Shown here: piece by piece, positions 1-64,000 of the stretch
Numbering within the stretch: the first letter of the stretch is position 1
How the letters are laid out: each line of letters begins with the position of its first letter
Assembly (NCBI RefSeq): GCF_024345185.1
Contig: NZ_BROB01000008.1
Location: 1 to 64,000, forward strand
DNA length: 64,000 nt
Direction of reading: 5' to 3'
From: Levilactobacillus humaensis
Lineage (GTDB): Bacteria > Bacillota > Bacilli > Lactobacillales > Lactobacillaceae
Position numbers and translations under genes: made by a program
The notes under the pieces: generated by a model
The model's database searches: none
What the model saw: the letters and a program-made list of their open reading frames with translations, nothing else
What the model was told of the DNA's origin: nothing

Positions 1-1700
1 AAGACGCTTGACCAAAAGACACTCAAGCCTGGTGATACGACGGCAACGGTATCGGACGGCAACGGTGTTGAAACGACCATTAATGCTGGGCAACCAGCAG
101 GGACGCTGCCAACGTTTGACCATGAGACAACGAAGACGGATGGTGATACGACCACGACGACCGATGCCAACGGGAACGTCACTAAGGTCGTCAAGACGTG
201 GCCTGATGATAGTCAAACGACGTACACGTATGATCCAACGACTAAGACTGCAACGGTAACGGATCAAAAAGACGGGAAGACGCTTGACCAAAAGACACTC
301 AAGCCTGGTGATACGACGGCAACGGTATCGGACGGCAACGGTGTTGAAACGACTATTAATGCTGGGCAACCAGCAGGGACGCTGCCAACGTTTGACCATG
401 AGACAACGAAGACGGATGGTGACACGACCACGACGACTGATGCCAACGGAAACGTCACTAAGGTCGTCAAGACGTGGCCAGATAAGAGCCAAACGACGTA
501 CAAGTATGATCCAGCTACGGGAGATTGGTCGGTAACGGATCAAAAAGACGGGAAGACACTTGATCAGAAGTCACTCAAGTCTGGTGATACGACGGCAACG
601 GTATCCAACGGTGATGGTGTGGATACCATCGTTAATACTGTGCAACCAGCAGGGTCGCAGCCAACGTTTGAACATGACACGACGGTGACGGCAACTGATA
701 AGTCCAACAATGTGATTACTGCCACGACGACAGATGACAAAAACAACGTCATCAAGGTCGTTAAGCAGTGGCCTGATGGCACCCAAACAACTTACACCTA
801 TGATCCCTCTACAAAAGAACGTTTTGTAAGTGAACAAAAAGATGGGAAACCAGTTGGCGACAAACAGCAGCTGATCTCTGATTCTGATAAGGCAACATTT
901 GCTGATGATGACAATACGAACACTACCGTTCGCATTGACCCAACAACCAATGAACCAACATTTGATCATGAGGTGACGCAGACGGCGACTGATAAGTCTA
1001 ATAACGTTACCGCCACGACCAAAGACGAGAACGGCAATGTTGTTAAAGTTGTCAAGACCTGGAACGATGGCAGTCAAACGGACTACACCTACGATCCAAG
1101 TACAGGAAATCGGAATGTAACGGAACAAAAGGACGGGAAGTTAGTCGACAAGCAGACAATCGACCCTGATTCCTCAGAGGCAACATTGGCAACTGGGGAT
1201 GGTATCGAAACAATTGTTGATACCGGGCAATCAGGTGCAGAGCCAACGTTTAAGCATGAAACGACGAAGACAGAGACTGATAAGTCTACGGGTGATGTTA
1301 CTGCCACGACGACCAACGCTGATGGCGTTATCGTCAAAGTTGCTAAGAAGTGGCGAGATGGTAGCGAGACAGCCTTTACCTATGATCCGACAACTGACCA
1401 GCGGATGGTGACGGAGCTAAGAAATGGGAAGACTGTTGAGCAGAAGCCAGTTGACCCCGATGCTCCGGAAGTGACCGTGTCAGATGGTGCTGGTGGTACC
1501 GCAACTGTCAAATTCAGTGATTCAGATCCAGTGCCGACGTTTACGCATACGCCAGCAGTCGTCACTGTGCCAACGAAGGACGCCGACAAGACTGTGAAGA
1601 TTACCAAGAAATGGCCTGATGGTCTTCAGGTAGTTTATACGTATGATCCAGTAAGTGGTAAGCGGATCATTCGTGAGCTGAAAGATGGCAACCTCATTGA
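1..1700 (+). repeat. Tandem 276-bp (92-codon) intragenic repeat array
   Basis: Period is exactly 276 bp for the first copies (the sequence AAGACGCTTGACC at base 1 recurs at 277 and, slightly changed, at 553), then 294, 291, 291 and 261 bp for diverged copies. The array probably extends upstream of the window. Antisense open frames inside it are by-products of the repeat composition. Confidence 0.85.
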
Positions 1701-2130
1701 GCAGCGTACGATCAAATCTGGTGCCTTATCTGCAACTCTTCCTGATGGCAAGGGTGGTTCTACTACCATTAAGTTTGATAAGACTGGAACCGCACCAACG
1801 TTTACCCGTCAGCTTGCGGATAAAGTAAATGTCCACAAGGTAACGTCACGGAAGAAAGCGCAGAAGAAAGCGCAGAAGAAGGCCGGCACAACCAACGGCA
1901 AGAGCTTGGGTAATCAATCGGCCGCTGTGAAGCCACTGGCTCAGAGTGAAACGAATCTTCATGACGTTAATGAAGCACTTGCAGGTGACACTGTTGTCAC
2001 TGGACGTGTGGATTCTCAACAACAGACAGAGTTGCCACAAACGGATGAAAAGAATGAAGGGTTCTTGGTAGCATTAGGTTTACTGTTATCCTCAACCTTG
2101 TTAGTGCCATTCCGGCGTAAGCGGCACTAA
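1..2130 (+). CDS. Repeat-rich LPXTG cell-wall-anchored surface protein (5' end outside window)
   Basis: The frame is open from base 1 to a TAA at 2128-2130, giving at least 709 residues, so the N-terminus and signal peptide lie upstream of the window. It consists of tandem modules of about 92 residues: copies begin near bases 1, 277 and 553 (exact 276-bp period, the first two nearly identical), then more diverged copies near 847, 1138, 1429 and 1690. Each carries a TYTYDP motif and a DGK turn. A lysine/alanine-rich stretch (residues about 615-635) precedes the sorting signal LPQTDE, a hydrophobic segment and the basic tail FRRKRH, so sortase A should anchor it to peptidoglycan. Function is probably adhesion or a stalk; the ligand is unknown. 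The near-identical repeats suggest recent unequal recombination and variable length between strains. Confidence 0.9.
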   Translation, partial: KTLDQKTLKPGDTTATVSDGNGVETTINAGQPAGTLPTFDHETTKTDGDTTTTTDANGNVTKVVKTWPDDSQTTYTYDPTTKTATVTDQKDGKTLDQKTLKPGDTTATVSDGNGVETTINAGQPAGTLPTFDHETTKTDGDTTTTTDANGNVTKVVKTWPDKSQTTYKYDPATGDWSVTDQKDGKTLDQKSLKSGDTTATVSNGDGVDTIVNTVQPAGSQPTFEHDTTVTATDKSNNVITATTTDDKNNVIKVVKQWPDGTQTTYTYDPSTKERFVSEQKDGKPVGDKQQLISDSDKATFADDDNTNTTVRIDPTTNEPTFDHEVTQTATDKSNNVTATTKDENGNVVKVVKTWNDGSQTDYTYDPSTGNRNVTEQKDGKLVDKQTIDPDSSEATLATGDGIETIVDTGQSGAEPTFKHETTKTETDKSTGDVTATTTNADGVIVKVAKKWRDGSETAFTYDPTTDQRMVTELRNGKTVEQKPVDPDAPEVTVSDGAGGTATVKFSDSDPVPTFTHTPAVVTVPTKDADKTVKITKKWPDGLQVVYTYDPVSGKRIIRELKDGNLIEQRTIKSGALSATLPDGKGGSTTIKFDKTGTAPTFTRQLADKVNVHKVTSRKKAQKKAQKKAGTTNGKSLGNQSAAVKPLAQSETNLHDVNEALAGDTVVTGRVDSQQQTELPQTDEKNEGFLVALGLLLSSTLLVPFRRKRH

Positions 2131-2160
2131 CCGCAACAGATTTTGGAACACGGATTGATC

Positions 2161-2201
2161 AAAAGGCTCCTAGTTTCTTACCTCGAAACTAGGAGCCTTT
2201 T
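2161..2201. terminator. Bidirectional intrinsic terminator
   Basis: AAAAGGCTCCTAGTTTC pairs perfectly with GAAACTAGGAGCCTTTT around a 7-nt loop, with T-runs on both strands. It serves the LPXTG gene upstream and the convergent phosphatase gene. Confidence 0.9.
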
Positions 2202-2234
2202 GTGTAGGATGATTATGGAAAATGGATTAGGTGA

Positions 2235-3164
2235 TTACTTAGCGGGTGTTAAGTAGCTTGACCGCAAGTGCTTCAGTTGGGTGTTGGATAACCCCAGACC
2301 CTTGTGTAGGAAGTTATCCATGTTGCCGTACTTCGTGTTGATGGCCTTGTACATGGTGTTCAGGTAGGCCATCTTAACGCCGTTTTGGGCCTTGAAGTTG
2401 GCGATGACCGTTGGGGTCAGTTCCTTGCCTTGGGCCTTCCAGCCGGCTTCTTGACGCTTCAAGTTTTCTTTGTTGGTGTTGACCAGGTATGTATTGGACT
2501 TCAAGTAATCTTTTGCAATAGCCTTCTTGTTGAAGTTGAGGGCTGAGAGCACCAATACAGTTCCCATGCCGGCACGGTCCTTACCAGCTGAACAGTGCCA
2601 TAGAACGGCTTTGTTCTTCGGGTTCTTCAGGAGTTGGTGGAACAGAGACTTGTAAGCCTTACGTCCTTGAGCCGTGGTGATGGCGTCGTGGTAAGACTTC
2701 TTCATCATCTTGTCGCCGGCGTTCTTCTTAGAGAAGTCGGGGAAGGCACCGAAGGATTTGAAGACGTTAGCCTTAACCAGCTTAACGCCCTTCATCTTCA
2801 CATCAGGACTCTTTTCTTGTTCGATGACGGTCCGCAAGTCAACGTCGGTTGCGACGTGGTAAGTCTTGACCAATTTCTTTTGGTCGGACTTGGATAAAGT
2901 CGAGAGACTGTTGGAACGAATTAAGCGGTGAACCTTGATCTTCTGTCCCTTGCTGTTGATGTAGCCCCCTAAGTCACGGGCGTTTGAGGCGCCTTGGAGC
3001 TTAATGTGGGTTGATTGGGACTTCGCCGTCTTGGCCTTGGTCCGTTTCGTCGTTTGGGTCGTCTTGGTTTTAGCGGCGGCCGTGATCGACATCAGGGGTT
3101 GTTGCCAACCCAGCGTGGTGGTCAACAACAGGGCAGTCACTAAGGTACTCATTCGTTTTTTCAT
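2235..3164 (-). CDS. Secreted tyrosine-protein phosphatase family protein (Y_phosphatase3 type)
   Basis: 309 residues. The start at 3164 is chosen because AGGAGG lies about 9 nt before it and the protein then opens with a typical signal peptide (MKKRMSTLVTALLLTT, hydrophobic core, Ala-rich cleavage region near residue 31); a longer frame to 3254 adds unrelated residues. A Lys/Thr-rich linker follows. The conserved ARDLGGY motif (62-68) and the CX5R active-site loop HCSAGKDRAG with Cys191 and Arg197 identify a cysteine phosphatase of the family that includes LipA/PtpB-like enzymes. It should act outside the membrane on phosphoproteins, phosphoinositides or other phosphoesters; the substrate cannot be told. 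Its promoter has a Pho-box-like array (3201-3243), which suggests induction by phosphate limitation. Confidence 0.88.
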   Translation of the reverse strand: MKKRMSTLVTALLLTTTLGWQQPLMSITAAAKTKTTQTTKRTKAKTAKSQSTHIKLQGASNARDLGGYINSKGQKIKVHRLIRSNSLSTLSKSDQKKLVKTYHVATDVDLRTVIEQEKSPDVKMKGVKLVKANVFKSFGAFPDFSKKNAGDKMMKKSYHDAITTAQGRKAYKSLFHQLLKNPKNKAVLWHCSAGKDRAGMGTVLVLSALNFNKKAIAKDYLKSNTYLVNTNKENLKRQEAGWKAQGKELTPTVIANFKAQNGVKMAYLNTMYKAINTKYGNMDNFLHKGLGLSNTQLKHLRSSYLTPAK

Positions 3165-3200
3165 CTTGCTAACTCCTCCTCTTTCTTTGGTACAGCTTCC

Positions 3201-3243
3201 AGAATACGCGGCGGATGTAAAGACTACATGTTGATTGTGTAAA
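3201..3243 (-). promoter_or_regulatory. Putative PhoP-type promoter of the secreted phosphatase
   Basis: Read on the minus strand: TTTACA (3238-3243), N16, TTTACA (3216-3221), N9, TATTCT (-10, 3201-3206). The two TTTACA hexamers are 22 bp apart, two turns of an 11-bp period. There is no good -35. The same TTTACA-N9-(-10) arrangement precedes uppP and the ABC-phosphatase operon in this window. Assignment to PhoP is inferred from the Bacillus Pho-box layout. Confidence 0.5.
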
Positions 3244-3328
3244 AGTGAGGGCACCGCTTAATTTAGCTATTATGATGTTCATAAAACAGTCCGGAATGTT
3301 GGTTGGGGAACTACTTTAACTGGTGCTT

Positions 3329-3357
3329 GAATTCGCTTTCACTGTCGGGTAAACTTG
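3329..3357 (+). promoter_or_regulatory. Promoter of the VOC-family gene
   Basis: TTGAAT (3329-3334), 17-bp spacer, TAAACT (3352-3357), about 25 bp before the ribosome binding site TAGGAGG. Confidence 0.5.
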
Positions 3358-3386
3358 AGCCTAATAAGGCTATCTAGGAGGCTATT

Positions 3387-3851
3387 ATGAATAAAATTGT
3401 CCCAAGTCTATGGTTTGCTGATAATAACTGTAATGAAGCGATTCATTACTATCTGAAGGTCTTTCCTAATTCGACAATCGACGAGATCACTTACTATCCT
3501 GAAGCCAAGCTAGACAAGCACTTTGAGGGGATGGCGGGTAAGATTCTCAATGCGTCATTCCATCTGAATGGGCAGAAGTTTCTGGCGCTCGACGGCGGGC
3601 CAGCCTTTCGAATTAATGAAGCCATTTCCTTCACGATTGAATGTGCCGATCAGTCCGAGATCGACTACTATTGGGAGAAACTATCACACGTCCCTGAAGC
3701 CGAACGGTGTGGCTGGGCCAAAGATAAATTCGGGATTTCTTGGCAGATTGTGCCAGCTAACATGGCGGAATTGACACAGACCCCCGCGCAGGTTCAGGCA
3801 ATGATGCAGATGAAGAAGATTAATATTGCGGCGCTAGTGGCTGCTAAGTAA
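3387..3851 (+). CDS. VOC superfamily (PhnB-like glyoxalase fold) protein
   Basis: 154 residues, preceded by TAGGAGG at good spacing. The sequence pattern (IVPSLWFADNNCNEAIHYY near the N-terminus, FLALDGGPAF in the middle, WGWAKDKFGISWQIVP-like C-terminal segment around residues 110-130) is that of PhnB-like proteins, often labelled 3-demethylubiquinone-9 methyltransferase-like, with a glyoxalase/bleomycin-resistance fold. No enzymatic activity has been settled for most members and a ubiquinone role is not expected in a lactobacillus. The next gene begins 41 nt downstream, so the two probably share a transcript. Confidence 0.8.
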   Translation: MNKIVPSLWFADNNCNEAIHYYLKVFPNSTIDEITYYPEAKLDKHFEGMAGKILNASFHLNGQKFLALDGGPAFRINEAISFTIECADQSEIDYYWEKLSHVPEAERCGWAKDKFGISWQIVPANMAELTQTPAQVQAMMQMKKINIAALVAAK

Positions 3852-3892
3852 GTGGTTGACAGGTGTGTCAGATGAAAATGGAGGTCATGACA

Positions 3893-4498
3893 ATGAAGCG
3901 TTCCCTAGTCATGTTGTACCCAGGTTTCTGTAACTTTGAGATCTCGGCGTTAACCGAAATTCTGGCTTTTCAAGAGGGCGACTGGTCACTGACGACCGTT
4001 GGTGCCGATCGTCAGTTGTATGAAGGGGAGGATCATCTGCAGGTTATGGCCCAAAAGGATTTCACCGAGGTGAACCCGTTGGACTACGATCTACTGATCC
4101 TGCCAGGCATCGACAACTACCATATTCCCCTAGAAGATCCACGTAACGCGGCCTTTCTGGCCCGGCTGAATGTGTCGACCAAACGGCCGATCATTGCGGC
4201 CATGTCGTCTTCGCCAGTTCTCTTGGCTAAGGCGGGGGTGTTGGATCACACGAAGTTCACTGGTGGCCTGTTTGAAGAGACCTATGAGCTGAACCCATTC
4301 ATTCCTAAGGGGAATTTGGTTCGCGAACCGGTAGTTTCTGACAACGGGATCATCACTTCCAGTTTCCAATTCTTCCGGGAGTTTGCGATTACTGCGGCAC
4401 GAGCTTGTGGCATCAAGGTCCCAGATGGTGCATTTGAACCAGCCCGAACAGACCGGCCTTATACGGCGGAAGAGCTGACGTATCATTTGCCGAAATGA
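3893..4498 (+). CDS. DJ-1/PfpI family protein
   Basis: 201 residues. The start at 3893 is preferred over upstream ATGs because GGAGG at 3880-3884 is 8 nt before it. The N-terminal MLYPGFCNFEISAL strand-helix, the LILPGIDNY segment (about residues 65-73) and the internal IIAAMSSSPVLLAKAGVL (nucleophile-elbow region) match the DJ-1/PfpI class I glutamine amidotransferase-like fold. The usual elbow cysteine is replaced by serine (AMSSSP), so classic Cys-dependent glyoxalase or protease activity is doubtful. It follows the VOC gene in the same direction and may belong to a small stress or detoxification unit. Confidence 0.8.
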   Translation: MKRSLVMLYPGFCNFEISALTEILAFQEGDWSLTTVGADRQLYEGEDHLQVMAQKDFTEVNPLDYDLLILPGIDNYHIPLEDPRNAAFLARLNVSTKRPIIAAMSSSPVLLAKAGVLDHTKFTGGLFEETYELNPFIPKGNLVREPVVSDNGIITSSFQFFREFAITAARACGIKVPDGAFEPARTDRPYTAEELTYHLPK

Positions 4499-4507
4499 AT
4501 AGTGCTT

Positions 4508-4542
4508 AAAAGTCCTGACCAAATTTCTTGGCCAGGACTTTA
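4508..4542 (+). terminator. Intrinsic terminator after the DJ-1/PfpI gene
   Basis: AAAGTCCTG(A)CCA pairs with TGG(C)CAGGACTTT, followed by TATTATT. Confidence 0.75.
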
Positions 4543-4602
4543 TTATTGCAAAGTATGACGGTCGCTGTACGATAGTGGGGGCTAGCTGAGAGGAGAGACG
4601 CT

Positions 4603-4869
4603 ATGGATACATACACACCCGCCAAGGCTCGCAAGAATCTTTACAGGTTACTCAGGGATGTTAATCGTCAAAAAGGGCCGATTACGATTCAATCGGCGAA
4701 TGAAGATAAAACCGAAGCGGTCGTACTTGTTAGCAAAAGTGATTGGGACTCTATTCAAGAGACAATCCACCTAGGAAATTTTGGCGTAATGGATAAGGTT
4801 CGTGAGCGAGAGGCTAAAGAGGATCATGGCTACGCGGATGCCGATCACATTGATTGGGATTCTCTATAA
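4603..4869 (+). CDS. Orphan Phd/YefM-family antitoxin
   Basis: 88 residues with AGAGGAGAGACGCT before the ATG. The N-terminal half (MDTYTPAKARKNLYRLLRDV, then PITIQS and AVVLVSKSDWDSIQETIHL) is the Phd/YefM DNA-binding and dimerisation fold; the acidic C-terminus (DADHIDWDSL) is the usual toxin-binding tail. YefM normally precedes a YoeB toxin with overlapping codons, but the 127 bp that follow hold no toxin frame. It is therefore an orphan: either a remnant of a lost pair, or an antitoxin that acts against a toxin coded elsewhere. Confidence 0.85.
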   Translation: MDTYTPAKARKNLYRLLRDVNRQKGPITIQSANEDKTEAVVLVSKSDWDSIQETIHLGNFGVMDKVREREAKEDHGYADADHIDWDSL

Positions 4870-4974
4870 TTTTTCCAGACATTCATCGGCTAGATGAAAT
4901 GAATAAGACTGTTAAAATATATTCGGCATGGAGTCACTATGAATAGAGTCATTTAACTGATTGTTATATTTAGA

Positions 4975-5010
4975 GGACTGATCGCAAACACTGCGATTAG
5001 TCTTTTTTAG
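4975..5010 (+). terminator. Hairpin terminator after the orphan YefM gene
   Basis: GACTGATCGC, loop AAACACT, GCGATTAGTC then six T. It overlaps the stop codon of the convergent GST gene (4997-4999). Confidence 0.7.
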
Positions 5011-5641
5011 CTTCCAGCGAGTGTGGTCGGCCTTCCTGTTGCAGGACCCGCTGGACGGCTGGCCGTTCGCGCATGGTGGCATCGAAGGCCTTCAGCCAAG
5101 GAAAATCATCGAAGGAATAGTTCAGGCGTTGCATCCAATTGGTCATCACGAATAGGTAAGGGTCGGCAATGGAAAATTCCCAGCCGAGCAGGTAGGGACC
5201 GCGGTCCGCCAGCACTTTTTCAACATAGGCCAGCCGCGGCTTTACTCGTGTCCAGACCTGGTCTTTGGTTTCAGGCGTGTTGGGCAGCCAGTTGCCATAG
5301 CGTGCAGGGGAGATGAAATTCTTGTGGAGCTCGGTGGCAATGTAGTTGAGCCAGACCCGTTGTTCCCAGTATTCCGCCGTATTGTATGGTGGGAGGGGGG
5401 ACGGCGTGGCCAACGTGCCAATGACTTCTAAGATAACGGCACACTCTGTCAGCAGGGGACGGTCATCGATCTGTAGAGCAGGCACGTAGGATTTGGGATT
5501 CAACTGATTGTAGTTGCCTTGCGACCAAGTCTTTTCGTCTAAATCCACCTTTTCCAGGTGGTACGGCAATCCGAGTTCCTCTAATAAGATATGAGGCGCC
5601 AGCGGACTCGCACCAGGGGCATAAAATAAAGTTATTTTCAT
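4997..5641 (-). CDS. Glutathione S-transferase family protein
   Basis: 214 residues; the start at 5641 follows AAAGGAGTG at proper spacing. The thioredoxin-like N-terminal domain begins [18 protein letters not shown] (a serine replaces the CxxC of thioredoxins, as in beta-class GST), has the cis-proline segment YVPALQIDD and the LTECAVIL G-site helix (residues about 52-70). The C-terminal all-helical domain contains [13 protein letters not shown], the conserved N-capping/Asp motif of GSTs. It is the same length class as bacterial GstA. Its role is probably detoxification or thiol conjugation; lactobacilli vary in glutathione supply, so the thiol used is uncertain. Confidence 0.85.
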
Positions 5642-5853
5642 GAGTGAACACACTCCTTTACTGTCGTAGGTCAAGTATAGCGGGGGTTCCCGGATTTTCC
5701 TAAACAAATCATCTTGGTTAGGACGATGACACGCCAAAATGAAAGTGGCTCGGTACTACCCAAAAATTAGAAATGACCTAAAGTCCTAAGACGTCGCGAC
5801 ATCATAATAAGTCAATGCATGCTATGGTGATGATAAAAACGGGGGCGTTCGGG

Positions 5854-6156
5854 ATGACTGATAAAACAATTGAAATTCGTTTAAGTAAAAAGGAAAAGGT
5901 TGAGTTCGAACAGAATGCTAAAAATATTGGGTTGACGGCTGCGGCGGCCATTAAAGTTTTCATTACCAAGTTTAATTATGACCAGGGATTTGGCTATCCC
6001 GTAATTACAAAGAAAGTTTCTAAAGGGGTATCGCACTTGCCCATTGAAGTAGAGAAAGCCTTATTAATTGCTCGCGCTGAAGAACTGGGATTGTTAGAAG
6101 ACAATAGTGAAATGGTAGACGACATTCAAGGTTTACGACTTCGGTGGCTCCATTGA
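5854..6156 (+). CDS. Orphan RelB/DinJ-family antitoxin
   Basis: 100 residues from the ATG at 5854; upstream in-frame ATGs exist at 5815 and 5824 and the ribosome site is weak, so the start is uncertain. KTIEIRLSKKEKVEFEQNAKNIGLTAAAAIKVFITK is a ribbon-helix-helix domain of the DinJ/RelB type. The C-terminal half, normally the toxin-binding region, is present, but no YafQ/RelE-like frame follows before the terminator at 6245. Like the YefM gene 1 kb upstream it stands alone. Confidence 0.75.
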   Translation: MTDKTIEIRLSKKEKVEFEQNAKNIGLTAAAAIKVFITKFNYDQGFGYPVITKKVSKGVSHLPIEVEKALLIARAEELGLLEDNSEMVDDIQGLRLRWLH

Positions 6157-6244
6157 GGTCAGACAAGCTGAAATAATAACTGAGAAGCACATTTAGTCTT
6201 CCTTGAACAGAAATTTTCAGGTAAACGACTTTTAAAAGGATAGG

Positions 6245-6278
6245 GCCACGATAGTCCAAGACGACTGTCGTGGCTTTT
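6245..6278 (+). terminator. Intrinsic terminator after the DinJ-like gene
   Basis: GCCACGATAGTC pairs with GACTGTCGTGGC (one G-T pair) around CAAGAC, then TTTT. Confidence 0.7.
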
Positions 6279-6400
6279 GCGTCTAACACACGCAGCTCGT
6301 ATCACCGAGCACCACCCGAAGTCCTCGCTTCCGCACCTGACCCTAATTTATGAAAGGTTGCTTGTGGCAAGGCAAACTACTGCGAGAACCAGCTCGCTTC

Positions 6401-6633
6401 TGGTATACTGTGCACAAGTTGGTTGTCAATAATCGGTGAGTGGCGCGGACCCTCGATCATGAGGTTCCGGGCTGTAAAACCGGGGATTTGGTGGCCAACT
6501 GACGGGTTAGCTTCCGAGTCAGGTTGAGGGCAATTGAAGTCCTACGCGATTCTTCCATGCCGATTACATCGATTTCGATGGGGATGAAAGACGCACCAGA
6601 CGGCGGTTAAAACCGGCTGAAATCCAACTTTTT
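6401..6633 (+). ncRNA. Candidate structured small RNA (6S-like layout) upstream of the phosphoketolase gene
   Basis: No coding frame fits this stretch. It begins with an extended -10 promoter TGGTATACT (6401-6409) and ends with TTTTT at 6629-6633. The two ends close on each other: AAGTTGG (6416-6422) pairs with CCAACTT (6624-6630). Internal hairpins are visible: GGACCCTC/GAGGTTCC, TTGG/CCAA, CTGAC/GTCAG, and a bulged helix just before the T-run (around GGTT-AA-AACC at 6606-6615). A roughly 215-nt RNA closed at its ends with a purine-rich open interior resembles bacterial 6S RNA, but I cannot confirm the family. It could instead be a leader of the phosphoketolase gene, although that gene has its own promoter at 6665-6692. 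Confidence 0.42.
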
Positions 6634-6652
6634 CATAATTGGATCGTATCAA

Positions 6653-6692
6653 TTTTCAAAAAGGTTGACTTTTTGAAAAATATTAGTATCAT
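6653..6692 (+). promoter_or_regulatory. Phosphoketolase promoter with a perfect 11-bp palindrome over the -35
   Basis: TTGACT (6665-6670), 16-bp spacer, TATCAT (6687-6692). The inverted repeat TTTTCAAAAAG-GTTGA-CTTTTTGAAAA (6653-6679) is perfect and contains the -35 in its loop and right arm, so a bound repressor would block RNA polymerase. It does not match the cre or Rex consensus. Confidence 0.6.
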
Positions 6693-6771
6693 TAAGAACA
6701 TAAATTGACCTCTAATAACTCGGGTTAATTCTAGTAGAAGTTTGTGACCAAGACGAAGGAGTGTAAAATTC

Positions 6772-9231
6772 ATGACAGTAGATTACGATTCCAAGTCATA
6801 CTTGGAAAAAGTTGACGCCTGGTGGCGTGCTACAACGTACCTCTCCGGTGGAATGATTTTTCTGAAGGACAACCCACTGTTCTCAGTTACCAATACACCT
6901 ATCAAAAAAGAAGACGTTAAAGTTAAGCCTATCGGGCACTGGGGTACCATTTCAGGACAAACCTTCCTGTATGCCCACGCCAACCGTTTAATCAACAAGT
7001 ACGGCTTGAACATGTTCTATATCGGTGGTCCCGGTCATGGTGGCCAAGTTATGGTTACGAACTCATACTTGGATGGCACCTACACGGATGCTTACCCTGA
7101 AATTACTCAGGACCTCGAAGGTATGGCTCGTCTTTACAAGCGGTTCTCATTCCCTGGTGGGATTGGTTCCCACATGACGGCCCAAACGCCAGGTTCCCTT
7201 CACGAAGGTGGAGAACTCGGTTACTCACTTTCCCACGCAACTGGTGCTGTCTTAGACAACCCAGACGAAATTGCCTTCACTGTTGTTGGTGATGGGGAAG
7301 TTGAAACTGGCCCTGCAATGACTGCATGGAACTCAATCAAGTTCTTGAACCCTAAGAACGATGGTGCCGTATTACCTATCTTGGACGTTAACGGATTCAA
7401 GATTTCTAACCCAACCATCTTCTCACGGATGAGCGATGACAAGATTGCCAAGTTCTTCGAAGGCTTGGGCTGGTCACCTCGTTTCCTCGAAAACGACGAC
7501 ATCCATGACTACATGACTTACCATGAAAAAGCTGCTGCTTTATTCGATAAGGCAATTGCTGATATCCAACAAATCCAAAAAGACGCCCGCGAAAACGGCA
7601 AGTACGAAGATGGGACTATCCCAGCTTGGCCAGTTGTTATCGCTCGCTTACCTAAGGGTTGGGGCGGTCCTACGCACAACCCAGCCGGCGAACCAATCGA
7701 AAACTCTTTCCGTGCTCACCAAGTTCCACTTGGCTTGAGCCAAAACAACTTCGATGAACTGCCAGAATTTGAAGACTGGATGAACTCATACAAGCCAGCC
7801 GAATTATTCAACACTGACGGTACTTTGAAGGCAGAAGTCGCTGACTTTGCCCCTAAGGGTGACAAGCGGATGGCTGCTAACCCAGTTGCTAATGGTGGTC
7901 GCGCTCGTGGCGAAAAGCCAGAAACGTTAGACTTACCTAACTGGAAAGACTACGCTAACGACATCAACGCTTCTAACCGTGGAACGAACTTGCCAGATGG
8001 CAACAAGAACATGGATATGAACGTTCTGTCAACCTTCTTCGCTGGTGTTGCCACGAAGAACCCTTCATCATTCCGGATCTTCGGACCTGATGAAACCATG
8101 TCTAACCGTCTTTGGGAAATGTTCAAGATTACGAACCGTCAATGGATGAGTAAGGTCGAAGAACCAAATGACCAATACGAAGCCCCAGAAGGCCGTATCT
8201 TGGATGCTCAATTATCAGAACACCAAGCTGAAGGCTGGCTTGAAGGTTACACCTTAACTGGTCGTACCGGTGTGTTCACGTCATACGAATCCTTCTTACG
8301 AGTTGTTGATTCAATGACCACGCAACACTTCAAGTGGATTCGTCAAGCCGCCGCAGAACCATGGCGGAATGACTACCCATCATTGAACTTAATCTCTACT
8401 TCAACTGTGTTCCAACAAGACCACAACGGTTACACCCACCAAGACCCTGGTATGTTGACCCACTTGGCTGAAAAGAAGTCTGACTTTATCCGTCAGTACC
8501 TTCCAGCCGATGGGAACACGTTATTGGCTGTCTTTGACCGGGCATTTACTGACCGTCAAAAGCTTAACCACATCGTGGCTTCTAAGCAACCTCGTCAACA
8601 ATGGTTCTCAGTAGACGAAGCAGAAGAATTAGCTACTGAAGGTATCAAGGCAATCGACTGGGCTTCCACTGTTGCTGAAGGTGAAGATGCAGATATCGTC
8701 TTTGCTTCCGCTGGTGTTGAACCAACCATCGAAACCTTGGCTACTGTTGACTTGATCAACGAAGCCTTCCCAGCTGTTAAGATGCGTTACGTCAACGTTG
8801 TTGAATTACAACGTCTGCAAAAGAAGAACGGCCCTCTGAACGCAGAACGTGCCTTGTCTGATGACAAGTTCACTTCACTGTTCGGCGAATCCGGCACCCC
8901 AGTTGTCTTTGGGTTCCATGGGTACGAAGACTTAATCGAATCCGTATTCTACGAACGTCAACACTTAGGCTTACATGTTCACGGTTACCGTGAAGATGGG
9001 GATATCACGACTGCCTACGACATGCGTGTATACTCCGAATTAGACCGTTTCCACCAAGCCAAGGATGCTGTTAACACCTTGATCGCCAAGGGTGTTATTG
9101 ACGAAGCTGCCGGTAAGGCCTTCGACAAGAAGATGGATGACATCTTAGCTAAGCATTTCAAGGTTACCCGTGACGAAGGTCGCGATATTGAAGAATTTAC
9201 GAAGTGGCAATGGACGCCATTAAAGAAGTAA
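6772..9231 (+). CDS. xpkA: Xylulose-5-phosphate/fructose-6-phosphate phosphoketolase
   Basis: 819 residues, the standard length of the XFP family. It is a thiamine-diphosphate enzyme that splits xylulose 5-phosphate (and often fructose 6-phosphate) with phosphate into acetyl phosphate and a triose or erythrose phosphate, the central step of heterolactic fermentation. The N-terminal TPP domain shows [18 protein letters not shown], the family motif IGGPGHGG (about 83-90), and GDGEVETGP (about 179-187), the pyrophosphate/Mg site. The C-terminal half carries [11 protein letters not shown] and the transketolase-like pyrimidine domain. A strong AAGGAG site precedes the ATG. Codon use is strongly biased (GGT, AAG, TTC, GAA), as expected for a very highly expressed gene. 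It is monocistronic, ending at its own terminator. Confidence 0.97.
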
Positions 9232-9259
9232 TTCTCTTTAATTAAAATGTAATCACAAG

Positions 9260-9293
9260 AAGGCCCCGCTCAGAAATGAGTGGGGCCTTTTTT
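9260..9293 (+). terminator. Strong terminator of the phosphoketolase gene
   Basis: AAGGCCCCGCTCA, GAAA loop, TGAGTGGGGCCTTTTTT. Confidence 0.92.
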
Positions 9294-9337
9294 GTGAAAA
9301 ATTCCAAAGCTTTGCACTTTGGCTCGTCTAAGTGGCC

Positions 9338-9880
9338 CTAAAGGCCATTTTTAATGAGGGACCAGTTCAGTTCGAATCGGTGCTGATAATCGGGAGTCTC
9401 CCAGGTGTCTTTGAAGGTGGGCAACGTGAAAACGGTCAGGGTTGACAGGATCGCTTCAGCACGCTCGTAGTGGGCGTCATGATAGCCCATGATTCGGTCA
9501 ATATCGCGGTAGGCGTTGGTGAGAACCTGACGCAAGACCTGCGGGTGGTTGTCGACGTAGCGGGTGTTAAGGGCAAACATCTGGGGGTTGGACGTGGCTG
9601 CCTGCTTCTTGGCAGAGACGAAGGCCCACAGCCAGTCGTGAAGCTGGTCTTTTTGTGATTGGTTAGGGTCAATCTGGGTCTGACTGAGGATATCGCGGTT
9701 GAACCAGGCGGTCGCGACGGCGGCCCAGAGGTCTTGTTTATTCTTGAAGTGTTTATAGAGGGCAGCGTGGGTCATCCCCAATTGTTGGGCGATCTCGGAT
9801 AGCGTCACTTCGGCGTTCCCGGTCTGCATGATAAGGCTTTCGGCGGTCATTAGAATTTTTTCGCGGGTCGTTTGGATCAT
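9338..9880 (-). CDS. TetR family transcriptional regulator
   Basis: 180 residues from the ATG at 9880, which has AAGGAGGG upstream; an in-frame start at 9925 would add 15 unrelated residues. The helix-turn-helix TLSEIAQQLGMTHAALYKHFKNK (about residues 26-48) is typical of TetR proteins, and the C-terminal helical part resembles the YbaP/TetR_C family. It is divergent from the oxidoreductase gene at 10013, and a 24-bp inverted repeat lies across that gene's -35, so it probably represses the neighbour and possibly itself. Confidence 0.9.
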   Translation of the reverse strand: MIQTTREKILMTAESLIMQTGNAEVTLSEIAQQLGMTHAALYKHFKNKQDLWAAVATAWFNRDILSQTQIDPNQSQKDQLHDWLWAFVSAKKQAATSNPQMFALNTRYVDNHPQVLRQVLTNAYRDIDRIMGYHDAHYERAEAILSTLTVFTLPTFKDTWETPDYQHRFELNWSLIKNGL

Positions 9881-9928
9881 AGGTGGGGTCCCTCCTTCGT
9901 TAGATTTAAGTCTAGTGTACCACATTAG

Positions 9929-9967
9929 GTTACTTTTTTTGACTTTTGTAACTTGAGGCGGTAGAAT
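9929..9967 (+). promoter_or_regulatory. Promoter and likely TetR operator of the oxidoreductase gene
   Basis: TTGACT (9939-9944), 17 bp, TAGAAT (9962-9967). GTTAC (9929-9933) and GTAAC (9948-9952) form an inverted repeat that brackets the -35. Confidence 0.6.
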
Positions 9968-10012
9968 GAACTCAAAATATGATTACTGAAAAATCAAAGA
10001 GGATGGTGTCCC

Positions 10013-11020
10013 ATGCAAGCAGCCCAATTACGTGCCTACAATAAAGGTTTTAAACTCGACCTACAAGATGTCCCAACACCAACAGTTGGTGCAAATGACG
10101 TTCTCGTCAAGGTTAAAGTCGCCGCCGTCAACCCGGTTGATGGCTTGATCGGAACTGGTAGTGTCAAATTGATTCAGGATTATGCCAAGCCAATCACGAT
10201 GGGAAATGAATTCTCCGGGGTCGTTTCCGCCGTTGGGTCTGCTGTGACCGCCTTTACGGAAGGGCAGCGGGTTTACGCCCGGATGCCATTGGCCAAGATT
10301 GGGGCCTTTGCTGAATACATCGCCATTGATCAAGATGCCTTGGCTGTGATGCCAGATGATCTGGACTTCGAACATGGCGCGGCGGTTCCTCTGACGGGGC
10401 TCACTGCTTATCAGGGGCTTCACGACGTCTTAGACGCCCATGCTGGGGAATCCGTCATGATTCCCGGGGGATCGGGTTCATTTGGCCAGATGGCGATTCC
10501 ATTGGCTAAGGCGATGGGATTAACCGTTGCCGTCAGCGGAAATGCCCGGGGCCGAGAAGCCGCTCTCGCTTTGGGGGCGGACCAGTACTTCGATTATCGG
10601 AAGGATAACTACTGGGAAACCTTAGGTAAAGTGGATTACGTGATCGATACTATCGGGCCTAAGGAACTGGAGCACGAGTTGGCTATTCTCAAGCCCGGTG
10701 GTCGGTTACTTTCACTGGTCATGGGGCCTAACCGGCAATTCGCGGTTGACCATCAGTTGTCTGCCTTCAAACGGTTGTTGTTCACCTTCGCTGGACTCCG
10801 GTTAGACCGCCAAGCCAAGAAGGTTGGGGCATCTTACCGCTTTATCTTCGTTCAAAGTTCTGGGGAACAACTTAAGGAAGTTTCCAAGGTCGTTGCCGAC
10901 AAGCAACTGGCCCCAGCCATTGACCCCACTGAATTTACTTTAGCGGAGATTAACCAAGCTCTGGATTTGGTTTTACATGGGCACGCCAAAGGAAAGGTCT
11001 TGATCCGATTTGCGGATTAG
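10013..11020 (+). CDS. NADP-dependent zinc-independent alcohol dehydrogenase/quinone oxidoreductase (MDR family)
   Basis: 335 residues. The GroES-like domain (MQAAQLRAYNKGFKLDLQDV, then VAAVNPVDGLIG and MGNEFSGVV) and the nucleotide-binding domain with GGSGSFGQMAIPLAKAMG (about 149-166) and a DYV-DTIG strand are those of the quinone oxidoreductase branch of medium-chain dehydrogenases. Zinc-ligand cysteines are absent. Such enzymes reduce quinones or unsaturated carbonyls with NADPH. The divergent TetR gene suggests induction by an electrophile or similar small molecule. The start has GAGGATGGTG upstream. Confidence 0.9.
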   Translation: MQAAQLRAYNKGFKLDLQDVPTPTVGANDVLVKVKVAAVNPVDGLIGTGSVKLIQDYAKPITMGNEFSGVVSAVGSAVTAFTEGQRVYARMPLAKIGAFAEYIAIDQDALAVMPDDLDFEHGAAVPLTGLTAYQGLHDVLDAHAGESVMIPGGSGSFGQMAIPLAKAMGLTVAVSGNARGREAALALGADQYFDYRKDNYWETLGKVDYVIDTIGPKELEHELAILKPGGRLLSLVMGPNRQFAVDHQLSAFKRLLFTFAGLRLDRQAKKVGASYRFIFVQSSGEQLKEVSKVVADKQLAPAIDPTEFTLAEINQALDLVLHGHAKGKVLIRFAD

Positions 11021-11173
11021 CTCAAAGTCATGTTGTGCTTTGATATGAATCGTGTAAATGTTAGGTAAACGTTGATATAACAGCATTTGTAAGCCGTTTT
11101 ATTTTCCTCCGTCCGTCCCATCTGTTAAAGTTGGACCAACGATTAAAAGACAGATTGCGGGAGGACGAGAAGC

Positions 11174-11335
11174 ATGCAACGACACAAGCTAGTGGGAACA
11201 GTATTTATTGGATTAGGGATCGTGACGATGGTTGGTGGGTTCTTTTTATCTGATACGACCGCCTCGTTAACGGCCTTAGCAGGGTTCTGTCTGGTGGTCT
11301 TTAGCCAGAACCTGGGTGGCGTACAGCCCAAGTAA
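11174..11335 (+). CDS. Small two-helix membrane protein (53 residues)
   Basis: A short gene with a strong GGAGG (11158-11162) 11 nt before the ATG and stop TAA at 11333-11335. The product begins MQRHKLVGTVFIGLGIVTMV and has two hydrophobic segments (residues about 6-25 and 33-46) separated by a short polar loop (SDTTAS), ending GGVQPK. It resembles no family I can name. It lies alone between the oxidoreductase and GGDEF genes. The coding start, ribosome site and hydrophobic pattern make it credible; its function is unknown. Confidence 0.6.
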   Translation: MQRHKLVGTVFIGLGIVTMVGGFFLSDTTASLTALAGFCLVVFSQNLGGVQPK

Positions 11336-11546
11336 GGGGAAAAAACGGTCGCGTACTTCAAAATTTCGTATGGTTAACCTACTAACCCAATATTCCTATC
11401 AGAATATTCACACGTCACAACACTTACCCCATTCTGGTTATGGTTTTCTTCTTGCAGAGCGCTTATATTACTATATAAGTGCGCCTTATTGGCGGACAAT
11501 CTGACTGAAATAATTGGATTATTCTAAAAGAAGAAGGGTTTTAGCA

Positions 11547-12677
11547 ATGACATGGTCCCACTGGCAGGTTCCACCTTTCGTCACGGGCGTATTCTTTATT
11601 CTCGGCGTGTTGACGCTTTACTGGGTCACATACAACTGGCTAGTCTCCTGGGTCCATCAGCGACGCCTCAAGGTAGCCGATGACGTCGTGAACACCTGGT
11701 ATGGTGTTATCTATATGCTAGTCTTTGTTTTCAGTATTCAGTCACTCGTGGCTGGCACCAGCACGTCCTGGCAATTCATGAATTTTCAGCTAATTGCCGT
11801 CGTGTTCTGTGCTTACTTCCTAAACATTCGTGTTCCCTATTACTATTTTATCCCGATTAGCTTAATTTACATGTTCTTTAATGGTTCACTTGGTTATTGG
11901 CAGTCCTGGGCCCACGCGGTCACCCTAATGACATTCTTCTGGGTTCTCAATGAGACGCGAATCAAGTGCCACACGAAGCGAGATTCGATTCTATTGTACT
12001 TGCTGGTCACTATCCCCTTTGGGGGGTTGCTGTGGTTCTGGATGAAGTTGAAGTTTAACTTCTCCTGGACGCTCTTTGCCCAAGAATGGCTTTACCTCCT
12101 GATTTTTGAGGTACTCCTGTATCTCTACGTCACGATGCTGGCGCATGATAGTGAGCTCAAGGTCCGGTTGGCGCGTTTTGCCAGCCACGATGCCTTAACT
12201 CAGACAGAGAACTTTGCGGCGTATACCGATGCCATGGATGAGTACTTCCACCGGAGCCGATCAGACAATCAGCCGTTGTCGATGATGATGTTTGATATCG
12301 ATCACTTCAAGCAATTCAACGATACCTATGGCCATTCTGTTGGTGATCTGGTGTTGCGTGAGGTGGCGTCGACCGTGCAAACGGTGCTCGATGCCAATCC
12401 ATTGCCAGCGACCTTCTACCGTACCGGGGGCGAGGAGTTTAACGTACTCTTTCCCGGGACCGAGGTCGGCGATGTGAAGCCGGTGGTCGACGAAATCTTC
12501 GAAGCCATCAATCATCTTGAGATCCAGTCCGGCGTGCACAAGTTTAACGTCACGATCTCAGTCGGCGTCTCGGCTGTCGTTAGAGATGACCAGTCACCAA
12601 TGGACTTCTACAATCGCGTGGACCGCAACTTGTATCACTCCAAGCGACACGGACGGATGCAGATTACCGTGGCCTAG
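11547..12677 (+). CDS. Membrane-bound GGDEF-domain diguanylate cyclase
   Basis: 376 residues from the ATG at 11547 (AGAAGGG upstream); a TTG start at 11514 is possible but has no ribosome site. Six or so transmembrane segments (residues about 10-200, rich in aromatic residues) form an MASE-like sensor. The C-terminal GGDEF domain (about 205-370) has the metal site FDIDHF (D250, D252), the substrate loop DTYGHSVGD and the active signature GGEEF (294-298), so c-di-GMP synthesis from two GTP is likely. No RxxD inhibitory site is found five residues before the signature. No EAL or HD-GYP phosphodiesterase gene is in the window. Confidence 0.9.
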   Translation: MTWSHWQVPPFVTGVFFILGVLTLYWVTYNWLVSWVHQRRLKVADDVVNTWYGVIYMLVFVFSIQSLVAGTSTSWQFMNFQLIAVVFCAYFLNIRVPYYYFIPISLIYMFFNGSLGYWQSWAHAVTLMTFFWVLNETRIKCHTKRDSILLYLLVTIPFGGLLWFWMKLKFNFSWTLFAQEWLYLLIFEVLLYLYVTMLAHDSELKVRLARFASHDALTQTENFAAYTDAMDEYFHRSRSDNQPLSMMMFDIDHFKQFNDTYGHSVGDLVLREVASTVQTVLDANPLPATFYRTGGEEFNVLFPGTEVGDVKPVVDEIFEAINHLEIQSGVHKFNVTISVGVSAVVRDDQSPMDFYNRVDRNLYHSKRHGRMQITVA

Positions 12678-12699
12678 CAGAATAAACGAGATTAGACAG

Positions 12700-12738
12700 A
12701 AGGCGTCAATTCCAATGAACGGAATTGACGCCTTTTAA
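12700..12738. terminator. Bidirectional terminator between GGDEF and esterase genes
   Basis: AAGGCGTCAATTCC pairs perfectly with GGAATTGACGCCTT around AATGAAC, with T-runs on both strands. Confidence 0.9.
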
Positions 12739-13605
12739 TTAACCTAAACTAAGTTGACGAATGTGACGAACCATTGCCAGAAAAGAGGCGTGACCCTCTC
12801 CGGTTTCACCAACCGTAAACCCATGTAGGGAGTTCAGATAGCGGTGTATGGTGACGGTGACGTTAGCCGCGATGAGGTGTTGGCCAAAGCTTTCAGCTTC
12901 ATCGGCTAAGGTATCGTGATCGGCGGTGTGAATGACCGTTGGTGGAAAGCCAACTAAGGCGTCGTGCTTCGCCAGAACCGGTGATACGTAAGGATTGCCG
13001 AGCGGCACATTGGCCCGATAGAAACGGTTAAAGCGCTTGGCAACTTCGGCGGGAATGACTGCCCCCTCAGGGTAGGATTTGTCGTCGGGATCGGTGTCCA
13101 AATCCAATGCCGGATAGTCGAGAATGGCTAGTGTGGCAACGGGTTGTTGCCGCGTCAAGGCCCGCATCTGGGTGCCAATCACCAGGTTACCACCAGCACT
13201 GTGGCCAATTAAAACCAGTCGCTGCTGGGGATCGACACAATAATCCTGGTAGTTGGCCTGGACGTGCTGCACGAATTGGTCACAGGCATCTAAGGCTGCC
13301 GGGAAGGGATGCTCTGGCGCTAACGGGTAGTCAAAGTCGAGGACAGTGTAGTCGGTGGCATTGCCGATGCGTTTGCAGAAAAAGGTATCGTTGTCGTTGT
13401 GGAGGTGGACGAAGCCACTCCCGTGAAAGTCAATAATAAGGCCCTTGGCGGGGACGTAATTGGGTTCGTGAATGACGACGGTCGATTCGTTCTGATGGCT
13501 ATCCGTAAAGATTTCTTTCCGGATTCGTTCGGATTGCCAGTGCTCGGAACTGATCACCCGGGTCTTCTTGGCGTGGTCAGTCCGTTCCTGTTCAGCTTCG
13601 TTCAT
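12739..13605 (-). CDS. Alpha/beta hydrolase, esterase/lipase of the hormone-sensitive-lipase type
   Basis: 288 residues, AAGAAGG upstream of the ATG. HGSGF (61-65) corresponds to the HGGG oxyanion motif of family IV esterases with one glycine changed to serine. The nucleophile elbow is GHSAGG (Ser136); Asp231 (HTADHDTLADEAE) and His261 (SLHGF) complete the triad. It has no signal peptide and should be cytoplasmic, acting on short-chain esters. The gene stands alone. Confidence 0.88.
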   Translation of the reverse strand: MNEAEQERTDHAKKTRVISSEHWQSERIRKEIFTDSHQNESTVVIHEPNYVPAKGLIIDFHGSGFVHLHNDNDTFFCKRIGNATDYTVLDFDYPLAPEHPFPAALDACDQFVQHVQANYQDYCVDPQQRLVLIGHSAGGNLVIGTQMRALTRQQPVATLAILDYPALDLDTDPDDKSYPEGAVIPAEVAKRFNRFYRANVPLGNPYVSPVLAKHDALVGFPPTVIHTADHDTLADEAESFGQHLIAANVTVTIHRYLNSLHGFTVGETGEGHASFLAMVRHIRQLSLG

Positions 13606-13725
13606 GTGATAACCTTCTTTGGAGGGAAAATGGGTACCCTCAGTTTTCTAGAATCGTGTTTACAGAGATTAGAATAGCACTGTTGGACCGGAAAACGGGA
13701 TTTATTTAGCAAAATTGGCCAAACG

Positions 13726-13768
13726 AAAACCAGGATCACTCCCCTTACAGGAGCAATTCTGGTTTTTT
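13726..13768. terminator. Terminator of the WxL/DUF916 operon
   Basis: AAAACCAGGATCACTCC and GGAGCAATTCTGGTTTT form a long imperfect stem with T-runs on both sides; it lies just past the stop of the minus-strand WxL gene. Confidence 0.75.
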
Positions 13769-13778
13769 AGGTGACTAC

Positions 13779-15239
13779 TTAGCTTGGAGCTACGGTGAGT
13801 GTCCACGTGACGGTACTCTCGTAGCTACCAGCGCTAGCTAGTGGGCTGGCACCCATGTCGAGTTGACTGTTGCTGACATCCCAGTCTTGACCATCGTAGT
13901 CGCTGGAGGTGTAGATTGACGTGGCCTGGTCGTTGTCCGGAATCGTGATATCTAACCGGTTGTTCGGATCATAGAGGTCCAGGCTAGTGGATCCCAGTTG
14001 GCCACCATTGCTCCCAACAAAGCCAAATGGCTGTAGGGCGGCGGTAAGTGTCCAAGATCCGCCGGTATCGCGACTATCCATGACCGATAGGGAACCGTTG
14101 CTGTTACCATCATAGGCTTGGCCGTCAGCGATAGCATCGAGGTTGTCTAAGGTGAGTCCTTGACTCAGATCAAGCAGGTCCACATCGCCAAAGTTGAAGT
14201 CGGGCACGGCGGTTAAAGAGATCAAGCCACTCTTCTCGACATTCAGTTTCGCGGAGTTGGTGGTGATGGTTTTGGTGCTACCACTGACCGTGTAGTTGAG
14301 CACGGCGTAGTAGGACGTGCCATCATCCCCGGCCTGGGTCGGCTTATTAATCGTGTAGCTGGTATCGGTGGAATTCAGCGCGGTACTTTCGCCGTCCTGA
14401 ACACGATACCAGTTGTTAACCGTAACCCCATCCGGTAAGTCTTTGAGACTAAATGTCGCTGCCTTGCCCTCAACTGTATTGACGTCTTGGAGGGCCCCAA
14501 TGGTAATCTTAACGTCGTCGCTATGGCCGTTGGCTTTCCCGGTAATGGTGACGGTTCCGTGGTCATGCGCGGTGCCATCGGTCTTGCTGGAAACATCGGT
14601 TGCTGTGACGTCACCGTATTCATCGACCGTGGCGAGACTAGGATCACTACTGGTCCAGGTCACCTGATCGGTGGAGTTACTTGGCGTGAGGTCCGCATGA
14701 ACCAAGGTCGTATCGCTGTTATTCAGGTAAGTCTTATCAGCTGTGACCTTGATGGCTGTCGCGGGTACCCGGCTGGGTTCGACTTCGACGGCTGCAATCC
14801 GTGACCACTCGTTGTAGAAGAGCCCAATTCCGGTGAAATCATACTCAGCTTGGAAGAGAAGTTCGGTTGGCTGCGTGACGTTAGGTGCGGTAAAGGTATA
14901 GGTTGTGCTATTTGACCCGACCGTACTGTACGTGTTGCCACCATCGGTTGATTCCCACCAAACGTACTTCCGACTCCCAAAGGGGTTGGTTGCGGCTTCC
15001 AAAATGTTCCGCGTTCCTTTTGCAGCCAGCGTGACAGTGTGTCCAGAAACTTGGTTAGAATCCAACGGTTCTTGCGTAAAGCCCCCGGCTAGGTTGATAC
15101 CCATAATTGACACGGGAGATGACGTTGGTGTTTGTGGGGCGGAAGATGCCGCTTGGGCGGGAACCCAGAGACTTAAGGAACCGATGACAACCATCAGTCC
15201 CACTAGCCCCATTTTTAGTAATCGTTTCCAATTACGCAT
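13779..15239 (-). CDS. WxL-domain surface protein with Ig-like domains
   Basis: 486 residues; GGGAGGTG precedes the start. A Sec signal peptide (hydrophobic core about residues 10-28, AQA cleavage site) is followed by an Ig-like segment, a bacterial Big_2-type domain (about 165-255: VTWTSSDPSLATVDEYGDVTA), a second Ig-like module, and a C-terminal WxL domain whose two signatures are SWTLTA (about 402) and VTWTLTV at the very end. WxL domains bind peptidoglycan without covalent anchoring. It is the last gene of a three-gene operon with a DUF916 protein and another WxL protein, the core of the csc-type surface complexes of lactobacilli, thought to bind plant or host polymers. Confidence 0.9.
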   Translation of the reverse strand: MRNWKRLLKMGLVGLMVVIGSLSLWVPAQAASSAPQTPTSSPVSIMGINLAGGFTQEPLDSNQVSGHTVTLAAKGTRNILEAATNPFGSRKYVWWESTDGGNTYSTVGSNSTTYTFTAPNVTQPTELLFQAEYDFTGIGLFYNEWSRIAAVEVEPSRVPATAIKVTADKTYLNNSDTTLVHADLTPSNSTDQVTWTSSDPSLATVDEYGDVTATDVSSKTDGTAHDHGTVTITGKANGHSDDVKITIGALQDVNTVEGKAATFSLKDLPDGVTVNNWYRVQDGESTALNSTDTSYTINKPTQAGDDGTSYYAVLNYTVSGSTKTITTNSAKLNVEKSGLISLTAVPDFNFGDVDLLDLSQGLTLDNLDAIADGQAYDGNSNGSLSVMDSRDTGGSWTLTAALQPFGFVGSNGGQLGSTSLDLYDPNNRLDITIPDNDQATSIYTSSDYDGQDWDVSNSQLDMGASPLASAGSYESTVTWTLTVAPS

Positions 15240-15257
15240 CGTTCACACCTCCCGAAG

Positions 15258-16289
15258 TTACGAACGTGAACGCCGTTTGCCTAACCAGTAAGCACCGAAG
15301 ATGAGCAATGCTAACAGGAGGGCCAAAAGTAACCAGAACCACCAATCCACGCCACGTTCTGGTCGAACGATGGTGTTGTGTTCGCGAGCTTCCTTCTTAG
15401 TTAGTGAGAAGGAATGACTGAAATTCCAAACTCGCTTGCCACTGGTCAGGTGAAGATTGAGTGTGTACTGACCGGCCGCAAGGGGTTTGTTTCCCAATGG
15501 AACACCATAGTTAAACCAACTGTTGGGCGCCATGGACCCATTCTTCAGGTCCTGACGGGCAACCTGCTTTCCCGTCTTGGCGCTAGTGATTCGTGCCGTT
15601 CCCTGTAGATCTCCGAAGAGAGCGGGAGTCAAGTTACGAATCTTGGCTTGGACGACGGGATTCGTGTCTGAATTGGCGATTGTGACCTTGGCGAGCTTTA
15701 ACATCGTGGTTAGGCGTTGATTCGGGTGACACCACAGTGCAACTGCGGTAACCAAAGCATAGCGGTTATGCAGGCGGAAGCTGGAGGAACCACCGTTCTT
15801 GATTGCGGCGGCACTCGCTTGCGGGTCCGTCACAAAGAGACCACCCAAGACCTCACCTTGAAATCCGCCGGTAGGAATGGTGGTTTTGAAGGTCACGGTC
15901 TTCCCCTGATGAGGGGCGAGCGTGACCGTCACGGCGCCTGAAGTCATCTTGGTAAAGGTCGTTTGTGCCGACGGGTCGGTTCGATTGGAAGGGACGTAGA
16001 CGGCGTTGCCCGAGTCAGCAGTCGTGGCGTTGACGGGGATGACCTGCAACGTCTTTTGCGTATTCCCAGGATTAGTAACGGCCAATTTCAAATTTTGAGT
16101 CGTTCCAGGTAGCACCTTTAAATCAAAATATCCTGCTTTTGTGGTGAGTTGGTTCTTGGGTAGCAGTGGGGTCGCAAAGAAGTTCGTGGGTGGTGTCTGC
16201 GCGGCTTTACCCAACGCAGGGACACCCACGAAGATCCCAGCCACCACAGCTAAGACCAGGAGGCACCAGTTAAACCATTTTAATTTCAT
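15258..16289 (-). CDS. DUF916/DUF3324 (WxL-interacting) membrane-anchored surface protein
   Basis: 343 residues from the ATG at 16289, which has GGTGGGG just before it; an ATG 18 nt further upstream lacks a ribosome site. N-terminal signal segment, then the DUF916 region (YFDLKVLPGTTQNLKLAVTNP about 48-70, and FKTTIPTGGFQGEVLGGLF about 145-165), then the DUF3324 region, and a C-terminal membrane anchor (WWFWLLLALLLALLIFGAYW) with the basic tail GKRRSRS. Proteins of this family sit with WxL proteins on the cell surface and are proposed to bind them and peptidoglycan. It is the middle gene of the operon. Confidence 0.9.
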   Translation of the reverse strand: MKLKWFNWCLLVLAVVAGIFVGVPALGKAAQTPPTNFFATPLLPKNQLTTKAGYFDLKVLPGTTQNLKLAVTNPGNTQKTLQVIPVNATTADSGNAVYVPSNRTDPSAQTTFTKMTSGAVTVTLAPHQGKTVTFKTTIPTGGFQGEVLGGLFVTDPQASAAAIKNGGSSSFRLHNRYALVTAVALWCHPNQRLTTMLKLAKVTIANSDTNPVVQAKIRNLTPALFGDLQGTARITSAKTGKQVARQDLKNGSMAPNSWFNYGVPLGNKPLAAGQYTLNLHLTSGKRVWNFSHSFSLTKKEAREHNTIVRPERGVDWWFWLLLALLLALLIFGAYWLGKRRSRS

Positions 16290-16326
16290 AGTCAGCCCCA
16301 CCTTCATCGACAGCTAGGCGTTTATC

Positions 16327-17055
16327 CTATTGAGCTGGCGTGGTGGCTGGTGTTGGGGCATTCTGTAATGCCCAGTACAGCGTCGCGTTGTAAGTCCCAG
16401 CGGAAACGTCTGGTTGTTTTGTAATCGTTAATTTGCTAGAAGCCGCGGTGGTAGCACTGTTGCTACCTTCGCCAGAGTTTGCGGCAGCGGTCCATAGAGT
16501 CTTAGGGCTGCTGATCCAACCGTTAGTGACGTTGGATTGTGGCAGCGTCAAGCTCAATGGTGCGGCGGTGGCGGTGTTGTCCAACGTTCCCGCCGTTTCG
16601 TCGAGGGTCAGTTGCGCATTGGTGATGCTGTTGCTTCCTGACGTGAAGGGACTCATGCCGACGGTCAGAGACCAGCCGTCATGGTCACCACGGTAGTCGG
16701 AAACGTTCAACGCACCAGTGTTATTGCCATCATAGCCGGCTCCGCCAGTTGGGGTACCGGTTGAGATTGGCACGCTGGTATCGGCTGATGCAACGTCCTT
16801 GACGCCGACGCTACCGAAGACAATGTTAGGCACCTGATTCAAACTCAGGGGCCCAGGCGTAACGGTAAATTCGGCGTTGGACGTGGCCTCGGCACCTCCC
16901 GTGCTGTCTGCCACATAGCCACTGGAAATGGTCGTCAGGTTACTGGTAGAAGTCCCAGGACCTGCGGCGAGCGCAACCAAAGGGGTGAGGGCTAAGGCCA
17001 GCATTGTAATCGCAACACTACTCCCGACACCACTCACTAATTTCATGACACGCAT
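16327..17055 (-). CDS. WxL-domain surface protein
   Basis: 242 residues; the start at 17055 follows TGGAGG, and an ATG 15 nt upstream sits on that site and is rejected. Signal peptide to about residue 30 (ALAAGPG), then a single WxL domain: GSVGVKDVAS near 87, the YDGNNTGALNVSDYRGDHDGWSLTV block (about 110-135) with the first WxL, and the C-terminal LYWALQNAP (second WxL in altered form, W-A-L). First gene of the three-gene csc-like operon. No short LPXTG partner, common in full csc clusters, accompanies it. Confidence 0.9.
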   Translation of the reverse strand: MRVMKLVSGVGSSVAITMLALALTPLVALAAGPGTSTSNLTTISSGYVADSTGGAEATSNAEFTVTPGPLSLNQVPNIVFGSVGVKDVASADTSVPISTGTPTGGAGYDGNNTGALNVSDYRGDHDGWSLTVGMSPFTSGSNSITNAQLTLDETAGTLDNTATAAPLSLTLPQSNVTNGWISSPKTLWTAAANSGEGSNSATTAASSKLTITKQPDVSAGTYNATLYWALQNAPTPATTPAQ

Positions 17056-17261
17056 GGTATTTACCTCCAATCTATACGAAAAAATAACTGCAGTGACAAC
17101 TTCTTTAGGTCTGGATTCGGACCCTTTCTCTTGGCGGCAACCTTATCCTAGCAGGGGTCAGGCTAAGCAAGTATCAAAAGGGTATGCTTAAGAAATTGCG
17201 TATACTAACTGGTAAAAGTTGGATTGTTCAGTGGGTAATTGATGGGAGGTGTTCTAGGATT

Positions 17262-17480
17262 GGCCGCCTGCGGCTGCCAGGGATTCCGCCTGCTGTGGGG
17301 ACGCTTCAGCCTGGGGACCAGGCTTCTCGCTCGATTTGAAGCCACGAAGACCACGTGTCTTCAAAGTCGCCCAGAATGTAAGGCCGAGATAAACCGCTCG
17401 GTCTAACATTCTCACCACGGCCGGCTCCATCCCTGGCCTCCTCCGGCTAAGACTGCTGGTGACCATCATATTAGTGGAAA
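17262..17480 (+). repeat. Dispersed structured element, copy A
   Basis: One of three copies in the window. GCCAGGGAT (17276-17284) and ATCCCTGGC (17429-17437) close it. Inside are three hairpins: AGCCTGG/CCAGGCT (17308-17324), TTTGAAG/CTTCAAA (17335-17365), and AGAATGT-A-AGGCCGAG/CTCGGTCT-A-ACATTCT (17373-17412). It lies between the WxL operon start and the 3' end of the Rrf2 gene, on the opposite strand to both. Similarity to copy C continues for about 40 nt past the closing stem. It has no T-run, so it is not a terminator. Confidence 0.75.
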
Positions 17481-17598
17481 GCGGTGTACATCAAGTTTTC
17501 CCGATGGACGTTATAGCATGGAATTATCTGTTCTTGTTAGCTCGGGTTTTGAGGCTAGTTCGAGCCTCTTGCATCGTTACTAGTCGTTGTTAATAGTG

Positions 17599-17632
17599 AA
17601 AAAAAGAAGCTCTGACAATTGTCGGGGCTTCC
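17599..17632 (-). terminator. Terminator of the Rrf2-type gene
   Basis: On the minus strand GGAAGCCCCGACA pairs with TGTCAGAGCTTC, followed by TTTTTTT. Confidence 0.8.
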
Positions 17633-17643
17633 GGTGGGACGTT

Positions 17644-18072
17644 CTATTCTGCTAGGCGTTGCATGAGGGTGACGTCGTTGAGGACGTCCTGAAGAGAAAT
17701 CTTGGCCATCTTGGCTTCGGCGGCCGCCTGGATTTCTTGATAATAGTGGGTGAGAACCGGTGGAACGGTCTGCCCCACGGGACAATTCTTTGAGGTATGG
17801 GAATCGACATTTAGGAGTGGCGCTTGGTTGGGAAGCGTGGCATAAATGTCGCGAAGGGTGATGGTCGCTGGGTCACGGGCCAGTGCCAGTTGGGTGGGAC
17901 CGTGAGTTGGGGCCAACAAGCCGTGGTGCTTCAGGTTAGCCATGATTTTCCGAATGAGGCTCGGGGATGTCTCGAGACTGCTGGCAATCTCTTGGCTGGT
18001 CATCTTCTTCCCTTCAAAGTAGGCGACGTAGACCAAGACATGAATGGTATCGCTGAACTGGGTGTTCGCCAT
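17644..18072 (-). CDS. Rrf2 family transcriptional regulator
   Basis: 142 residues, AAAGGAGG upstream. The N-terminal winged helix (FSDTIHVLVYVAYFEGKKMTSQEIASSLETSPSLIRKIM) is that of Rrf2 proteins. Only one cysteine is present (SKNCPVG, about residue 97), so it lacks the three-Cys Fe-S site of IscR or NsrR and belongs with the YwnA/thiol- or ligand-responding branch. It is divergent from the NADP-binding protein gene at 18431, a common pairing in lactobacilli, and probably controls it in response to oxidative or electrophile stress. Confidence 0.9.
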   Translation of the reverse strand: MANTQFSDTIHVLVYVAYFEGKKMTSQEIASSLETSPSLIRKIMANLKHHGLLAPTHGPTQLALARDPATITLRDIYATLPNQAPLLNVDSHTSKNCPVGQTVPPVLTHYYQEIQAAAEAKMAKISLQDVLNDVTLMQRLAE

Positions 18073-18430
18073 GAGCGACCTCCTTTTTTTAGTGAGTTAA
18101 ATCGTGTCAAGTAACTAGCGGACACGTTGGATGTGCGCTAATTATTCATTTCTGTATCATATTCTATAACAGCTTTGGCCAAATGTCAGGTAAAAAGATG
18201 ATTTATTTTTATTTCTTTGGATTAATCTTTAAATGACTAATATTTTCTAAATAGTGTTCGTGGGCGACTATCAAGACCTAAATGCTGAGGATAGGGCATT
18301 TACCAGTAGATTTTCAAAAAGATCACCAAAGCAAATACAAAAGAATTGACTTTCAATCAGAAATGCCTTATTCTCTAAAGTGTACTTAAAAATAATACAA
18401 AAATATAAAAACAATCAGGGGGTATGCATT
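18073..18430. other. Divergent regulatory region between Rrf2 and the NADP-binding protein gene
   Basis: AT-rich 358 bp. A good promoter for the rightward gene is TTGACT (18346-18351), 17 bp, TATTCT (18369-18374). A perfect hairpin terminator is not present. No open frame is supported. Confidence 0.6.
18346..18374 (+). promoter_or_regulatory. Promoter of the NADP-binding protein gene
   Basis: TTGACT, 17-bp spacer, TATTCT, about 45 bp before the ribosome site CAGGGGG. Confidence 0.7.
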
Positions 18431-19006
18431 ATGGCAGCAATTACGATTTTTGGTAAAGGTAACATGGGTTCAGCAATCGGTGACGTTTTCAAACAAGGTG
18501 GCAATCAGGTCGCTTTCATCGACTCCAAGGATCCTGTTGAGAACTTAGGTGACATCGTGGTCTTGGCCGTTCCTTACAACGCTGCATTGAGCATTGCGAA
18601 GGCTAACAAAGATGCCTTAGCTGGTAAGGTCGTTGTCGACATTTCCAACCCTCTGAATTTTGAAACTTGGGACAGCTTAGAAGTTCCTGCTGATAGTTCA
18701 GCCGCAGCTCAAGTTGCTGCTTTGTTACCAGACTCTAAGGTCATCAAGGCCTTCAACACGACCTTCGCCGGCACCTTAATGAGTCGCAAGGTTAGCGACA
18801 AGGAACAAACGACGGTGATGGCTGCCGGGGATGACGACGCTGCTAAGCAACAATTGGCAGACGCTTTGACCGACAGTGGCGTGGCCTTCATCAACGCTGG
18901 TTCACTGAAGCGGGCTCGCGAACTCGAAAGCTTTGGTTTCTTACAAATGACTTTGGCAGCCAGCGAACAAATTGGCTGGACCGGTGGTTTCGCCGTTTTA
19001 AAGTAG
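18431..19006 (+). CDS. NADPH-binding F420-dependent-oxidoreductase-like protein
   Basis: 191 residues from the ATG at 18431 (CAGGGGGT upstream). MAAITIFGKGNMGSAIGDVF is an N-terminal Rossmann motif (GxGxxG), followed by the NADP_F420 pattern IVVLAVPYNAALSI, VVDISNPLNF (about 75-85) and KAFNTTFAGTL (about 115). The family reduces or isomerises small carbonyl substrates or F420; lactobacilli lack F420, so a ferric-reductase-like or dinucleotide-sensing role is more likely. Codon use is biased like highly expressed genes. It is divergent from the Rrf2 gene, its presumed regulator. Confidence 0.85.
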   Translation: MAAITIFGKGNMGSAIGDVFKQGGNQVAFIDSKDPVENLGDIVVLAVPYNAALSIAKANKDALAGKVVVDISNPLNFETWDSLEVPADSSAAAQVAALLPDSKVIKAFNTTFAGTLMSRKVSDKEQTTVMAAGDDDAAKQQLADALTDSGVAFINAGSLKRARELESFGFLQMTLAASEQIGWTGGFAVLK

Positions 19007-19058
19007 CCGTGGACTTGACTAGGGCAACACGACTGAGAACTGAATAGATAGTAACGGA

Positions 19059-19090
19059 AGTGTGAGGCCTTGTGGCCCCACACTTTTTTT
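19059..19090 (+). terminator. Terminator after the NADP-binding protein gene
   Basis: AGTGTGAGGCC, TTGT loop, GGCCCCACACT then a run of seven T. Confidence 0.9.
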
Positions 19091-19254
19091 GCGCCAAATT
19101 GGTGGGTTAGCGGATGAACTAAAGTCACGTATCTTTAAATTGTATGCTAGGGGGACTTACTAATCGGCCATATGAATAACCCCTCGAGTATAAAGGTGCT
19201 AACTTTGAGGTGTTCGGCAAGGTCAGTGAGTAGTCGAAAGGGGAGGTTTGAAAA

Positions 19255-20433
19255 ATGAGAGGTAATTTAAAGAGAATTGGGTTGTTGATTGCCTCTGGAC
19301 TAGCCGCATTTGCTTTCTTAGGGGGAGCAACAGCTCAGGCCAAGGCTAAAGAGATTAAGGCTAGTGGCGTTTCGGCTGCCGATGCCAAAATTGTCCATTA
19401 TCCGGATAAGACGGTGTATTCACACACGGCGGAATTACCGCTGGACGAAGGCTACCGAGTAGAATACAAGTGGTCAGTCAGCAATGATATTCGGATTAAT
19501 AGTGGCGACTATATGTACTTTTATTTTCCAGCTAATGTTCGGATAACTCGCACGCGCTCGTTTGCAATGGGGTCGAATATTGGGATCGGCACAGTAGGAG
19601 AAATCTTTGTCACCAAAAACTCGCTCACCGGACGAGTTGTCTTCAACAACTACTTTTCTTCTCAAGGCATTAGTAAAAAAGGGTTTATCAACGTTGAAGC
19701 CTATGGCGCGCACGATGAGCAAGAGGAAACGCAGCCTCCTGTTACTGAACCTGGACCAGAAGAACCTGGGACCGAGGAGCCATATCCGGAGGAACCTGGG
19801 GTTGAGGAACCTTATCCTGAAGAACCTGGGACTGAAGAACCTGGAACTGAGGAGCCTGGAACTGAAGAACCCGGAACTGAAGAACCTGGGGTTGAAGAAC
19901 CCGGAGTCGAGGAACCTGGAGTTGAGGAACCTGGAGTTGAGGAACCCGGAACTGAAGAACCTGGAACTGAAGAGCCCGGAACTGAGGAACCTGGAGTTGA
20001 AGAACCCGGCGAAGAACCTTATCCAGAAGTTCCTGGCGTCGAGGAACCACACCCAGAATATCCTGGCGAAGAACCTTATCCTGAAGCACCCGGTGTCGAA
20101 GAACCTGGGCACCCCGAAGTTCCTGGGGTTGAGGAGCCCGGGACTCAAATTCCGGAAACGCCACAGCATCCTAGTGTCACGACACCTAGCCACCCAAGTG
20201 TTACCACACCGGTTCACAACGGTGGGCAATCGGCGACACCGGCAACTAGTTCTGCGACGAGTCAATCTGGGAACGCTAGCACAACGCGTCCAAACCTCAT
20301 GACGAAGTCTGCGACCACCTTGCCACAGACGGGTGAACGCCACACGGCTACTGAGTTCCGTCTGGTCGGATTAGCTTTATTTGCCGCCAGCTTGGTTGCG
20401 GGTATTGTAGGGCTACGTGTTCGCAAACACTAA
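19255..20433 (+). CDS. LPXTG surface protein with Glu-Pro-Gly repeat stalk
   Basis: 392 residues; AGGGGAGG precedes the ATG. Signal peptide to about residue 31 (ATAQAKA). Residues 35-155 form a small globular N-terminal domain of unknown function. Residues about 160-300 are five-residue repeats (EEPGT, EEPGV, EEPYP), an extended acidic polyproline-like stalk that would lift the head through the cell wall; then a Ser/Thr-rich region, the sorting motif LPQTGE, a hydrophobic segment and the tail RVRKH. Sortase A anchoring is expected. The ligand is unknown. The repeat region is prone to length change. Confidence 0.9.
   Translation: MRGNLKRIGLLIASGLAAFAFLGGATAQAKAKEIKASGVSAADAKIVHYPDKTVYSHTAELPLDEGYRVEYKWSVSNDIRINSGDYMYFYFPANVRITRTRSFAMGSNIGIGTVGEIFVTKNSLTGRVVFNNYFSSQGISKKGFINVEAYGAHDEQEETQPPVTEPGPEEPGTEEPYPEEPGVEEPYPEEPGTEEPGTEEPGTEEPGTEEPGVEEPGVEEPGVEEPGVEEPGTEEPGTEEPGTEEPGVEEPGEEPYPEVPGVEEPHPEYPGEEPYPEAPGVEEPGHPEVPGVEEPGTQIPETPQHPSVTTPSHPSVTTPVHNGGQSATPATSSATSQSGNASTTRPNLMTKSATTLPQTGERHTATEFRLVGLALFAASLVAGIVGLRVRKH
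19740..20160 (+). repeat. 15-bp minisatellite coding for EEPG-type repeats
   Basis: About 25 imperfect copies of a 15-bp unit (GAGGAACCTGGAGTT-like). Long antisense and shifted frames across it are artefacts of the repeat. Confidence 0.85.
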
Positions 20434-20464
20434 TTTTCTTGGTTTTAACTGCTAGAGCTTGATC

Positions 20465-20511
20465 AAAAGACACCGCATCAATCTCACTTACGAGACTGAT
20501 GCGGTGTCTTT
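20465..20511. terminator. Bidirectional terminator
   Basis: AAAGACACCGCATCA(A)TCTC pairs with GAGACTGATGCGGTGTCTTT around ACTTAC; it separates the convergent LPXTG and alcohol dehydrogenase genes. Confidence 0.9.
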
Positions 20512-20538
20512 GTTTGCGCATTTTAAGATTCTAGGGTC

Positions 20539-21579
20539 CTAGTCGATCTTGATTAAAGCCTTGATTGCCTTACGGTCAGTCATAGCTTGGTAACCGTCGT
20601 CGATATCATCGAGGCTAAAGGATTGGGTGAAGACCTTGCCAGGGTGAATGTCGCCATCCAAGACAGCCTTCAACAGAACTTGCTTGTCGTAGGTTGTCAC
20701 AGAAGCGGGACCACCGGCGATGATCGTGTTGCTGTAGAAGGAGTTGGTCATGTCCATCTTAGGTTCGTGAGGGAGACCGACCCGGCCAACAATGGCACCG
20801 GGACGAGCAACCTTCATCGCCGTGTCGTTAGACTGTTCCGTCCCAACACATTCGAGGACGGCGTCGGCACCGGCGTTGTTGGTCATAGCCATCACCTTGG
20901 CAACAGCGTCATCGCCACGTTCAGCCACGATATCCGTTGCACCAAATTCGATAGCCAGCTTTTGCCGGTCTTCGTGACGACTCATGGCAATGATCCGCTT
21001 GGCACCACGCATCTGGGCGGCAATAACCCCACACAGACCAACGGCACCGTCACCGACAACGACCACCGTGTCACCCGTCTTAACGTTGGCAACACGAGCG
21101 GCGTGGTAACCAGTTGCCATGACATCGGCCAAGGCTAACAGGGAATCCAGCATGCCCTCGGAGTAATCGGCTGGTTGGCCTGGGATCTTGATGAGGGCCC
21201 ACTCGCCGTGTTGGTAGCGAATGTATTCGGCTTGAATACCGACACTAAAGTTATCGGTGTGGTTCTGGCAATCGCCATCAAAGCCGGCACGACAAGCGGC
21301 ACAGTGGCCACAACCGTGGGTAAATGGAGCGATGACGAAGTCGCCGGGAACCACCGTGGTGATGGCAGAGCCAACTTCTTCGACAATCCCGATGGCTTCG
21401 TGCCCGGTATTTTCGGAGTGCTTAGCCTTATCTTCTAGTCCACGGTAGGCCCACAGATCGGAGCCACAGACACAGGTCCGAACGACGTGAATGATAACAT
21501 CATCGTCGGCTTGGAGCGTTGGTTTGTCGACGTTTTCAATGGCGACTTTACCTGGTTCCATAAAGACAGTAGATTTCAT
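20539..21579 (-). CDS. Zinc-dependent alcohol dehydrogenase family protein
   Basis: 346 residues with TAAGGAGG upstream. Catalytic zinc ligands Cys38, His60 and Glu61 (TGHEAIGIVEEVG), structural zinc cysteines 90, 93, 96 and 104 (THGCGHCAACRAGFDGDC) and a VVVGDGAVGL nucleotide-binding motif (about 172-181) define a zinc medium-chain dehydrogenase with NAD(P). The YHAARVAN and GADAVLECVG blocks are typical of the family. The substrate is not determinable; threonine-, formaldehyde- or butanediol-type activities are possible. It is single and not coupled to the LysR gene 89 bp upstream, although both face the same way. Confidence 0.92.
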   Translation of the reverse strand: MKSTVFMEPGKVAIENVDKPTLQADDDVIIHVVRTCVCGSDLWAYRGLEDKAKHSENTGHEAIGIVEEVGSAITTVVPGDFVIAPFTHGCGHCAACRAGFDGDCQNHTDNFSVGIQAEYIRYQHGEWALIKIPGQPADYSEGMLDSLLALADVMATGYHAARVANVKTGDTVVVVGDGAVGLCGVIAAQMRGAKRIIAMSRHEDRQKLAIEFGATDIVAERGDDAVAKVMAMTNNAGADAVLECVGTEQSNDTAMKVARPGAIVGRVGLPHEPKMDMTNSFYSNTIIAGGPASVTTYDKQVLLKAVLDGDIHPGKVFTQSFSLDDIDDGYQAMTDRKAIKALIKID

Positions 21580-21667
21580 AGATAAAATTCCTCCTTAAGT
21601 GTTTCCAGTCTAAATATTAAGGTTTTTCGTGCACCAAGTAAAGCATGTTCACCCCACACTATGGCGT

Positions 21668-22543
21668 CTATTCGGCTGGCCAGTGGGCCTTCAATGTTGT
21701 CAGAATAGGCCGCACGCGGGATGCATTAACCCGGAGATAGGCCGCGTAGATCGGCTGTTGGGCGCTGGTATCCGAGATTGGGCGGAGGACCCGGTTGTCA
21801 TCGTCGCTAGCGGGAACCGGGAGTTGGCCATCAGTGCCACCTAGGTTCGAGGTGAAGTAAGGGAAGTCAGAATATTTGGTGATTTCGGTCAACGCGGCTC
21901 GTTGTTCTTGATAGAAGAATTTGGCGTGGGGAATTCTATCTTGAATGATGTCGCGCCATATGCCAATATCACTGGCGACCACGAAGCTCAGTCCGGCCAA
22001 ATCGTCGAAACTGACCGTGGGTTGGTTGGCCTGAATCATGAAACGATTGAGGGCGACGGCTAGTTTCTCGACGCCAATAAGTTGGGTCGTGATCGCTGGA
22101 TTCTTGAGGGGACTCGTGGTGAAGACGAGGTCGTAATCGTTATTTAAGATGAGTTCGGGGGCGGCGGTCGGCAGGAGGTTGTGTTCCAAAGTGACGGTGG
22201 TCGGCAATTTCTCAGTGAGGGTGTTTAAGAAGATTAAGGGCCCCGGAATTGTGGCGGCCAGTCGCAGCGACCGTTGACTCTGATCAAAGTGGCGGATGCG
22301 CTCGACGGCCGCGTGGTTGGCGGTAATTAACTGTTGGGCTTCCTTGGCGGCCAGCTCACCCGTGGCCGTCAGTGTGATCCGGTTGGGTTGGCGGATGAAG
22401 AGCTGGACGCCGAGATCATCTTCCAGTTTCTGCATCCCCCGGGTCACCGTGGGTTGGGTCACATTCAGTTTAGCGGCGGTCTCCGCTAGGGTGCCAGTGG
22501 CCGCAAAGGTTGCTAATTCTTCTAATAAGTAGTTATCTAGCAT
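21668..22543 (-). CDS. LysR family transcriptional regulator
   Basis: 291 residues; TAGGAGCTG before the ATG. The N-terminal winged helix-turn-helix (LLEELATFAATGTLAETAAKLNVTQPTVTRGMQKLE) and the periplasmic-binding-like effector domain are complete. It is divergent from two aldo-keto reductase genes, and a perfect 10-5-10 palindrome (22555-22579) lies 11 bp before its own start, so it likely regulates both itself and the reductases. Confidence 0.92.
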   Translation of the reverse strand: MLDNYLLEELATFAATGTLAETAAKLNVTQPTVTRGMQKLEDDLGVQLFIRQPNRITLTATGELAAKEAQQLITANHAAVERIRHFDQSQRSLRLAATIPGPLIFLNTLTEKLPTTVTLEHNLLPTAAPELILNNDYDLVFTTSPLKNPAITTQLIGVEKLAVALNRFMIQANQPTVSFDDLAGLSFVVASDIGIWRDIIQDRIPHAKFFYQEQRAALTEITKYSDFPYFTSNLGGTDGQLPVPASDDDNRVLRPISDTSAQQPIYAAYLRVNASRVRPILTTLKAHWPAE

Positions 22544-22554
22544 GTGTTCAGCTC

Positions 22555-22579
22555 CTAGTATACGTTACTCGTATACTAG
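22555..22579. promoter_or_regulatory. Perfect palindrome, probable LysR operator
   Basis: CTAGTATACG, TTACT, CGTATACTAG. It contains TATACT in both orientations, so it may overlap the -10 of the regulator gene and allow autoregulation. Confidence 0.6.
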
Positions 22580-22658
22580 CATGCTTAACTGGTAATTTTC
22601 AACCGGTTGGCTTGGGCCTATAGTAAGACTATCAGATAAACGGAAGGGATTGTTTACA

Positions 22659-23537
22659 ATGACTGTACCAATGATTACCTTGAAAAATGGCGTGAAGATG
22701 CCTCAGCTCGGTTTTGGGGTGTTCCAGGTCCCTGATTTGAAAGACTGTGAGGAGGCTGTCACCAATGCCTTAGAAGTTGGCTATCGGCTGATTGACACGG
22801 CCACTGCCTACCAAAACGAAGAGGCCGTGGGCCGGGCCATTAAGAAGAGTGGCATTGACCGGAAAGCGTTATTCATTACCTCTAAGTTGTGGGTGTCTGA
22901 GTTCACTTATGAACGGGCCAAGGCCGGTATCGACGCTTCATTGGAACGCTTGGGTCTGGATTACTTGGATCTCTACCTGTTGCACCAACCCTATGGGGAT
23001 ACCATGGGGGCTTGGCGCGCTTTGGAAGAAGCCTACCACGCCGGTAAGATTCGGGCGATCGGCGTGTCAAACTTCTATGCCGACCAATTGAAGAATTTGG
23101 AGTTAACCATGGATGTGCAACCCGTCATTAATCAGATCGAAGTGAACCCATGGTATCAACAGCCCACTGAAGTGACCTTTAACCAAGGCGAAGATGTTCG
23201 CGTTGAAGCTTGGGCCCCATTTGCCGAGGGAAAGCATGACATCTTTACCAATGACACCATTGCTAAAATTGCCCAAGCACATGGCAAGGCAACGGGGCAG
23301 GTTATCTTACGGTGGTTGCTTCAACGCGGGATTACCGTGATTCCCAAGTCCGTCCATCGTGAACGGATGATTGAGAATATGGATGTGTTTGACTTTGAAT
23401 TGACACCAGCTGAAATGAAACTGATGACGAGTCTGGACCGCAACGAGAGCCAGTTCTTCGACCATCGTGATCCTGTCACGATCGAACAGATTTTTGGCTC
23501 TAGCCTGGCCCAATTAAAGAAAGGAAGCAACGACTAA
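22659..23537 (+). CDS. Aldo/keto reductase (first of a pair)
   Basis: 292 residues from the ATG at 22659 with GGAAGGG upstream. The catalytic tetrad of the AKR5-like 2,5-diketo-gluconate reductase group is intact: Asp46, Tyr51 (LIDTATAYQNE), Lys76 (TSKLWVSEF) and His109 (LLHQPYGD). The GVSNF signature and the C-terminal IPKSVHRERMIEN NADPH-binding motif are present. It reduces aldehydes or ketones with NADPH. Its stop codon overlaps the start of a second reductase (TAATGA), so the two are translationally coupled. Confidence 0.93.
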   Translation: MTVPMITLKNGVKMPQLGFGVFQVPDLKDCEEAVTNALEVGYRLIDTATAYQNEEAVGRAIKKSGIDRKALFITSKLWVSEFTYERAKAGIDASLERLGLDYLDLYLLHQPYGDTMGAWRALEEAYHAGKIRAIGVSNFYADQLKNLELTMDVQPVINQIEVNPWYQQPTEVTFNQGEDVRVEAWAPFAEGKHDIFTNDTIAKIAQAHGKATGQVILRWLLQRGITVIPKSVHRERMIENMDVFDFELTPAEMKLMTSLDRNESQFFDHRDPVTIEQIFGSSLAQLKKGSND

Positions 23538-24400
23538 TGACAACACCAACGATTAAATTAAATGATGGCAACAAAATTCCCGCAATCGGCTTTGGGACCT
23601 TTCAAATCCCCGCTGATGGGTCGACCTACAAGGCCGTCACTGAGGCCTTAAAGGCCGGTTACCGGCACATTGATACAGCCGTGGCCTACTTTAATGAAAG
23701 TGAAGTTGGCCAAGCCATCGCCGACAGTGATGTGGCCCGCGAAGATATCTGGGTAACCAGCAAGCTCTGGCTCCAAGACTTCGGCTATGAACCAGCCAAG
23801 AAAGCTATCGATGTTTCCCTAAAGAAATTGGGGATGAACTATCTGGATCTTTACCTGATTCACCAGCCTTATGGCGATGTTCCGGGTGCTTGGCGAGCCA
23901 TGGAAGAAGGCCAAAAGGCTGGCAAGATTCGGTCCATCGGGGTTTCTAACATGACGCCGAAGATCTGGCAGAAGTTCGTTCCCAGCTTCACCACGATGCC
24001 GGCCGTCAATCAGGTAGAATGGAACCCATATACCCAGCAGAAGGCCTTACGCGGGTTGTTAGACCCCGCTGACGTCAAGGTAGAAGCCTGGGCACCCCTG
24101 GGTCAAGGTAATCAATCCCTGTTAACCGATCCGGTGATCACGGCATTGGCCAAGAAGTATGGCAAGGATGTCGGTCAGGTTATCCTTCGCTTTGAAAATC
24201 AGCTGGGGATCATTGTCTTTCCGAAGTCGGTTCACGCGGCGCGGATTAAGAGTAACTTGGATATTTTTGACTTCACGTTGACTGATGACGAAATGGCCAG
24301 TCTGGTGGCGTTGGATAAGGGGCATGGCATGCACGATCCTGATGCCCCTGGCGTTCAGGAGATGTTGTTGAAGGCTTTTGACGTTCACGCCAACGATTAA
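23537..24400 (+). CDS. Aldo/keto reductase (second of a pair)
   Basis: 287 residues, start overlapping the previous stop by one base; GAAAGGAAG lies upstream within the first gene. Tetrad Asp46, Tyr51, Lys76 and His109 are at the same positions as in the neighbour, with GVSNM and FPKSVHAARIKSN as the NADPH-site motif. The two proteins are clearly paralogous but well diverged, so a tandem duplication is old or the pair was assembled. Likely role: NADPH-dependent reduction of sugar-derived or toxic carbonyls, under the divergent LysR protein. Confidence 0.93.
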   Translation: MTTPTIKLNDGNKIPAIGFGTFQIPADGSTYKAVTEALKAGYRHIDTAVAYFNESEVGQAIADSDVAREDIWVTSKLWLQDFGYEPAKKAIDVSLKKLGMNYLDLYLIHQPYGDVPGAWRAMEEGQKAGKIRSIGVSNMTPKIWQKFVPSFTTMPAVNQVEWNPYTQQKALRGLLDPADVKVEAWAPLGQGNQSLLTDPVITALAKKYGKDVGQVILRFENQLGIIVFPKSVHAARIKSNLDIFDFTLTDDEMASLVALDKGHGMHDPDAPGVQEMLLKAFDVHAND

Positions 24401-24404
24401 GTTA

Positions 24405-24582
24405 TGTGGGAGTGTGACAAAAGGCGATTAGCTGGCAAGCATCGAGGCTGATAACCGAATAATCCTGGGCTTGGATTGTTTGGTCATCAGGTTTAAGCGG
24501 AACCAGCTGCCTTTGTGCGCATGTTTCCACCATATAAAATTTGAGATGCAAAGGACCTGGGATTTATCGCAGGTCTTTTTTT
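24405..24582 (+). ncRNA. Structured 3' region ending in a terminator
   Basis: Non-coding stretch after the second reductase. AAAGGC (24420-24425) and AGCTGG (24430-24435) pair with CCAGCT (24503-24508) and GCCTTT (24509-24514), enclosing an inner stem AATCCTG/CAGGTTT. It ends with GACCTG/CAGGTC (24554-24575) and a run of seven T. It may be a long 3' UTR, a processed small RNA or one copy of an intergenic repeat; no second copy was found in the window. Confidence 0.4.
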
Positions 24583-24613
24583 GCGTCATTGCGATACCTT
24601 GCAAATCGTCCGG

Positions 24614-24640
24614 TTCACAGGCGGTGGTCTTTGTTATAAT
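24614..24640 (+). promoter_or_regulatory. Promoter of the AbrB-like/membrane protein gene
   Basis: TTCACA (24614-24619), 15 bp, extended -10 TGTTATAAT (24632-24640). Confidence 0.5.
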
Positions 24641-24676
24641 AAGGATCATTGTATAACGATATTAATGGGGGAAAGC

Positions 24677-25849
24677 ATGAAGAAAGACGAGTATCAATTG
24701 AAGTTACCAGCTGATGTGAGTGAACAACTCAAGTTGGATCAGGACACACCGGTGAAATTGGTGGTGAAGCGGGACCGCCTCGTGGTCCAGTTCGCCGAGC
24801 CCCGGCTTCAGATTTTTCAGGGTCGGGTATTGGTATGGCCGCTAGCATTAGCTTTGCTGTCAGCTATCGGCTACTTTATCTACTGTGTCAGTCAGGGGCT
24901 GCATTCGGTTCGGTTGGTGGGGGACAACTCACTGGCGACCGGGATTATTGTGATTGGGACGGTGGTAGGTACCCTGTTGTTTGCGGGGTTCTTCATCCGC
25001 GACCGCAATAATCCCCGCAACCACTTCACCCAGAATATTTATTGGCGAAACTTCCCGGTGATCGTGTTATCCTTTGCCTTGATCGAAGTGCTCATGTTGA
25101 GTGGCAGTATGTGGTTACTGGGAACACTCTTCAAGGGAGCCATCTTCGATATCTTCACGGCTAGTGTGATTTTTATGGTCTTCAGTGCCGTTGTGAACCT
25201 GGTTATGGTGTATTTTGCCTTGATGGTGGATGCGGGCGTGCTGACCACTGTACTAACCCTGGTGATTATTAGCGGCGTCGTCATTGCGATGGCCGTGAAC
25301 AACCAGCGATATTGGTGGCAACACAACCTGAGTTTCCTGGGGACGAACAATGCCTCCAGTGGGTGGCAATTCAACGCGACGTTGATCTTTGCGGCCTTGC
25401 TGATGATTGCCCTCATCGATTACCTCTTCGTCAGTCTCCAGGAGTTCTTCCCGAAGTCGCGTCGGCTGTTGGTGCTACGAATCTTATTAACGCTGACGGC
25501 GGTGGACTTGGGACTGGTTGGGGTTTTCCCCAACAATGTGTCCTCCCACGCATTGCATGACCAAGTGGCGACCTTTCTCGTTTACCTCATCATGGCCCTG
25601 ATCGTCGGGGTGCGTTGGCTCCTGCCACAGGTAACTCGGGAATTCCTGTATCTCTCCTATGGTGTCGGGGTGGCCTTGTTCGTGGCGGAAATTCTTTTCC
25701 GCTGGGTCGGCTACTTCTCCCTGACGGCGTTTGAGATGATGGCATTTGTCTTGGCCTTTGGGTGGTTGCTGATGTTGCTGGATCGGATTGAAAATCTGAT
25801 CAATACCGGGACAGCCGGGGAAATTGTTCAAAATAGAGAAAACAATTAG
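24677..25849 (+). CDS. Multi-pass membrane protein with N-terminal AbrB-like segment (DUF998-like)
   Basis: 390 residues from the ATG at 24677 (GGGGGAAAG upstream). The first 45 residues (KKDEYQLKLPADVSEQLKL, then TPVKLVVKRDRLVVQF) read like a SpoVT/AbrB swapped-hairpin. The remainder has about nine hydrophobic helices (starting near residues 56, 91, 126, 155, 185, 228, 270, 297 and 325) and a VDLGLVGVFPNN motif typical of DUF998 membrane proteins. Joining a DNA-binding-like hairpin to an integral membrane domain is unusual and could signal a membrane-tethered regulator or an AbrB fold used for oligomerisation. Function unknown. Confidence 0.75.
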   Translation: MKKDEYQLKLPADVSEQLKLDQDTPVKLVVKRDRLVVQFAEPRLQIFQGRVLVWPLALALLSAIGYFIYCVSQGLHSVRLVGDNSLATGIIVIGTVVGTLLFAGFFIRDRNNPRNHFTQNIYWRNFPVIVLSFALIEVLMLSGSMWLLGTLFKGAIFDIFTASVIFMVFSAVVNLVMVYFALMVDAGVLTTVLTLVIISGVVIAMAVNNQRYWWQHNLSFLGTNNASSGWQFNATLIFAALLMIALIDYLFVSLQEFFPKSRRLLVLRILLTLTAVDLGLVGVFPNNVSSHALHDQVATFLVYLIMALIVGVRWLLPQVTREFLYLSYGVGVALFVAEILFRWVGYFSLTAFEMMAFVLAFGWLLMLLDRIENLINTGTAGEIVQNRENN

Positions 25850-25859
25850 ATCCAAGTGA

Positions 25860-25889
25860 GCCAGTCGCAAAATTTGCGGCTGGTTTTTT
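25860..25889 (+). terminator. Terminator of the DUF998-like gene
   Basis: CCAGTCGCAAA pairs with TTTGCGGCTGG, then TTTTTT. Confidence 0.88.
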
Positions 25890-26213
25890 GAATACCATTT
25901 TGGCAAGAGAGAGGGTCTTAACTAATCACTGCCACAGTTACTTCATTTGGAGCAATTTGAAAATTTGTTAAATGATGGCGGCTGAGAGATCGTCTTCCTT
26001 TGATAGAATGAGAAGTTAAATGGAAAGTTAGTGTTCAAAATAACACTGGAAAAGGCGAGATATCAGTCGGTAAAAGTTGTATTCAAAACGTGTCATCGCT
26101 TCCAAAAAATGATAGGATAAAGAAGTAATGGCAGAAAACTTTTTTAATAACAAATGGTCGATATGAGAAAACAATAAGTATAAAAATGGTTGGCTATGAT
26201 AGAAGGGTTGAGA
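25890..26213. other. 324-bp intergenic region before the BspA-type gene
   Basis: AT-rich. A TAGAAT hexamer (26004-26009) could be a -10 but lacks a convincing -35. No RNA gene or open frame is supported. AGAAGGG at 26200-26206 is the ribosome site of the next gene. Confidence 0.5.
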
Positions 26214-28616
26214 ATGTTGCACAAATGGCAGTTTAAATGGCTAGGTGTCTTAACAGCATTAGTGATTGGCTTGACACCAGTCATTGGCGTTCTTCTGATG
26301 TCAACGCCGGTCCCGGCTGCTGCGGCAACCACGGACAGTTCGGCTTTGGACCAATTAGTTGCCAGCAATGTTTCCGCAGTCTCGAGTACGTCTAACGAGA
26401 CGAGTAGCTCTGACAGCAAGACTAGCGCTGTCCCATCGGTAACGAAGGCCTCACTGGCTAGAGCGACGACCACCACGGATATTGCCCGTGGCACCAATGG
26501 TTCCGTTACCTGGCGGATTGACAGTGCCGGGGTGTTGCATCTGAGCGGTGGGTCTTTCGAGTATTTACCAGCCGCGTTTTCGCCTTGGGCGAATGATACG
26601 ATGACGGCTAACGTTGGCGGTAACTATGCCGCAGATATCACTGCGATCAGTATCGAAGGTGAGATTACCACGACGGCAAAGACTACCCAGTACAGTTTTC
26701 TCTTCGCTGGTTTGCCCAACGTGACTACGATTACCGGATTGGACAAGTTGAATATGGCAGGTGCGACGAAGTCGATGGCCATGTTCCAAAACGATACTAG
26801 CCTAACTAGTCTTGACTTTGGCAATAATGATTTCTCCAGTATCACCGGTTCCAGAAGTATGTTTCAGGGAGACACCAGTTTGACTTCGGTTCAGATGCCC
26901 AATGCTGACTTTGGTGCCGACAAGTCGTTCCAACAAATGTTTTCTGGCTGTACAGCGCTAACCAGTTTGGATATGTCCAACTGGAATGTCAGTCAAGTGA
27001 CGACCACGTTACAGATGTTTTATCAGTGTTCAGCGTTGACGACCGTGACCACCACGGGTTGGCAAGATGGTCAGGTGACCGACATGACCCAAATGTTCGA
27101 TGGTGATAAGGCGTTAACCACTGTCACGACGGCCGATTGGCAACTGGGAAATGTGACGACGTTGGCACGATCCTTTGCCGCCTGCAGTTCGCTGACGACC
27201 CTAGAAACTGGTCAGTGGAATACGGCATCCGTCAAGAACTTCAATAGTTTGTTTCTAGGTGACAGTAAGTTAGCCACGGTGGATGTTGCTAATTGGAATA
27301 CTAGCCAGGCGACAAATATCGGGTACCTTTTCTATAATTGTACGGTGATTAATGGCTTGTCAGTGGGTAACTGGGATACGAAGGCAGTTAGTGTGATGTC
27401 TGCTCTCTTTGGAAACTGTCGGGGGCTGACTAGCGTGGATGTTGCCAAGTGGAATACCAGTCAGGTCCAGTCGATGGACTACCTTTTCTTTAATTGTTCA
27501 AAACTGGCTAGCCTAGACGTTGCCAACTGGGATACGAGTAAGGTGACGACGCTAAGTAACACTTTTGCTAGCTGTTCATCGTTGACCACTCTGGATGTTT
27601 CCAAGTGGGATACGAGTGCTGTAACCAGAATGGACTATATCTTTAACGGTGATACTGGGCTGACAGCTTTGCCGGTAAGCAGCTGGGATACCAGTCAGGT
27701 CACCATGTTGACCTGCGCGTTCTTGGGCTGTAGCAAGGTAACCTCATTGGACCTCAGCAATTGGGATACGAGTAACGTCACGAGTTACGCTGGGGTCTTT
27801 CAGCAGGATTACAAATTACAGCACCTGACGTTAGGCAAGGCCTTTGATTTCCACGGTAGTACGGCTTGGGGGTTACCAGCGGCGTCTTCGGTGAGCCCGT
27901 ATAGTGGTAAATGGCAATTGGGTACCGATGGACCGTCTTACAGTGTCGCAGACTTGATGACGACCTATGACGGCAGCACGATGGCTGGTCAGTATAACTG
28001 GGGCCAGGAAGGTCATGTGACCGTCCGGTATGTCGATACTGATGGCACTAGTCTAGCTAGTGATGAGGTCTTAACCGGTGATACTGGGACGACTTACACG
28101 ACCGCGCCGCAGACCTTCAGTGGTTATACGCTGAGTCAGACGCCAGCTAATGCGACAGGTAAATTCAGCACTACGGCCACCACGGTTACCTACGTTTATC
28201 AGGGCGAGCTGTTCTTCAGCAATACCCCAGGTAGCGTTGACTTTGGGACCCACGTCTTGACGGGAATTGCCACGACGTATTCGGCGACTGCTAGTCCAAG
28301 CTTGGCAGTTCAGGATAATCGGAGTCTAGGGTCCAAATGGACCTTGATGGCCCAACTCGGTGATTCTGGTTTCACCGGTACTAATACTGGGAAACAACTG
28401 GCCGCCACCGTGGCTTACCAGAATAACGGGATTGCGACAACGATTGGGAATACGGTCACGCCCGTGTTGACCCATACCACCGGGGATCATTTACCCGTGG
28501 ATATCTCGAGTGGGTGGAGGACCAGTAACGGCCTGATTCTGAAGGCTTCCGGTAGTGTGGTTGCCGACAGTTATTCGGGGACGATTACCTGGACGTTGAC
28601 CAACAGTGTGTCTTAG
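26214..28616 (+). CDS. BspA-type leucine-rich-repeat surface protein with MucBP and WxL domains
   Basis: 800 residues from the ATG at 26214, selected because AGAAGGG is 7 nt upstream. Signal peptide to about residue 40 (PVPAAAA). Residues about 150-590 form some 18 BspA/DUF285 repeats of 23-24 residues with the core LDVANWDTSKVTTLSNTFASC-like pattern (aromatic, N/K-W-x-T-S). A MucBP-like module follows (VTVRYVDTDGTSL to TVTYVYQ, about 602-665), and a C-terminal WxL domain ends the protein (KWTLMAQL near 715, ITWTLTNSVS at the end). It should stick non-covalently to the wall and bind host or plant glycans. It stands apart from the csc-like operon. Confidence 0.9.
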   Translation: MLHKWQFKWLGVLTALVIGLTPVIGVLLMSTPVPAAAATTDSSALDQLVASNVSAVSSTSNETSSSDSKTSAVPSVTKASLARATTTTDIARGTNGSVTWRIDSAGVLHLSGGSFEYLPAAFSPWANDTMTANVGGNYAADITAISIEGEITTTAKTTQYSFLFAGLPNVTTITGLDKLNMAGATKSMAMFQNDTSLTSLDFGNNDFSSITGSRSMFQGDTSLTSVQMPNADFGADKSFQQMFSGCTALTSLDMSNWNVSQVTTTLQMFYQCSALTTVTTTGWQDGQVTDMTQMFDGDKALTTVTTADWQLGNVTTLARSFAACSSLTTLETGQWNTASVKNFNSLFLGDSKLATVDVANWNTSQATNIGYLFYNCTVINGLSVGNWDTKAVSVMSALFGNCRGLTSVDVAKWNTSQVQSMDYLFFNCSKLASLDVANWDTSKVTTLSNTFASCSSLTTLDVSKWDTSAVTRMDYIFNGDTGLTALPVSSWDTSQVTMLTCAFLGCSKVTSLDLSNWDTSNVTSYAGVFQQDYKLQHLTLGKAFDFHGSTAWGLPAASSVSPYSGKWQLGTDGPSYSVADLMTTYDGSTMAGQYNWGQEGHVTVRYVDTDGTSLASDEVLTGDTGTTYTTAPQTFSGYTLSQTPANATGKFSTTATTVTYVYQGELFFSNTPGSVDFGTHVLTGIATTYSATASPSLAVQDNRSLGSKWTLMAQLGDSGFTGTNTGKQLAATVAYQNNGIATTIGNTVTPVLTHTTGDHLPVDISSGWRTSNGLILKASGSVVADSYSGTITWTLTNSVS

Positions 28617-28649
28617 ACTGTGAAGAAATTTTTGAATGTGAACAAAATG

Positions 28650-28684
28650 AAAGGACCGTTCCCGATTGAGGGAAACGGTCCTTT
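28650..28684. terminator. Bidirectional terminator
   Basis: AAAGGACCGTTCCC, GATTGA, GGGAAACGGTCCTTT, between the convergent BspA-type and chitosanase genes. Confidence 0.88.
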
Positions 28685-28688
28685 GTGA

Positions 28689-29498
28689 TCAGTTGAGATG
28701 GTAATGGTCGCCATACATTTGCCATTTCAGGGGACGCTTGAGTTGAAAATTTTTATCGCGGATGAATTGACGCTGAGCAGTCAGCCGAGAGAGGTCGTGG
28801 TGGGCCGCCTCTTGGCGCATGATGGGGGTGCGAGCTTTGAGAAAGGCATTGAGATAGTGGGCCTCATTACCGCCCTGACGCGGTGTTTTAGCCAGCCGTT
28901 TGGCTTGACGACGAATACCGCCGAAGCTACTCTTGTCGTTACCAGGACCGTGAACCACCATGGCGTCGTAATAGATGTATTGTCCCAACGGGCTCAGATT
29001 ATCTTGTTTAGCCGCGCGTAGCACCGGATTCAGGTACTCGGTATCTAGAATATGGTTTTCGGCCTGCACGAGTTGTGAATCCTTGGCGGCCTGTTGCCAA
29101 GCGTGGATGAAGGGGTGACCCAGGCCATGGTGGGTTGCGGACCCAACGGCGGCCTTGAGAGCGGGCAGGTAAGGCTTGAGTCCATTGTGCTGGGGCTTCA
29201 AGTGAACGTAACGTTGGATGACTTGACGGAGATCGCCGTTGGCCGTCGTGAACCCAATGATCCCAGCGGTATAACCACGCCCATCGCCAATATCTTCGAT
29301 ATAACCGTACTGGCGATGATAATTTGTGGTTGAATTCTCGGCACTCGCAACCAAGGAGAAAGTGGTGTCGCGGCGTTGGCCGGTCTTGATGGTCTGCCCA
29401 GGTTGATAGCCTGAGGTGGCGGATGGTGACTGGCAACCGGCTAGGGCGAGGGCCAGTAGACCGATTGCTGTGATTATTTTGACTGGTTGGTGCTTCAT
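28689..29498 (-). CDS. GH46 family chitosanase, lipoprotein
   Basis: 269 residues. A lipoprotein signal (LALAGC, Cys22) anchors it to the outer face of the membrane. The catalytic region SAENSTTNYHRQYGYIEDI then GDGRGYTAGIIGF matches GH46 chitosanases: Glu54 (general acid) and Asp72 (18 residues later, general base) have the spacing of Glu22 and Asp40 in the Streptomyces N174 enzyme. The later helices (DTEYLNPVLRAA, QYIYYDAMVVHGPG) also fit. The family usually cuts chitosan; for a lactobacillus, fungal or insect chitosan or deacetylated glycan is a plausible substrate. Secreted versions are the norm, so membrane tethering is notable. Confidence 0.85.
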   Translation of the reverse strand: MKHQPVKIITAIGLLALALAGCQSPSATSGYQPGQTIKTGQRRDTTFSLVASAENSTTNYHRQYGYIEDIGDGRGYTAGIIGFTTANGDLRQVIQRYVHLKPQHNGLKPYLPALKAAVGSATHHGLGHPFIHAWQQAAKDSQLVQAENHILDTEYLNPVLRAAKQDNLSPLGQYIYYDAMVVHGPGNDKSSFGGIRRQAKRLAKTPRQGGNEAHYLNAFLKARTPIMRQEAAHHDLSRLTAQRQFIRDKNFQLKRPLKWQMYGDHYHLN

Positions 29499-29713
29499 GC
29501 GGACAGACTTCTTTCTCGGTACGGATAGGTTGTGTGTAGACTTTACTCTAGTTTAACAAGATACCTTCAGGTCTAAAATGATTAGTTGGTGGTCTTAATC
29601 GATGTTTAATCGTTTGTCCCACGTTGAATTGATTTTCAGCAGATGGTGGTTAATCATTGGCAAAAGGGTTCAGTTCGGTATAATCAAAACAACAAGTAAG
29701 GGAGGTTACCACG

Positions 29714-30529
29714 ATGAGTTTAGGCACGACACTCAAACAGGTTCGCCAACAACGGCATCTCACCCAACGGGAGGTGGCTCAGGACATCTGTGCCCAGTCG
29801 ATGTTGTCGGCAATCGAGAACGACCGTTATACGCCCAATGCGACGCTTTTAATGCGGTTATGCGAACGACTGACAATCAGTTTAAGTGAGATTAGTCTGG
29901 CTCAGAACTTCGATGTGGGGCCGCAGATGGCGTTTAACCAGCGCGTTGAGGTGCTCTGTAACCAGCATCGCTATGCAGAACTTCAGGCCTTTCTAAAACA
30001 AGATGACGTGATGGCGGCGATTGATTCCGATGAACAGACCCAGGCCTATTACTATTATCTGGGGGTCACGGATATTCAGCTGGGCCCCGACCTCGTTGCC
30101 GCAGAACAGAGCTTCCAGTTGAGTCTAGCGAGTGCGGTGAGTGGTCGCCCCACGACACTGACCCGAATCGCTCAGATGTCATTGGCTTTGGTGCGAGGGC
30201 GCCAGCATCGGCAGGCAGACGCTCAGAAGCTGGTGATTACGGCGTTGGCCGATCTGGCCAACAGTCCCTATGAGGAAAATCTAAACATTTTGTTCTACTT
30301 AGCGGCGCTCTTTGATTTTGAAGCCCAACGGGACAACGCGGCCATGCAACGGATCGTGATGGGGATTCAATTTGCGACCGACCATAACTCCCATTATCTA
30401 TTGGCTAACGATTACCATCTGTTGGCCGTGATTGCGGAACGCAGTGAACGTTTGGCAGACGAAGACTATCGCCGATCCGAGAAGCTACTCGCCAAACTCT
30501 TTCACGAAAAAATATACGACCGTTTCTAA
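29714..30529 (+). CDS. Rgg/PlcR-type XRE transcriptional regulator with TPR-like domain
   Basis: 271 residues, AAGGGAGG upstream. N-terminal XRE helix-turn-helix (LKQVRQQRHLTQREVAQDICAQSMLSAIENDRYTP, about 7-42) and a long all-helical C-terminal domain of TPR-like repeats are typical of the RRNPP/Rgg family, which often binds short secreted peptides. No clear signal-peptide gene is seen beside it (29499-29713 and 30530-30603 were read for one). The next gene, an SRPBCC protein, has its own ribosome site 65 bp downstream and may be its target. Confidence 0.85.
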   Translation: MSLGTTLKQVRQQRHLTQREVAQDICAQSMLSAIENDRYTPNATLLMRLCERLTISLSEISLAQNFDVGPQMAFNQRVEVLCNQHRYAELQAFLKQDDVMAAIDSDEQTQAYYYYLGVTDIQLGPDLVAAEQSFQLSLASAVSGRPTTLTRIAQMSLALVRGRQHRQADAQKLVITALADLANSPYEENLNILFYLAALFDFEAQRDNAAMQRIVMGIQFATDHNSHYLLANDYHLLAVIAERSERLADEDYRRSEKLLAKLFHEKIYDRF

Positions 30530-30603
30530 ATATCAGGATACTGATTTTATCCCTTTGGAGGAACCCGCTAGAATGAGGTCATCATCTAGAGGAGGTTCTT
30601 AAC

Positions 30604-31011
30604 ATGACAAACACAGCAGTCTTTACCAATGAGGTCTTAGCCCAGGCGACGGTCGCAGATAGCCAGAAGGTTCTGGCCGACCCGCAGTCACTATTGAAGT
30701 GGGTCCCAGACATTACGACGGTGACAGCGGGGGCAAATGCCTTCGAGGTTACCCGGCAAGGTGCGGCGCTGAATCAACACGAGCGGATCACCGTGACGGC
30801 AGGGGATGGCCAAGTGACCTATGAGAGTACTCAGGGACGATTGGCTTACCGATTGGTTTTTACCCTGACCGCGAAGGAAGCCGGTACGCTGATTCAAGAG
30901 GCCTTGTACGTGCCGGATCATACCGGTTTGCCAATCAAATTGATGGCGCCGATTGCGAAGCGCGCCTTTCACCAGAATCTGACTCGACTCGCCCAGATCG
31001 TCGCGAGCTAG
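30604..31011 (+). CDS. SRPBCC-fold (START/polyketide-cyclase-like) protein
   Basis: 135 residues, preceded by AGAGGAGG. The pattern of an N-terminal strand (TAVFTNEVLAQATVADSQKVLADPQSLLKWVPDI), a beta-rich centre and a long C-terminal helix (MAPIAKRAFHQNLTRLAQIV) matches SRPBCC ligand-binding domains. It probably binds a hydrophobic molecule. No catalytic residues can be assigned. It may be co-regulated with the upstream XRE gene. Confidence 0.75.
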   Translation: MTNTAVFTNEVLAQATVADSQKVLADPQSLLKWVPDITTVTAGANAFEVTRQGAALNQHERITVTAGDGQVTYESTQGRLAYRLVFTLTAKEAGTLIQEALYVPDHTGLPIKLMAPIAKRAFHQNLTRLAQIVAS

Positions 31012-31016
31012 GGGTT

Positions 31017-31056
31017 AAAACAGGCACACCGCAGAATTTCTCGGTGTGCCTGTTTT
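31017..31056. terminator. Bidirectional terminator
   Basis: AAAACAGGCACACCG pairs with CGGTGTGCCTGTTTT around a 9-nt loop, between convergent genes. Confidence 0.9.
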
Positions 31057-31058
31057 GG

Positions 31059-31583
31059 TTATTTTGAATGATTAACGACTGCCAGATTGTGTGGCATGTG
31101 CCGAACTTTTTTCTCGACGTGGTCGTGGTTGAGCTGTTTGACGATCTTGGATAGGGTCGTCGTGGCCGTCTGATCCTTTCGAAAGGAGTGGACGATGAAG
31201 CTGTCGTAAAGAACTTGTTGGTTCTTAATGGTAAACCAGTTGGGGGCCAAATTTTTCTGTGCGCTGGTCATGTGTTGATCCGGCCAGACCAAATACTTGC
31301 GACTGTCCTTGTGGGGATAGATCTCGACCTGCCAGCCGGCCTGCATGTCAGCCACCTCTTGCCAACGAGGGAGCTTGGTGTGGTGGATGGCAAAGTAGAT
31401 GATGGCGGCATAGGTCAATGACTTATCGTGTTGCAGTTCCGAGACGGTCAGCGGTTTTACTTTTGGCTTGGTGGTCGTTGGCTGGGGTTGATGAGGTGTG
31501 GGGGTTGTCTTAGCTCCACAGGCCGTCAACGTAAGGCTGGCCAGGATGATCATTAGACTCGTGGCCCAGATTTTCTTAGACAT
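31059..31583 (-). CDS. Hypothetical lipoprotein
   Basis: 174 residues. Signal with lipobox LTAC (Cys22), then a Pro/Thr/Lys-rich linker (TPTPHQPQPTTTKPKVKP) and a small domain (about 48-174) with the pattern AAIIYFAIHHTKLPRWQEV and FIVHSF. Similar lipoproteins are common and uncharacterised in lactobacilli. AAGGACC precedes the ATG. Function unknown; neighbours give no hint. Confidence 0.7.
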   Translation of the reverse strand: MSKKIWATSLMIILASLTLTACGAKTTPTPHQPQPTTTKPKVKPLTVSELQHDKSLTYAAIIYFAIHHTKLPRWQEVADMQAGWQVEIYPHKDSRKYLVWPDQHMTSAQKNLAPNWFTIKNQQVLYDSFIVHSFRKDQTATTTLSKIVKQLNHDHVEKKVRHMPHNLAVVNHSK

Positions 31584-31647
31584 TGGCTGGTCCTTTCTCA
31601 GAATAATTATGTTTTCTAGTTTAGTCGTTAAGGACTAAAAGCGCAAA

Positions 31648-31678
31648 AATAAAAAACCGGCTAGCCCCAGCTAGTCGG
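31648..31678 (-). terminator. Terminator of the Apf-like gene
   Basis: On the minus strand CCGACTAG, loop CTGGGG-like, CTAGCCGG then TTTTTT. Confidence 0.75.
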
Positions 31679-31764
31679 TCAGTTACTCAGTCAATTCTAT
31701 GTCCAAACAAGAACCCTGATGATTTGTGCTATGTAGCGATAAGGTACGAACAGCCGACGCTATT

Positions 31765-32166
31765 TTAGTACCAGTGATGACTCTGCCAGAAACGCTTAGC
31801 CTTCGTCCAAGTGCCGTAACGACCACTGACGTAGTTGTTGGCAACACGTTCTTGGTTAGCAGGTGAGTAATCACCGTGCAGGTAAGACTTCAATAATTGG
31901 TAACGACCGTAACAACGACCATTACGAGCGGAGTAGTTGTAGCCGGATTCGCGTTTAGCGATCCAATTCTTAGCAGATCTTTGTTTTTTCGAAAGATTCT
32001 TATTGATTTCGGCGATTTTCTTTGCCTGGCTCTTGGAGACCTTGCTCGATGCCTGAGCCGTAGTCGTGGTTTCAGGCATGAGGTTGGCCGTCACATCGGT
32101 AAGAGTCCCGAAGGAGAAGCCAAATAGTAATAATAATGTTGCGATTTTAATTTTAAATTTTGACAT
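31765..32166 (-). CDS. Apf-like secreted protein with lysozyme-like C-terminal domain
   Basis: 133 residues; signal peptide to about residue 39. The C-terminal domain (about 65-133) reads AKNWIAKRESGYNYSARNG, then CYGRYQLLKSYLHGDYS, ERVANNYVSGRYGTW and a terminal FWQSHHWY, closely matching the C-terminal domain of aggregation-promoting factors of lactobacilli. RESG carries the glutamate equivalent to the catalytic Glu of transglycosylases. The protein is shorter than classical Apf and lacks a LysM domain and the Gln/Ala-rich middle. It is expected to be secreted and to act on peptidoglycan, affecting cell shape or aggregation. Confidence 0.85.
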   Translation of the reverse strand: MSKFKIKIATLLLLFGFSFGTLTDVTANLMPETTTTAQASSKVSKSQAKKIAEINKNLSKKQRSAKNWIAKRESGYNYSARNGRCYGRYQLLKSYLHGDYSPANQERVANNYVSGRYGTWTKAKRFWQSHHWY

Positions 32167-32361
32167 TTCGATAACTTCCTCATCCCTTAATTGCTAATTG
32201 CAGTATACCGGAGAAATGTTGCAAACATGTTAACAGCCGGTTACCAGGCAGTTAAAAGGACTTCACAACATCTGGGGAGTTAGGGTTGGCCCTGATTGGT
32301 GTGGGGCCTTCAATTCCTTGAGGATCCTATGATACCGGGCTTAAGAAGTTCTTAAGAAATC

Positions 32362-32396
32362 AAAAAACAGCCGTTCAAATATTACAAACGGCTGTC
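32362..32396 (-). terminator. Terminator of uppP
   Basis: On the minus strand ACAGCCGTTT, loop, AACGGCTGT then TTTTTT. Confidence 0.85.
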
Positions 32397-32436
32397 ACAT
32401 AACTTGTAACAAACTGGCAATATTGGGGTCAGATAA

Positions 32437-33264
32437 TTAGTTGAGCAACCCAAAATAAGCAATTACCAAGGTTCCAAGGGCGATTCGATACCACCCGAAG
32501 ACCTTGAAGTCATTGTTACGAATGTAGCTGAGAAGGAACTTGATGGCCAGATAGGCTACGAGAAAGGACACCACGGTTCCAGTCGTGAGCACTGCCAGTT
32601 GCATGCCAGTGAAATGGTTGCCGTGGATGAGGTACTTCAAGACTTTCAGGCTGGAGGCCCCCAGCATGGTGGGGATGGCCAGGAAAAAGGAAAATTCGGT
32701 AGCTACGTAACGTGAGGTTCCCAATAAGATGGCACCCAAGATGGTGGCACCGGAGCGTGAGGTTCCGGGGACCATGGCCAGCACTTGGCACAGACCGATC
32801 AGGACGGCCATCGTGATTGGGAGTTGGTTGAGATCAGTGTAACGGGGCCGCTTGGTTTTATTGTAGGCTTCGATCACGATAAACAGGATGCCGTAGACAA
32901 TCAGGGTGCCCGCAATGACCTGCCAGCTTGTGAGGTGCGCATCCATCCAGTCGTTTAACGGCAAGCCCACGATGATCGCTGGCAGAACGGCAATGATGAC
33001 CTTGAACCAGAGTACCCAGGTTTGGTGCCGCTCCAGATTGGATTTCCGCGGGGCCCAGGGATTGAGTTTATTGAAGTAGATTACGACCACCGCAAAGATG
33101 GCGCCCAGCTGGATAACCACCATAAACATATTGATAAAGGCCGTGGGTTCGTTGAGCTTCACGAAGGCGTCGGCTAAGTACAGGTGGCCAGTGGAACTAA
33201 TCGGTAGGAATTCCGTAATCCCTTCGATAATACCCAAGATGACCACTTTAATGATTTCTAACAC
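32437..33264 (-). CDS. uppP: Undecaprenyl-diphosphatase UppP (BacA family)
   Basis: 275 residues with a GTG start at 33264 (GAAGGACC upstream). It dephosphorylates undecaprenyl pyrophosphate to recycle the lipid carrier for cell-wall synthesis, releasing phosphate at the outer face, and gives basal bacitracin resistance. Family motifs are present: [15 protein letters not shown] (about 14-28) and [11 protein letters not shown] (about 163-173), with seven to eight membrane helices. It has a single-gene transcript with its own terminator. The promoter shows three TTTACA/TTTACC hexamers at 11-bp phasing (33324-33377), suggesting PhoP control. Confidence 0.95.
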
Positions 33265-33323
33265 GCAAGGTCCTTCTTTCTAGAACGAATAAGTCTGCCA
33301 CAAGGTGACAGCGGTTAGGGTTC

Positions 33324-33377
33324 ATCGTATCGAATTGGTGTAAAGGTGAGATTGCGGTTGTGTAAAATGTTGGTAAA
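33324..33377 (-). promoter_or_regulatory. Putative PhoP-type promoter of uppP
   Basis: On the minus strand: TTTACC (33372-33377), N5, TTTACA (33361-33366), N16, TTTACA (33339-33344), N9, TACGAT (-10, 33324-33329). The first two are 11 bp apart and the last two 22 bp, all one helical phase. Confidence 0.55.
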
Positions 33378-33495
33378 TGGGACGATTCAGTGTGATAGAA
33401 AGAAGCATTTGTGTAAGTCCAATTGAAATACATCGATATGTGTTAGCGATATACTACTTATATTGAAGAAACTTAGGCCGCTAAGGAGGTATTAG

Positions 33496-33666
33496 GTGGA
33501 TAGAAAACGAGATATTTCTGAAGAAAAAGGGAAACGGAAACTAAAAGAAGAAACTAGGAAGGCAATTCAGGAAAGTAAAAATGGCACTGGAGAAACCTTT
33601 GAGTCCTTTTCAAGCTGGAAAGATAGTCTATCAAAGTTGACGAATTCAAATGAGAGTAAAGAATAA
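33496..33666 (+). CDS. Small charged hypothetical protein (56 residues)
   Basis: GTG start at 33496 with a strong AAGGAGG (33483-33489) 6 nt upstream; stop TAA at 33664. The product is highly hydrophilic: an N-terminal Lys/Arg/Glu-rich helix (RKRDISEEKGKRKLKEETRK) and a Ser/Asn-rich C-terminus ending NESKE. It has no membrane segment and no family I recognise. The base composition (AT-rich) differs from its neighbours, which suggests transfer or a remnant of a mobile or toxin-antitoxin locus. Confidence 0.55.
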   Translation: MDRKRDISEEKGKRKLKEETRKAIQESKNGTGETFESFSSWKDSLSKLTNSNESKE

Positions 33667-33728
33667 TGTATTGGTGATGAAGGCACGAAATTGTGTAATG
33701 GCTGTTTATTTGGCAAAGGCCAATGTAA

Positions 33729-33912
33729 CCGGAGGAGGTCAGGGATGGCCCCAGCCGTGGAGGTAGCGTTAGACCGAGTGTTCTGCTCGGCCTTACGCTA
33801 CGGGCGACTTTGAAGACACGTGGTCTTCGTGGCTTCAAATCGAGCGAGAAGCCTGGTTTTCAGGCTGAAGCGTCCCCACAGCAGGCGTAATCCCTGGCAG
33901 CCGCAGGCGGCC
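33729..33912 (-). repeat. Dispersed structured element, copy B
   Basis: Same element as near 17.26 and 39.05 kb, here on the minus strand. The closing stem is CAGGGAT (33740-33746) with ATCCCTG (33890-33896). The variable hairpin is GTAGCGT-A-AGGCCGAG/CTCGGTCT-A-ACGCTAC (33763-33801) with a 7-nt loop. The TTTGAAG/CTTCAAA hairpin and the first hairpin (GCCTG/CAGGC) are present. It sits just beyond the asnA terminator on the asnA strand. Confidence 0.75.
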
Positions 33913-33939
33913 TTCCATTCATTTATTTAGCACAAAATA

Positions 33940-33980
33940 AAAGCCACGATCCGCCAATTAAAGGCGAATCATGGCTATTT
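33940..33980 (-). terminator. Terminator of asnA
   Basis: On the minus strand AGCCATGATTCGCC, loop, GGCGGATCGTGGCT then TTTATTTT. Confidence 0.85.
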
Positions 33981-33982
33981 GT

Positions 33983-34990
33983 TTACAGTAAATGAATGTT
34001 AGCAGCTTCGCATTTGTCGATCATTTCTTGTGGCCAGAGGGAAGCTTGCACTTCGCCCACGTGAGCCTTACCCAGTAACAACATGCACAGCCGGGATTGG
34101 CCAATCCCACCACCGATGGTGAATGGGACTTCTTCATTTAAGACCATTTGGTGATATGGCAAGGTCAGACGGTCCTCGGCGTCAGCTAACTTAAGTTGCT
34201 TACGCAGTGAGTCGGCATCGACCCGAATCCCCATGCTGGAGATTTCCATGGCCTGGTTCAAAGGTTCGTACCAGAAGAGGATGTCCCCGTTTAACTCCCA
34301 GTCATCGTAGTCAGGGGCCCGGCCATCATGACGTTTGCCACTCTTTAATTCCCCACCGATCTTCATTAAGAAGACACAGCCGAGTTCTTTAGTAATGGCG
34401 TTTTCCCGTTCTTTAGGCGTGAACTTAGGGTAACGGTCTTCCAATTCTTGAGTCGTGATGAAGTGAATTTCATCGGGCAAGTGGTGAACCGCTTGAGGGA
34501 ACTTGTACCAAACTTCGTGTTCCATGTGCTTGATTACTTTGAAGATGGTCCGAACGGTTTGTTTCAATGTGTCGAGCGTCCGTTCTTCCTTGGTAATCAC
34601 CTTTTCCCAATCCCATTGGTCAACGTAAGCGGAGTGGTAGTTGTCCAGGTCTTCGTCCTTACGAATGGCGTTCATGTTGGTGTAGAGGCCTTCGTGCAGG
34701 TCAAAGCCGTAACGCTTTAAGGCGACCCGTTTCCATTTCGCTAAAGAGTGGACGATTTCAATTTGAGCATCGCCCATGTCAGCCATGGTAAAGGAGACCG
34801 GCTTTTCAACCCCGTTCAAGTTATCGTTCAGCCCAGTGGCCTTGTCGACAAACATGGGTGCGGACAGCCGTGACAGATTTAATTGGTCACCGAATTCGTC
34901 TTGGAAGGTTTCACGGATGTACCGGATAGCCTTTTGCGTTTCTTTAACCGACAGCTTTGGTTCGTATGATTCTGGAATAATTAAATGCAT
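33983..34990 (-). CDS. asnA: Aspartate-ammonia ligase (asparagine synthetase A)
   Basis: 335 residues from the ATG at 34990 (AAAGGAG upstream), close to the 330 residues of E. coli AsnA. It makes asparagine from aspartate, ammonia and ATP, with a class II aminoacyl-tRNA-synthetase-like fold. Recognisable blocks: [19 protein letters not shown] at the N-terminus, [11 protein letters not shown], the DQWDWEK motif, [24 protein letters not shown] and the C-terminal [19 protein letters not shown]. An AAC-specific T-box leader lies upstream, so transcription should rise when tRNA-Asn is uncharged. Confidence 0.97.
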
Positions 34991-35023
34991 GGTCCATTTC
35001 TCCTTTACGTGTTGGATTAAGAC

Positions 35024-35304
35024 AAAAGAAAAAGCCTTCCGTCCCCTCAGAAAATCAAGGGACGAAAGGCTACTTTCGCGGTACCACCCAAGTTGTCTAT
35101 CTAAAATAGACCAGCTCAATTGGAGTACAATCATACTCCACCGATGGTAACGTATCGGTCACGGCTTAACTTACTTCAACCTAAGTTGGTTCGGTCAGCA
35201 ACTAAGAAAGTGTTATTCGGATAGGTCAACGCTGATTGGGTTTTCACTAGCTCCCAACTCACTGGCAGGTTGACGAATCGTACTTGTCTTTCCTCCGTCT
35301 TTTA
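35024..35304 (-). promoter_or_regulatory. T-box riboswitch leader of asnA
   Basis: The T-box core TGGGTGGTACCGCG lies at 35077-35090 on the minus strand. It is followed by the terminator AGCCTTTCGTCCC...GGGACGGAAGGCT with TTTTTC (35032-35072). Stem I begins near 35300. An AAC triplet in the GAATAACAC segment fits an asparagine specifier, but that placement is inferred from the gene, not modelled. Confidence 0.9.
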
Positions 35305-35317
35305 TCTTGTGAAACCT

Positions 35318-35345
35318 ATACTAGCATCTTTTTTTGATTTGTAAA
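35318..35345 (-). promoter_or_regulatory. Promoter of the asnA T-box transcript
   Basis: On the minus strand TTTACA (35340-35345), 16 bp, TAGTAT (35318-35323). The spacing is that of an ordinary promoter, unlike the Pho-type promoters. Confidence 0.5.
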
Positions 35346-35524
35346 CAGAAAAATTAAAAAGAAATGAGTAATTTTCTTATGAAATCGTGACCAAAACCTT
35401 GTTGTTCTAAGAGTTTTCACAGTTTTAAAAAAAGTTTTTGAAAATATGCGAAAAACTGGCGGCGGATTTCGTTAGTACTTGTAGGGGAAGCTGTCACAGT
35501 AGTTGTCAGAAAATCCCAGTTCAA

Positions 35525-35560
35525 GAAAAACGCGTCACAGCCTGATGACCGCAACGCGTT
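35525..35560 (-). terminator. Terminator of the long adhesin gene
   Basis: On the minus strand AACGCGT...ACGCGTT then TTTC, with a looser inner helix. Confidence 0.65.
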
Positions 35561-35575
35561 AGAAATTCTGTTCAG

Positions 35576-38248
35576 TTAATCTTGTTTCCGTCGAACCACG
35601 AGAGTTTGACTTAAAGCCAAGAGCACGAGCCCCAATTCGGCTAACCACGGTGTGTTCTGCTCACTGGTTTGTGGCAGCGTGTCGTTGTTAGCTGATTGAC
35701 CAGCATTCGTTGAGGTCGTCATCGCATGACCACCGGTCGTTTGAACGCCCTTTGCGGGTGCGGTACCCATGGCCATTGGGTGTTCAACGGGGTGTTTGGG
35801 TACAGGTGTAACCTGAGGTGCGTGAACGGTCTTCAATATTGGTTTGGCTGGTGTGGTTGGCTTTGTGGGTGTCGTTGGTTTAGAAGGCGTCGTTGGCTTA
35901 CTTGGCGTTGTCGTGCCAGTACCCGGCGTACCAGGATTGGTTGTGGTGCTACCTGTATTAGTGTTTCCGGTCGTGGTATTGCCACCGTTATCGGGAATGG
36001 TTGGCGCATTGACAGTCAGCGTAACCGCATCAGGGGTCACGACATTACCGTTGGCATCCGTGTACGTGAAGGTCAGGGTATAAGTCCCTGGCGTGCTAGC
36101 GTCAAAGGTGGCTGGATCGATCGTGTTGTTATCACTATCCGTGATAGTAACCGCAAGCGTGGAACCATCGGCTGCGCTGCCCATCGATGGTGTCGTAATG
36201 GCAGTCCCGTCGACAGCTGTTTGGCCAGTGATGGCGTCAGTTGGCGTCCACTTGGTTCCGGCTGTGATGGTTTGGTCCGCTACGGTTAAGGTACTTTCTG
36301 CTGGTTTGACCGTGATTGTCGATGTGGCGATCGTCGAAATTACTTGATTTCCTGAAGCGTAATGGTTGTTATTGCCTTGGGCGTCGTCATACTCGTAGGT
36401 CACAGTATAGGTTCCAGGCTTCTGTATATCTTTTTGCAGATCTGCTTGTGTGATAACTTTCCCATCACTATCTTTAATCGTCATAATGATTTTTCCCAAA
36501 TCAGGTGTGTCACCAGCAATGGCTTGGTCTACCGTCAGAATGCTACCATCAGGGGCAAGTCCACTCAAGGTCTCAGCAGGATCCCAAGTATTGGTATTTC
36601 CAGCATAATAGGTTTTATCACTAGAATTTAGCTTAGTTTGAATATAATTTGTGTAGAAATAATAAGTTTGACCGGGAACTGGCGTTGTATCGCTGATGGA
36701 TTTCAAGTCAATCTTGGTTGGCTCTAACAGGGCAGTAGTTGGACGTGCCTGTGCAACGGGATTGTTGGGGTCGGTTCCCATGTATTGTGGCCGCCAATAA
36801 CGACTAGTGTACGCTTTATCGACCGTCGTACTCATCATTTCGGCAGGGTTAAATTGGGTTCCAGGGTCACCTTGATAGACGACGCCGCTATATTGTGTTT
36901 TTGTAGGGGTAGTGGTCAAGCTAACTTGGAACCTACTCTGTACTTTAATCGCGACATAATCGAGTTTTCCGTAATTGGCGTAGACATCAGCACCGTTATT
37001 TTTCCAAATACCGACTAAATTAGTATCCGGCCAGTCAGCCGCATTAGGTCCAAAAAGGTTGATTGCGTTGAGGCTCATATAGCCGCTACTGGTGTCGGCA
37101 TAGGTTTGATCACCAATACCCATGTAAAGCACATCGGTAGTCGTCGACTCAATTGGTGTTCCACTAGGATGGGCAGTGTCATTAGGGTCGCTAGGGTTAT
37201 TAACCGTCAAAGAAGTGTATGTTTGAGAATCGGTTGAAGGTGCCGTGGAAACTAGGGTCTCCATGTGAATTTGACTAGAAAATCCTTGGACACCATCCTT
37301 GCCAGTGAATTGGGCTCCAGCGTTCGGTTTGAAGTAGAAGACCTGACGTCCGTCACTGGTGTTACTGAGTTGAGAGACAGTGAGGCTCGAGACGTTGACG
37401 TAGGGGATGCCGGTCGTGGGATTGACATCGGCTTGAAGCTTTTTGACATAAGCGTCGGCAGCATCTTGAACATGGTTTAACGTCGCTGTGATCGAAACAG
37501 GGAGTATAACGTAAAAGGCATAGACACTTTCGGGGAAATCAGCGGGAGGAAAGTTTTCCGTGTCATAGGGGACTAACCCAACTAAGGCCATCGAATCGTA
37601 GGGAACATATTTGCTACCACCAAGACTCACATAAAAATTACCTAAACGGGGCTGCGTCGTGACGAGGGTTCCGGTTACCGGTACGCCATTGATGTCCTTA
37701 CCGGTTTTTACAACGGGGGTATCTTCGGCGACAGGAGACAACATCTTAAGCATTCGATTAGTGTGAAAATAGGAGGCTGGTTCAGCAGCAGACAGAGCTG
37801 AATTAGCGACAGAATGCGTTGGATTAGCGGTAGACGAAGCCAGACTAGCGACAGAATGAACTGGTTCAGCAGTAGACGAAGCCTGGCTAGCGACAGAATG
37901 CGCTGGTTCAGTGGCAGACGAAGCTTGGCTAGCGACAGAATTGGTTGGTTCAGCAGTAGACGAAGCCAGACTAGCCACAGAATGAGCTGGCTCAGCAGTA
38001 GATGTAGCCGGAGCAGCGGATGATGTTGTTAGCTTTACCGATTTAGGGGTGACTGTCCTTGAATCAGCGACTTCAGCGGTATTGTCATTGTCGTCATTTG
38101 TAGCGGCGTTGGCAGTGGTTGAGACACTTAATCCCGCAACGAGAACGCCGGATGCAATGGCGCCCACCAGCCATAATTTTCCTGCTTTATAAAGTTTGAA
38201 ATGAAGCTTAGTGGTTTGTGAATGGTCCTCAATTTTGCGGATGTTCAT
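35576..38248 (-). CDS. KxYKxGKxW-signal, LPXTG-anchored adhesin with Ig-like repeats
   Basis: 890 residues; GAGGAG precedes the ATG. The KxYKxGKxW signal is KLYKAGKLW (18-26). Residues about 84-158 are five to six 14-residue Ala/Ser repeats (SSTAEPAHSVASLA type). A globular head (about 165-560) contains the GRQVFYFKPNAG block that is shared with the protein at 58747-61167. Two Ig-like modules follow (about 560-750: TWDPAETLSGLAPDGS and KWTPTDAITGQT), then a Thr/Pro-rich linker (NTNTGSTTTNPGTPGTGTTT), LPQTSE, a hydrophobic segment and RRKQD. KxYKxGKxW proteins are often exported by the accessory Sec system and glycosylated. The serine in LPQTS deviates from LPXTG, but neighbours with LPQTD and LPQTN suggest the local sortase accepts this. 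Confidence 0.9.
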   Translation of the reverse strand: MNIRKIEDHSQTTKLHFKLYKAGKLWLVGAIASGVLVAGLSVSTTANAATNDDNDNTAEVADSRTVTPKSVKLTTSSAAPATSTAEPAHSVASLASSTAEPTNSVASQASSATEPAHSVASQASSTAEPVHSVASLASSTANPTHSVANSALSAAEPASYFHTNRMLKMLSPVAEDTPVVKTGKDINGVPVTGTLVTTQPRLGNFYVSLGGSKYVPYDSMALVGLVPYDTENFPPADFPESVYAFYVILPVSITATLNHVQDAADAYVKKLQADVNPTTGIPYVNVSSLTVSQLSNTSDGRQVFYFKPNAGAQFTGKDGVQGFSSQIHMETLVSTAPSTDSQTYTSLTVNNPSDPNDTAHPSGTPIESTTTDVLYMGIGDQTYADTSSGYMSLNAINLFGPNAADWPDTNLVGIWKNNGADVYANYGKLDYVAIKVQSRFQVSLTTTPTKTQYSGVVYQGDPGTQFNPAEMMSTTVDKAYTSRYWRPQYMGTDPNNPVAQARPTTALLEPTKIDLKSISDTTPVPGQTYYFYTNYIQTKLNSSDKTYYAGNTNTWDPAETLSGLAPDGSILTVDQAIAGDTPDLGKIIMTIKDSDGKVITQADLQKDIQKPGTYTVTYEYDDAQGNNNHYASGNQVISTIATSTITVKPAESTLTVADQTITAGTKWTPTDAITGQTAVDGTAITTPSMGSAADGSTLAVTITDSDNNTIDPATFDASTPGTYTLTFTYTDANGNVVTPDAVTLTVNAPTIPDNGGNTTTGNTNTGSTTTNPGTPGTGTTTPSKPTTPSKPTTPTKPTTPAKPILKTVHAPQVTPVPKHPVEHPMAMGTAPAKGVQTTGGHAMTTSTNAGQSANNDTLPQTSEQNTPWLAELGLVLLALSQTLVVRRKQD
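37775..37999 (-). repeat. 42-bp tandem repeats in the adhesin N-terminal stalk
   Basis: Five or six imperfect 42-bp units code for 14-residue Ala/Ser/Val repeats (S-x-A-x-P-x-x-S-V-A-S). They probably form a flexible, possibly O-glycosylated stem. Confidence 0.75.
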
Positions 38249-38623
38249 CGTGATTTCTCCTCACTCATTTTAGCCGTGCAGCTGACGGTTGAAAAATCCG
38301 AGGAGAACGCTGCGGTCGAATGGTTTCTTATAGAGGTAATGTTACCACAAAACTATTTATTTACACATTGATTAAACCGTAAAAGCAATCCCACGGTTTA
38401 CAGGCGTAGTGATTGTCAAACTGTCAGGCACATAGCGACAATTTAGCCTAATGACGAGGCCTTTTATACCGCGAGAAAACAGGCTCGAACGGGCTAAAAA
38501 TATCTTGCCTATATGGCGTTATTTACTGACTAAAAGTTCGTAAACTAGCCCATATCACAGGTCTTTACGGCTGTTACCAGCAAATAAAAAGACGAGCATC
38601 GCGTGCTCGCCCAAACTTCAGGA
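38249..38623. other. 375-bp region upstream of the long adhesin
   Basis: Contains an inverted repeat AAACCGT (38374-38380) and ACGGTTT (38393-38399) on the adhesin's promoter side, and the terminator of the NTF2-like gene (38583-38612). No frame is supported. Confidence 0.5.
38583..38612 (-). terminator. Terminator of the NTF2-like gene
   Basis: On the minus strand CGAGCA, CGCGA, TGCTCG then TCTTTTTATTT. Confidence 0.7.
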
Positions 38624-38956
38624 TTAATCTGGTAGGATTTTAACTTCTTGGAGGTGGTCTTCGCTAATCGTGAACTGGAACGGACTCGTGCCGTTGAAAC
38701 CATTTCCGGTGACCACTAGGTCGACGATCCAAGTCTGGGGATCAGTTTGACGAAAGTCGGCGAGTTCGAAGTGCGATTGTTTGCCAATATTGTCGGTCTG
38801 GTTCCAGGAAGCAATCCCATCTGTGCCATGGTACTCGGTGCCCCAGTCATTTAACACGGCATCGGCGGTAAATAAGGCGACAAAGCCGGCGGAATCGCTG
38901 GCATTCGTGGTGTTGATGAAGGCCGTAATCGCAGCGGGTAACGTTAAATCATCCAT
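38624..38956 (-). CDS. SnoaL/NTF2-like domain protein
   Basis: 110 residues, AAGGAGTC before the ATG. The sequence MDDLTLPAAITAFINTTNASDSAGFVALFTADAVLNDWGTEYHG and the later beta strands (TWIVDLVVTG, PFQFTISEDHLQEVKI) fit the small NTF2-like/SnoaL cone fold. It may be a small-molecule-binding or isomerase-like enzyme. It stands alone, divergent from map across structured element copy C. Confidence 0.8.
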   Translation of the reverse strand: MDDLTLPAAITAFINTTNASDSAGFVALFTADAVLNDWGTEYHGTDGIASWNQTDNIGKQSHFELADFRQTDPQTWIVDLVVTGNGFNGTSPFQFTISEDHLQEVKILPD

Positions 38957-39052
38957 CAGTAAGACTCCTTAGTGGTTCAAGATAGTCTTATCAAACCATC
39001 TCATCCTTGAAAAGTCAACGAATTGAGGCGTTAACTATGGGCCACCTAAATT

Positions 39053-39290
39053 GGTCGTCTGCGGCCGCCAGGGATTCCACCTGCTGTGGGGGGCGGTTCA
39101 GCCCTGTGGGCTTCTCGCTCGATTTGAAGCCGCCAGGGTCGGCGTCTTCAAATTCGCCCGTGTTGTAAGGCCGAGAAACAACACTCGGTCTAACAACACC
39201 TTCACGGCTGGTTTCATCCCTGGCCCCCTTCGACTAAGTATGGTTGTTAACTCATCATCGCTCGTGTTGAAACTATTAGTGGTATCGGCG
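39053..39290 (+). repeat. Dispersed structured element, copy C
   Basis: Third copy. Closing stem GCCAGGGAT (39067-39075) with ATCCCTGGC (39216-39224). The variable hairpin GTGTTGT-A-AGGCCGAG/CTCGGTCT-A-ACAACAC (39160-39199) differs from copies A and B on both arms but remains fully paired. The first hairpin is AGCCC/GGGCT. Resemblance to copy A (CTAAG and ATTAGTGG landmarks) continues to about 39290. It lies in the leader direction of the map gene, but the map promoter (39344-39372) is downstream of it. Confidence 0.75.
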
Positions 39291-39343
39291 TGGCGTAAGG
39301 CGTTTGTCAAAACTTTCCGGTAGTCATTCAGTCCATTTTTCCT

Positions 39344-39372
39344 TTGGCGCCAGGCGATCGCAAGCGTATACT
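39344..39372 (+). promoter_or_regulatory. Promoter of map
   Basis: TTGGCG (39344-39349), 17 bp, TATACT (39367-39372), about 20 bp before CAGGAGG. Confidence 0.6.
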
Positions 39373-39406
39373 GAGAGGTAATCATTTTTAATTCACAGGA
39401 GGACAC

Positions 39407-40195
39407 ATGATTACATTAAAATCAGACCGCGAAATCGCGGGGATGCAGGCGGCGGGCGACATTTTAGCGGGCCTGTTTCACGAACTAGAGGACTACATTA
39501 AGCCGGGGATGAGCACCTGGGACATCGACCATTTTTCTTACAATTACATCGTGGGTCACGGGGCAACACCTGGTGAACTGAACTTCGAAGGGTACAAGTA
39601 CTCGACGTGTATCAGTGTCAACGATGTCATCTGTCACGGTTGTCCCAGCAAGGATATCATCGTTAAAAATGGCGATCTCATCAAGCTCGACACGGTGATC
39701 GATTACAAAGGTTACCTGAGCGACGCTTGCCACGCCATCGTGGTGGGTAAGGCGTCGCCCGAGGTTCAAAAGTTGATGGACGTGACGCGCAAGGCGCTTT
39801 ACTTAGGAATTGACCAGGCGGTTGTAGGTAACCGTATCGGGGATATCGGTTTTGCCATTCAAGACTATGCGGAAAATCAGCTAGGTTACGGCGTGGTTCG
39901 TGATTACATCGGCCACGGTATTGGACCGACGATGCACGAACGTCCTGACGTGCCACACTATGGCAAGGCCGGTCACGGCAAACGCCTTAAGGCGGGGATG
40001 ACCATTACCATTGAACCCATGATTAACGTAGGTTCCTACGAATGTTCCGGCCCGGATGACGATGGCTGGACGATTCACACGGTCGATGGCAGCCTGAGCT
40101 GTCAGTACGAGCACACCTTAGTGGTGACCGAAGATGGGCCAAAGATTTTAACGTCATTTGACCACGAACGCGACGCTAAATATTTGTTACCATAG
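39407..40195 (+). CDS. map: Methionine aminopeptidase, type I
   Basis: 262 residues. It removes the N-terminal methionine from new proteins. All five metal ligands are visible: Asp95, Asp106 (LDTVIDYKGYLSDA), His170 (IGHGIG), Glu203 (TIEPM) and Glu235 (YEHT), and His78 (VICHG) of the active site. Strong CAGGAGG site. The neighbour downstream begins 28 bp later in the same direction, so they could be co-transcribed. The position, outside a ribosomal-protein cluster, is normal for lactobacilli. Confidence 0.96.
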   Translation: MITLKSDREIAGMQAAGDILAGLFHELEDYIKPGMSTWDIDHFSYNYIVGHGATPGELNFEGYKYSTCISVNDVICHGCPSKDIIVKNGDLIKLDTVIDYKGYLSDACHAIVVGKASPEVQKLMDVTRKALYLGIDQAVVGNRIGDIGFAIQDYAENQLGYGVVRDYIGHGIGPTMHERPDVPHYGKAGHGKRLKAGMTITIEPMINVGSYECSGPDDDGWTIHTVDGSLSCQYEHTLVVTEDGPKILTSFDHERDAKYLLP

Positions 40196-40223
40196 GTCAG
40201 TCAAGAAAGTTGGGTTAAGAAAG

Positions 40224-41093
40224 ATGAAACAACAGAAGACTTTAACGGAGCTGCTGGCGGATGCCCCACGGGTGTTCCTAGTCCCGCACAATGTCCGCCA
40301 GGAAGTCCCGGTGCACGTGGCCGAGACCGATCTGACCATTGGGGTGGACGCTGTCGGCGGCGACAATGAAGATCCCTATGTCTGGGCGCCGAACTTTCTC
40401 TACACGTTCTGTCATGCCCATGGCAATCGCTATCAGGGATCCCTACTGGAGGATGTTCCGGTGGGATCGGTAATTATCTTTCTGGCACTGCCAGCTCCAG
40501 AGAAGGGACGGCCGTCATGGAAGAATGCCACTCATGTGCAGATTGATACCGTGATGACGGTTCAGGCACAGGTGAAATGGCAGTTGGATAATCCGCCATT
40601 GACGTTGGCGGCCCTCCAGCAACAATTTCAGGCGACCCCGGCCTACTTGGGTGACGGGCAGGCCATTGAAAATCATCTGCCCTATATTGACACGCCAACG
40701 CGTCGATTGTTGAGCAAGAATCCCGGGCATGATTGGCCGGTGCACAACGACTGGCAGAGTTACGTGACGTTGGTGGGGGATCCGGAGAACTCTTTCCTGC
40801 CATTGGGTGAAGACAAGCACATCGTGGATATTCAGGGTGATCTGGCCAAGGCCTTGATAAACTATATCCAAATTAACAAACGTAACCGCGCCGCTGTTCT
40901 GGATTTGCCAGAATTAGTGGCCCTTCAGCCAGCCAAGGGGGCTCGCGTCTACTTCCGGCGGACCGAACGGATCTTGGCGGATGGCACAACCAATCCGCTG
41001 TGGGCTGAGATGATTGATCCGCTAGTTCGGACCATCGACGATCAGCTGGTTTATCGGGTTACTGGCAGTGAGATTGTTGATCAACGACCTTAA
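40224..41093 (+). CDS. Hypothetical protein following map
   Basis: 289 residues from the ATG at 40224 (AAGAAAG upstream; a longer frame overlaps map). No signal peptide or membrane segment. It has a compact N-terminal region (FLVPHNVRQEVPVHVAETDL), a middle part with YVWAPNFLYTFCHAHGNRYQG (about 60-80) and a C-terminal part with ARVYFRRTERILADG. Nothing in it matches a family I can name. Co-orientation and closeness to map suggest a shared transcript. Confidence 0.65.
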   Translation: MKQQKTLTELLADAPRVFLVPHNVRQEVPVHVAETDLTIGVDAVGGDNEDPYVWAPNFLYTFCHAHGNRYQGSLLEDVPVGSVIIFLALPAPEKGRPSWKNATHVQIDTVMTVQAQVKWQLDNPPLTLAALQQQFQATPAYLGDGQAIENHLPYIDTPTRRLLSKNPGHDWPVHNDWQSYVTLVGDPENSFLPLGEDKHIVDIQGDLAKALINYIQINKRNRAAVLDLPELVALQPAKGARVYFRRTERILADGTTNPLWAEMIDPLVRTIDDQLVYRVTGSEIVDQRP

Positions 41094-41107
41094 TTGAAGA
41101 ATTGTAT

Positions 41108-41137
41108 GGGACGATGCCTGCGGGTGTCGCCCTTTTT
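41108..41137 (+). terminator. Terminator after the gene downstream of map
   Basis: Imperfect GGGACGATGCC...GGGTGTCGCCC stem followed by TTTTT; equivalent to the better hairpin at 43747. Confidence 0.55.
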
Positions 41138-41362
41138 GTAGATAGAAGGTTGATCTCGTTCATACCCGGTTCGAAAGTTTGGCTGATAGAAAGTAAATTG
41201 AGATAACTAGGACAGACCGATCGTCGTCGGCAAATAGTCCGATCGGCTCAAATCACAGTCTGAATTGAGATTGATGGAATCGCGTGATGGCAATGATGAC
41301 AGCCCTTATTCGTGATAAAACGTTTAACCTGGAGACTAGTCAATCTAATTAACGATTAATCC

Positions 41363-41427
41363 TTGAAATGCCTTCTGGTTCAGTTATAATACAGTTGTAG
41401 AGACAATTATCCATATTTTAAAATATG
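41363..41427 (+). promoter_or_regulatory. Promoter and 5' UTR hairpin of LRR adhesin 1
   Basis: TTGAAA-16-TATAAT, then CATATTTTAAAATATG about 22 bp downstream of the -10, inside the long leader (about 145 nt to the ATG). Confidence 0.7.
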
Positions 41428-41540
41428 TGGCGAATAAATGAATTAATAATGCAGGCTGCTCGATAATTTAAATAAAATTGAAAGCGCATACATGAGCAAA
41501 CTGACTAGGGCAGATTTCACTTCATGAGGAGGAAGCAATC

Positions 41541-43700
41541 ATGAGAACACCGATGATGGGACAAGCCAAGGAACACTACAAGAGTTACAAGGCTGGCAAG
41601 CGCTGGGTTTACGCCAGCATAACCATTATTGCGTTGGGCTTAGGTCTAACGGGAATCACGACGGCACAAGCAGATGTCACGCCGGCTGCCGACCCCACCA
41701 CGACGGAGGTTGCGAAGGACCAACCTGATCAGCCGGAAGTTAAGGATGACGTTAAACCGGAGGCCACAAAGGATGATGACCAGGCAGGCAAGCTAGATGA
41801 TGCTGACAAGCTTCAGCAACCAGCCGAGACGCCAGATCCTGTGCAGGATGTCACGCCGGATAAACAACCGGGTCAAGCACCCGACCAATCTGTAGAAAAG
41901 TCTGATGTCATTCCGGATGTTGAGTCACAAGACAAGTCGACCCACGACGAACAACCGGCATCACAGAAGCTAAGAAGTTCACGGATGATGGGCCCCAACA
42001 CATTGGTCAAGGAAGCCCCATCCATCGTAGGCAAGAATGCCGATGAGTGGATGCCAGATAAGGCAACTCAGGGTTGGGTGATTGCCGCGGTTAAACAGGC
42101 GGAACACAATCAATTTCTAACAATTGACGCCTCTAATCTCTACCAATATGTCAGTGCACCCCTGTTCTTGAGTTATCAAAAGACCAACGTTAAAACTTTC
42201 GGTGAAATTCATGATCTGACAGGGCTACAGTATTTTACCAAGATGACCGCCTTTGAGTGGGCCTACAACGTTCCCACCAATGGTCTAATCGATATGAGCT
42301 TTGCCCCAGACCTCGAGACTTACATGTTGATTGGGAGTGATTTTTCGGGGACCGTGAAGATTAATATGCAAATGAGTCCCAAGACTTTCATGAACACGTA
42401 TCTGAGTCAAAACACCAAACTGACACAATTAGACTTAACCGATACCGGACTGACCGGTTCTGTGGACGGCTTGGCGGCTTACCAGGATTTGACTCAGCTG
42501 CGGCTCTCTAACAACCAGCTGACGGGAGAGCTTTCTACACTGACTCAATTACCAAATTTGACGCAATTGTTTGTGGATGGTAATCAGTTAACGGGTAAGT
42601 TACCGGCACCAGCAAATTGGACTAATTTAGCACAAGTCAACGTTCAAAATAATCAACTGAGTGGCGATTTGCCAGACTTTACCGGGTTCACCGGGAGTTT
42701 CTGGGCGGATGATAATCACTTCAGTACGGGGACCTACAGTACCCAATCGGTTTACTATCAGACAGTTGGTGGCAAGACTTACACGTTGACGCCAACCCAG
42801 ACGAGTTTTGACCCCATCACGGATGTTGTCAATGGGGTTCAGGATGCCACCGGTCAGATTGACCCGGACAATACCTTGGCACTATCTCGCTTTGGTAATG
42901 GCTGGACCATTGTTTCGGGAACGCCAACGGCTGACGTGAAGGGCTCCACCTTCGATGCATGGGCACAGACCCAGCAGGATGCCTCATCATTGTTCACGGT
43001 TAGTGCCGACCCAGACAACGCCTTAGGTTTCAAGCTGACAGCCAATGGGGATGTCCCAGATGGCACTTACAGTATTTACGTTTACAGTTCCAAGTATGGT
43101 GCTGGGCACACTTACCTGGGTTACGTGACGTTCAACATCGTTAATGGCCAAGACCCAGTCGATCCCGTTACGCCAGTGGATCCAACACCGGGTATCACGA
43201 CTGGGACCGTGACGGTGGTTAACGTTGATGAGAATGGCAATGTCATTAGCCAACACGTCGAGACCGGGACAGTCGGGGACAGCTACACGGTTACCGCACC
43301 CGAGTTGGATGGTTATGAATTAACGAGCCCAAGTTCAGTGACTGGAACTTATACGACAGCTGGCTCGACCGTTACCTTTACGTACAAAACGTCAGACCAG
43401 GATGGGGATAGTGCGGCAATTGGAGAGCCTGTCGCAAAGCCCGAAACAGGGCATGGTTTGATCACTAACGATGGGAATGCCGATAAGGTTGTCAATCATG
43501 GCGGTCAGACTGCAAAGGCACAAACTGGGCACGTCGCAACCTTAGCCGGCCATGAGAATTCGGCAGTTAGCCAACAGTCTATCCAGACGACTTTACCGCA
43601 AACTGATGAAGTTTCTTCTACGAGTTGGTTTGTTGCGGGGATGGCTGTCTTGGTTGCCACCTTGGGGTTAGCTGTTTTTCGAAACAAGCGTCATAATTAG
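41541..43700 (+). CDS. KxYKxGKxW/LPXTG adhesin with leucine-rich repeats and MucBP domain (paralogue 1)
   Basis: 719 residues; GAGGAGG upstream. Signal KSYKAGKRW (14-22) and a cleavage region at TTAQA. An acidic Asp/Pro/Lys-rich linker (about 48-150) precedes a head with KEAPSIVGKNADEWMPDK (about 157-175). Leucine-rich repeats follow (LTQLRLSNNQLTGELSTL and LPNLTQLFVDGNQLTGKL, about 290-390). A MucBP-like module is at about 545-620 (TGTVTVVNVDENGNVI to VTFTYK). The sorting signal is LPQTDE with a hydrophobic segment and RNKRHN. It should bind glycans or protein on plant or animal surfaces. The tandem gene at 44190 is a close paralogue. Confidence 0.92.
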   Translation: MRTPMMGQAKEHYKSYKAGKRWVYASITIIALGLGLTGITTAQADVTPAADPTTTEVAKDQPDQPEVKDDVKPEATKDDDQAGKLDDADKLQQPAETPDPVQDVTPDKQPGQAPDQSVEKSDVIPDVESQDKSTHDEQPASQKLRSSRMMGPNTLVKEAPSIVGKNADEWMPDKATQGWVIAAVKQAEHNQFLTIDASNLYQYVSAPLFLSYQKTNVKTFGEIHDLTGLQYFTKMTAFEWAYNVPTNGLIDMSFAPDLETYMLIGSDFSGTVKINMQMSPKTFMNTYLSQNTKLTQLDLTDTGLTGSVDGLAAYQDLTQLRLSNNQLTGELSTLTQLPNLTQLFVDGNQLTGKLPAPANWTNLAQVNVQNNQLSGDLPDFTGFTGSFWADDNHFSTGTYSTQSVYYQTVGGKTYTLTPTQTSFDPITDVVNGVQDATGQIDPDNTLALSRFGNGWTIVSGTPTADVKGSTFDAWAQTQQDASSLFTVSADPDNALGFKLTANGDVPDGTYSIYVYSSKYGAGHTYLGYVTFNIVNGQDPVDPVTPVDPTPGITTGTVTVVNVDENGNVISQHVETGTVGDSYTVTAPELDGYELTSPSSVTGTYTTAGSTVTFTYKTSDQDGDSAAIGEPVAKPETGHGLITNDGNADKVVNHGGQTAKAQTGHVATLAGHENSAVSQQSIQTTLPQTDEVSSTSWFVAGMAVLVATLGLAVFRNKRHN

Positions 43701-43746
43701 GCGAGAAAACTCACCGATAGGCTGAATTAAAATGACATAGTTGTTA

Positions 43747-43776
43747 GGGACGATACCGTTGGGCATCGTCCCTTTT
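43747..43776 (+). terminator. Terminator of LRR adhesin 1
   Basis: GGGACGAT, loop, ATCGTCCC followed by TTTTATTTTTT. Confidence 0.88.
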
Positions 43777-44022
43777 ATTTTTTGGCAGAATTAGATCTCA
43801 CTCATACCCGGATAAAAGGTGAAAGGGGTGTCTTAAAAGAGAAAGTAAAGTGTCATAACTAGCTGACATCCGTTTTTAGGATGTCCTTACCCATCGCCAC
43901 AAATGTGGATAGTACACGCTTCTATCGGTATCTAGAAATGATAACTTATTGCCCGAGATAAAAGGATTCTTTAAAGTAAAACGTTCAACTTAAAATTAGT
44001 CAACGTAATTGACGATTAGTCC

Positions 44023-44090
44023 TTGAAAAGCTTTCTTATTCAGCTATAATAGATTTGTAAGGAAAACTACTCACATTGGAAAATGTGTGA
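44023..44090 (+). promoter_or_regulatory. Promoter and 5' UTR hairpin of LRR adhesin 2
   Basis: TTGAAA-16-TATAAT and a hairpin with stem CACATT/AATGTG in the same position as the CATATTTT palindrome of paralogue 1; the stems differ but both arms changed together. Confidence 0.65.
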
Positions 44091-44189
44091 GGAAACAACA
44101 ACGAGATTTGTTTTTTATTTAGGCAAAATTGAAAACGAATACATAAAAGAATGACTAGGGCAGGTTTACTTCACGAGGAGGAAGCAATC

Positions 44190-46370
44190 ATGAGAACGCC
44201 AATGATGGGACAAGCCAAGGAACACTACAAGAGTTACAAGGCTGGCAAGCGCTGGGTTTACGCTAGCATTACGGTTATTGCGTTGGGCTTAGGCTTGACG
44301 GGAATCACGACAGCACAGGCGGATGTCGCACCAGCAGCCGATCCCGCAACGACTGAGGTTGCTAAGGATGACTCCAGTGAACAGCCTGAAGTTAAGGACG
44401 ACGTTAAACCAGAAGCTAATAAAAATGACGTTCAGTCAGATAAGTTAAGTGATCCTGACCAGACTCAGAAGCCTGAAGCTTCTGAGTCCGATGAACCCGC
44501 TCCCGAAAAAGATGTTCAGCAGGATAATGAACCAGGTCAAGACGTTGTTCAATCTGGAAAAAAGACTATTGTTTCTGACGTCAAGACACCAGGTGAAACG
44601 ACTCAAGATGAACAACCAGCACAAACTTTACAACAGTCACGGATGAAGAGTCGGGCAAACTTGGTTAAGGAAGCCCCATCCATTGTGGGTCAAAGCGCTG
44701 ATGAATGGATGCCAGACAAAGCGACGCAGAACTGGGTAATTTCTGCGGTTAAACAGTTTGAAGCAAATGTTAATCACAATGCTTATGCTTTTGTGACCCC
44801 TGCTAATCTCTATCAGTATGTTTCGGATGGCATTAACTTCGCCTATCTGAGTACCGATTCGGCTGGTTACGGTAAGATTCAAGATCTCACAGGACTTCAG
44901 TACTTCACCAACATGAACTCTTTTCACTGGGACAATGCCTTACCTGACAATGGCTTAATTGATATGAGCTTTGCTCCTAACTTGGTAGATTATCAGCTTG
45001 ATGGTTCAGGTAAGAGTATGAATCTCAATATGAATCTGGCAACTTTCTTAAACACGTACTTAAAACAGAATCTTAAGTTACAAGAGTTAGTGGTTAGTCA
45101 TGCCGGTCTCACTGGAACCTTGGATGGAATTGAAGCCTACCAGGAATTGACTGGGTTACACCTGATTAGCAATCAACTGACGGGGGATTTGACGCCAGCG
45201 ACAAAGCTGTCGAAGTTAACGGTTCTACGTGTCTCTGATAACCAATTGACTGGGGAATTACCCGCCCCAAGTACCTGGGCTGGATTAACTCAGCTCGATG
45301 TTCAGGATAACCAGTTGAGTGGTATTCTGCCAGACTTCAGTGGTTACAATGGAAAGTTCTGGGGAATGGAAAATCACTTTGGTAGTGGCTTAAGCTATGT
45401 GGCGGTTTATTATGAAACTGTTACTGGCAAGACCTACAAACTGACGCCAAAGGTCCAAAGTTTTGATCCTCTGACGGATGTCGTGGTCGGGATCCAAGGT
45501 TCCGATGGTAAGCTTGACCAGACTGATGCAATTGTGCCACTGCGCTTCTCTTCCGGCGCGACGGTCGTTTCTGGGGCCCCAACCGCTGGCATGAAAGGTG
45601 CTGCTGTTGATGCTTGGGCGCGGACACAGACCGATGCCTCTTCACTCTTCAAGTTCAGTGCCGATGCAGACAATCCATTAGGTTTTACCATGACAGCTGT
45701 TGGCGATGTGCCAGATGGGTCTTACACCCTCTTCCTGGAAAATGCTAACTACAACACGAGTGATAACTGTTACTTTGGTTACCTGACCTTCAACATCGTC
45801 AATGGTGAGGATCCCATCGATCCTGTCACGCCAGTTGACCCAACCCCAGGTGTGACTACCGGGACGGTTACGGTGGTTAACGTCGATGAAAATGGGAATG
45901 TTATCAGTCAACACGTTGAAACTGGGACGGTCGGGGACAGCTACACGGTCACCGCACCCGAAATAGATGGCTATCAATTGACGAGTCCAAGTTCCGTCAC
46001 TGGGACTTACACTACGGCTGGTTCAACGGTCACCTTCACTTACAGCTCATTAGCTAACGGCGGGGATGGCGCGACGATTGAAGAACCAGGTGCAAAGCCT
46101 GAAACGGGACATGGTGAGATTGTTAACGGTGGTGACGGTGATAAGGTTGTTAACACTGTTGCCAACAAGGGTGGTCAAGCTGCGAAAGCTCAGGCTGGTC
46201 ATGCCACGATGTTAGCTAGCCATGAGAACACGGCTGCTGCTCAACAGACGGCCAAGACCACTTTGCCACAAACCAATGAAGCTTCTTCTGCTAGTTGGAT
46301 TGCCGCAGGCATGGCGATCTTAGTGGCTACCTTAGGATTAGCTGGTTTCCGGAGCAAGCGTCACAATTAA
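44190..46370 (+). CDS. KxYKxGKxW/LPXTG adhesin with leucine-rich repeats and MucBP domain (paralogue 2)
   Basis: 726 residues from the ATG at 44190 (GAGGAGG upstream). Same architecture as the preceding gene: KSYKAGKRW, an acidic linker that is more diverged, EAPSIVGQSADEWMPDK, leucine-rich repeats (LTGLHLISNQLTGDL, LTVLRVSDNQLTGEL, about 310-375), MucBP (about 550-625), LPQTNE and RSKRHN. Signal peptide and MucBP regions are nearly identical at the DNA level while the head and linker have diverged, pointing to duplication followed by diversification or gene conversion at the ends. Confidence 0.92.
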   Translation: MRTPMMGQAKEHYKSYKAGKRWVYASITVIALGLGLTGITTAQADVAPAADPATTEVAKDDSSEQPEVKDDVKPEANKNDVQSDKLSDPDQTQKPEASESDEPAPEKDVQQDNEPGQDVVQSGKKTIVSDVKTPGETTQDEQPAQTLQQSRMKSRANLVKEAPSIVGQSADEWMPDKATQNWVISAVKQFEANVNHNAYAFVTPANLYQYVSDGINFAYLSTDSAGYGKIQDLTGLQYFTNMNSFHWDNALPDNGLIDMSFAPNLVDYQLDGSGKSMNLNMNLATFLNTYLKQNLKLQELVVSHAGLTGTLDGIEAYQELTGLHLISNQLTGDLTPATKLSKLTVLRVSDNQLTGELPAPSTWAGLTQLDVQDNQLSGILPDFSGYNGKFWGMENHFGSGLSYVAVYYETVTGKTYKLTPKVQSFDPLTDVVVGIQGSDGKLDQTDAIVPLRFSSGATVVSGAPTAGMKGAAVDAWARTQTDASSLFKFSADADNPLGFTMTAVGDVPDGSYTLFLENANYNTSDNCYFGYLTFNIVNGEDPIDPVTPVDPTPGVTTGTVTVVNVDENGNVISQHVETGTVGDSYTVTAPEIDGYQLTSPSSVTGTYTTAGSTVTFTYSSLANGGDGATIEEPGAKPETGHGEIVNGGDGDKVVNTVANKGGQAAKAQAGHATMLASHENTAAAQQTAKTTLPQTNEASSASWIAAGMAILVATLGLAGFRSKRHN

Positions 46371-46443
46371 TTTGAAAGTTGTGGTTGCTTTTTCCAGAAA
46401 ATAAATGCTAAACTAAGTCCAATTAAATAGTGCGTATAATTGA

Positions 46444-46487
46444 TCAGCACGCTTCCCAATTCTTTTTGGGGGCGTGCTGTTTTCTTT
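46444..46487 (+). terminator. Terminator of LRR adhesin 2
   Basis: CAGCACGCTTCCCAA, TTCTTT, TTGGGGGCGTGCTG then TTTTCTTTT. Confidence 0.85.
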
Positions 46488-46516
46488 TGCGGCTAAAATT
46501 AAAAGGAGTGTGTCAT

Positions 46517-46999
46517 TTGGAATTTCAACAACGCTTACCACAAAATCTGCGGGAAACCGCACTCTTCATGACTGTCATCTCAGTTCTTTCAGTGAATATC
46601 ATTGCACCAGTCATTACGGGGATGGAGATTGGTTTCTCGCTCGAGCACTGGGTTATGGTGCTACGCCAGATGCCTTTGCTGTGGGCCGCCGTCATCATCT
46701 TAGTGATTCTGACGCAACAGCCGGCCACAAAACTCGCAAGTTACTTTCTGGGGGAAGCGGCTAACTTTCGATCAACCATGCTGATTACGGCTCTATGTAA
46801 CGTTTTTCTGATGTCGTTGGTTCTGACGGTTGTGGGGACCTGGATTGGAACGGGACAGGTCACCTTGGCGTCACTACAACACTTCTTCCTGAAGTGGCCG
46901 CGGAACTTTACCATCGCTTTTATCGTCGAGGCCTTTGTGGTCCAACCGTTGGCTCGATTAGTTATGGCTCGAATTCATGGCGCTCGCGTGTTGGGATAG
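46517..46999 (+). CDS. Membrane protein of the DUF2798 type
   Basis: 160 residues with a TTG start at 46517; AAAAGGAGTG is 8 nt upstream and no ATG fits. Four membrane helices in two related halves (about 17-40 and 54-72; 90-115 and 134-150) separated by a charged loop. Each half resembles the two-helix DUF2798 unit (MTVISVLSVNII, and STMLITALCNVFLMSLVLTV). Function is unknown. It is a single gene. Confidence 0.75.
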   Translation: MEFQQRLPQNLRETALFMTVISVLSVNIIAPVITGMEIGFSLEHWVMVLRQMPLLWAAVIILVILTQQPATKLASYFLGEAANFRSTMLITALCNVFLMSLVLTVVGTWIGTGQVTLASLQHFFLKWPRNFTIAFIVEAFVVQPLARLVMARIHGARVLG

Positions 47000-47009
47000 A
47001 GAATATAGG

Positions 47010-47156
47010 GACAATGATTGCAGAATAGTCAAGGTTGCCGGATTTACAGATCTGCGTCGCAATTGCAAAGCTTTGTCGGCTAATCTGAGAGGTTTTGGTG
47101 TTAGCCGGGGGCAGCGTCGTGATAGTTATTTGGATAAGTTCTAGAAAATAGGAAAT
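47010..47156 (+). pseudogene. Decayed RelBE toxin-antitoxin locus
   Basis: This stretch matches pieces of the intact locus at 48216-48798. ACAATGATTGCAGAATAG (47011-47028) corresponds to the promoter sequence at 48220. CTTTGTCGGCTAATCTGAG (47081 on) corresponds to toxin codons around 48649. GTCGTGATAGTTATTTGGAT (47117 on) corresponds to the toxin end, including the TAG and the AAAATAGG that follows. The antitoxin and the first part of the toxin are gone, and a 64-bp internal deletion breaks the toxin frame. It is followed by a version of the same terminator. Confidence 0.75.
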
Positions 47157-47196
47157 GAGCCCCAGACCCGTATCACAGAAGGTCTGAAGCTCATTT
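47157..47196. terminator. Terminator downstream of the decayed locus and the SDR gene
   Basis: GAGCCCCAGACC pairs imperfectly with GGTCTGAAGCTC; related to the perfect hairpin at 48797-48838. It also lies just past the SDR stop codon. Confidence 0.65.
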
Positions 47197-47216
47197 TGGT
47201 ATTGCCATCAGATTAA

Positions 47217-47981
47217 TTAGTAAGTGGTCCAACCACCATCGACGGGGACGATCGCCCCGTTAACGTAGGCGGCGTCATCGGAAACCAGGAAGAGGGCGGC
47301 GGTCGCAATGGCTTCTGACGTCCCAATCTGCGGCATCAGACCCTGGCCTTGTTGCTGGCGGCCCATGCCAAATTGACTGACGCCAGTCATGGATTCGGTA
47401 ATGTTGGTATTGATGCCACCAGGTGCGATGGCATTAATCCGCAAACCTTCGTTTTCATACATGAAGGCGGTGTTCTTGGTGAGACCAACTACAGCGTGCT
47501 TAGCGGCCGTGTATGCCACGCCAGCGCGCCCGCCATTGGTGCCACCAACTGAGGCGATGTTTAGGATAACGCCGGTATGCCGTGGTAGAAATTCCTTGAC
47601 GGCTTCGCGGGTGGCATACATCACACTATTGGTATTGATGGCGAAATTACGTTGCCACATCTCATCTGTGAGTTCACCAATTGGGGCCATGTCATCCATG
47701 ATTCCAGCATTATTGACAAGAATATCGACCTGACCGAATTTGGCCTTGGCAGCCGCAAAGAGGGCTTCGATGTCGGCTAGATTTGAAACATCGGTCTTAA
47801 CGGCCAATGCCTCCTCACCGGCGTCTACAATGGCGCTCACGACTGTTTGGAGACGATCTAAGTTGATATCCGCGCCCACGACGCGCGCCCCCTCAGCCGC
47901 AAAGAGCTTGGCCATTTCGGCCCCCATACCAGACCCGGCCCCCGTAATAATGGCAACCTTTCCTTGTAAACGATCACTCAT
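47217..47981 (-). CDS. SDR family oxidoreductase
   Basis: 254 residues from the ATG at 47981 (AAAAGGATG upstream); an in-frame codon 9 nt earlier is rejected. Classical short-chain dehydrogenase: nucleotide motif GAGSGMG (14-20), NNAG (90-93), catalytic Ser144, Tyr157 and Lys161 (YTAAK), and the C-terminal VNGAIVPVDGGWT. It reduces a small alcohol, ketone or sugar with NAD(P)H; the specific substrate is not determinable. It sits between a decayed and an intact copy of a toxin-antitoxin locus, so it may have been inserted into a duplicated segment. Confidence 0.92.
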   Translation of the reverse strand: MSDRLQGKVAIITGAGSGMGAEMAKLFAAEGARVVGADINLDRLQTVVSAIVDAGEEALAVKTDVSNLADIEALFAAAKAKFGQVDILVNNAGIMDDMAPIGELTDEMWQRNFAINTNSVMYATREAVKEFLPRHTGVILNIASVGGTNGGRAGVAYTAAKHAVVGLTKNTAFMYENEGLRINAIAPGGINTNITESMTGVSQFGMGRQQQGQGLMPQIGTSEAIATAALFLVSDDAAYVNGAIVPVDGGWTTY

Positions 47982-48099
47982 CGCAAACACATCCTTTTCT
48001 GGGTAGTTGTGTTCTTTCTGTATCCGCTTTCATTATACCTGAACGTCAGCTGGAATGCCTGCCATTCACTGGTCGGATTCGGCAGAAATGGGTATTTGG

Positions 48100-48157
48100 A
48101 TAAGAAAAGGCCGCCACATCTTCAGTAATGAAGGTGGGGCGGCCAGGAGTGACCTAG
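48100..48157. repeat. Direct repeat 1 (copy of a gene 3' end with its terminator)
   Basis: ATAAGAAAAGGCCGCCACAT and the following hairpin up to GACCTAG match 48877-48933 with very few differences. In the second copy the repeat carries the stop codon and terminator of the metallophosphoesterase gene; here only that 3' fragment exists, ahead of the RelBE module. Confidence 0.8.
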
Positions 48158-48226
48158 CACAGGCTAGTCATGGCATAGATTTGCGAATCGTGTGTATCGG
48201 ATGGTAGAAAATCAGAGGCACAATGA

Positions 48227-48255
48227 TTGCCGAATAGGAAGATATGTCATACAAT
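48227..48255 (+). promoter_or_regulatory. Promoter of the RelBE module
   Basis: TTGCCG (48227-48232), 17 bp, TACAAT (48250-48255), about 10 bp before the AAGGGAGG site. Confidence 0.65.
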
Positions 48256-48281
48256 GTAATACAGCAAGGGAGGCAATACCA

Positions 48282-48515
48282 ATGGCAATGATTTCGATTC
48301 GGGTTAGCGATGCGGAAAAAGAATGGTTGACCTATATGGCCGATTTTTATGGGGTTTCTTTATCAGAATTAGTTAAAGATTATTCAATGACGGAGTTGGA
48401 AGATGAATACGACCAATTGGTAGCCAAGGTTGCCTATAAGCGGTATCAAGAAAGCGGACAGAAGAGCTTGTCAATGGATCAGATCCTGGAAGAATTTGGC
48501 GGTTCTGACCGATGA
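48282..48515 (+). CDS. relB: RelB-type antitoxin (ribbon-helix-helix)
   Basis: 77 residues from the ATG at 48282 (AAGGGAGG upstream). MAMISIRVSDAEKEWLTYMADFYGVSLSELVKDY is the ribbon-helix-helix DNA-binding part, and the acidic tail (ELEDEYDQLVAKVAYKRYQESG, then DQILEEFGG) is the toxin-binding helix. The stop overlaps the toxin start (ATGA at 48512), as in most type II pairs. It should repress its own promoter with the toxin as co-repressor. Confidence 0.88.
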   Translation: MAMISIRVSDAEKEWLTYMADFYGVSLSELVKDYSMTELEDEYDQLVAKVAYKRYQESGQKSLSMDQILEEFGGSDR

Positions 48516-48787
48516 GCTTTCATTTACGTTTCAGTCAAGGTGCCTGGAGACAGTTGAAAAAGATGGACCGGCATCAGGCCCAATTACTTGTGAATTGGTT
48601 GTATGCTAATATCGATGGACTAGCGGATCCGCGCAGTAAAGGAAAGGCGCTGTCGGCAAATTTGAGGGGACTTTGGCGATATCGAATTGGTAACTTTAGA
48701 GTGATTTGTCAAATTCAGGATGACCAGTTACTGGTTCTAGTGTTAACCGTGGGTCATCGTCGTGATATTTATTTGGATAGACTCTAG
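48512..48787 (+). CDS. relE: RelE-type mRNA interferase toxin
   Basis: 91 residues, start overlapping the antitoxin stop. FHLRFSQGAWRQLKKMDRHQAQLLVNWL, then KGKALSANLRGLWRYRIGNFRVICQIQDD and VLTVGHRRDIYL, is the RelE/ParE fold. Arg residues in GLWRYRIGNFRVI and the C-terminal HRRDIY match the catalytic layout of RelE enzymes that cut mRNA at the ribosome. The pair is intact, and a decayed copy lies 1.2 kb upstream. Confidence 0.88.
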   Translation: MSFHLRFSQGAWRQLKKMDRHQAQLLVNWLYANIDGLADPRSKGKALSANLRGLWRYRIGNFRVICQIQDDQLLVLVLTVGHRRDIYLDRL

Positions 48788-48796
48788 AAAATAGGG

Positions 48797-48838
48797 ATGA
48801 GCTCTAGACCTGATGTAGAAGGTCTAGAGCTCATTTTT
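48797..48838 (+). terminator. Terminator of the RelBE module
   Basis: ATGAGCTCTAGACC, 10-nt loop, GGTCTAGAGCTCAT then TTTT. Confidence 0.9.
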
Positions 48839-48876
48839 CTGCATGCAAGATTTACATAATTTAAACAGCTAGGTGC

Positions 48877-48933
48877 ATAAGAAAAGCCGCCACATCTTCA
48901 GTAATGAAGGTGTGGCGGCCAGGAGTGACCTAG
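48877..48933 (-). terminator. Terminator of the ABC-phosphatase operon (direct repeat 2)
   Basis: On the minus strand GCCGCCAC...GTGGCGGC with an inner helix, then TTTTC. The same 57-bp unit recurs at 48100-48157. Confidence 0.8.
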
Positions 48934-49781
48934 AAGTTGAGAATTTCTGTTTCGTAACCGTCGGGCAACAGGGAAATGACGCGGGCACCACGAGGGAGTG
49001 TCCCATAGCTGTTGTATCCGGTCGGGTTACCGTAGTTCAGGCCAATACCACGGTAGTTGGCCGTGAAGTTATTGTCGTGGTCGTGGCCGGCAAAGAGGGC
49101 CTTGACGTTTTGCGACTTCAACAAGGTGTAGAACAACCCTGAGTTGGTGACGGGTGAGCAGACGGCCTCACCTTGTTCACCGGTGAGAATGGCTTGACCA
49201 GCTTGCGTGTATTCCGGTAAGGGAATGTGCAGGAATCCGAGGTCAGTTTGCGCCTGGGTCCGGGCGTAAGGCAAGCGGGTAAACCACTCAATTTGTTCTG
49301 GTTCAATAGCCGCGTATTGTTCGTCGGCTGGCCAGTGAGAATAGTCACCGCTGTCCCAAACGTACAGAACGTGGGCGAGTTCACCATCTCGCGTTACCTC
49401 TAACGTGTAGCTTTCACGGTCGTCAACGACGGCTGCGTGGTGTTTGTCGGCAGGGTGGGCTAAGCCAGCTTCTAACTGACGTAAACCGGCTCTGTTGAGG
49501 GCACCTTCGGCATCGTGATTACCATACGTGATAGCCACTGGAACCGGGTAGCGGTTCAAGACGTCGTACAGAGCACCGAGCGTTTCCGCTGGCTTTGAGG
49601 CTTGTTTGCCCCAAAGAAGATCCCCGGTAATCATGATGAGGTCGAAGTCATTGGTTTGAAGCATCGTATCAATAGCCGTTAAGGATTTCTGACTAGCCTC
49701 GTTTAGGGGTGTGTCACTCAAATGAATATCCGTTAACTGGCAAATCTTAAAGGCCTTTTGGCCGGTAGTTTCGAGACGCAT
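48930..49781 (-). CDS. Metallophosphoesterase, last gene of an ABC-phosphatase operon
   Basis: 283 residues, AAAGGAGT upstream. The calcineurin-like signature is complete: DIH (Asp18, His20), GD (Asp54), GNHD (Asn88, His89) and GHDHD near 233. It has no signal peptide and so works in the cytoplasm, hydrolysing a phosphomonoester or phosphodiester. It is the sixth gene in line with a binding protein, two permeases, an ATPase and a PHP phosphatase, which points to breakdown of the imported compound. Confidence 0.92.
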   Translation of the reverse strand: MRLETTGQKAFKICQLTDIHLSDTPLNEASQKSLTAIDTMLQTNDFDLIMITGDLLWGKQASKPAETLGALYDVLNRYPVPVAITYGNHDAEGALNRAGLRQLEAGLAHPADKHHAAVVDDRESYTLEVTRDGELAHVLYVWDSGDYSHWPADEQYAAIEPEQIEWFTRLPYARTQAQTDLGFLHIPLPEYTQAGQAILTGEQGEAVCSPVTNSGLFYTLLKSQNVKALFAGHDHDNNFTANYRGIGLNYGNPTGYNSYGTLPRGARVISLLPDGYETEILNF

Positions 49782-49796
49782 GACGCGGACTCCTTT

Positions 49797-50669
49797 CTAG
49801 GCATCGAAGTGGTTTTCAAGATACGTGTTGTATCCTTGGTCAACGGCGGCGACACTGTGGGCGTCAGCGCCAAAGACCAACGGAATCTGGCGCTGTTGCG
49901 CGGCCTGAATCCACGGTAAGGTGGGGGTGAACTCCGTTTGAGTTGGGCGGAAGAGTCCCGCCATGTTGCAGTCTAGGAGGTCGCCACGATCGGCCACCGT
50001 ATCCAGAATGTGGGTTAAGAGTGTCCGGGTAGTGGCATCTTCCCAAGCGGTAATTGCGGGGAAGGTGTTGCGCCACTTGCGGTACAACATGATGTGGCCG
50101 TAACGCGCAGGTTTGTTGGGGGTCTCCCAATCGATGGCTGCTTGGACGCGTTCAAGGTAGGCGTTGGCAACCGTCAAAGGTGATCCATAAGCCGCCACCA
50201 CGCCGTCCTTGAAGTCGGCCGCTGTGTCGTCGATGGCTCGCAAACCCGTCTTCGTCGGCAGGAAGTGCACGGAGAGGAGGGCGTCGTCAATTTGGTCACC
50301 GTAGTGAGCCAGTTGAGCGGCAGTCCAGTCGGCGTATTCCGGGAAGAAATCAACCTCGAATCCCACGAGGATCCGGATTTGGTCACGGTACTTGTATTTG
50401 AGCCGTTCCATCTTTTCCAGATAGGCTGGTAATTCGATCAGGCCGAATGAGGCGGTGTAGACGGCGTGTCGTGACCCCGCTGGCCGGTCGTAGAAGGCCG
50501 GTGGTAGGGGAAAATGTTCCGTGATGGAGTAGGTCTTGAAACCACTCAGGATGGCCTGACGGATGAATGCCTCGACGTCCTCACCGGAACCGTGGGGGCA
50601 AAACTCCGTGTGGTTATGGCCACTCCAGGTGTGGCGGTCAATGGCACCAAGGCTCGTCTTACTCAGCAT
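49797..50669 (-). CDS. PHP-domain phosphatase (HisJ/HisK histidinol-phosphatase-like)
   Basis: 290 residues; the ATG at 50669 overlaps the ATPase stop by 11 nt, so translation is probably coupled. Metal-binding motifs HNHTEFCPHG (His18, His20) and TEHFP (Glu51-His52), EVDFFP and a C-terminal GADAHS define the PHP fold of histidinol phosphatases. No his biosynthesis genes are nearby, so the enzyme is more likely to act on the phosphate ester delivered by the linked transporter. Confidence 0.88.
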   Translation of the reverse strand: MLSKTSLGAIDRHTWSGHNHTEFCPHGSGEDVEAFIRQAILSGFKTYSITEHFPLPPAFYDRPAGSRHAVYTASFGLIELPAYLEKMERLKYKYRDQIRILVGFEVDFFPEYADWTAAQLAHYGDQIDDALLSVHFLPTKTGLRAIDDTAADFKDGVVAAYGSPLTVANAYLERVQAAIDWETPNKPARYGHIMLYRKWRNTFPAITAWEDATTRTLLTHILDTVADRGDLLDCNMAGLFRPTQTEFTPTLPWIQAAQQRQIPLVFGADAHSVAAVDQGYNTYLENHFDA

Positions 50670-51696
50670 TGGCGGGACCTACTGGATGCACGGCGGCGGG
50701 GTCAAGGTAGAGCGTGAGGGGAACGCCAATTTTCAGCGGTTCCGAGTGGTTCAATAGCTCAACCTTGAGGGGTAACTTGGCGTCACTCATGAAGTGATAT
50801 TGCACCCGGTCACCCAACATGCTGCAAGTCGTCATTTGACCGGCAATCGCCGTGGCTTCCGGCGTGGCTTCTGGCGAGAAGAGCTCCGGACGAACGACGT
50901 AGTGGGTGTCGGCAACCAGGGATTGGCCACTGGCCGTGGTCAGTCCCAATTGTTGAAGTTGCGTGCCTGTCAGAAGGTTGTGATTCCCGATGAACTGCGC
51001 CATGAAGACGTTCTCAGGTTGGGCGTAGATGGCCATTGGTGAGCCTTGTTGTTGTACCTTACCTTCATTCATGACCACAATGTCATCGGAAATTGCCATG
51101 GCTTCGCCTTGATCATGGGTGACAAAGAGCATGGTGATGCCGAGCTTTTGTTGATACTCGCGAATCTGTTCGCGCAAGCTAACTCGAATCTTGGCATCCA
51201 GGGCACTCAGTGGTTCATCAAGCAACAGGAGTTTAGGTTTGAGTACCATGGCTCGTGCAATGGCTACCCGTTGCTTTTGACCCCCAGAGAGTTGGTCTGG
51301 GTAGGCGTCCTTTTTGTTAGTCAGGCTGACCGTTTGGAGCATCGCCATGACTTCCTTGTTGATGACGTCGTTACTCTTCTTTTGAACCCGTAACCCGTAG
51401 GCCACGTTGTCAAAGATGGACATGTTGGGAAAGAGCGCGTAGGACTGGAAGACCATACCGATGTTTCGTTGGTTAGCGGAACGGCTTTGAATCTCTTCGC
51501 CGTCCAGTAAAATCTTGCCACTAACTTCGGTATTAAGTCCGGCAATTGCTCGCAAGACGGTGGTCTTCCCGCTCCCGCTAGGGCCGAGAAAGGTTGTCAG
51601 GGTGTTCCGGCGCACCTTGAAGGACATGTCCTTGATGATGTTGTTGCCGGAAAGGGTAATCCCTAAGCCTTGAATCTGTAAGAAGTCTGACTGCAT
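50659..51696 (-). CDS. ABC transporter ATP-binding protein (PotA/FbpC-like)
   Basis: 345 residues. Walker A GPSGSGKT (38-45), Q-loop QSYALFPNMSI (about 84-94), signature LSGGQ (136-140), Walker B LLLLDEP (157-162), H-loop THDQ (about 194) and a C-terminal TOBE-like domain. This is the importer class for polyamines, iron or organophosphates. Its start overlaps the permease stop by one base. Together with two permeases and a lipoprotein it makes a complete importer. Confidence 0.93.
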   Translation of the reverse strand: MQSDFLQIQGLGITLSGNNIIKDMSFKVRRNTLTTFLGPSGSGKTTVLRAIAGLNTEVSGKILLDGEEIQSRSANQRNIGMVFQSYALFPNMSIFDNVAYGLRVQKKSNDVINKEVMAMLQTVSLTNKKDAYPDQLSGGQKQRVAIARAMVLKPKLLLLDEPLSALDAKIRVSLREQIREYQQKLGITMLFVTHDQGEAMAISDDIVVMNEGKVQQQGSPMAIYAQPENVFMAQFIGNHNLLTGTQLQQLGLTTASGQSLVADTHYVVRPELFSPEATPEATAIAGQMTTCSMLGDRVQYHFMSDAKLPLKVELLNHSEPLKIGVPLTLYLDPAAVHPVGPANAE

Positions 51697-52511
51697 TATT
51701 TCTTTGCGCCCTCCTTGGTGGATTTGTGTGGTGCCGAGTAGTGTTGCATGATGAGAATCAAGATCAGCGAGATGAACGCGAGGAAGATGAAGTAGATGGT
51801 CGTCAGCACGCTGCTGGCCTGACCGTTACTACGCATCAATCGGTACATGTAGATCTTGAGGGTCTCGAAGTTTCCCCCTAAAAGGAGGTTCGTCAGGACG
51901 TATTCCCCAAAGGCACTGGTGAAGGTCAGGAGCATGGCGACCAGGACACCGGCACGAATGTTGGGGATGATCACCTTAACGAAGGCCTTGAAGGGCGAGT
52001 CGCCTAAAACTAATGCTTGTTCGAACATGGCCCGGAAGTCGCGACCGATGAACGCGTTGTCTAGCGCTTGGTAGGTGAGAGGGAGACTTAGCAACGAGAT
52101 GGCCAGCACTAAGATGATAATCTTAGGAATTGGCAATTCTGCGTATAACTGAATCAGACCTGTCACCAGGATGATCCCAGGAATCGTGAAGGGAAGTACC
52201 GTGATGAAACGCAGGTGCGACTTCACTTGGGGATTGTAGACGTTGGCGTAGAACACAACAGGTAGGAAGCAAGCCATGGCAATCAACGTAGTCAGCAAGC
52301 CGAGACTAAATGACCGTAAGAGAACCGCCATGAATTCGGGACTAGCCACTAATTCGCTATACCATTTCAGGGTCAGGCCGTTAGGCAAAATGGTCTTCAC
52401 CCAAGAAGTTGAGAATGAGTAAATCATAGTGACAACGATGGGCGTTGCCAGGTAGATAAAGAGAAAGGTAATGATACCGCGAGCAACGCGGGTGCTAGCT
52501 TTTGGACTCAT
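51696..52511 (-). CDS. ABC transporter permease (second membrane subunit)
   Basis: 271 residues, six predicted helices, start overlapping the previous stop codon (52511). The EAA-like loop QALVLGDSPFKAFVKVIIPNIRAG (about 165-190) contacts the ATPase. The similarity is to PotC/ThiP/FbpB-type permeases. Confidence 0.9.
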   Translation of the reverse strand: MSPKASTRVARGIITFLFIYLATPIVVTMIYSFSTSWVKTILPNGLTLKWYSELVASPEFMAVLLRSFSLGLLTTLIAMACFLPVVFYANVYNPQVKSHLRFITVLPFTIPGIILVTGLIQLYAELPIPKIIILVLAISLLSLPLTYQALDNAFIGRDFRAMFEQALVLGDSPFKAFVKVIIPNIRAGVLVAMLLTFTSAFGEYVLTNLLLGGNFETLKIYMYRLMRSNGQASSVLTTIYFIFLAFISLILILIMQHYSAPHKSTKEGAKK

Positions 52512-53335
52512 TAGGCTTTCACCTCCCGTTTACTACGCGTGACCCGGTTACCCAGCCAAACAATGGCTGTCATAAAGAGGGCAAACAGGGTGGCGAAGGT
52601 ACAGGCCAGTGGGACGTTTGCGGTTAATCCGCCATCAATCAGGGTTCCAATCAGGGTTGGAATGGTTACCAAACTGTTTCCCGTCAAGGCAAAGGTCGTT
52701 TCGTAGGTCCCCATAGCATTGGCGAAGAGTAAGGTAAAGACTTCGACGATGTTGGGTAACACGACCGGAAAGATGACTTTCTTAAAGAAAAACATGGGTT
52801 TTGCCCCGAGGACGGAAGAAATTTCCTTCCATTCCGGATTCAATTCCTCGAAGACTGGGAAAAGAAACATGATACCCAGTGGGACTTCGAAGAAGGTGTA
52901 GGCCAGGGTAGTCCCGCTCAGAGAATAAATCTCAAACGTGCGGGGCAGGTGCAGGGCCGTCATCAGGGCCTGCCAGATACCAGCATTTCCGAATAAGATG
53001 ATTAACGAGAAAGCCAGGGGAACCCCAGCGAAGCTAGAGGACATATTGAACAGAGAGATCAGGATATTCTTGGTCTTGGGAGCCAGACGAGTTAAGGCCC
53101 AGGCGCCAATAATCGCGATGATTAATGAGATAACCGAGGCTACCAGTGAAATTGCCAAACTGTTGCGAATGGCTTCGGTGTAATAGCGCGTCGAGACGAC
53201 TTGATGATAATTTTCAAGACTGAAGCTACCATCCGCCGATTGGAAACTCGCGATAATCATAACCGTAATTGGCAACAAGAGGACTAAGACGACTAGCAAG
53301 CCAAGTGGAAAAAATACTTTCAGTCGCGTTTTCAT
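52511..53335 (-). CDS. ABC transporter permease (first membrane subunit)
   Basis: 274 residues, six predicted helices. The cytoplasmic EAA loop is ISSVLGAKPMFFFKKVIFPVVLPNI (about 175-200). The gene starts 5 nt after the binding-protein stop, so the operon is tightly packed. Confidence 0.9.
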   Translation of the reverse strand: MKTRLKVFFPLGLLVVLVLLLPITVMIIASFQSADGSFSLENYHQVVSTRYYTEAIRNSLAISLVASVISLIIAIIGAWALTRLAPKTKNILISLFNMSSSFAGVPLAFSLIILFGNAGIWQALMTALHLPRTFEIYSLSGTTLAYTFFEVPLGIMFLFPVFEELNPEWKEISSVLGAKPMFFFKKVIFPVVLPNIVEVFTLLFANAMGTYETTFALTGNSLVTIPTLIGTLIDGGLTANVPLACTFATLFALFMTAIVWLGNRVTRSKREVKA

Positions 53336-53340
53336 GGCTG

Positions 53341-54423
53341 TTACTTAGCTCCAAGAACTTCATTTTGCCATTGTTGGCCTAACTTAACGGTTGCCTTGTT
53401 CCAAACATCATTGCTCTTCACGTGGAAGACCTTCTTGTAGTCACTTTGTGGCAATAACTTCTTCTTCACATCTGCTGGTAACTTCACACTGCTACGGATT
53501 GGACGAGCATAACCCTTTGCCAGGTTGATTTGACCTTGGTCGGAAAGGATGAAGTCACGAGCCAATTTGGCAGCATTTGGATGAGCGGCGTTCTTGTTGA
53601 TGAGTTCGGCGTAACCACTAGTTACCGTCCCATCAGTTGGAACCGTCACCTTGAAACGCTTGGCGTCAACTTGGTGAGCATAGTTGAGGGCGTTGAAGTC
53701 CCACATAATTGAAACTTGAATTTCACCCTTTTGCAGGTTTTGAACGGATGGGTCAACCGTAGAAATCCGTTTTTGCTTTTGTAATTTAGCAAAGTACTTC
53801 AAACCGGGTTCCAGGTTGTCTTCACTTCCGCCGTTAACGTAGGCAGCGTTCAGAACCGCGTATTGTGGTTGAGCCGCAATGGCAACGTCACCCAGGGAAA
53901 TCTTGTAGTTACCCTTTGCCAAGTCAGCCCAAGACTTAGGAGCGTCAGCGGCTTTAACGTTCTTGGTGTCGGTGATGAAGACCATAGAACCAGAGTAACC
54001 AGCAGAGTAGTAACCCTTCTTATCCTTAGCCCAGCTAGGAATTTCGTTCCAGTACTTGGTCTTGTAAGAAGTCAGCAGGTTCTGTTGAACGGCGGTTGGG
54101 GCAACGTTCAGACCAACGTCACCGATGTCAGGAGCGTCGGCGCCTTTGGCTGTCTTGAACTTTTGGAGTTCTTGGGCACTAGACATGTCTGTATCCGTAT
54201 GTGAGATGCCATACTTGGACTTAATGTCTTGCCAGCTACCAATCCAGTTGGCCCAGGTGTCAGGCATCCCCACGGAAGCAACCTTGCCTTCCTTCTTGGC
54301 TTGCTTTTCGATGGTCTTCCAGTCGTCGGAAGTTCCTTCCGCCTTCTTAGTTGAACATCCTGCTAAAGTTGAAACCATCGTGAGGGCCGCAGCCGCAATC
54401 ACCAAATTACGTTTGTTAAACAT
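53341..54423 (-). CDS. ABC transporter substrate-binding lipoprotein
   Basis: 360 residues from the ATG at 54423; a TTG one codon earlier is possible. Lipoprotein signal with LAGC (Cys23). The fold is that of the Fe3+/thiamine/phosphonate binding-protein cluster (type II): PDTWANWIGSWQDIKSKYG near 55-75, SYKTKYWNEIPSWAKDKKGYYSAGYSGSM (about 118-145), PKSWADLAKG (about 165) and LSDQGQ (about 293), the last two typical of this group. The related AfuA protein binds sugar phosphates, and linkage to two phosphatases supports an organophosphate ligand, but this is inferred. Confidence 0.88.
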   Translation of the reverse strand: MFNKRNLVIAAAALTMVSTLAGCSTKKAEGTSDDWKTIEKQAKKEGKVASVGMPDTWANWIGSWQDIKSKYGISHTDTDMSSAQELQKFKTAKGADAPDIGDVGLNVAPTAVQQNLLTSYKTKYWNEIPSWAKDKKGYYSAGYSGSMVFITDTKNVKAADAPKSWADLAKGNYKISLGDVAIAAQPQYAVLNAAYVNGGSEDNLEPGLKYFAKLQKQKRISTVDPSVQNLQKGEIQVSIMWDFNALNYAHQVDAKRFKVTVPTDGTVTSGYAELINKNAAHPNAAKLARDFILSDQGQINLAKGYARPIRSSVKLPADVKKKLLPQSDYKKVFHVKSNDVWNKATVKLGQQWQNEVLGAK

Positions 54424-54459
54424 CAAATCAACACTCCTTCTGTTTTAGTTACGAGGTGT

Positions 54460-54513
54460 ATATTAGCCGACTCATGTAAATCGCTCGCAAAAAAGGTATA
54501 TAGATCGTGTAAA
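54460..54513 (-). promoter_or_regulatory. Putative PhoP-type promoter of the ABC-phosphatase operon
   Basis: On the minus strand: TTTACA (54508-54513), N5, TATATA, N5, TTTGCG, N5, TTTACA (54475-54480), N9, TAATAT (-10, 54460-54465). The four hexamers are in exact 11-bp register, and a further TTTACA at 54533-54538 is off register. The layout matches the PhoP-box promoters known in Bacillus. Confidence 0.55.
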
Positions 54514-54867
54514 GATTGGATTTATTTAATTATGTAAACGTTTTGATGAAAGCAAGCCCAGACTGGGGTTGGGCTAATAGTTGAATCGATTGTTGGCCAC
54601 GAGTACCGGATAAAAGTAATTTCAGCCGTTGATCATCTGACGACTGATTTTTTGGCTTAAAGGCCAATTGGCTATTAAAAAATTGATGGCGGGTCATCGA
54701 CCAGTTAGTTAACGAACCGCCGCAAAATGATAAAACCGACGGGTAATTGTGATTATCATTGACCCAAAATTAGGGTTCTTCATATAAAGGCATAATCGCG
54801 TGATGTTCGTTTATTATCTTTATTCTTCCATTACGGATGATGATCTGTTATAGTCATGTTGAAACAG

Positions 54868-54897
54868 TTAACGATTAATTATAATTCGACTTATAAT
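54868..54897 (+). promoter_or_regulatory. Promoter of the purine permease gene
   Basis: TTAACG (54868-54873), 18 bp, TATAAT (54892-54897). A second possible pair is TTGAAA (54859-54864) with TATAAT (54880-54885) at 15 bp. Confidence 0.4.
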
Positions 54898-54926
54898 GTT
54901 CGTATTTTGAATAGGAGGGCTTAACC

Positions 54927-56384
54927 GTGGATCGATTTTTCAAGCTAAAGGAATCAGGAACCACCGTGGGTACCGAAATCGGTGCCGGCATCACGACCTT
55001 CTTCGCCATGTCTTATATTCTCTTCGTCAACCCGCAAATTTTAGGGCAGACGGGGATGCCCCAACAGGCTGTCTTCTTGGCCACCATCATTGCTTCCGTT
55101 GCTGGGACTTTGGTCATGGGACTCTTCGCTAATGTGCCGTATGCCTTGGCACCAGGGATGGGATTGAACGCCTTCTTCACGTACACCGTTGTCTTGGGGC
55201 TGGGCTTTAGCTGGCAAGAGGCGCTGGCTCTCGTGTTCTTCTGTGGCATTATTAATATCATCATTACCGCAACTAAGATTCGTAAAATGTTAATTTCTGC
55301 AATTCCAATGAACCTGCAACTCGCCATTAGTGGGGGGATTGGGGCCTTCATTGCCTACGTCGGGTTGAAGAATGCCAACTTCCTCGAATTCACGAGTAGT
55401 GCCGGCAACATTCTGTCAGTGAATGGCAAGGTCTTTAACGCCACTCAGGAAACCTTTAAACACGGGATTGGCACCGTGATGACTGGCGGGGGAATTACAC
55501 CAGCCCTAGCCGTATTCAACTCGCCAGCCTTGGTATTAGCTCTGATCGGCCTGGTCGTCACGGTCATCCTGAAGGTTCGTAAGATTCCTGGAGCCCTGTT
55601 GATCGGGATCTTACTGACCACGATTATTGGGATTCCTATGGGGGTCACCAACCTACATTTGGCCAGTGACTACTCGATTGGATCCTCGGTTCATCAGTTA
55701 GGCACGACCTTCCTCGCGGCCTTCTCTGCGCAGGGGATGGGGTCACTCTTCTCCGAACATAATCGGATTATCTTGGTGTTGATGACGATTCTGTCCTTCA
55801 GTCTCTCCGACACCTTCGATTCACTGGGAACCTTCATCGGAACTGGGCGTCAAACCGGAATTTTCGCTGGGGAAAAGGAATTGGCCTTAGAACAGGAACC
55901 AGGCTTCAAGTCCAAATTGGATAAAGCCCTGTTCGCCGATTCCATCGCAACCGGGGTGGGGTCCATCTTTGGAACCTCCAACTTGACCACCTACGTGGAA
56001 AGTTCTGCGGGGATCGGGGCCGGTGGTCGGACCGGGTTAACCAGTGTGGTTGTGGCTGTGCTCTTTGCACTGAGCGCTTTGGCATCACCCTTGCTGTCGA
56101 TTATTCCCACGGCCGCGATTGCGCCTTCCTTGATTCTGGTTGGGATTATGATGATGAGTTCCTTCAGTCAGATTCCCTGGCACGATCTGGACGAAGCCAT
56201 TCCGGCATTCATGACGTCCTTTATCATGGCCTTCGCCTATAACATTACCTACGGGATTGCCGCTGGGTTTATCTTTTACTGCATCGTCAAGACGGTTGCG
56301 GGCAAGGGTCGCGAGGTTCATCCGTTGATCTGGATTGTCTCGTTACTGTTCGTGATTAACTTCGCCGTGTTGGCTTTCGTTTAA
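54927..56384 (+). CDS. NCS2 family purine permease (PbuG/AzgA type)
   Basis: 485 residues with a GTG start at 54927 (AGGAGGG upstream). MDRFFKLKESGTTVGTEIGAGITTFFAMSYILFVNPQIL is the diagnostic N-terminus of hypoxanthine/guanine/adenine permeases. Further blocks are GMGLNAFFTYTVV (about 73), SFSLSDTFDSLGTFIGTGRQ (about 290) and TTYVESSAGIGAGGRTGLTS (about 352). It has 12-14 membrane helices and works by proton symport. The nucleobase specificity is not decidable. No purine riboswitch is seen in the leader. Confidence 0.93.
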   Translation: MDRFFKLKESGTTVGTEIGAGITTFFAMSYILFVNPQILGQTGMPQQAVFLATIIASVAGTLVMGLFANVPYALAPGMGLNAFFTYTVVLGLGFSWQEALALVFFCGIINIIITATKIRKMLISAIPMNLQLAISGGIGAFIAYVGLKNANFLEFTSSAGNILSVNGKVFNATQETFKHGIGTVMTGGGITPALAVFNSPALVLALIGLVVTVILKVRKIPGALLIGILLTTIIGIPMGVTNLHLASDYSIGSSVHQLGTTFLAAFSAQGMGSLFSEHNRIILVLMTILSFSLSDTFDSLGTFIGTGRQTGIFAGEKELALEQEPGFKSKLDKALFADSIATGVGSIFGTSNLTTYVESSAGIGAGGRTGLTSVVVAVLFALSALASPLLSIIPTAAIAPSLILVGIMMMSSFSQIPWHDLDEAIPAFMTSFIMAFAYNITYGIAAGFIFYCIVKTVAGKGREVHPLIWIVSLLFVINFAVLAFV

Positions 56385-56397
56385 AACTTTCTGACAA

Positions 56398-56438
56398 AAA
56401 ACACCCAACCAGTTATTATTGCTGGTTGGGTGTTTTGA
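56398..56438. terminator. Bidirectional terminator between permease and MarR genes
   Basis: AAACACCCAACCAG, loop, CTGGTTGGGTGTTTT. The stop codon of the marR-type gene lies in the loop. Confidence 0.9.
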
Positions 56439-56871
56439 GTTGGGGGTCAATGGCTACGTGGTTTTCAATGACCTGCATGGCGGTGATGACGCGTTGGGTT
56501 TCTTCTGGTGTCAGATCGACGAAGAGCCGTCGAATCTGGTCGTCCGCTCGCTGGTTGATGAGGGCCAATTGGTCGCGACCGGCGGCGGTGAGTGAGAGAA
56601 CCTTGGCCCGTTTGTCTCGTTCGTCAGGGGTCCGTTGCAGGAGTCCGTTAGTTTCTAGGCGCGTGATGAGCCGGCTGAGGTAACCTTTGTCTAAACGGAG
56701 TTCTTGAACTAATTGGATGGCCGTATTGCGGCCGTTTTCGCCAATCTCTAGTAGGAGGCGAGCCTCGACTAGGGTCAATGTCGTTTGCAGGTGATATTTA
56801 TCGGTGAGGTGCAGGGTTTGGGTGTAGAAACGATCGAATGCTCTAATTTGATGGATATCTTGACTATTCAT
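56416..56871 (-). CDS. MarR family transcriptional regulator
   Basis: 151 residues from the ATG at 56871 (GAAGGAG upstream; the longer frame reads through the operator region). A winged helix-turn-helix (LLEIGENGRNTAIQLVQELRLDKGYLSRLITRLETNGLL, about 50-88) with the wing RTPDERDKRAKVLSLT defines it. It is divergent from an MFS exporter, with a 16-bp inverted repeat containing both -35 boxes, so it should repress both genes until a ligand releases it. Confidence 0.93.
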   Translation of the reverse strand: MNSQDIHQIRAFDRFYTQTLHLTDKYHLQTTLTLVEARLLLEIGENGRNTAIQLVQELRLDKGYLSRLITRLETNGLLQRTPDERDKRAKVLSLTAAGRDQLALINQRADDQIRRLFVDLTPEETQRVITAMQVIENHVAIDPQLKTPNQQ

Positions 56872-56889
56872 GGGAATGCTCCTTCTATT

Positions 56890-56941
56890 GTTGACAAAAG
56901 CAACTATCGCTATTATGCTAATTACAGTTGCTTTTGTCAAC
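56890..56941. promoter_or_regulatory. Mirror-image divergent promoters with MarR operator
   Basis: GTTGACAAAAGCAACT (56890-56905) and AGTTGCTTTTGTCAAC (56926-56941) are perfect inverted copies. Each contains a consensus TTGACA -35. Rightward: TTGACA, 17 bp, TATGCT (56914-56919). Leftward: TTGACA, 17 bp, CATAAT. One operator half-site therefore lies on each promoter. Confidence 0.8.
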
Positions 56942-56972
56942 TAAAATACATATTGAGGGTCGTTTGCCTGTC

Positions 56973-58430
56973 ATGAATAAAAATCGTTTTTCCTTTGCCC
57001 TCATCATGGTGGGGGCTTTCCTCAGCGTTTTAAACCAGACGTTGATGTCAACGGCCTTACCCGGCATTATGCGGGCGTTTCACATCACCACCGCTCAGGG
57101 ACAGTGGCTTAATAACGGGTACCTGTTGATTAATGCGCTAATGATTCCCACTACGGCGTACCTGATCAAGCGGTTTACGACGCGTCAATTGTATCTAACG
57201 GCGAGTCTAATCTTCATCGTGGGGTCGCTGATTGGCGCCATCGCCACCGTCTATCCCGTTCTGATTGTTGGGCGGATGATTCAAGCCTTGGGCGCCGGTA
57301 TCGTGATTCCACTGGTTAATGTGGTTGTCATGATGTCCACCAAGCCCACCGAACGCGGGGCAGCCATGGGGGTCGTGGGTCTGGCGTTAAACTTAGCGCC
57401 GGTCCTGGGGCCAACCGTATCTGGCGTGATCCTGGTTAAGTTGAGTTGGCGTTACCTGTTTGGGTTAACGTTACCATTGATGTTATTAGACGCCTTGCTC
57501 GCTTGGCGCTTCCTAAAGGACGTCGGCGAACAGCATCAACAACCCCTGGATCGCAAGGGATTGGTCCTATCTGGTCTAGGATTAGCGCTGGCGCTCTATA
57601 GCTTCTCAAACGTTGGCGAGACGGCATTTCTGTCCTTGAAGGGGATTGTTCCCTTGGTTGTTGGCGCGGTGCTGTTGGCCTGGTTCGTCAAGTGCCAGTG
57701 GACGCGTGACTATCCGCTACTGAACCTTCACGTCTTTCGTTACCGGCAGTTCAATCTGCCACTGATTATCAACATGCTACTAATGGTGACGATGTATGGG
57801 AATTCCGTCATCATCCCGGTTCTCGTCCAGAATGTGTTTCATCGCAGTGCCGTGATTTCTGGCTTGACGCTACTGCCAGGGTCCGTGCTAACGGCCATCA
57901 TTTCACCGCTAAGCGGTCGGTTCTATGACCGGTATAACTTCCGGCGAATGGTAATTAGTGGGCTGTGTATCGACATGACGGGGTCTCTGCTACTTAGCTC
58001 GACCGGACCGGGGGCGTCAATTGGGTTTGTCATTCTGGGTCAGACGATTCGACAATTAGGACTCGTTTTGGTTCTGATCCCGATTCAGACTCATGCCTGG
58101 TCCATGTTGCCAACCCCGATGATTCCGGATGGGGTTGCGGTGTACAACACGCTACGTCAGGTGGCGGCTTCCTTTGGGACGGCGCTGCTGGTGGCGATCA
58201 TCAGCATCACGGCGAGTGGCCAATTTCATTGGTCAATGAACAGCCAGCTGGTGGGGATTAAGTTCAGTTACCTGTCATCGACATTGATGGTGGGCATCTG
58301 TGTCATCTTGGGCCTTCAGCTACATAAAAGCTACGCGGAGCCGATTGTGACGGAACACTACGCCACACCTGATCCATCAGAAAAAAAGGTCACGCCAGGG
58401 GTGCGTGGCCTGACCAGTCATTTCAAATAA
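56973..58430 (+). CDS. MFS drug/multidrug transporter (DHA2, 14-helix type)
   Basis: 485 residues from the ATG at 56973 (GAGGG upstream). SVLNQTLMSTALPGIM is motif D of DHA2 proteins (D replaced by N), WLNNGYLLINALMIP, GRMIQALGAGIVIPL (motif B) and LGPTVSGVIL (motif C) follow. It has 14 predicted helices. It is a proton-driven exporter, likely for drugs or toxic compounds, under the divergent MarR protein. A 68-residue gene follows 26 bp downstream, probably in the same transcript. Confidence 0.93.
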   Translation: MNKNRFSFALIMVGAFLSVLNQTLMSTALPGIMRAFHITTAQGQWLNNGYLLINALMIPTTAYLIKRFTTRQLYLTASLIFIVGSLIGAIATVYPVLIVGRMIQALGAGIVIPLVNVVVMMSTKPTERGAAMGVVGLALNLAPVLGPTVSGVILVKLSWRYLFGLTLPLMLLDALLAWRFLKDVGEQHQQPLDRKGLVLSGLGLALALYSFSNVGETAFLSLKGIVPLVVGAVLLAWFVKCQWTRDYPLLNLHVFRYRQFNLPLIINMLLMVTMYGNSVIIPVLVQNVFHRSAVISGLTLLPGSVLTAIISPLSGRFYDRYNFRRMVISGLCIDMTGSLLLSSTGPGASIGFVILGQTIRQLGLVLVLIPIQTHAWSMLPTPMIPDGVAVYNTLRQVAASFGTALLVAIISITASGQFHWSMNSQLVGIKFSYLSSTLMVGICVILGLQLHKSYAEPIVTEHYATPDPSEKKVTPGVRGLTSHFK

Positions 58431-58456
58431 AACGACTATCCTGGGGAGGACTAGCC

Positions 58457-58663
58457 ATGCATGAGAAATATCGAACAGTGGCCTATAATGGGCCACTCCG
58501 AATCCGCCGTAAGGCATCTAATATGTTCCTTGGCAACCTGGTCACGGTGAACGCCGACGTCGATCTTGAGACGGGGCAAGTGACCTTTTTCGTGGATGAC
58601 GCTTCATTAGCGACGTTAAGGGCGGATTATCAAAAGAAAGTTGATCGTTTACATAAAAAATGA
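58457..58663 (+). CDS. Small hypothetical protein downstream of the MFS gene
   Basis: 68 residues, GGGGAGG upstream. It opens with a beta-rich, basic segment (MHEKYRTVAYNGPLRIRRKA) and ends in a charged helix (LRADYQKKVDRLHKK). No membrane segment and no known family. It sits within the MarR-controlled transcript and before the shared terminator. Confidence 0.65.
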   Translation: MHEKYRTVAYNGPLRIRRKASNMFLGNLVTVNADVDLETGQVTFFVDDASLATLRADYQKKVDRLHKK

Positions 58664-58665
58664 AA

Positions 58666-58724
58666 ACAAGTGGCCTCCTAAACAAAGATAATTATCGTCT
58701 CTGGTTAGGGGGTCACTTGTTTTA
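58666..58724. terminator. Bidirectional terminator between MFS unit and adhesin
   Basis: ACAAGTGGCCTCCTAA pairs with TTAGGGGGTCACTTGT around a 23-nt loop, with T-rich flanks on both sides. Confidence 0.8.
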
Positions 58725-58746
58725 AGCTTGATTAGTCAGATTGGAA

Positions 58747-61167
58747 TTACCACCGACGTCGGAATCCGAGAACACTCGTGATTGATAGGAGGAGTGCCCC
58801 CAGTGCTGCCCACCAGGTTGACTGTTCGTTGGTTTGCGGAAGAGTATTTGTAGATTTGGTCGTTGTCGAAGTCTGTGTTGACGATGACGTCTTCACATAA
58901 CCAGACGCCAAATGGCGCGGCGCTTTAGCCCGAGTTGCCGCACGATAATGTGGCTTTTGACTCACTATACCTGGTCTTTGACCAGTTGTCGGTTTGGTGA
59001 CCGGTCGTGGTGTTTTGCCAGGTTGGGGATCGGTTGGAACGGTCGGTGGTGTCGTGGGATCTGTCGGATCAGTCCCAGGATTAGGCTCGGTTGGATTTGT
59101 CGTTCCAGTCCCATTACCAGGCGTTGTGGTCCCGGACCCATCCCCGGGGTCAGTCGTTGCTGGGGCAGAAACGGTTACAGGAACTGTTGCGGTTACCGTA
59201 TTTCCAAGATCATCGGTATACGTATAGGTGACGGTGTAGGTTCCCGCTTTGGCGGAATCGATCGCGGTTACGGTTTGCCCACCGGCATCCTGAATCGTTT
59301 CAGTTAGCGCCTGACTGCTGAGGGCGTCGGCAACTGAAACGGGTTGTCCATCACTACCGGTTAAGCCAGTGATACCCGTTCCTGTCGTCCAGGAGGACCC
59401 GGAAGGTAAGGTTACGGGGGATGTGTCCGTTTGAATCGCTAGTGGACTGGTAGTCACGTTAATGGTGGCTGGCGCACTAGTCGTTGTGTTTCCTTGAGCA
59501 TCGAGATAGCTGAAGGTGACCGTATATTTTCCAGTTTGTGTGGTGTCGACTTTACCATTAACGGTGAGGTCACTGATCTGCAGGGGCGTGCCATCGGGAC
59601 CGATCGCACTTTCCAAGTTCGTGCTGGAATCCCACTTGGCCTTGGGCCCCGCGACCAAAGTGCTGTCTTTCGGCGCTAGGGCCGTTTGAATGCGGGTGAC
59701 ATAGACCGTATAGGCCTGACCACCAGTTGCGTTTAGCGTGGCACCGGCAGCCGGGGCTTTGTATTCAATCTGCGAGGCCGTTCGCGTGATAGTGCCAACG
59801 GGCGTGCCGTCCGCTAATTTAAGGGATGGTTCCCAGTAGTCGGTAGTGCTCAGACCAAGATCGGCAAGGGTGACCTTATAGGAAGTTCCCGAGTTTCCAG
59901 TTACTGAAACTGGTGTTGAAGTGAGCAGTTGATTTCCGTTGGATGCGTCATAAACGGTGTAGGTGTCGGTGACGTTGGACTCAACGTAGTTCACGACCCG
60001 TTTCATACTGGTTCCACCAGAAGTTAAGGCGATGCCTTCGATATTGGCATCGGGTGCGCCAATGTTGTCTCCCAGTGAAGAAACAGGAATAGACACATAA
60101 CCACCGGATAGCGACTTGGTTAAATCACCGATACCGGCAAAAAGGACCCCCGTTTCCGACACTTCGGCGAGATTTCCGGCATTAGCGGAGACACTCGTAT
60201 AGGAACGGTCTGTGGTTGTCTTAATAGGCAAGATCATCTTAGTCTGGTCCTTGTACTTTGCTGCTGGGTCCACATAGGTGACTTTGGCGCCATCATTGGG
60301 CCGGAAGTAGAAGGCCTGTCGTCCGTCTGTTGTGTTCCCCAATTGGAAGACATCGAGTGATTGGATGTCAGCGTATTTTTGAATTGCCGTGGCATATTCT
60401 GAGGCGCCCTTTTTAAAATCATCAAGCGTGGCGGAAGTACCTGCAGGCATCACAACGTAAAAGCCATAGAGGGGATCATTGACGGCCAATCCATTTGATC
60501 CACCGAAAAAGTAGGGCATCAGTAAGATTGGCGCATAGGCGCCATAAGTTGTCACCATACCGTTCGTAATATCAACATAGAAGTTAGAGACTTTGGGCAC
60601 CGTGGTCAGGGGTACTGCGGTTGGTGCGGTTACCGCAACTTCACGTGCTTGACGCGGCGCTGTCACCGATAAGGCACTTATCTTATCGGTGTCGATTTTT
60701 GAGCCATTTGAAACAGACGTCTCGTCACTCTCAGAGGTAGTCTCTACCGGGTCGTCTGGCTGATCATCCTCATCGTCGTCTTTCAACAAGTTGTTTGAAT
60801 TAATATCTTCAGTTGGGTCGCTTGCCGGCTGGTCTTGAGAAGACGAGTCTTCGTCAGTATTAGATTGCGTGTCATCACCAGTCGCTTCATCTGGTGGGGT
60901 CGACTCAGAGTTAGTATCGGTTTTTGAGAAATCGGTATCGGTTATGTCAGTTGTGACGGGTTGATCGGATTGCGATTTATCCGCTGTTTCTGTGGTCTGT
61001 GGCGTTGTGTCATCACTCGTAGTTGTTGCGGCTTGTGCGGTGACGATGGCGCCACCCGTAATGGCAACGGTGGTGATGGCGGCCGTCAGCCAGAGCTTGC
61101 CAGCCTTGTAAAGCTTGTAGTGTGTTTTAGGGGTGGTTTGGTGAAGCTGGTTTCCATGTCTAAACAT
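58747..61167 (-). CDS. KxYKxGKxW-signal, LPXTG-anchored adhesin with Ig-like repeats
   Basis: 806 residues; CAGGAGC upstream. Signal KLYKAGKLW (18-26), cleavage near VTAQA. An acidic Asp/Ser/Glu/Thr-rich region (about 48-155) precedes a globular head (about 180-520) with GRQAFYFRPNDGAKVTY, matching the head of the protein at 35576-38248. Two Ig-like modules (about 525-670) follow, then a Pro/Thr/Asp linker (TNPTEPNPGTDPTDPTTPP), LPQTNE, a hydrophobic segment and FRRRW. It is a distant paralogue of the 890-residue adhesin 21 kb away. Confidence 0.9.
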   Translation of the reverse strand: MFRHGNQLHQTTPKTHYKLYKAGKLWLTAAITTVAITGGAIVTAQAATTTSDDTTPQTTETADKSQSDQPVTTDITDTDFSKTDTNSESTPPDEATGDDTQSNTDEDSSSQDQPASDPTEDINSNNLLKDDDEDDQPDDPVETTSESDETSVSNGSKIDTDKISALSVTAPRQAREVAVTAPTAVPLTTVPKVSNFYVDITNGMVTTYGAYAPILLMPYFFGGSNGLAVNDPLYGFYVVMPAGTSATLDDFKKGASEYATAIQKYADIQSLDVFQLGNTTDGRQAFYFRPNDGAKVTYVDPAAKYKDQTKMILPIKTTTDRSYTSVSANAGNLAEVSETGVLFAGIGDLTKSLSGGYVSIPVSSLGDNIGAPDANIEGIALTSGGTSMKRVVNYVESNVTDTYTVYDASNGNQLLTSTPVSVTGNSGTSYKVTLADLGLSTTDYWEPSLKLADGTPVGTITRTASQIEYKAPAAGATLNATGGQAYTVYVTRIQTALAPKDSTLVAGPKAKWDSSTNLESAIGPDGTPLQISDLTVNGKVDTTQTGKYTVTFSYLDAQGNTTTSAPATINVTTSPLAIQTDTSPVTLPSGSSWTTGTGITGLTGSDGQPVSVADALSSQALTETIQDAGGQTVTAIDSAKAGTYTVTYTYTDDLGNTVTATVPVTVSAPATTDPGDGSGTTTPGNGTGTTNPTEPNPGTDPTDPTTPPTVPTDPQPGKTPRPVTKPTTGQRPGIVSQKPHYRAATRAKAPRHLASGYVKTSSSTQTSTTTKSTNTLPQTNEQSTWWAALGALLLSITSVLGFRRRW

Positions 61168-61462
61168 GTGAGTTGCTCCTGTCAGACCATCGATTGGGTG
61201 GAACCTAGTATCCTAGTCCTAGTATGCTTACCAATCGAAGGTCACGTTTACTATACTATTGATAGTAACACAAAATGATTTAAATATATATTGGTTGACT
61301 ATACAAACTTACTGGCGCGATCACTAGCCCCGTTGTTTCTTTTCGAGCAAGCAGATTGAAGGCGGAATTTCGGCAACTGTTGTATGATAGTGTCAGTTGT
61401 TAACCGATTTTGACTACCCCCACCGCTGAACACCAGCGAAATTACCGAAAGGATGGGAGAAA
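61168..61462. other. 295-bp divergent region between adhesin and glutathione peroxidase
   Basis: AT-rich. TATGAT (61383-61388) may be the -10 of the peroxidase gene, but the -35 is not clear. Nothing else is identified. Confidence 0.4.
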
Positions 61463-61945
61463 ATGACGACAGTTTACGATTTCACAGAAACCGAAATGAG
61501 TAACCAGTCCATTGATTTTAACGATTACAAGGGGAAGGTTGTTCTGATTGTGAACACCGCCAGCAAGTGTGGGTTCACACCCCAATTAACCGGCCTGGAA
61601 GCCCTTTACAAGCAGTACAAGGACAAGGGATTTGAAGTCTTGGGTCTGCCTTCCAATCAATTCAATCAAGAACTCGATTCCGACGAAGCGACCCATAACT
61701 TCTGTCAAATGCACTTTGGCGTGACCTTCCCAATGACCAAGCACGTTCAGGTCAACGGTGAGGGTGAAGATGGCTTGTACACATACCTGAAGTCTCAAGC
61801 TGGCCACGGTCCAATCGAATGGAACTTCACTAAGTTCCTCGTGGGGCGTGACGGTGAAGTCTTGGGTCGTTTCGCACCAGGGACGCCGCCAGAAAGTCTG
61901 GAACCAACGATTATTGCCGCGTTGGGTAATGTCGCGGAAGACTAA
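61463..61945 (+). CDS. Glutathione peroxidase family thiol peroxidase
   Basis: 160 residues; GGATGGGAG upstream. The catalytic Cys36 lies in NTASKCGFTPQ. The Gln (NQFNQE, Q69) and Trp120-Asn121 (WNFTKF) of the catalytic tetrad are present. It is cysteine-type and so probably uses thioredoxin or glutathione to reduce peroxides. The codon bias (GGT, AAG, TTC) indicates high expression. It is single, with a strong terminator. Confidence 0.93.
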   Translation: MTTVYDFTETEMSNQSIDFNDYKGKVVLIVNTASKCGFTPQLTGLEALYKQYKDKGFEVLGLPSNQFNQELDSDEATHNFCQMHFGVTFPMTKHVQVNGEGEDGLYTYLKSQAGHGPIEWNFTKFLVGRDGEVLGRFAPGTPPESLEPTIIAALGNVAED

Positions 61946-61971
61946 AAACTGATAAATTAACCGATTTTTAT

Positions 61972-62013
61972 GAAGCGATTGGCCAGGAGTTAGTCATGGC
62001 CAATCGCTTTTTG
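61972..62013 (+). terminator. Terminator of the glutathione peroxidase gene
   Basis: AAGCGATTGGCCA, 11-nt loop, TGGCCAATCGCTT then TTTT. Confidence 0.9.
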
Positions 62014-62094
62014 AGTGCCACTGACGCACCTGTTATGATTTTGTCCCCGGTGGTATACTGACCCACAATTAACACTTGAATGGGGGACGATTGG

Positions 62095-62763
62095 ATGGCA
62101 TTAATCACAGCGGAAGATTACTTATTAGTTACCGAACATATTGGACAGAAGCCGGTCCTGCGAACGCGATTCACGACGCAGGCCTACTTTGTTTTTGGCG
62201 CAGTCCTCGACCTGATCCGACAGGGTGGCTTACAGATTGCGGATGGCCGATTGGCTTTGGGAAAGGCGACTGTTTTGACGACCCAACCCGAATTTCTGAA
62301 ATCACTCTGTGATCGGCTACTGACGGATTTACCCAAGGCCGAGACACCAGAAGATTCGCTAAAATTGGTGACGAGCTGGACAATTGCCAATGATCTCTAT
62401 GATGGCATCATGGCGCAGCTCCAGAAACAGGGTGACGTCACCCCACAGGTCTTTCAAAATAATCTGAAGCCGCACGTGATTGCAGTGCCCCAACCGGCTA
62501 GCCGACAACGGGTACGCGATGAGTTGGTTGCGACGATTCGGGAACGGCGGGACAACTCAGGTTTGGTCGACCTCTGGCTGATCTTGGCTCAGCAGGACGC
62601 GTTACGTTGGCTTATCAGTGACCATGATCTTCCTGACTTGAAGGCAGCTTTCGCGGATCGGTTAGCGGCCAGTCCGGCTCTCAGGACGACACAGCAACTG
62701 GCAGCGACAGTTGGCGAGGTGATTCAGGCCAAAAAGTTTTGGATGGACAGCTGGTTGAGTTAA
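62095..62763 (+). CDS. Hypothetical protein, possibly GPP34/GOLPH3-like
   Basis: 222 residues from the ATG at 62095 (GGGGGACG upstream). The N-terminus ALITAEDYLLVTEHIGQKPVL and the AVLDLIRQGGLQIADGRLALG block (about 33-53) resemble GPP34-type phosphoinositide-binding proteins in outline. The remainder is helical with a conserved-looking LWLILAQQDALRWLISD. There is no signal or membrane segment. The family call is uncertain. Confidence 0.55.
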   Translation: MALITAEDYLLVTEHIGQKPVLRTRFTTQAYFVFGAVLDLIRQGGLQIADGRLALGKATVLTTQPEFLKSLCDRLLTDLPKAETPEDSLKLVTSWTIANDLYDGIMAQLQKQGDVTPQVFQNNLKPHVIAVPQPASRQRVRDELVATIRERRDNSGLVDLWLILAQQDALRWLISDHDLPDLKAAFADRLAASPALRTTQQLAATVGEVIQAKKFWMDSWLS

Positions 62764-62814
62764 AAAAGTTTGGAACAAATTGAGAGCTAGCTCAATTTGT
62801 TCCAAACTTTTTTT
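62763..62814 (+). terminator. Strong terminator of the GPP34-like gene
   Basis: AAAAAGTTTGGAACAAATTG and AG on the left pair perfectly with the right arm CTCAATTTGTTCCAAACTTT around AGCTAG, followed by more T. Confidence 0.92.
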
Positions 62815-62952
62815 CGTATCAGGCCATCTAGCTGAAACGTGCGTCACCAGGCAACCAGCTCCGCTTAACCCCGTTTGTTGAATACTCCAAGCCCGAGATT
62901 TTTCAATAAACGACGTTAATGCTCACTAGTTAACCGCCCGGTGTCCCACTCC

Positions 62953-63669
62953 TTATAAAAAGAGATAGTACAATCCGCTCAACCCGATGAACAGGTAAAT
63001 CAAGCGTTTCACGGCGGCCATATTTAGGCGATTGAGTAAGTGAGCGGCAATGACCGTGCCGACGAATGCGCCAATCATTCCGATTAGAATGGCGGGAACG
63101 TTGCTGACAGTGAGAATTCCCTGACTGACACGTAGGGTTGTGATGTAGATAATATCAATCAGGAAGAAGGTCTGGACCGTGGCCACGTATTCCCCCGTCG
63201 TTGAGGAGAGGGTTAAGAAGTACAGTGCCATCAGTGGTCCGCCGATCCCGAAGAGACCATTGAAGAAGCCAGAGATGAGCATGAACCCAATCGCTATGAT
63301 CAGGGGATAGGGATGGCTACCAGCCTTGGGTGCCAGGGTGAAGTAGAGGGCCAACGCGACCAGCAGCACCCCTAACAGGTGGCGGAGGAGTTGGAGGTCC
63401 AGATGTTGGCCCAGATGCACCGACCAGGTGGCCATGGCGGCGTAGACCACGAAGGGCAGGATGACGCGTCGTAAATGAATGTCGTGACGATAGCGAATGG
63501 TCAAGGTGACCACACTGGCCGCCATGATCAGAGTGGCGACCCCGGCCCCCTGAGCAATGGGCATCACCGATGGTAACACAATCATCATAATAATCGCGGA
63601 TCCAAAACCAGTCAGGCCTTGGACGAGTCCGGCCAAGAGGCCGAAAACAAGAATCAGTAACCAGGTCAT
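62953..63669 (-). CDS. Sulfite exporter TauE/SafE family protein
   Basis: 238 residues from the ATG at 63669 (GGGAGACG upstream). About eight membrane helices; two family motifs are seen: GLLAGLVQGLTGFGSAIIMM (about 11-30) and ISGFFNGLFGIGGPLMALYFL (about 129-149), with the characteristic G-F-G and GIGGP turns. The family exports sulfite, sulfonates or other small anions. It is divergent from a GntR gene that may control it. Confidence 0.9.
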   Translation of the reverse strand: MTWLLILVFGLLAGLVQGLTGFGSAIIMMIVLPSVMPIAQGAGVATLIMAASVVTLTIRYRHDIHLRRVILPFVVYAAMATWSVHLGQHLDLQLLRHLLGVLLVALALYFTLAPKAGSHPYPLIIAIGFMLISGFFNGLFGIGGPLMALYFLTLSSTTGEYVATVQTFFLIDIIYITTLRVSQGILTVSNVPAILIGMIGAFVGTVIAAHLLNRLNMAAVKRLIYLFIGLSGLYYLFL

Positions 63670-63766
63670 CAAAACGTCTCCCTTGTTCAAGTTAAGTTAA
63701 GTTTGCCGGATTCCGAAAAAGAAGTCAACGGGGGTTGCTAATACCCCAGGATGATGTTATGGTAAT

Positions 63767-63790
63767 AGTGTAATAGGGAAATAGAACACT
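63767..63790 (+). promoter_or_regulatory. Likely autoregulatory operator of the GntR gene
   Basis: AGTGT (63767-63771) and ACACT (63786-63790) form an inverted repeat just after a possible promoter TTGCTA (63735-63740), 17 bp, TATGGT (63758-63763). YtrA-type GntR proteins bind AT-rich palindromes of this sort. Confidence 0.45.
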
Positions 63791-63806
63791 AGTGAGGTGG
63801 GACGAT

Positions 63807-64000
63807 ATGCATTTCGACGATAAGATTCCAATCTATTATCAGATTAAGACCCACATTTATCACGAGATCATCATGGGGACGTTACAGCCGGGCGAGAAGT
63901 TGCCATCAGTTCGACAGCTGGCGCTGGACGTGACGGCCAACGTTAATACGGTTCAACGCGCGTTGAGCGAGATGATTGCAGCGGGGATAATTGACTCTAA
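63807..64000 (+). CDS. GntR family transcriptional regulator, YtrA type (3' end outside window)
   Basis: The frame is open from the ATG at 63807 to the window end (64 complete codons seen), with GAGGTGGG upstream. FDDKIPIYYQIKTHIYHEII, then GTLQPGEKLPSVRQLALDVTANVNTVQRALSEM, is the GntR winged helix-turn-helix with the YtrA-type start. Genes of this type usually head an ABC exporter operon. The remainder is not visible. Confidence 0.85.
   Translation, partial: MHFDDKIPIYYQIKTHIYHEIIMGTLQPGEKLPSVRQLALDVTANVNTVQRALSEMIAAGIIDS

Follow-up and report, generated by a model that had tools for sequence, protein, structure and literature searches.

A six-gene operon of Levilactobacillus humaensis probably encodes two cytoplasmic hydrolases together with an ABC importer that serves in phosphate starvation under PhoP control. 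Its ligand would be a small organophosphate, a phosphodiester or an aminoalkyl phosphate being the likeliest. All six genes lie on the minus strand of contig NZ_BROB01000008.1, within the 64,000-nt stretch of DNA that was analysed (the window). The features are, in the direction of transcription:

54460..54513, minus strand: putative Pho-box promoter of the form TTTACA-N27-TTTACA-N9-TAATAT; a TTTGCG precedes the second TTTACA by 11 bp (exact genome-wide pattern match)
53341..54423 (alternative TTG start at 54426), minus strand: substrate-binding lipoprotein (SBP) of the SBP_bac_6 family (PF13343; relative of 5t1p)
52511..53335, minus strand: ABC permease 1 (P1; NCBIfam permease models)
51696..52511, minus strand: ABC permease 2 (P2; BPD_transp_1; top NCBIfam model PhnV, 62.5 bits, cut-off 358.7)
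50659..51696, minus strand: ABC ATPase with TOBE domain (ABC_tran and TOBE_2; top NCBIfam model PhnT2, 344 bits, cut-off 458)
49797..50669, minus strand: PHP-family phosphatase, HisJ-like, proposed phosphomonoesterase (NCBIfam HisJ PRK08123)
48930..49781, minus strand: calcineurin-like metallophosphoesterase (MPE), proposed phosphodiesterase (Metallophos)
48885..48920, minus strand: terminator hairpin, then a T-rich tail, 3' of the MPE gene (folding z -6.5 and -30.5 kcal/mol for the folded stretch)

The original prediction of six tightly packed genes was confirmed in coordinates, families and spacing, with gaps of 5 bp between SBP and P1 and 15 bp between PHP and MPE, and overlaps of 1, 1 and 11 bp at the remaining junctions. 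The operon sits between a conserved promoter motif and the terminator hairpin, which is missing from the list of a separate signal scan (the one also used for sigma-70 sites). P1 had no Pfam match above cut-off (BPD_transp_1, 17.7 vs 26.4 bits) and matched NCBIfam permease models, those shown all scoring below their own cut-offs. The proposed search for the same gene order found all six genes in order in 18 of the 20 other Lactobacillaceae carriers, and hence the arrangement is not due to chance. Loss of the two enzymes in related strains, named beforehand as a point against the prediction, was confined, among the 20 carriers, to a single locus that carries a transposase pair; the MPE gene was also missing at one contig end. 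Outside the operon, 21 clusters of neighbouring genes appeared unrelated when their first residues were read by eye.

The PHP protein belongs to the HisJ sequence family. It scored 247 bits against NCBIfam HisJ PRK08123, above the equivalog cut-off of 133, and its metal-site residues are kept, with H18, H20, E105, H135, H192, D269 and H271 invariant in 12 rows that include the 3dcp fragment (42% identical). In the MPE, D18, H20, D54, N88, H89, H185, H233 and H235 are invariant in 17 rows. We take these positions to be the expected metal-ligand places of the two families.

Despite its HisJ score, it is extremely improbable that the PHP enzyme is a histidinol phosphatase of histidine synthesis that stands in the operon by accident. 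It is the sole HisJ-family match of the genome and hisD is present in 8 of the 20 carriers, both of which favour that explanation. However, neither hisD nor IGPD/hisB was found anywhere in the genome (99% complete), and the other 12 carriers lack hisD. The searches for hisD and IGPD each matched 13 of 14 control genomes, with B. subtilis as the exception. For hisD and IGPD, the two genes searched, the earlier remark that no his gene is near is thus true of the whole genome, and a HisJ pathway role is disfavoured, although it would regain weight if the missing 1% held a his operon.

The MPE start, read by eye, is without signal-like features. The idea of two cytoplasmic phosphatases was refined: the pair looks like a diesterase and a monoesterase rather than two phosphatases. 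The lipoprotein would capture the ligand and the permease/ATPase complex would bring it into the cell, where the MPE would split the diester into a phosphomonoester and an alcohol, and the HisJ-like PHP would take the phosphate off the monoester. In this scheme we infer the identity of the ligand, the activities, the direction of transport, the diester as substrate and the order of the cuts.

We call the MPE a diesterase because a second, dedicated monoesterase is present. Its sequence matched no solved chain at E 0.001. The neighbours of its structural model are general calcineurin-like proteins only (Mre11/SbcD, purple acid phosphatase, 5'-nucleotidase), with a best TM of about 0.5-0.6 and an rmsd of mostly 5-9 Å, and the model therefore does not discriminate between diester and monoester. 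Monoester hydrolysis is frequent among calcineurin-like enzymes, and the families PF01663 and PF00149 also include phosphomonoesterases. Both the habits of these enzymes and a model compatible with either ester type favour an importer of a phosphomonoester (sugar phosphate, glycerol 3-phosphate or phosphoethanolamine) with two phosphomonoesterases, which we nevertheless consider unlikely, since two monoesterases would be redundant and yet both enzyme slots are filled in most of the related loci described next.

The comparison covered 80 named loci, those of the best 80 among at least 577 confirmed relatives of the binding protein. An enzyme was counted as present if tblastn matched it with E <= 1e-10 over half of the query; the match could lie at any point of the fetched locus, inside or outside the operon and on either strand. 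Among these best 80 of at least 577, the diesterase slot held a PF01663-type phosphodiesterase in 57 loci and an MPE in 19, and never both. The monoesterase slot held a PHP enzyme (four subtypes) in 41 and a HAD enzyme (two subtypes) in 26, again never both. One enzyme of each slot occurred in 66 of the best 80; a monoesterase was undetected in 13 and a diesterase in four. These loci are phylogenetically non-independent, as L038 and L061 share a contig and many come from Vibrio, Pseudomonas and Levilactobacillus; L044 and L119 stop at contig ends, and L061 carries a transposase pair. The importer family is present in lactobacilli, enterococcal plasmids, bacilli, vibrios, pseudomonads and Campylobacter, and phosphohydrolases accompany the transporter in exchangeable sets. 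At the Enterococcus locus, the PHP gene is divergent.

The binding protein is 52% identical to Campylobacter jejuni 5t1p (Z 42.9), which we take to be Cj0727. The alignment of the two keeps S82, Q185, W241, D242 and S269. At these positions, which align to ligand residues of AfuA, 38 SBPs from Bacillota and Pseudomonadota were nearly invariant (S82, W241 and D242 in 38/38, S269 in 37/38, Q185 in 36/38). A near-invariant binding site despite differing enzymes fits one ligand with exchangeable enzymes, and the exchange of unrelated enzymes in both the diesterase and the monoesterase slot beside this site points to a single ligand.

The close structural neighbours of the SBP include AfuA and VcA0625, which both bind glucose-6-phosphate; this favours import of a monoester. 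The SBP shares its fold with AfuA of the hexose-phosphate importer AfuABC, and the phosphate-binding S37 of AfuA corresponds to the invariant S82. In contrast, of the sugar-coordinating residues H205, D206 and E229 (taken from PMC4546632), which align to W241, D242 and S269, only the Asp is kept (1/3, counted by hand), while H205 and E229 are replaced by W241 and S269. This argues against the monoester importer and makes a sugar phosphate less likely than a phosphodiester or aminoalkyl phosphate. Hence, of the original suggestion of an alcohol or sugar ester, the phosphate ester stood and the sugar lost ground.

An iron or polyamine importer, with the phosphatases adjacent by chance, is very improbable. 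Iron binders occur within SBP_bac_6, ferric-binding proteins have the same fold as the SBP, and the ATPase scores high against the PotA and ferric models of NCBIfam. When solved relatives are ranked by sequence profile, 5t1p is followed by one that binds sulfate and one that binds iron, the latter being 1y4t of C. jejuni in third place. Iron is bound by a Tyr pair in proteins of the FbpA type. In the alignment, which is gapped there, NTYY of 1y4t falls on WDF plus a gap, and WDF is kept in 38/38 SBPs, which disfavours a ferric-binding protein (FbpA). A first-slot hydrolase in 76 of the best 80 of at least 577 loci and a promoter of the pst type also speak against iron.

Uptake of 2-aminoethylphosphonate (2AEP), as by Pseudomonas AepSTU, with the adjoining enzymes incidental, has more in its favour and is still quite improbable. 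In structure, the nearest neighbour other than 5t1p is Salmonella STM0429 (4r6y), which carries the label of a putative 2AEP-binding protein, and one of the Vibrio loci has a PhnR-like regulator (252 bits, cut-off 297). The Pseudomonas relatives consist of a PhnR-like GntR regulator, SBP (52-54% identical to the operon SBP), PF01663 enzyme, P1, P2 and ATPase. According to PMC8316502, PPUBIRD1_3891 is AepS of P. putida, part of the auxiliary 2AEP transporter AepSTU, described as constitutive and phosphonate-carrying. Growth with 2AEP as P source was abolished in a triple transporter mutant, but single deletion of aepSTU left growth unaffected (PMC8316502). AepS is likewise a pfam13343 SBP_bac_6 protein, and GntR-SBP-x-x-x-ATPase (PPUBIRD1_3890, 3891, 3895) has the spacing of the Pseudomonas relatives. 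This match in gene order suggests that AepSTU may be the same system, although AepSTU (PPUBIRD1_3890-3895) is described for 2AEP uptake. We take the enzyme linkage to be undescribed in PMC8316502 because 'alkaline phosphatase' is absent from its main text. The Pseudomonas loci differ in having a GntR regulator and a PF01663 enzyme plus HAD phosphatase instead of PHP and MPE, whereas the lactobacillar operon is without GntR and without the inserted gene.

Two markers of phosphonate breakdown, PhnJ and phosphonatase, were searched for. PhnJ was not found in the genome, with a match in the E. coli control, and no phosphonatase scored above cut-off (best 38 of 220 bits). No control genome exceeded the phosphonatase cut-off, but one of the 20 carrier genomes did (346 bits), which shows that the search can find one and favours 2AEP, while the other 19 lacked it. 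Neither PhnW, PhnX nor PhnJ was recognised among the 21 neighbour clusters (first residues read) or ten scanned proteins. The Salmonella 2AEP importer PhnSTUV was rejected as a match (PhnS 42.4 of 395 bits, PhnT 266 of 499, PhnV 62.5 of 359).

More tentatively, the SBP may define a widespread importer family for an ethanolamine-type phosphodiester (e.g., glycerophosphoethanolamine) or phosphoethanolamine, whose diesterase and monoesterase modules can be exchanged; we give this possibility limited credence. If true, Pseudomonas AepSTU would take up 2AEP only as a look-alike of its proper ligand, in a side activity, and HAD-IB and PHP, which are unrelated and each most similar to histidinol phosphatases, would have an amino-alcohol phosphate as common substrate. 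The main reading, an organophosphate importer, would give a function to a transporter family whose relatives carry iron or phosphonate uptake labels. Our literature searches found nothing on a Lactobacillus ABC transporter with histidinol phosphatase and metallophosphoesterase, nothing joining an ABC transporter and a solute-binding protein with 2AEP and an alkaline phosphatase superfamily enzyme, and nothing joining three of solute-binding protein, 2AEP, phosphoethanolamine and glycerophosphoethanolamine.

The promoter region points to phosphate control. On the operon strand, the scan listed no canonical sigma-70 site in front of the SBP gene. The motif scored 15/15 in seven of eight compared Levilactobacillus loci and 14/15 in the remaining one; in 5000 Markov simulations of the operon's own upstream region, 15/15 never occurred and 14/15 once. 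Its spacing differs outside the genus Levilactobacillus. Genome-wide, TTTACA-N27-TTTACA-N9-TAnnnT matched four sites, at the six-gene operon, the phoPR-linked pst operon, another metallophosphoesterase and uppP, of which only two are independent since the full pattern was built from the six-gene operon and pst2; the reversed control pattern matched once. The other pst operon of the genome lacked the pattern. In a 30 kb search of the surroundings of both pst operons, TT[TCA]ACA pairs at 11/22/33 bp occurred only upstream of the pstS beside the phoPR-like pair. With four phased repeats scored across 79 upstream regions, pst2 ranked 1st, the six-gene operon 2nd, a small ORF (31765-32166) 3rd, uppP 4th and pst1 6th, by a score picked after the sequence had been seen; with three and two repeats the operon ranked about 4th and about 5th. 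At the motif level, the operon and pst have in common TTTACA-type repeats phased at 11 bp that precede the -10, as in Pho regulons, and PhoP would bind there and control the six-gene operon.

Relatives of the operon have been linked to phosphate as well. The 5t1p relative lies among C. jejuni genes reported as phosphate-regulated, Cj0728-Cj0734 (PMC1892558; Wosten 2006 cited there and in PMC4415409), and PMC7176700 called cj0727-cj0732 an operon with no assigned function at the time. A difference is that Cj0728 is labelled a putative periplasmic protein (PMC9612045). In P. putida, the GntR regulator PPUBIRD1_3890 and the ATPase PPUBIRD1_3895 were raised in Pi depletion and undetected in a phoBR mutant (PMC5082522). 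The rise listed there for the SBP PPUBIRD1_3891 does not depend on PhoBR, which, like the constitutive description of AepS, counts against the proposed reading. Together with the swappable phosphohydrolases and the pst-like promoter, the reports of phosphate regulation (PMC1892558, PMC5082522) support the predicted import and internal hydrolysis of a phosphate ester. A lactic acid bacterium would thereby gain a plausible Pho promoter signature and a route for organophosphate scavenging.

UgpBAECQ is a Pho-controlled ABC importer of glycerophosphodiesters with the cytoplasmic diesterase UgpQ. The six-gene operon would resemble it in working only, by Pho-controlled ABC import followed by internal diester cleavage; UgpB and UgpQ presumably belong to families other than those of the operon's SBP and MPE, and the six-gene operon adds a monoesterase.

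The six genes on the minus strand form a real and conserved operon. It probably encodes an organophosphate importer that comes with hydrolases of its own and is controlled by Pho. The arrangement is as the original prediction described it: two of the junctions leave 5 and 15 bp between genes, and at the other three the genes overlap by 1, 1 and 11 bp. The products are a binding protein of family SBP_bac_6 (SBP), two permeases, an ABC ATPase with a TOBE domain, and two enzymes: a PHP phosphatase of the HisJ type and a metallophosphoesterase (MPE) of the calcineurin-like kind. The unit is bounded by a promoter motif and a hairpin:

54460-54513, upstream of the operon: conserved promoter motif
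48885-48920, after the last gene (MPE): hairpin with a T-rich tail

The first residues of PHP and MPE, inspected by eye, contain no signal-like start, which argues that both enzymes are probably cytoplasmic. The expected metal-site residues are invariant in both alignments.

Of 301 Lactobacillaceae genomes, 21 (the window's own included) carry the SBP, and they belong to six of 40 genera; among the matches listed, its nearest named relatives are in Levilactobacillus paucivorans, L. lindianensis, L. huananensis and L. brevis. All 20 other carriers were fetched, and the six-gene order was complete in 18 of them. A search of these 20 carriers for absence of the two phosphatases revealed only one locus without both, L038 of Apilactobacillus apinorum. 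There (L038/L061, on one contig) a transposase pair, labelled IS3-like at L038 from reading the sequence, lies past the ATPase gene, and PHP and MPE are absent from the locus. In another carrier, L024, the contig stops past PHP. In Companilactobacillus halodurans (L060), two shorter frames, 154 and 138 residues long, stand between ATPase and MPE in the place of PHP; they may be what is left of a decaying PHP gene.

A scan of named genomes confirmed at least 577 SBP relatives, of which the best 80 were read. Outside the lactobacilli, the SBP gene is usually followed by one for a protein of about 270 residues, unless that gene stands at the operon end; two representatives matched PF01663, type I phosphodiesterase/nucleotide pyrophosphatase, at 68-76 bits. 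The set is completed in one of three ways: by a HAD-IB phosphatase (top model histidinol phosphatase, 191 and 206 bits, under the cut-off of 280), by a HAD-IA phosphatase, or by a PHP phosphatase, of which there are several. According to tblastn on these best 80 of at least 577 loci, the first (diesterase) slot contained the PF01663 enzyme in 57 and MPE in 19, and the second (monoesterase) slot PHP in 41 and HAD in 26, with both enzymes of a slot in none. One enzyme per slot was present in 66 of the 80; the first-slot enzyme was not detected in four (L044, L061, L100, L119) and the second-slot enzyme in 13. Sporolactobacillus putidus L068 is the single locus that pairs the PF01663 enzyme with a lactobacillar-type PHP (41% identity), and PF01663 had no match in the window genome. 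SBP relatives on plasmids amounted to 287 records, 179 of them Enterococcus; one annotated E. faecium plasmid record has an alkaline phosphatase family gene and a divergent PHP gene around the SBP.

We propose that the importer would take up an organophosphate under phosphate limitation, followed by diester cleavage, by MPE here and the PF01663 enzyme in other loci, and then by monoester cleavage, by PHP here and HAD or another PHP in other loci. The system would presumably work like Ugp with UgpQ, but with components from other families.

The SBP model is confident (pLDDT 90.8). Its top solved structural neighbour is C. jejuni 5t1p, which we take to be Cj0727 (52% identity, Z 42.9); the next four, Salmonella STM0429 (29.9), MctA (29.6), AfuA (29.0) and VcA0625 (28.7), differ among themselves by only about one Z unit. 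The sequence-profile order differs: 5t1p, then sulfate-binding 1sbp, iron-binding 1y4t, VcA0625 and AfuA, with STM0429 two rows lower. The AfuA ligand residues S37, T150, H205, D206 and E229 (from PMC4546632) correspond, as counted by hand in the profile alignment, to S82, Q185, W241, D242 and S269 of the SBP, conserved in 38, 36, 38, 38 and 37 of 38 SBPs, respectively. Compared with AfuA, the SBP retains the phosphate-binding serine, whereas two of the three sugar contacts are gone. W57, W60, D55, D77, D79, Y143, Y271 and R307 are also invariant in the 38 aligned SBPs. Site residues that stay near-constant while the neighbouring enzymes swap would fit one ligand for the SBP family.

In B. subtilis, the placement of PHO boxes is defined relative to the -10 element. 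PHO boxes are described in PMC4415409 as 11-bp direct repeats. Upstream of the SBP, TTTACA repeats stand 33 bp apart and are retained in eight compared Levilactobacillus loci (seven at 15/15 pattern positions, one at 14/15). The genome has two pst operons (L129 and L130, on contigs C4 and C13). In 30 kb around them, pairs of TT[TCA]ACA at 11, 22 or 33 bp occurred only upstream of the pstS adjoining a two-component pair. The kinase of this pair has PnpS as top model (376 of 400 bits); the top models of the regulator are YycF, MtrA, RpaB and PhoB, each of these below cut-off. TTTACA-N27-TTTACA-N9-TAnnnT is common to the SBP promoter and the pst promoter adjoining this phoPR-like pair. The pattern, built from these two sites and allowed at most one mismatch, gave four sites genome-wide, the two source promoters and the following, and is absent from the other pst operon; the backwards pattern, as a control, matched once genome-wide.

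L133 1624-2523, plus strand, pattern 1501-1554: second metallophosphoesterase gene, SpdA/CpdA-like (below cut-off), exact match about 70 bp upstream
Window 32437-33264, minus strand, pattern 33324-33377: uppP (UppP/BacA undecaprenyl-diphosphatase), one mismatch

Relatives have been linked to phosphate elsewhere. Cj0728-Cj0734 of C. jejuni are phosphate-regulated according to PMC1892558, citing Wosten 2006; PMC2292242 puts Cj0727-Cj0755 in a group that comprises phosphate regulated genes, iron uptake and others; and Cj0732 and PhoX are both up in one condition according to PMC11202532. In P. putida, according to PMC5082522, PPUBIRD1_3890 (GntR) and 3895 (ATPase) were up in Pi depletion and undetected in a phoBR mutant; the binding protein PPUBIRD1_3891 (PhnD3) was up in wild type and mutant alike, and in the mutant exoproteome it was lowered, still detected. 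PMC8316502 names 3891 AepS and describes it as a constitutive auxiliary transporter for 2-aminoethylphosphonate (2AEP); deleting it alone left growth unaffected. Since the gene spacing of PPUBIRD1_3890-3895 equals that of the Pseudomonas loci of the SBP family, we infer that AepSTU is the same system.

Four hints, each weak alone, suggest an ethanolamine hypothesis for the ligand: AepSTU takes up 2AEP; the regulator of a Vibrio locus is PhnR-like (252 of 297 bits); among the near structural neighbours is a protein labelled 2AEP-binding; and two phosphatases, though unrelated to each other, both resemble enzymes for an amino-alcohol phosphate. The window genome contained no PhnJ and no phosphonatase above cut-off, and a phosphonatase was found in one of 20 carriers.

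PHP had been likened to histidinol phosphatase without his genes nearby; it is HisJ-type, and its genome is without hisD and IGPD, which to that extent excludes a role in histidine synthesis. Among the 20 carriers, hisD is absent in 12 and present in eight.

Adjacent downstream of the operon and convergent to it are a RelB antitoxin gene and a toxin gene of the RelE/ParE type (48192-48787, plus strand). On each side of the region lies the gene of a large surface protein that bears an LPQTN sorting signal (44151-46370, plus strand; 58747-61167, minus strand).
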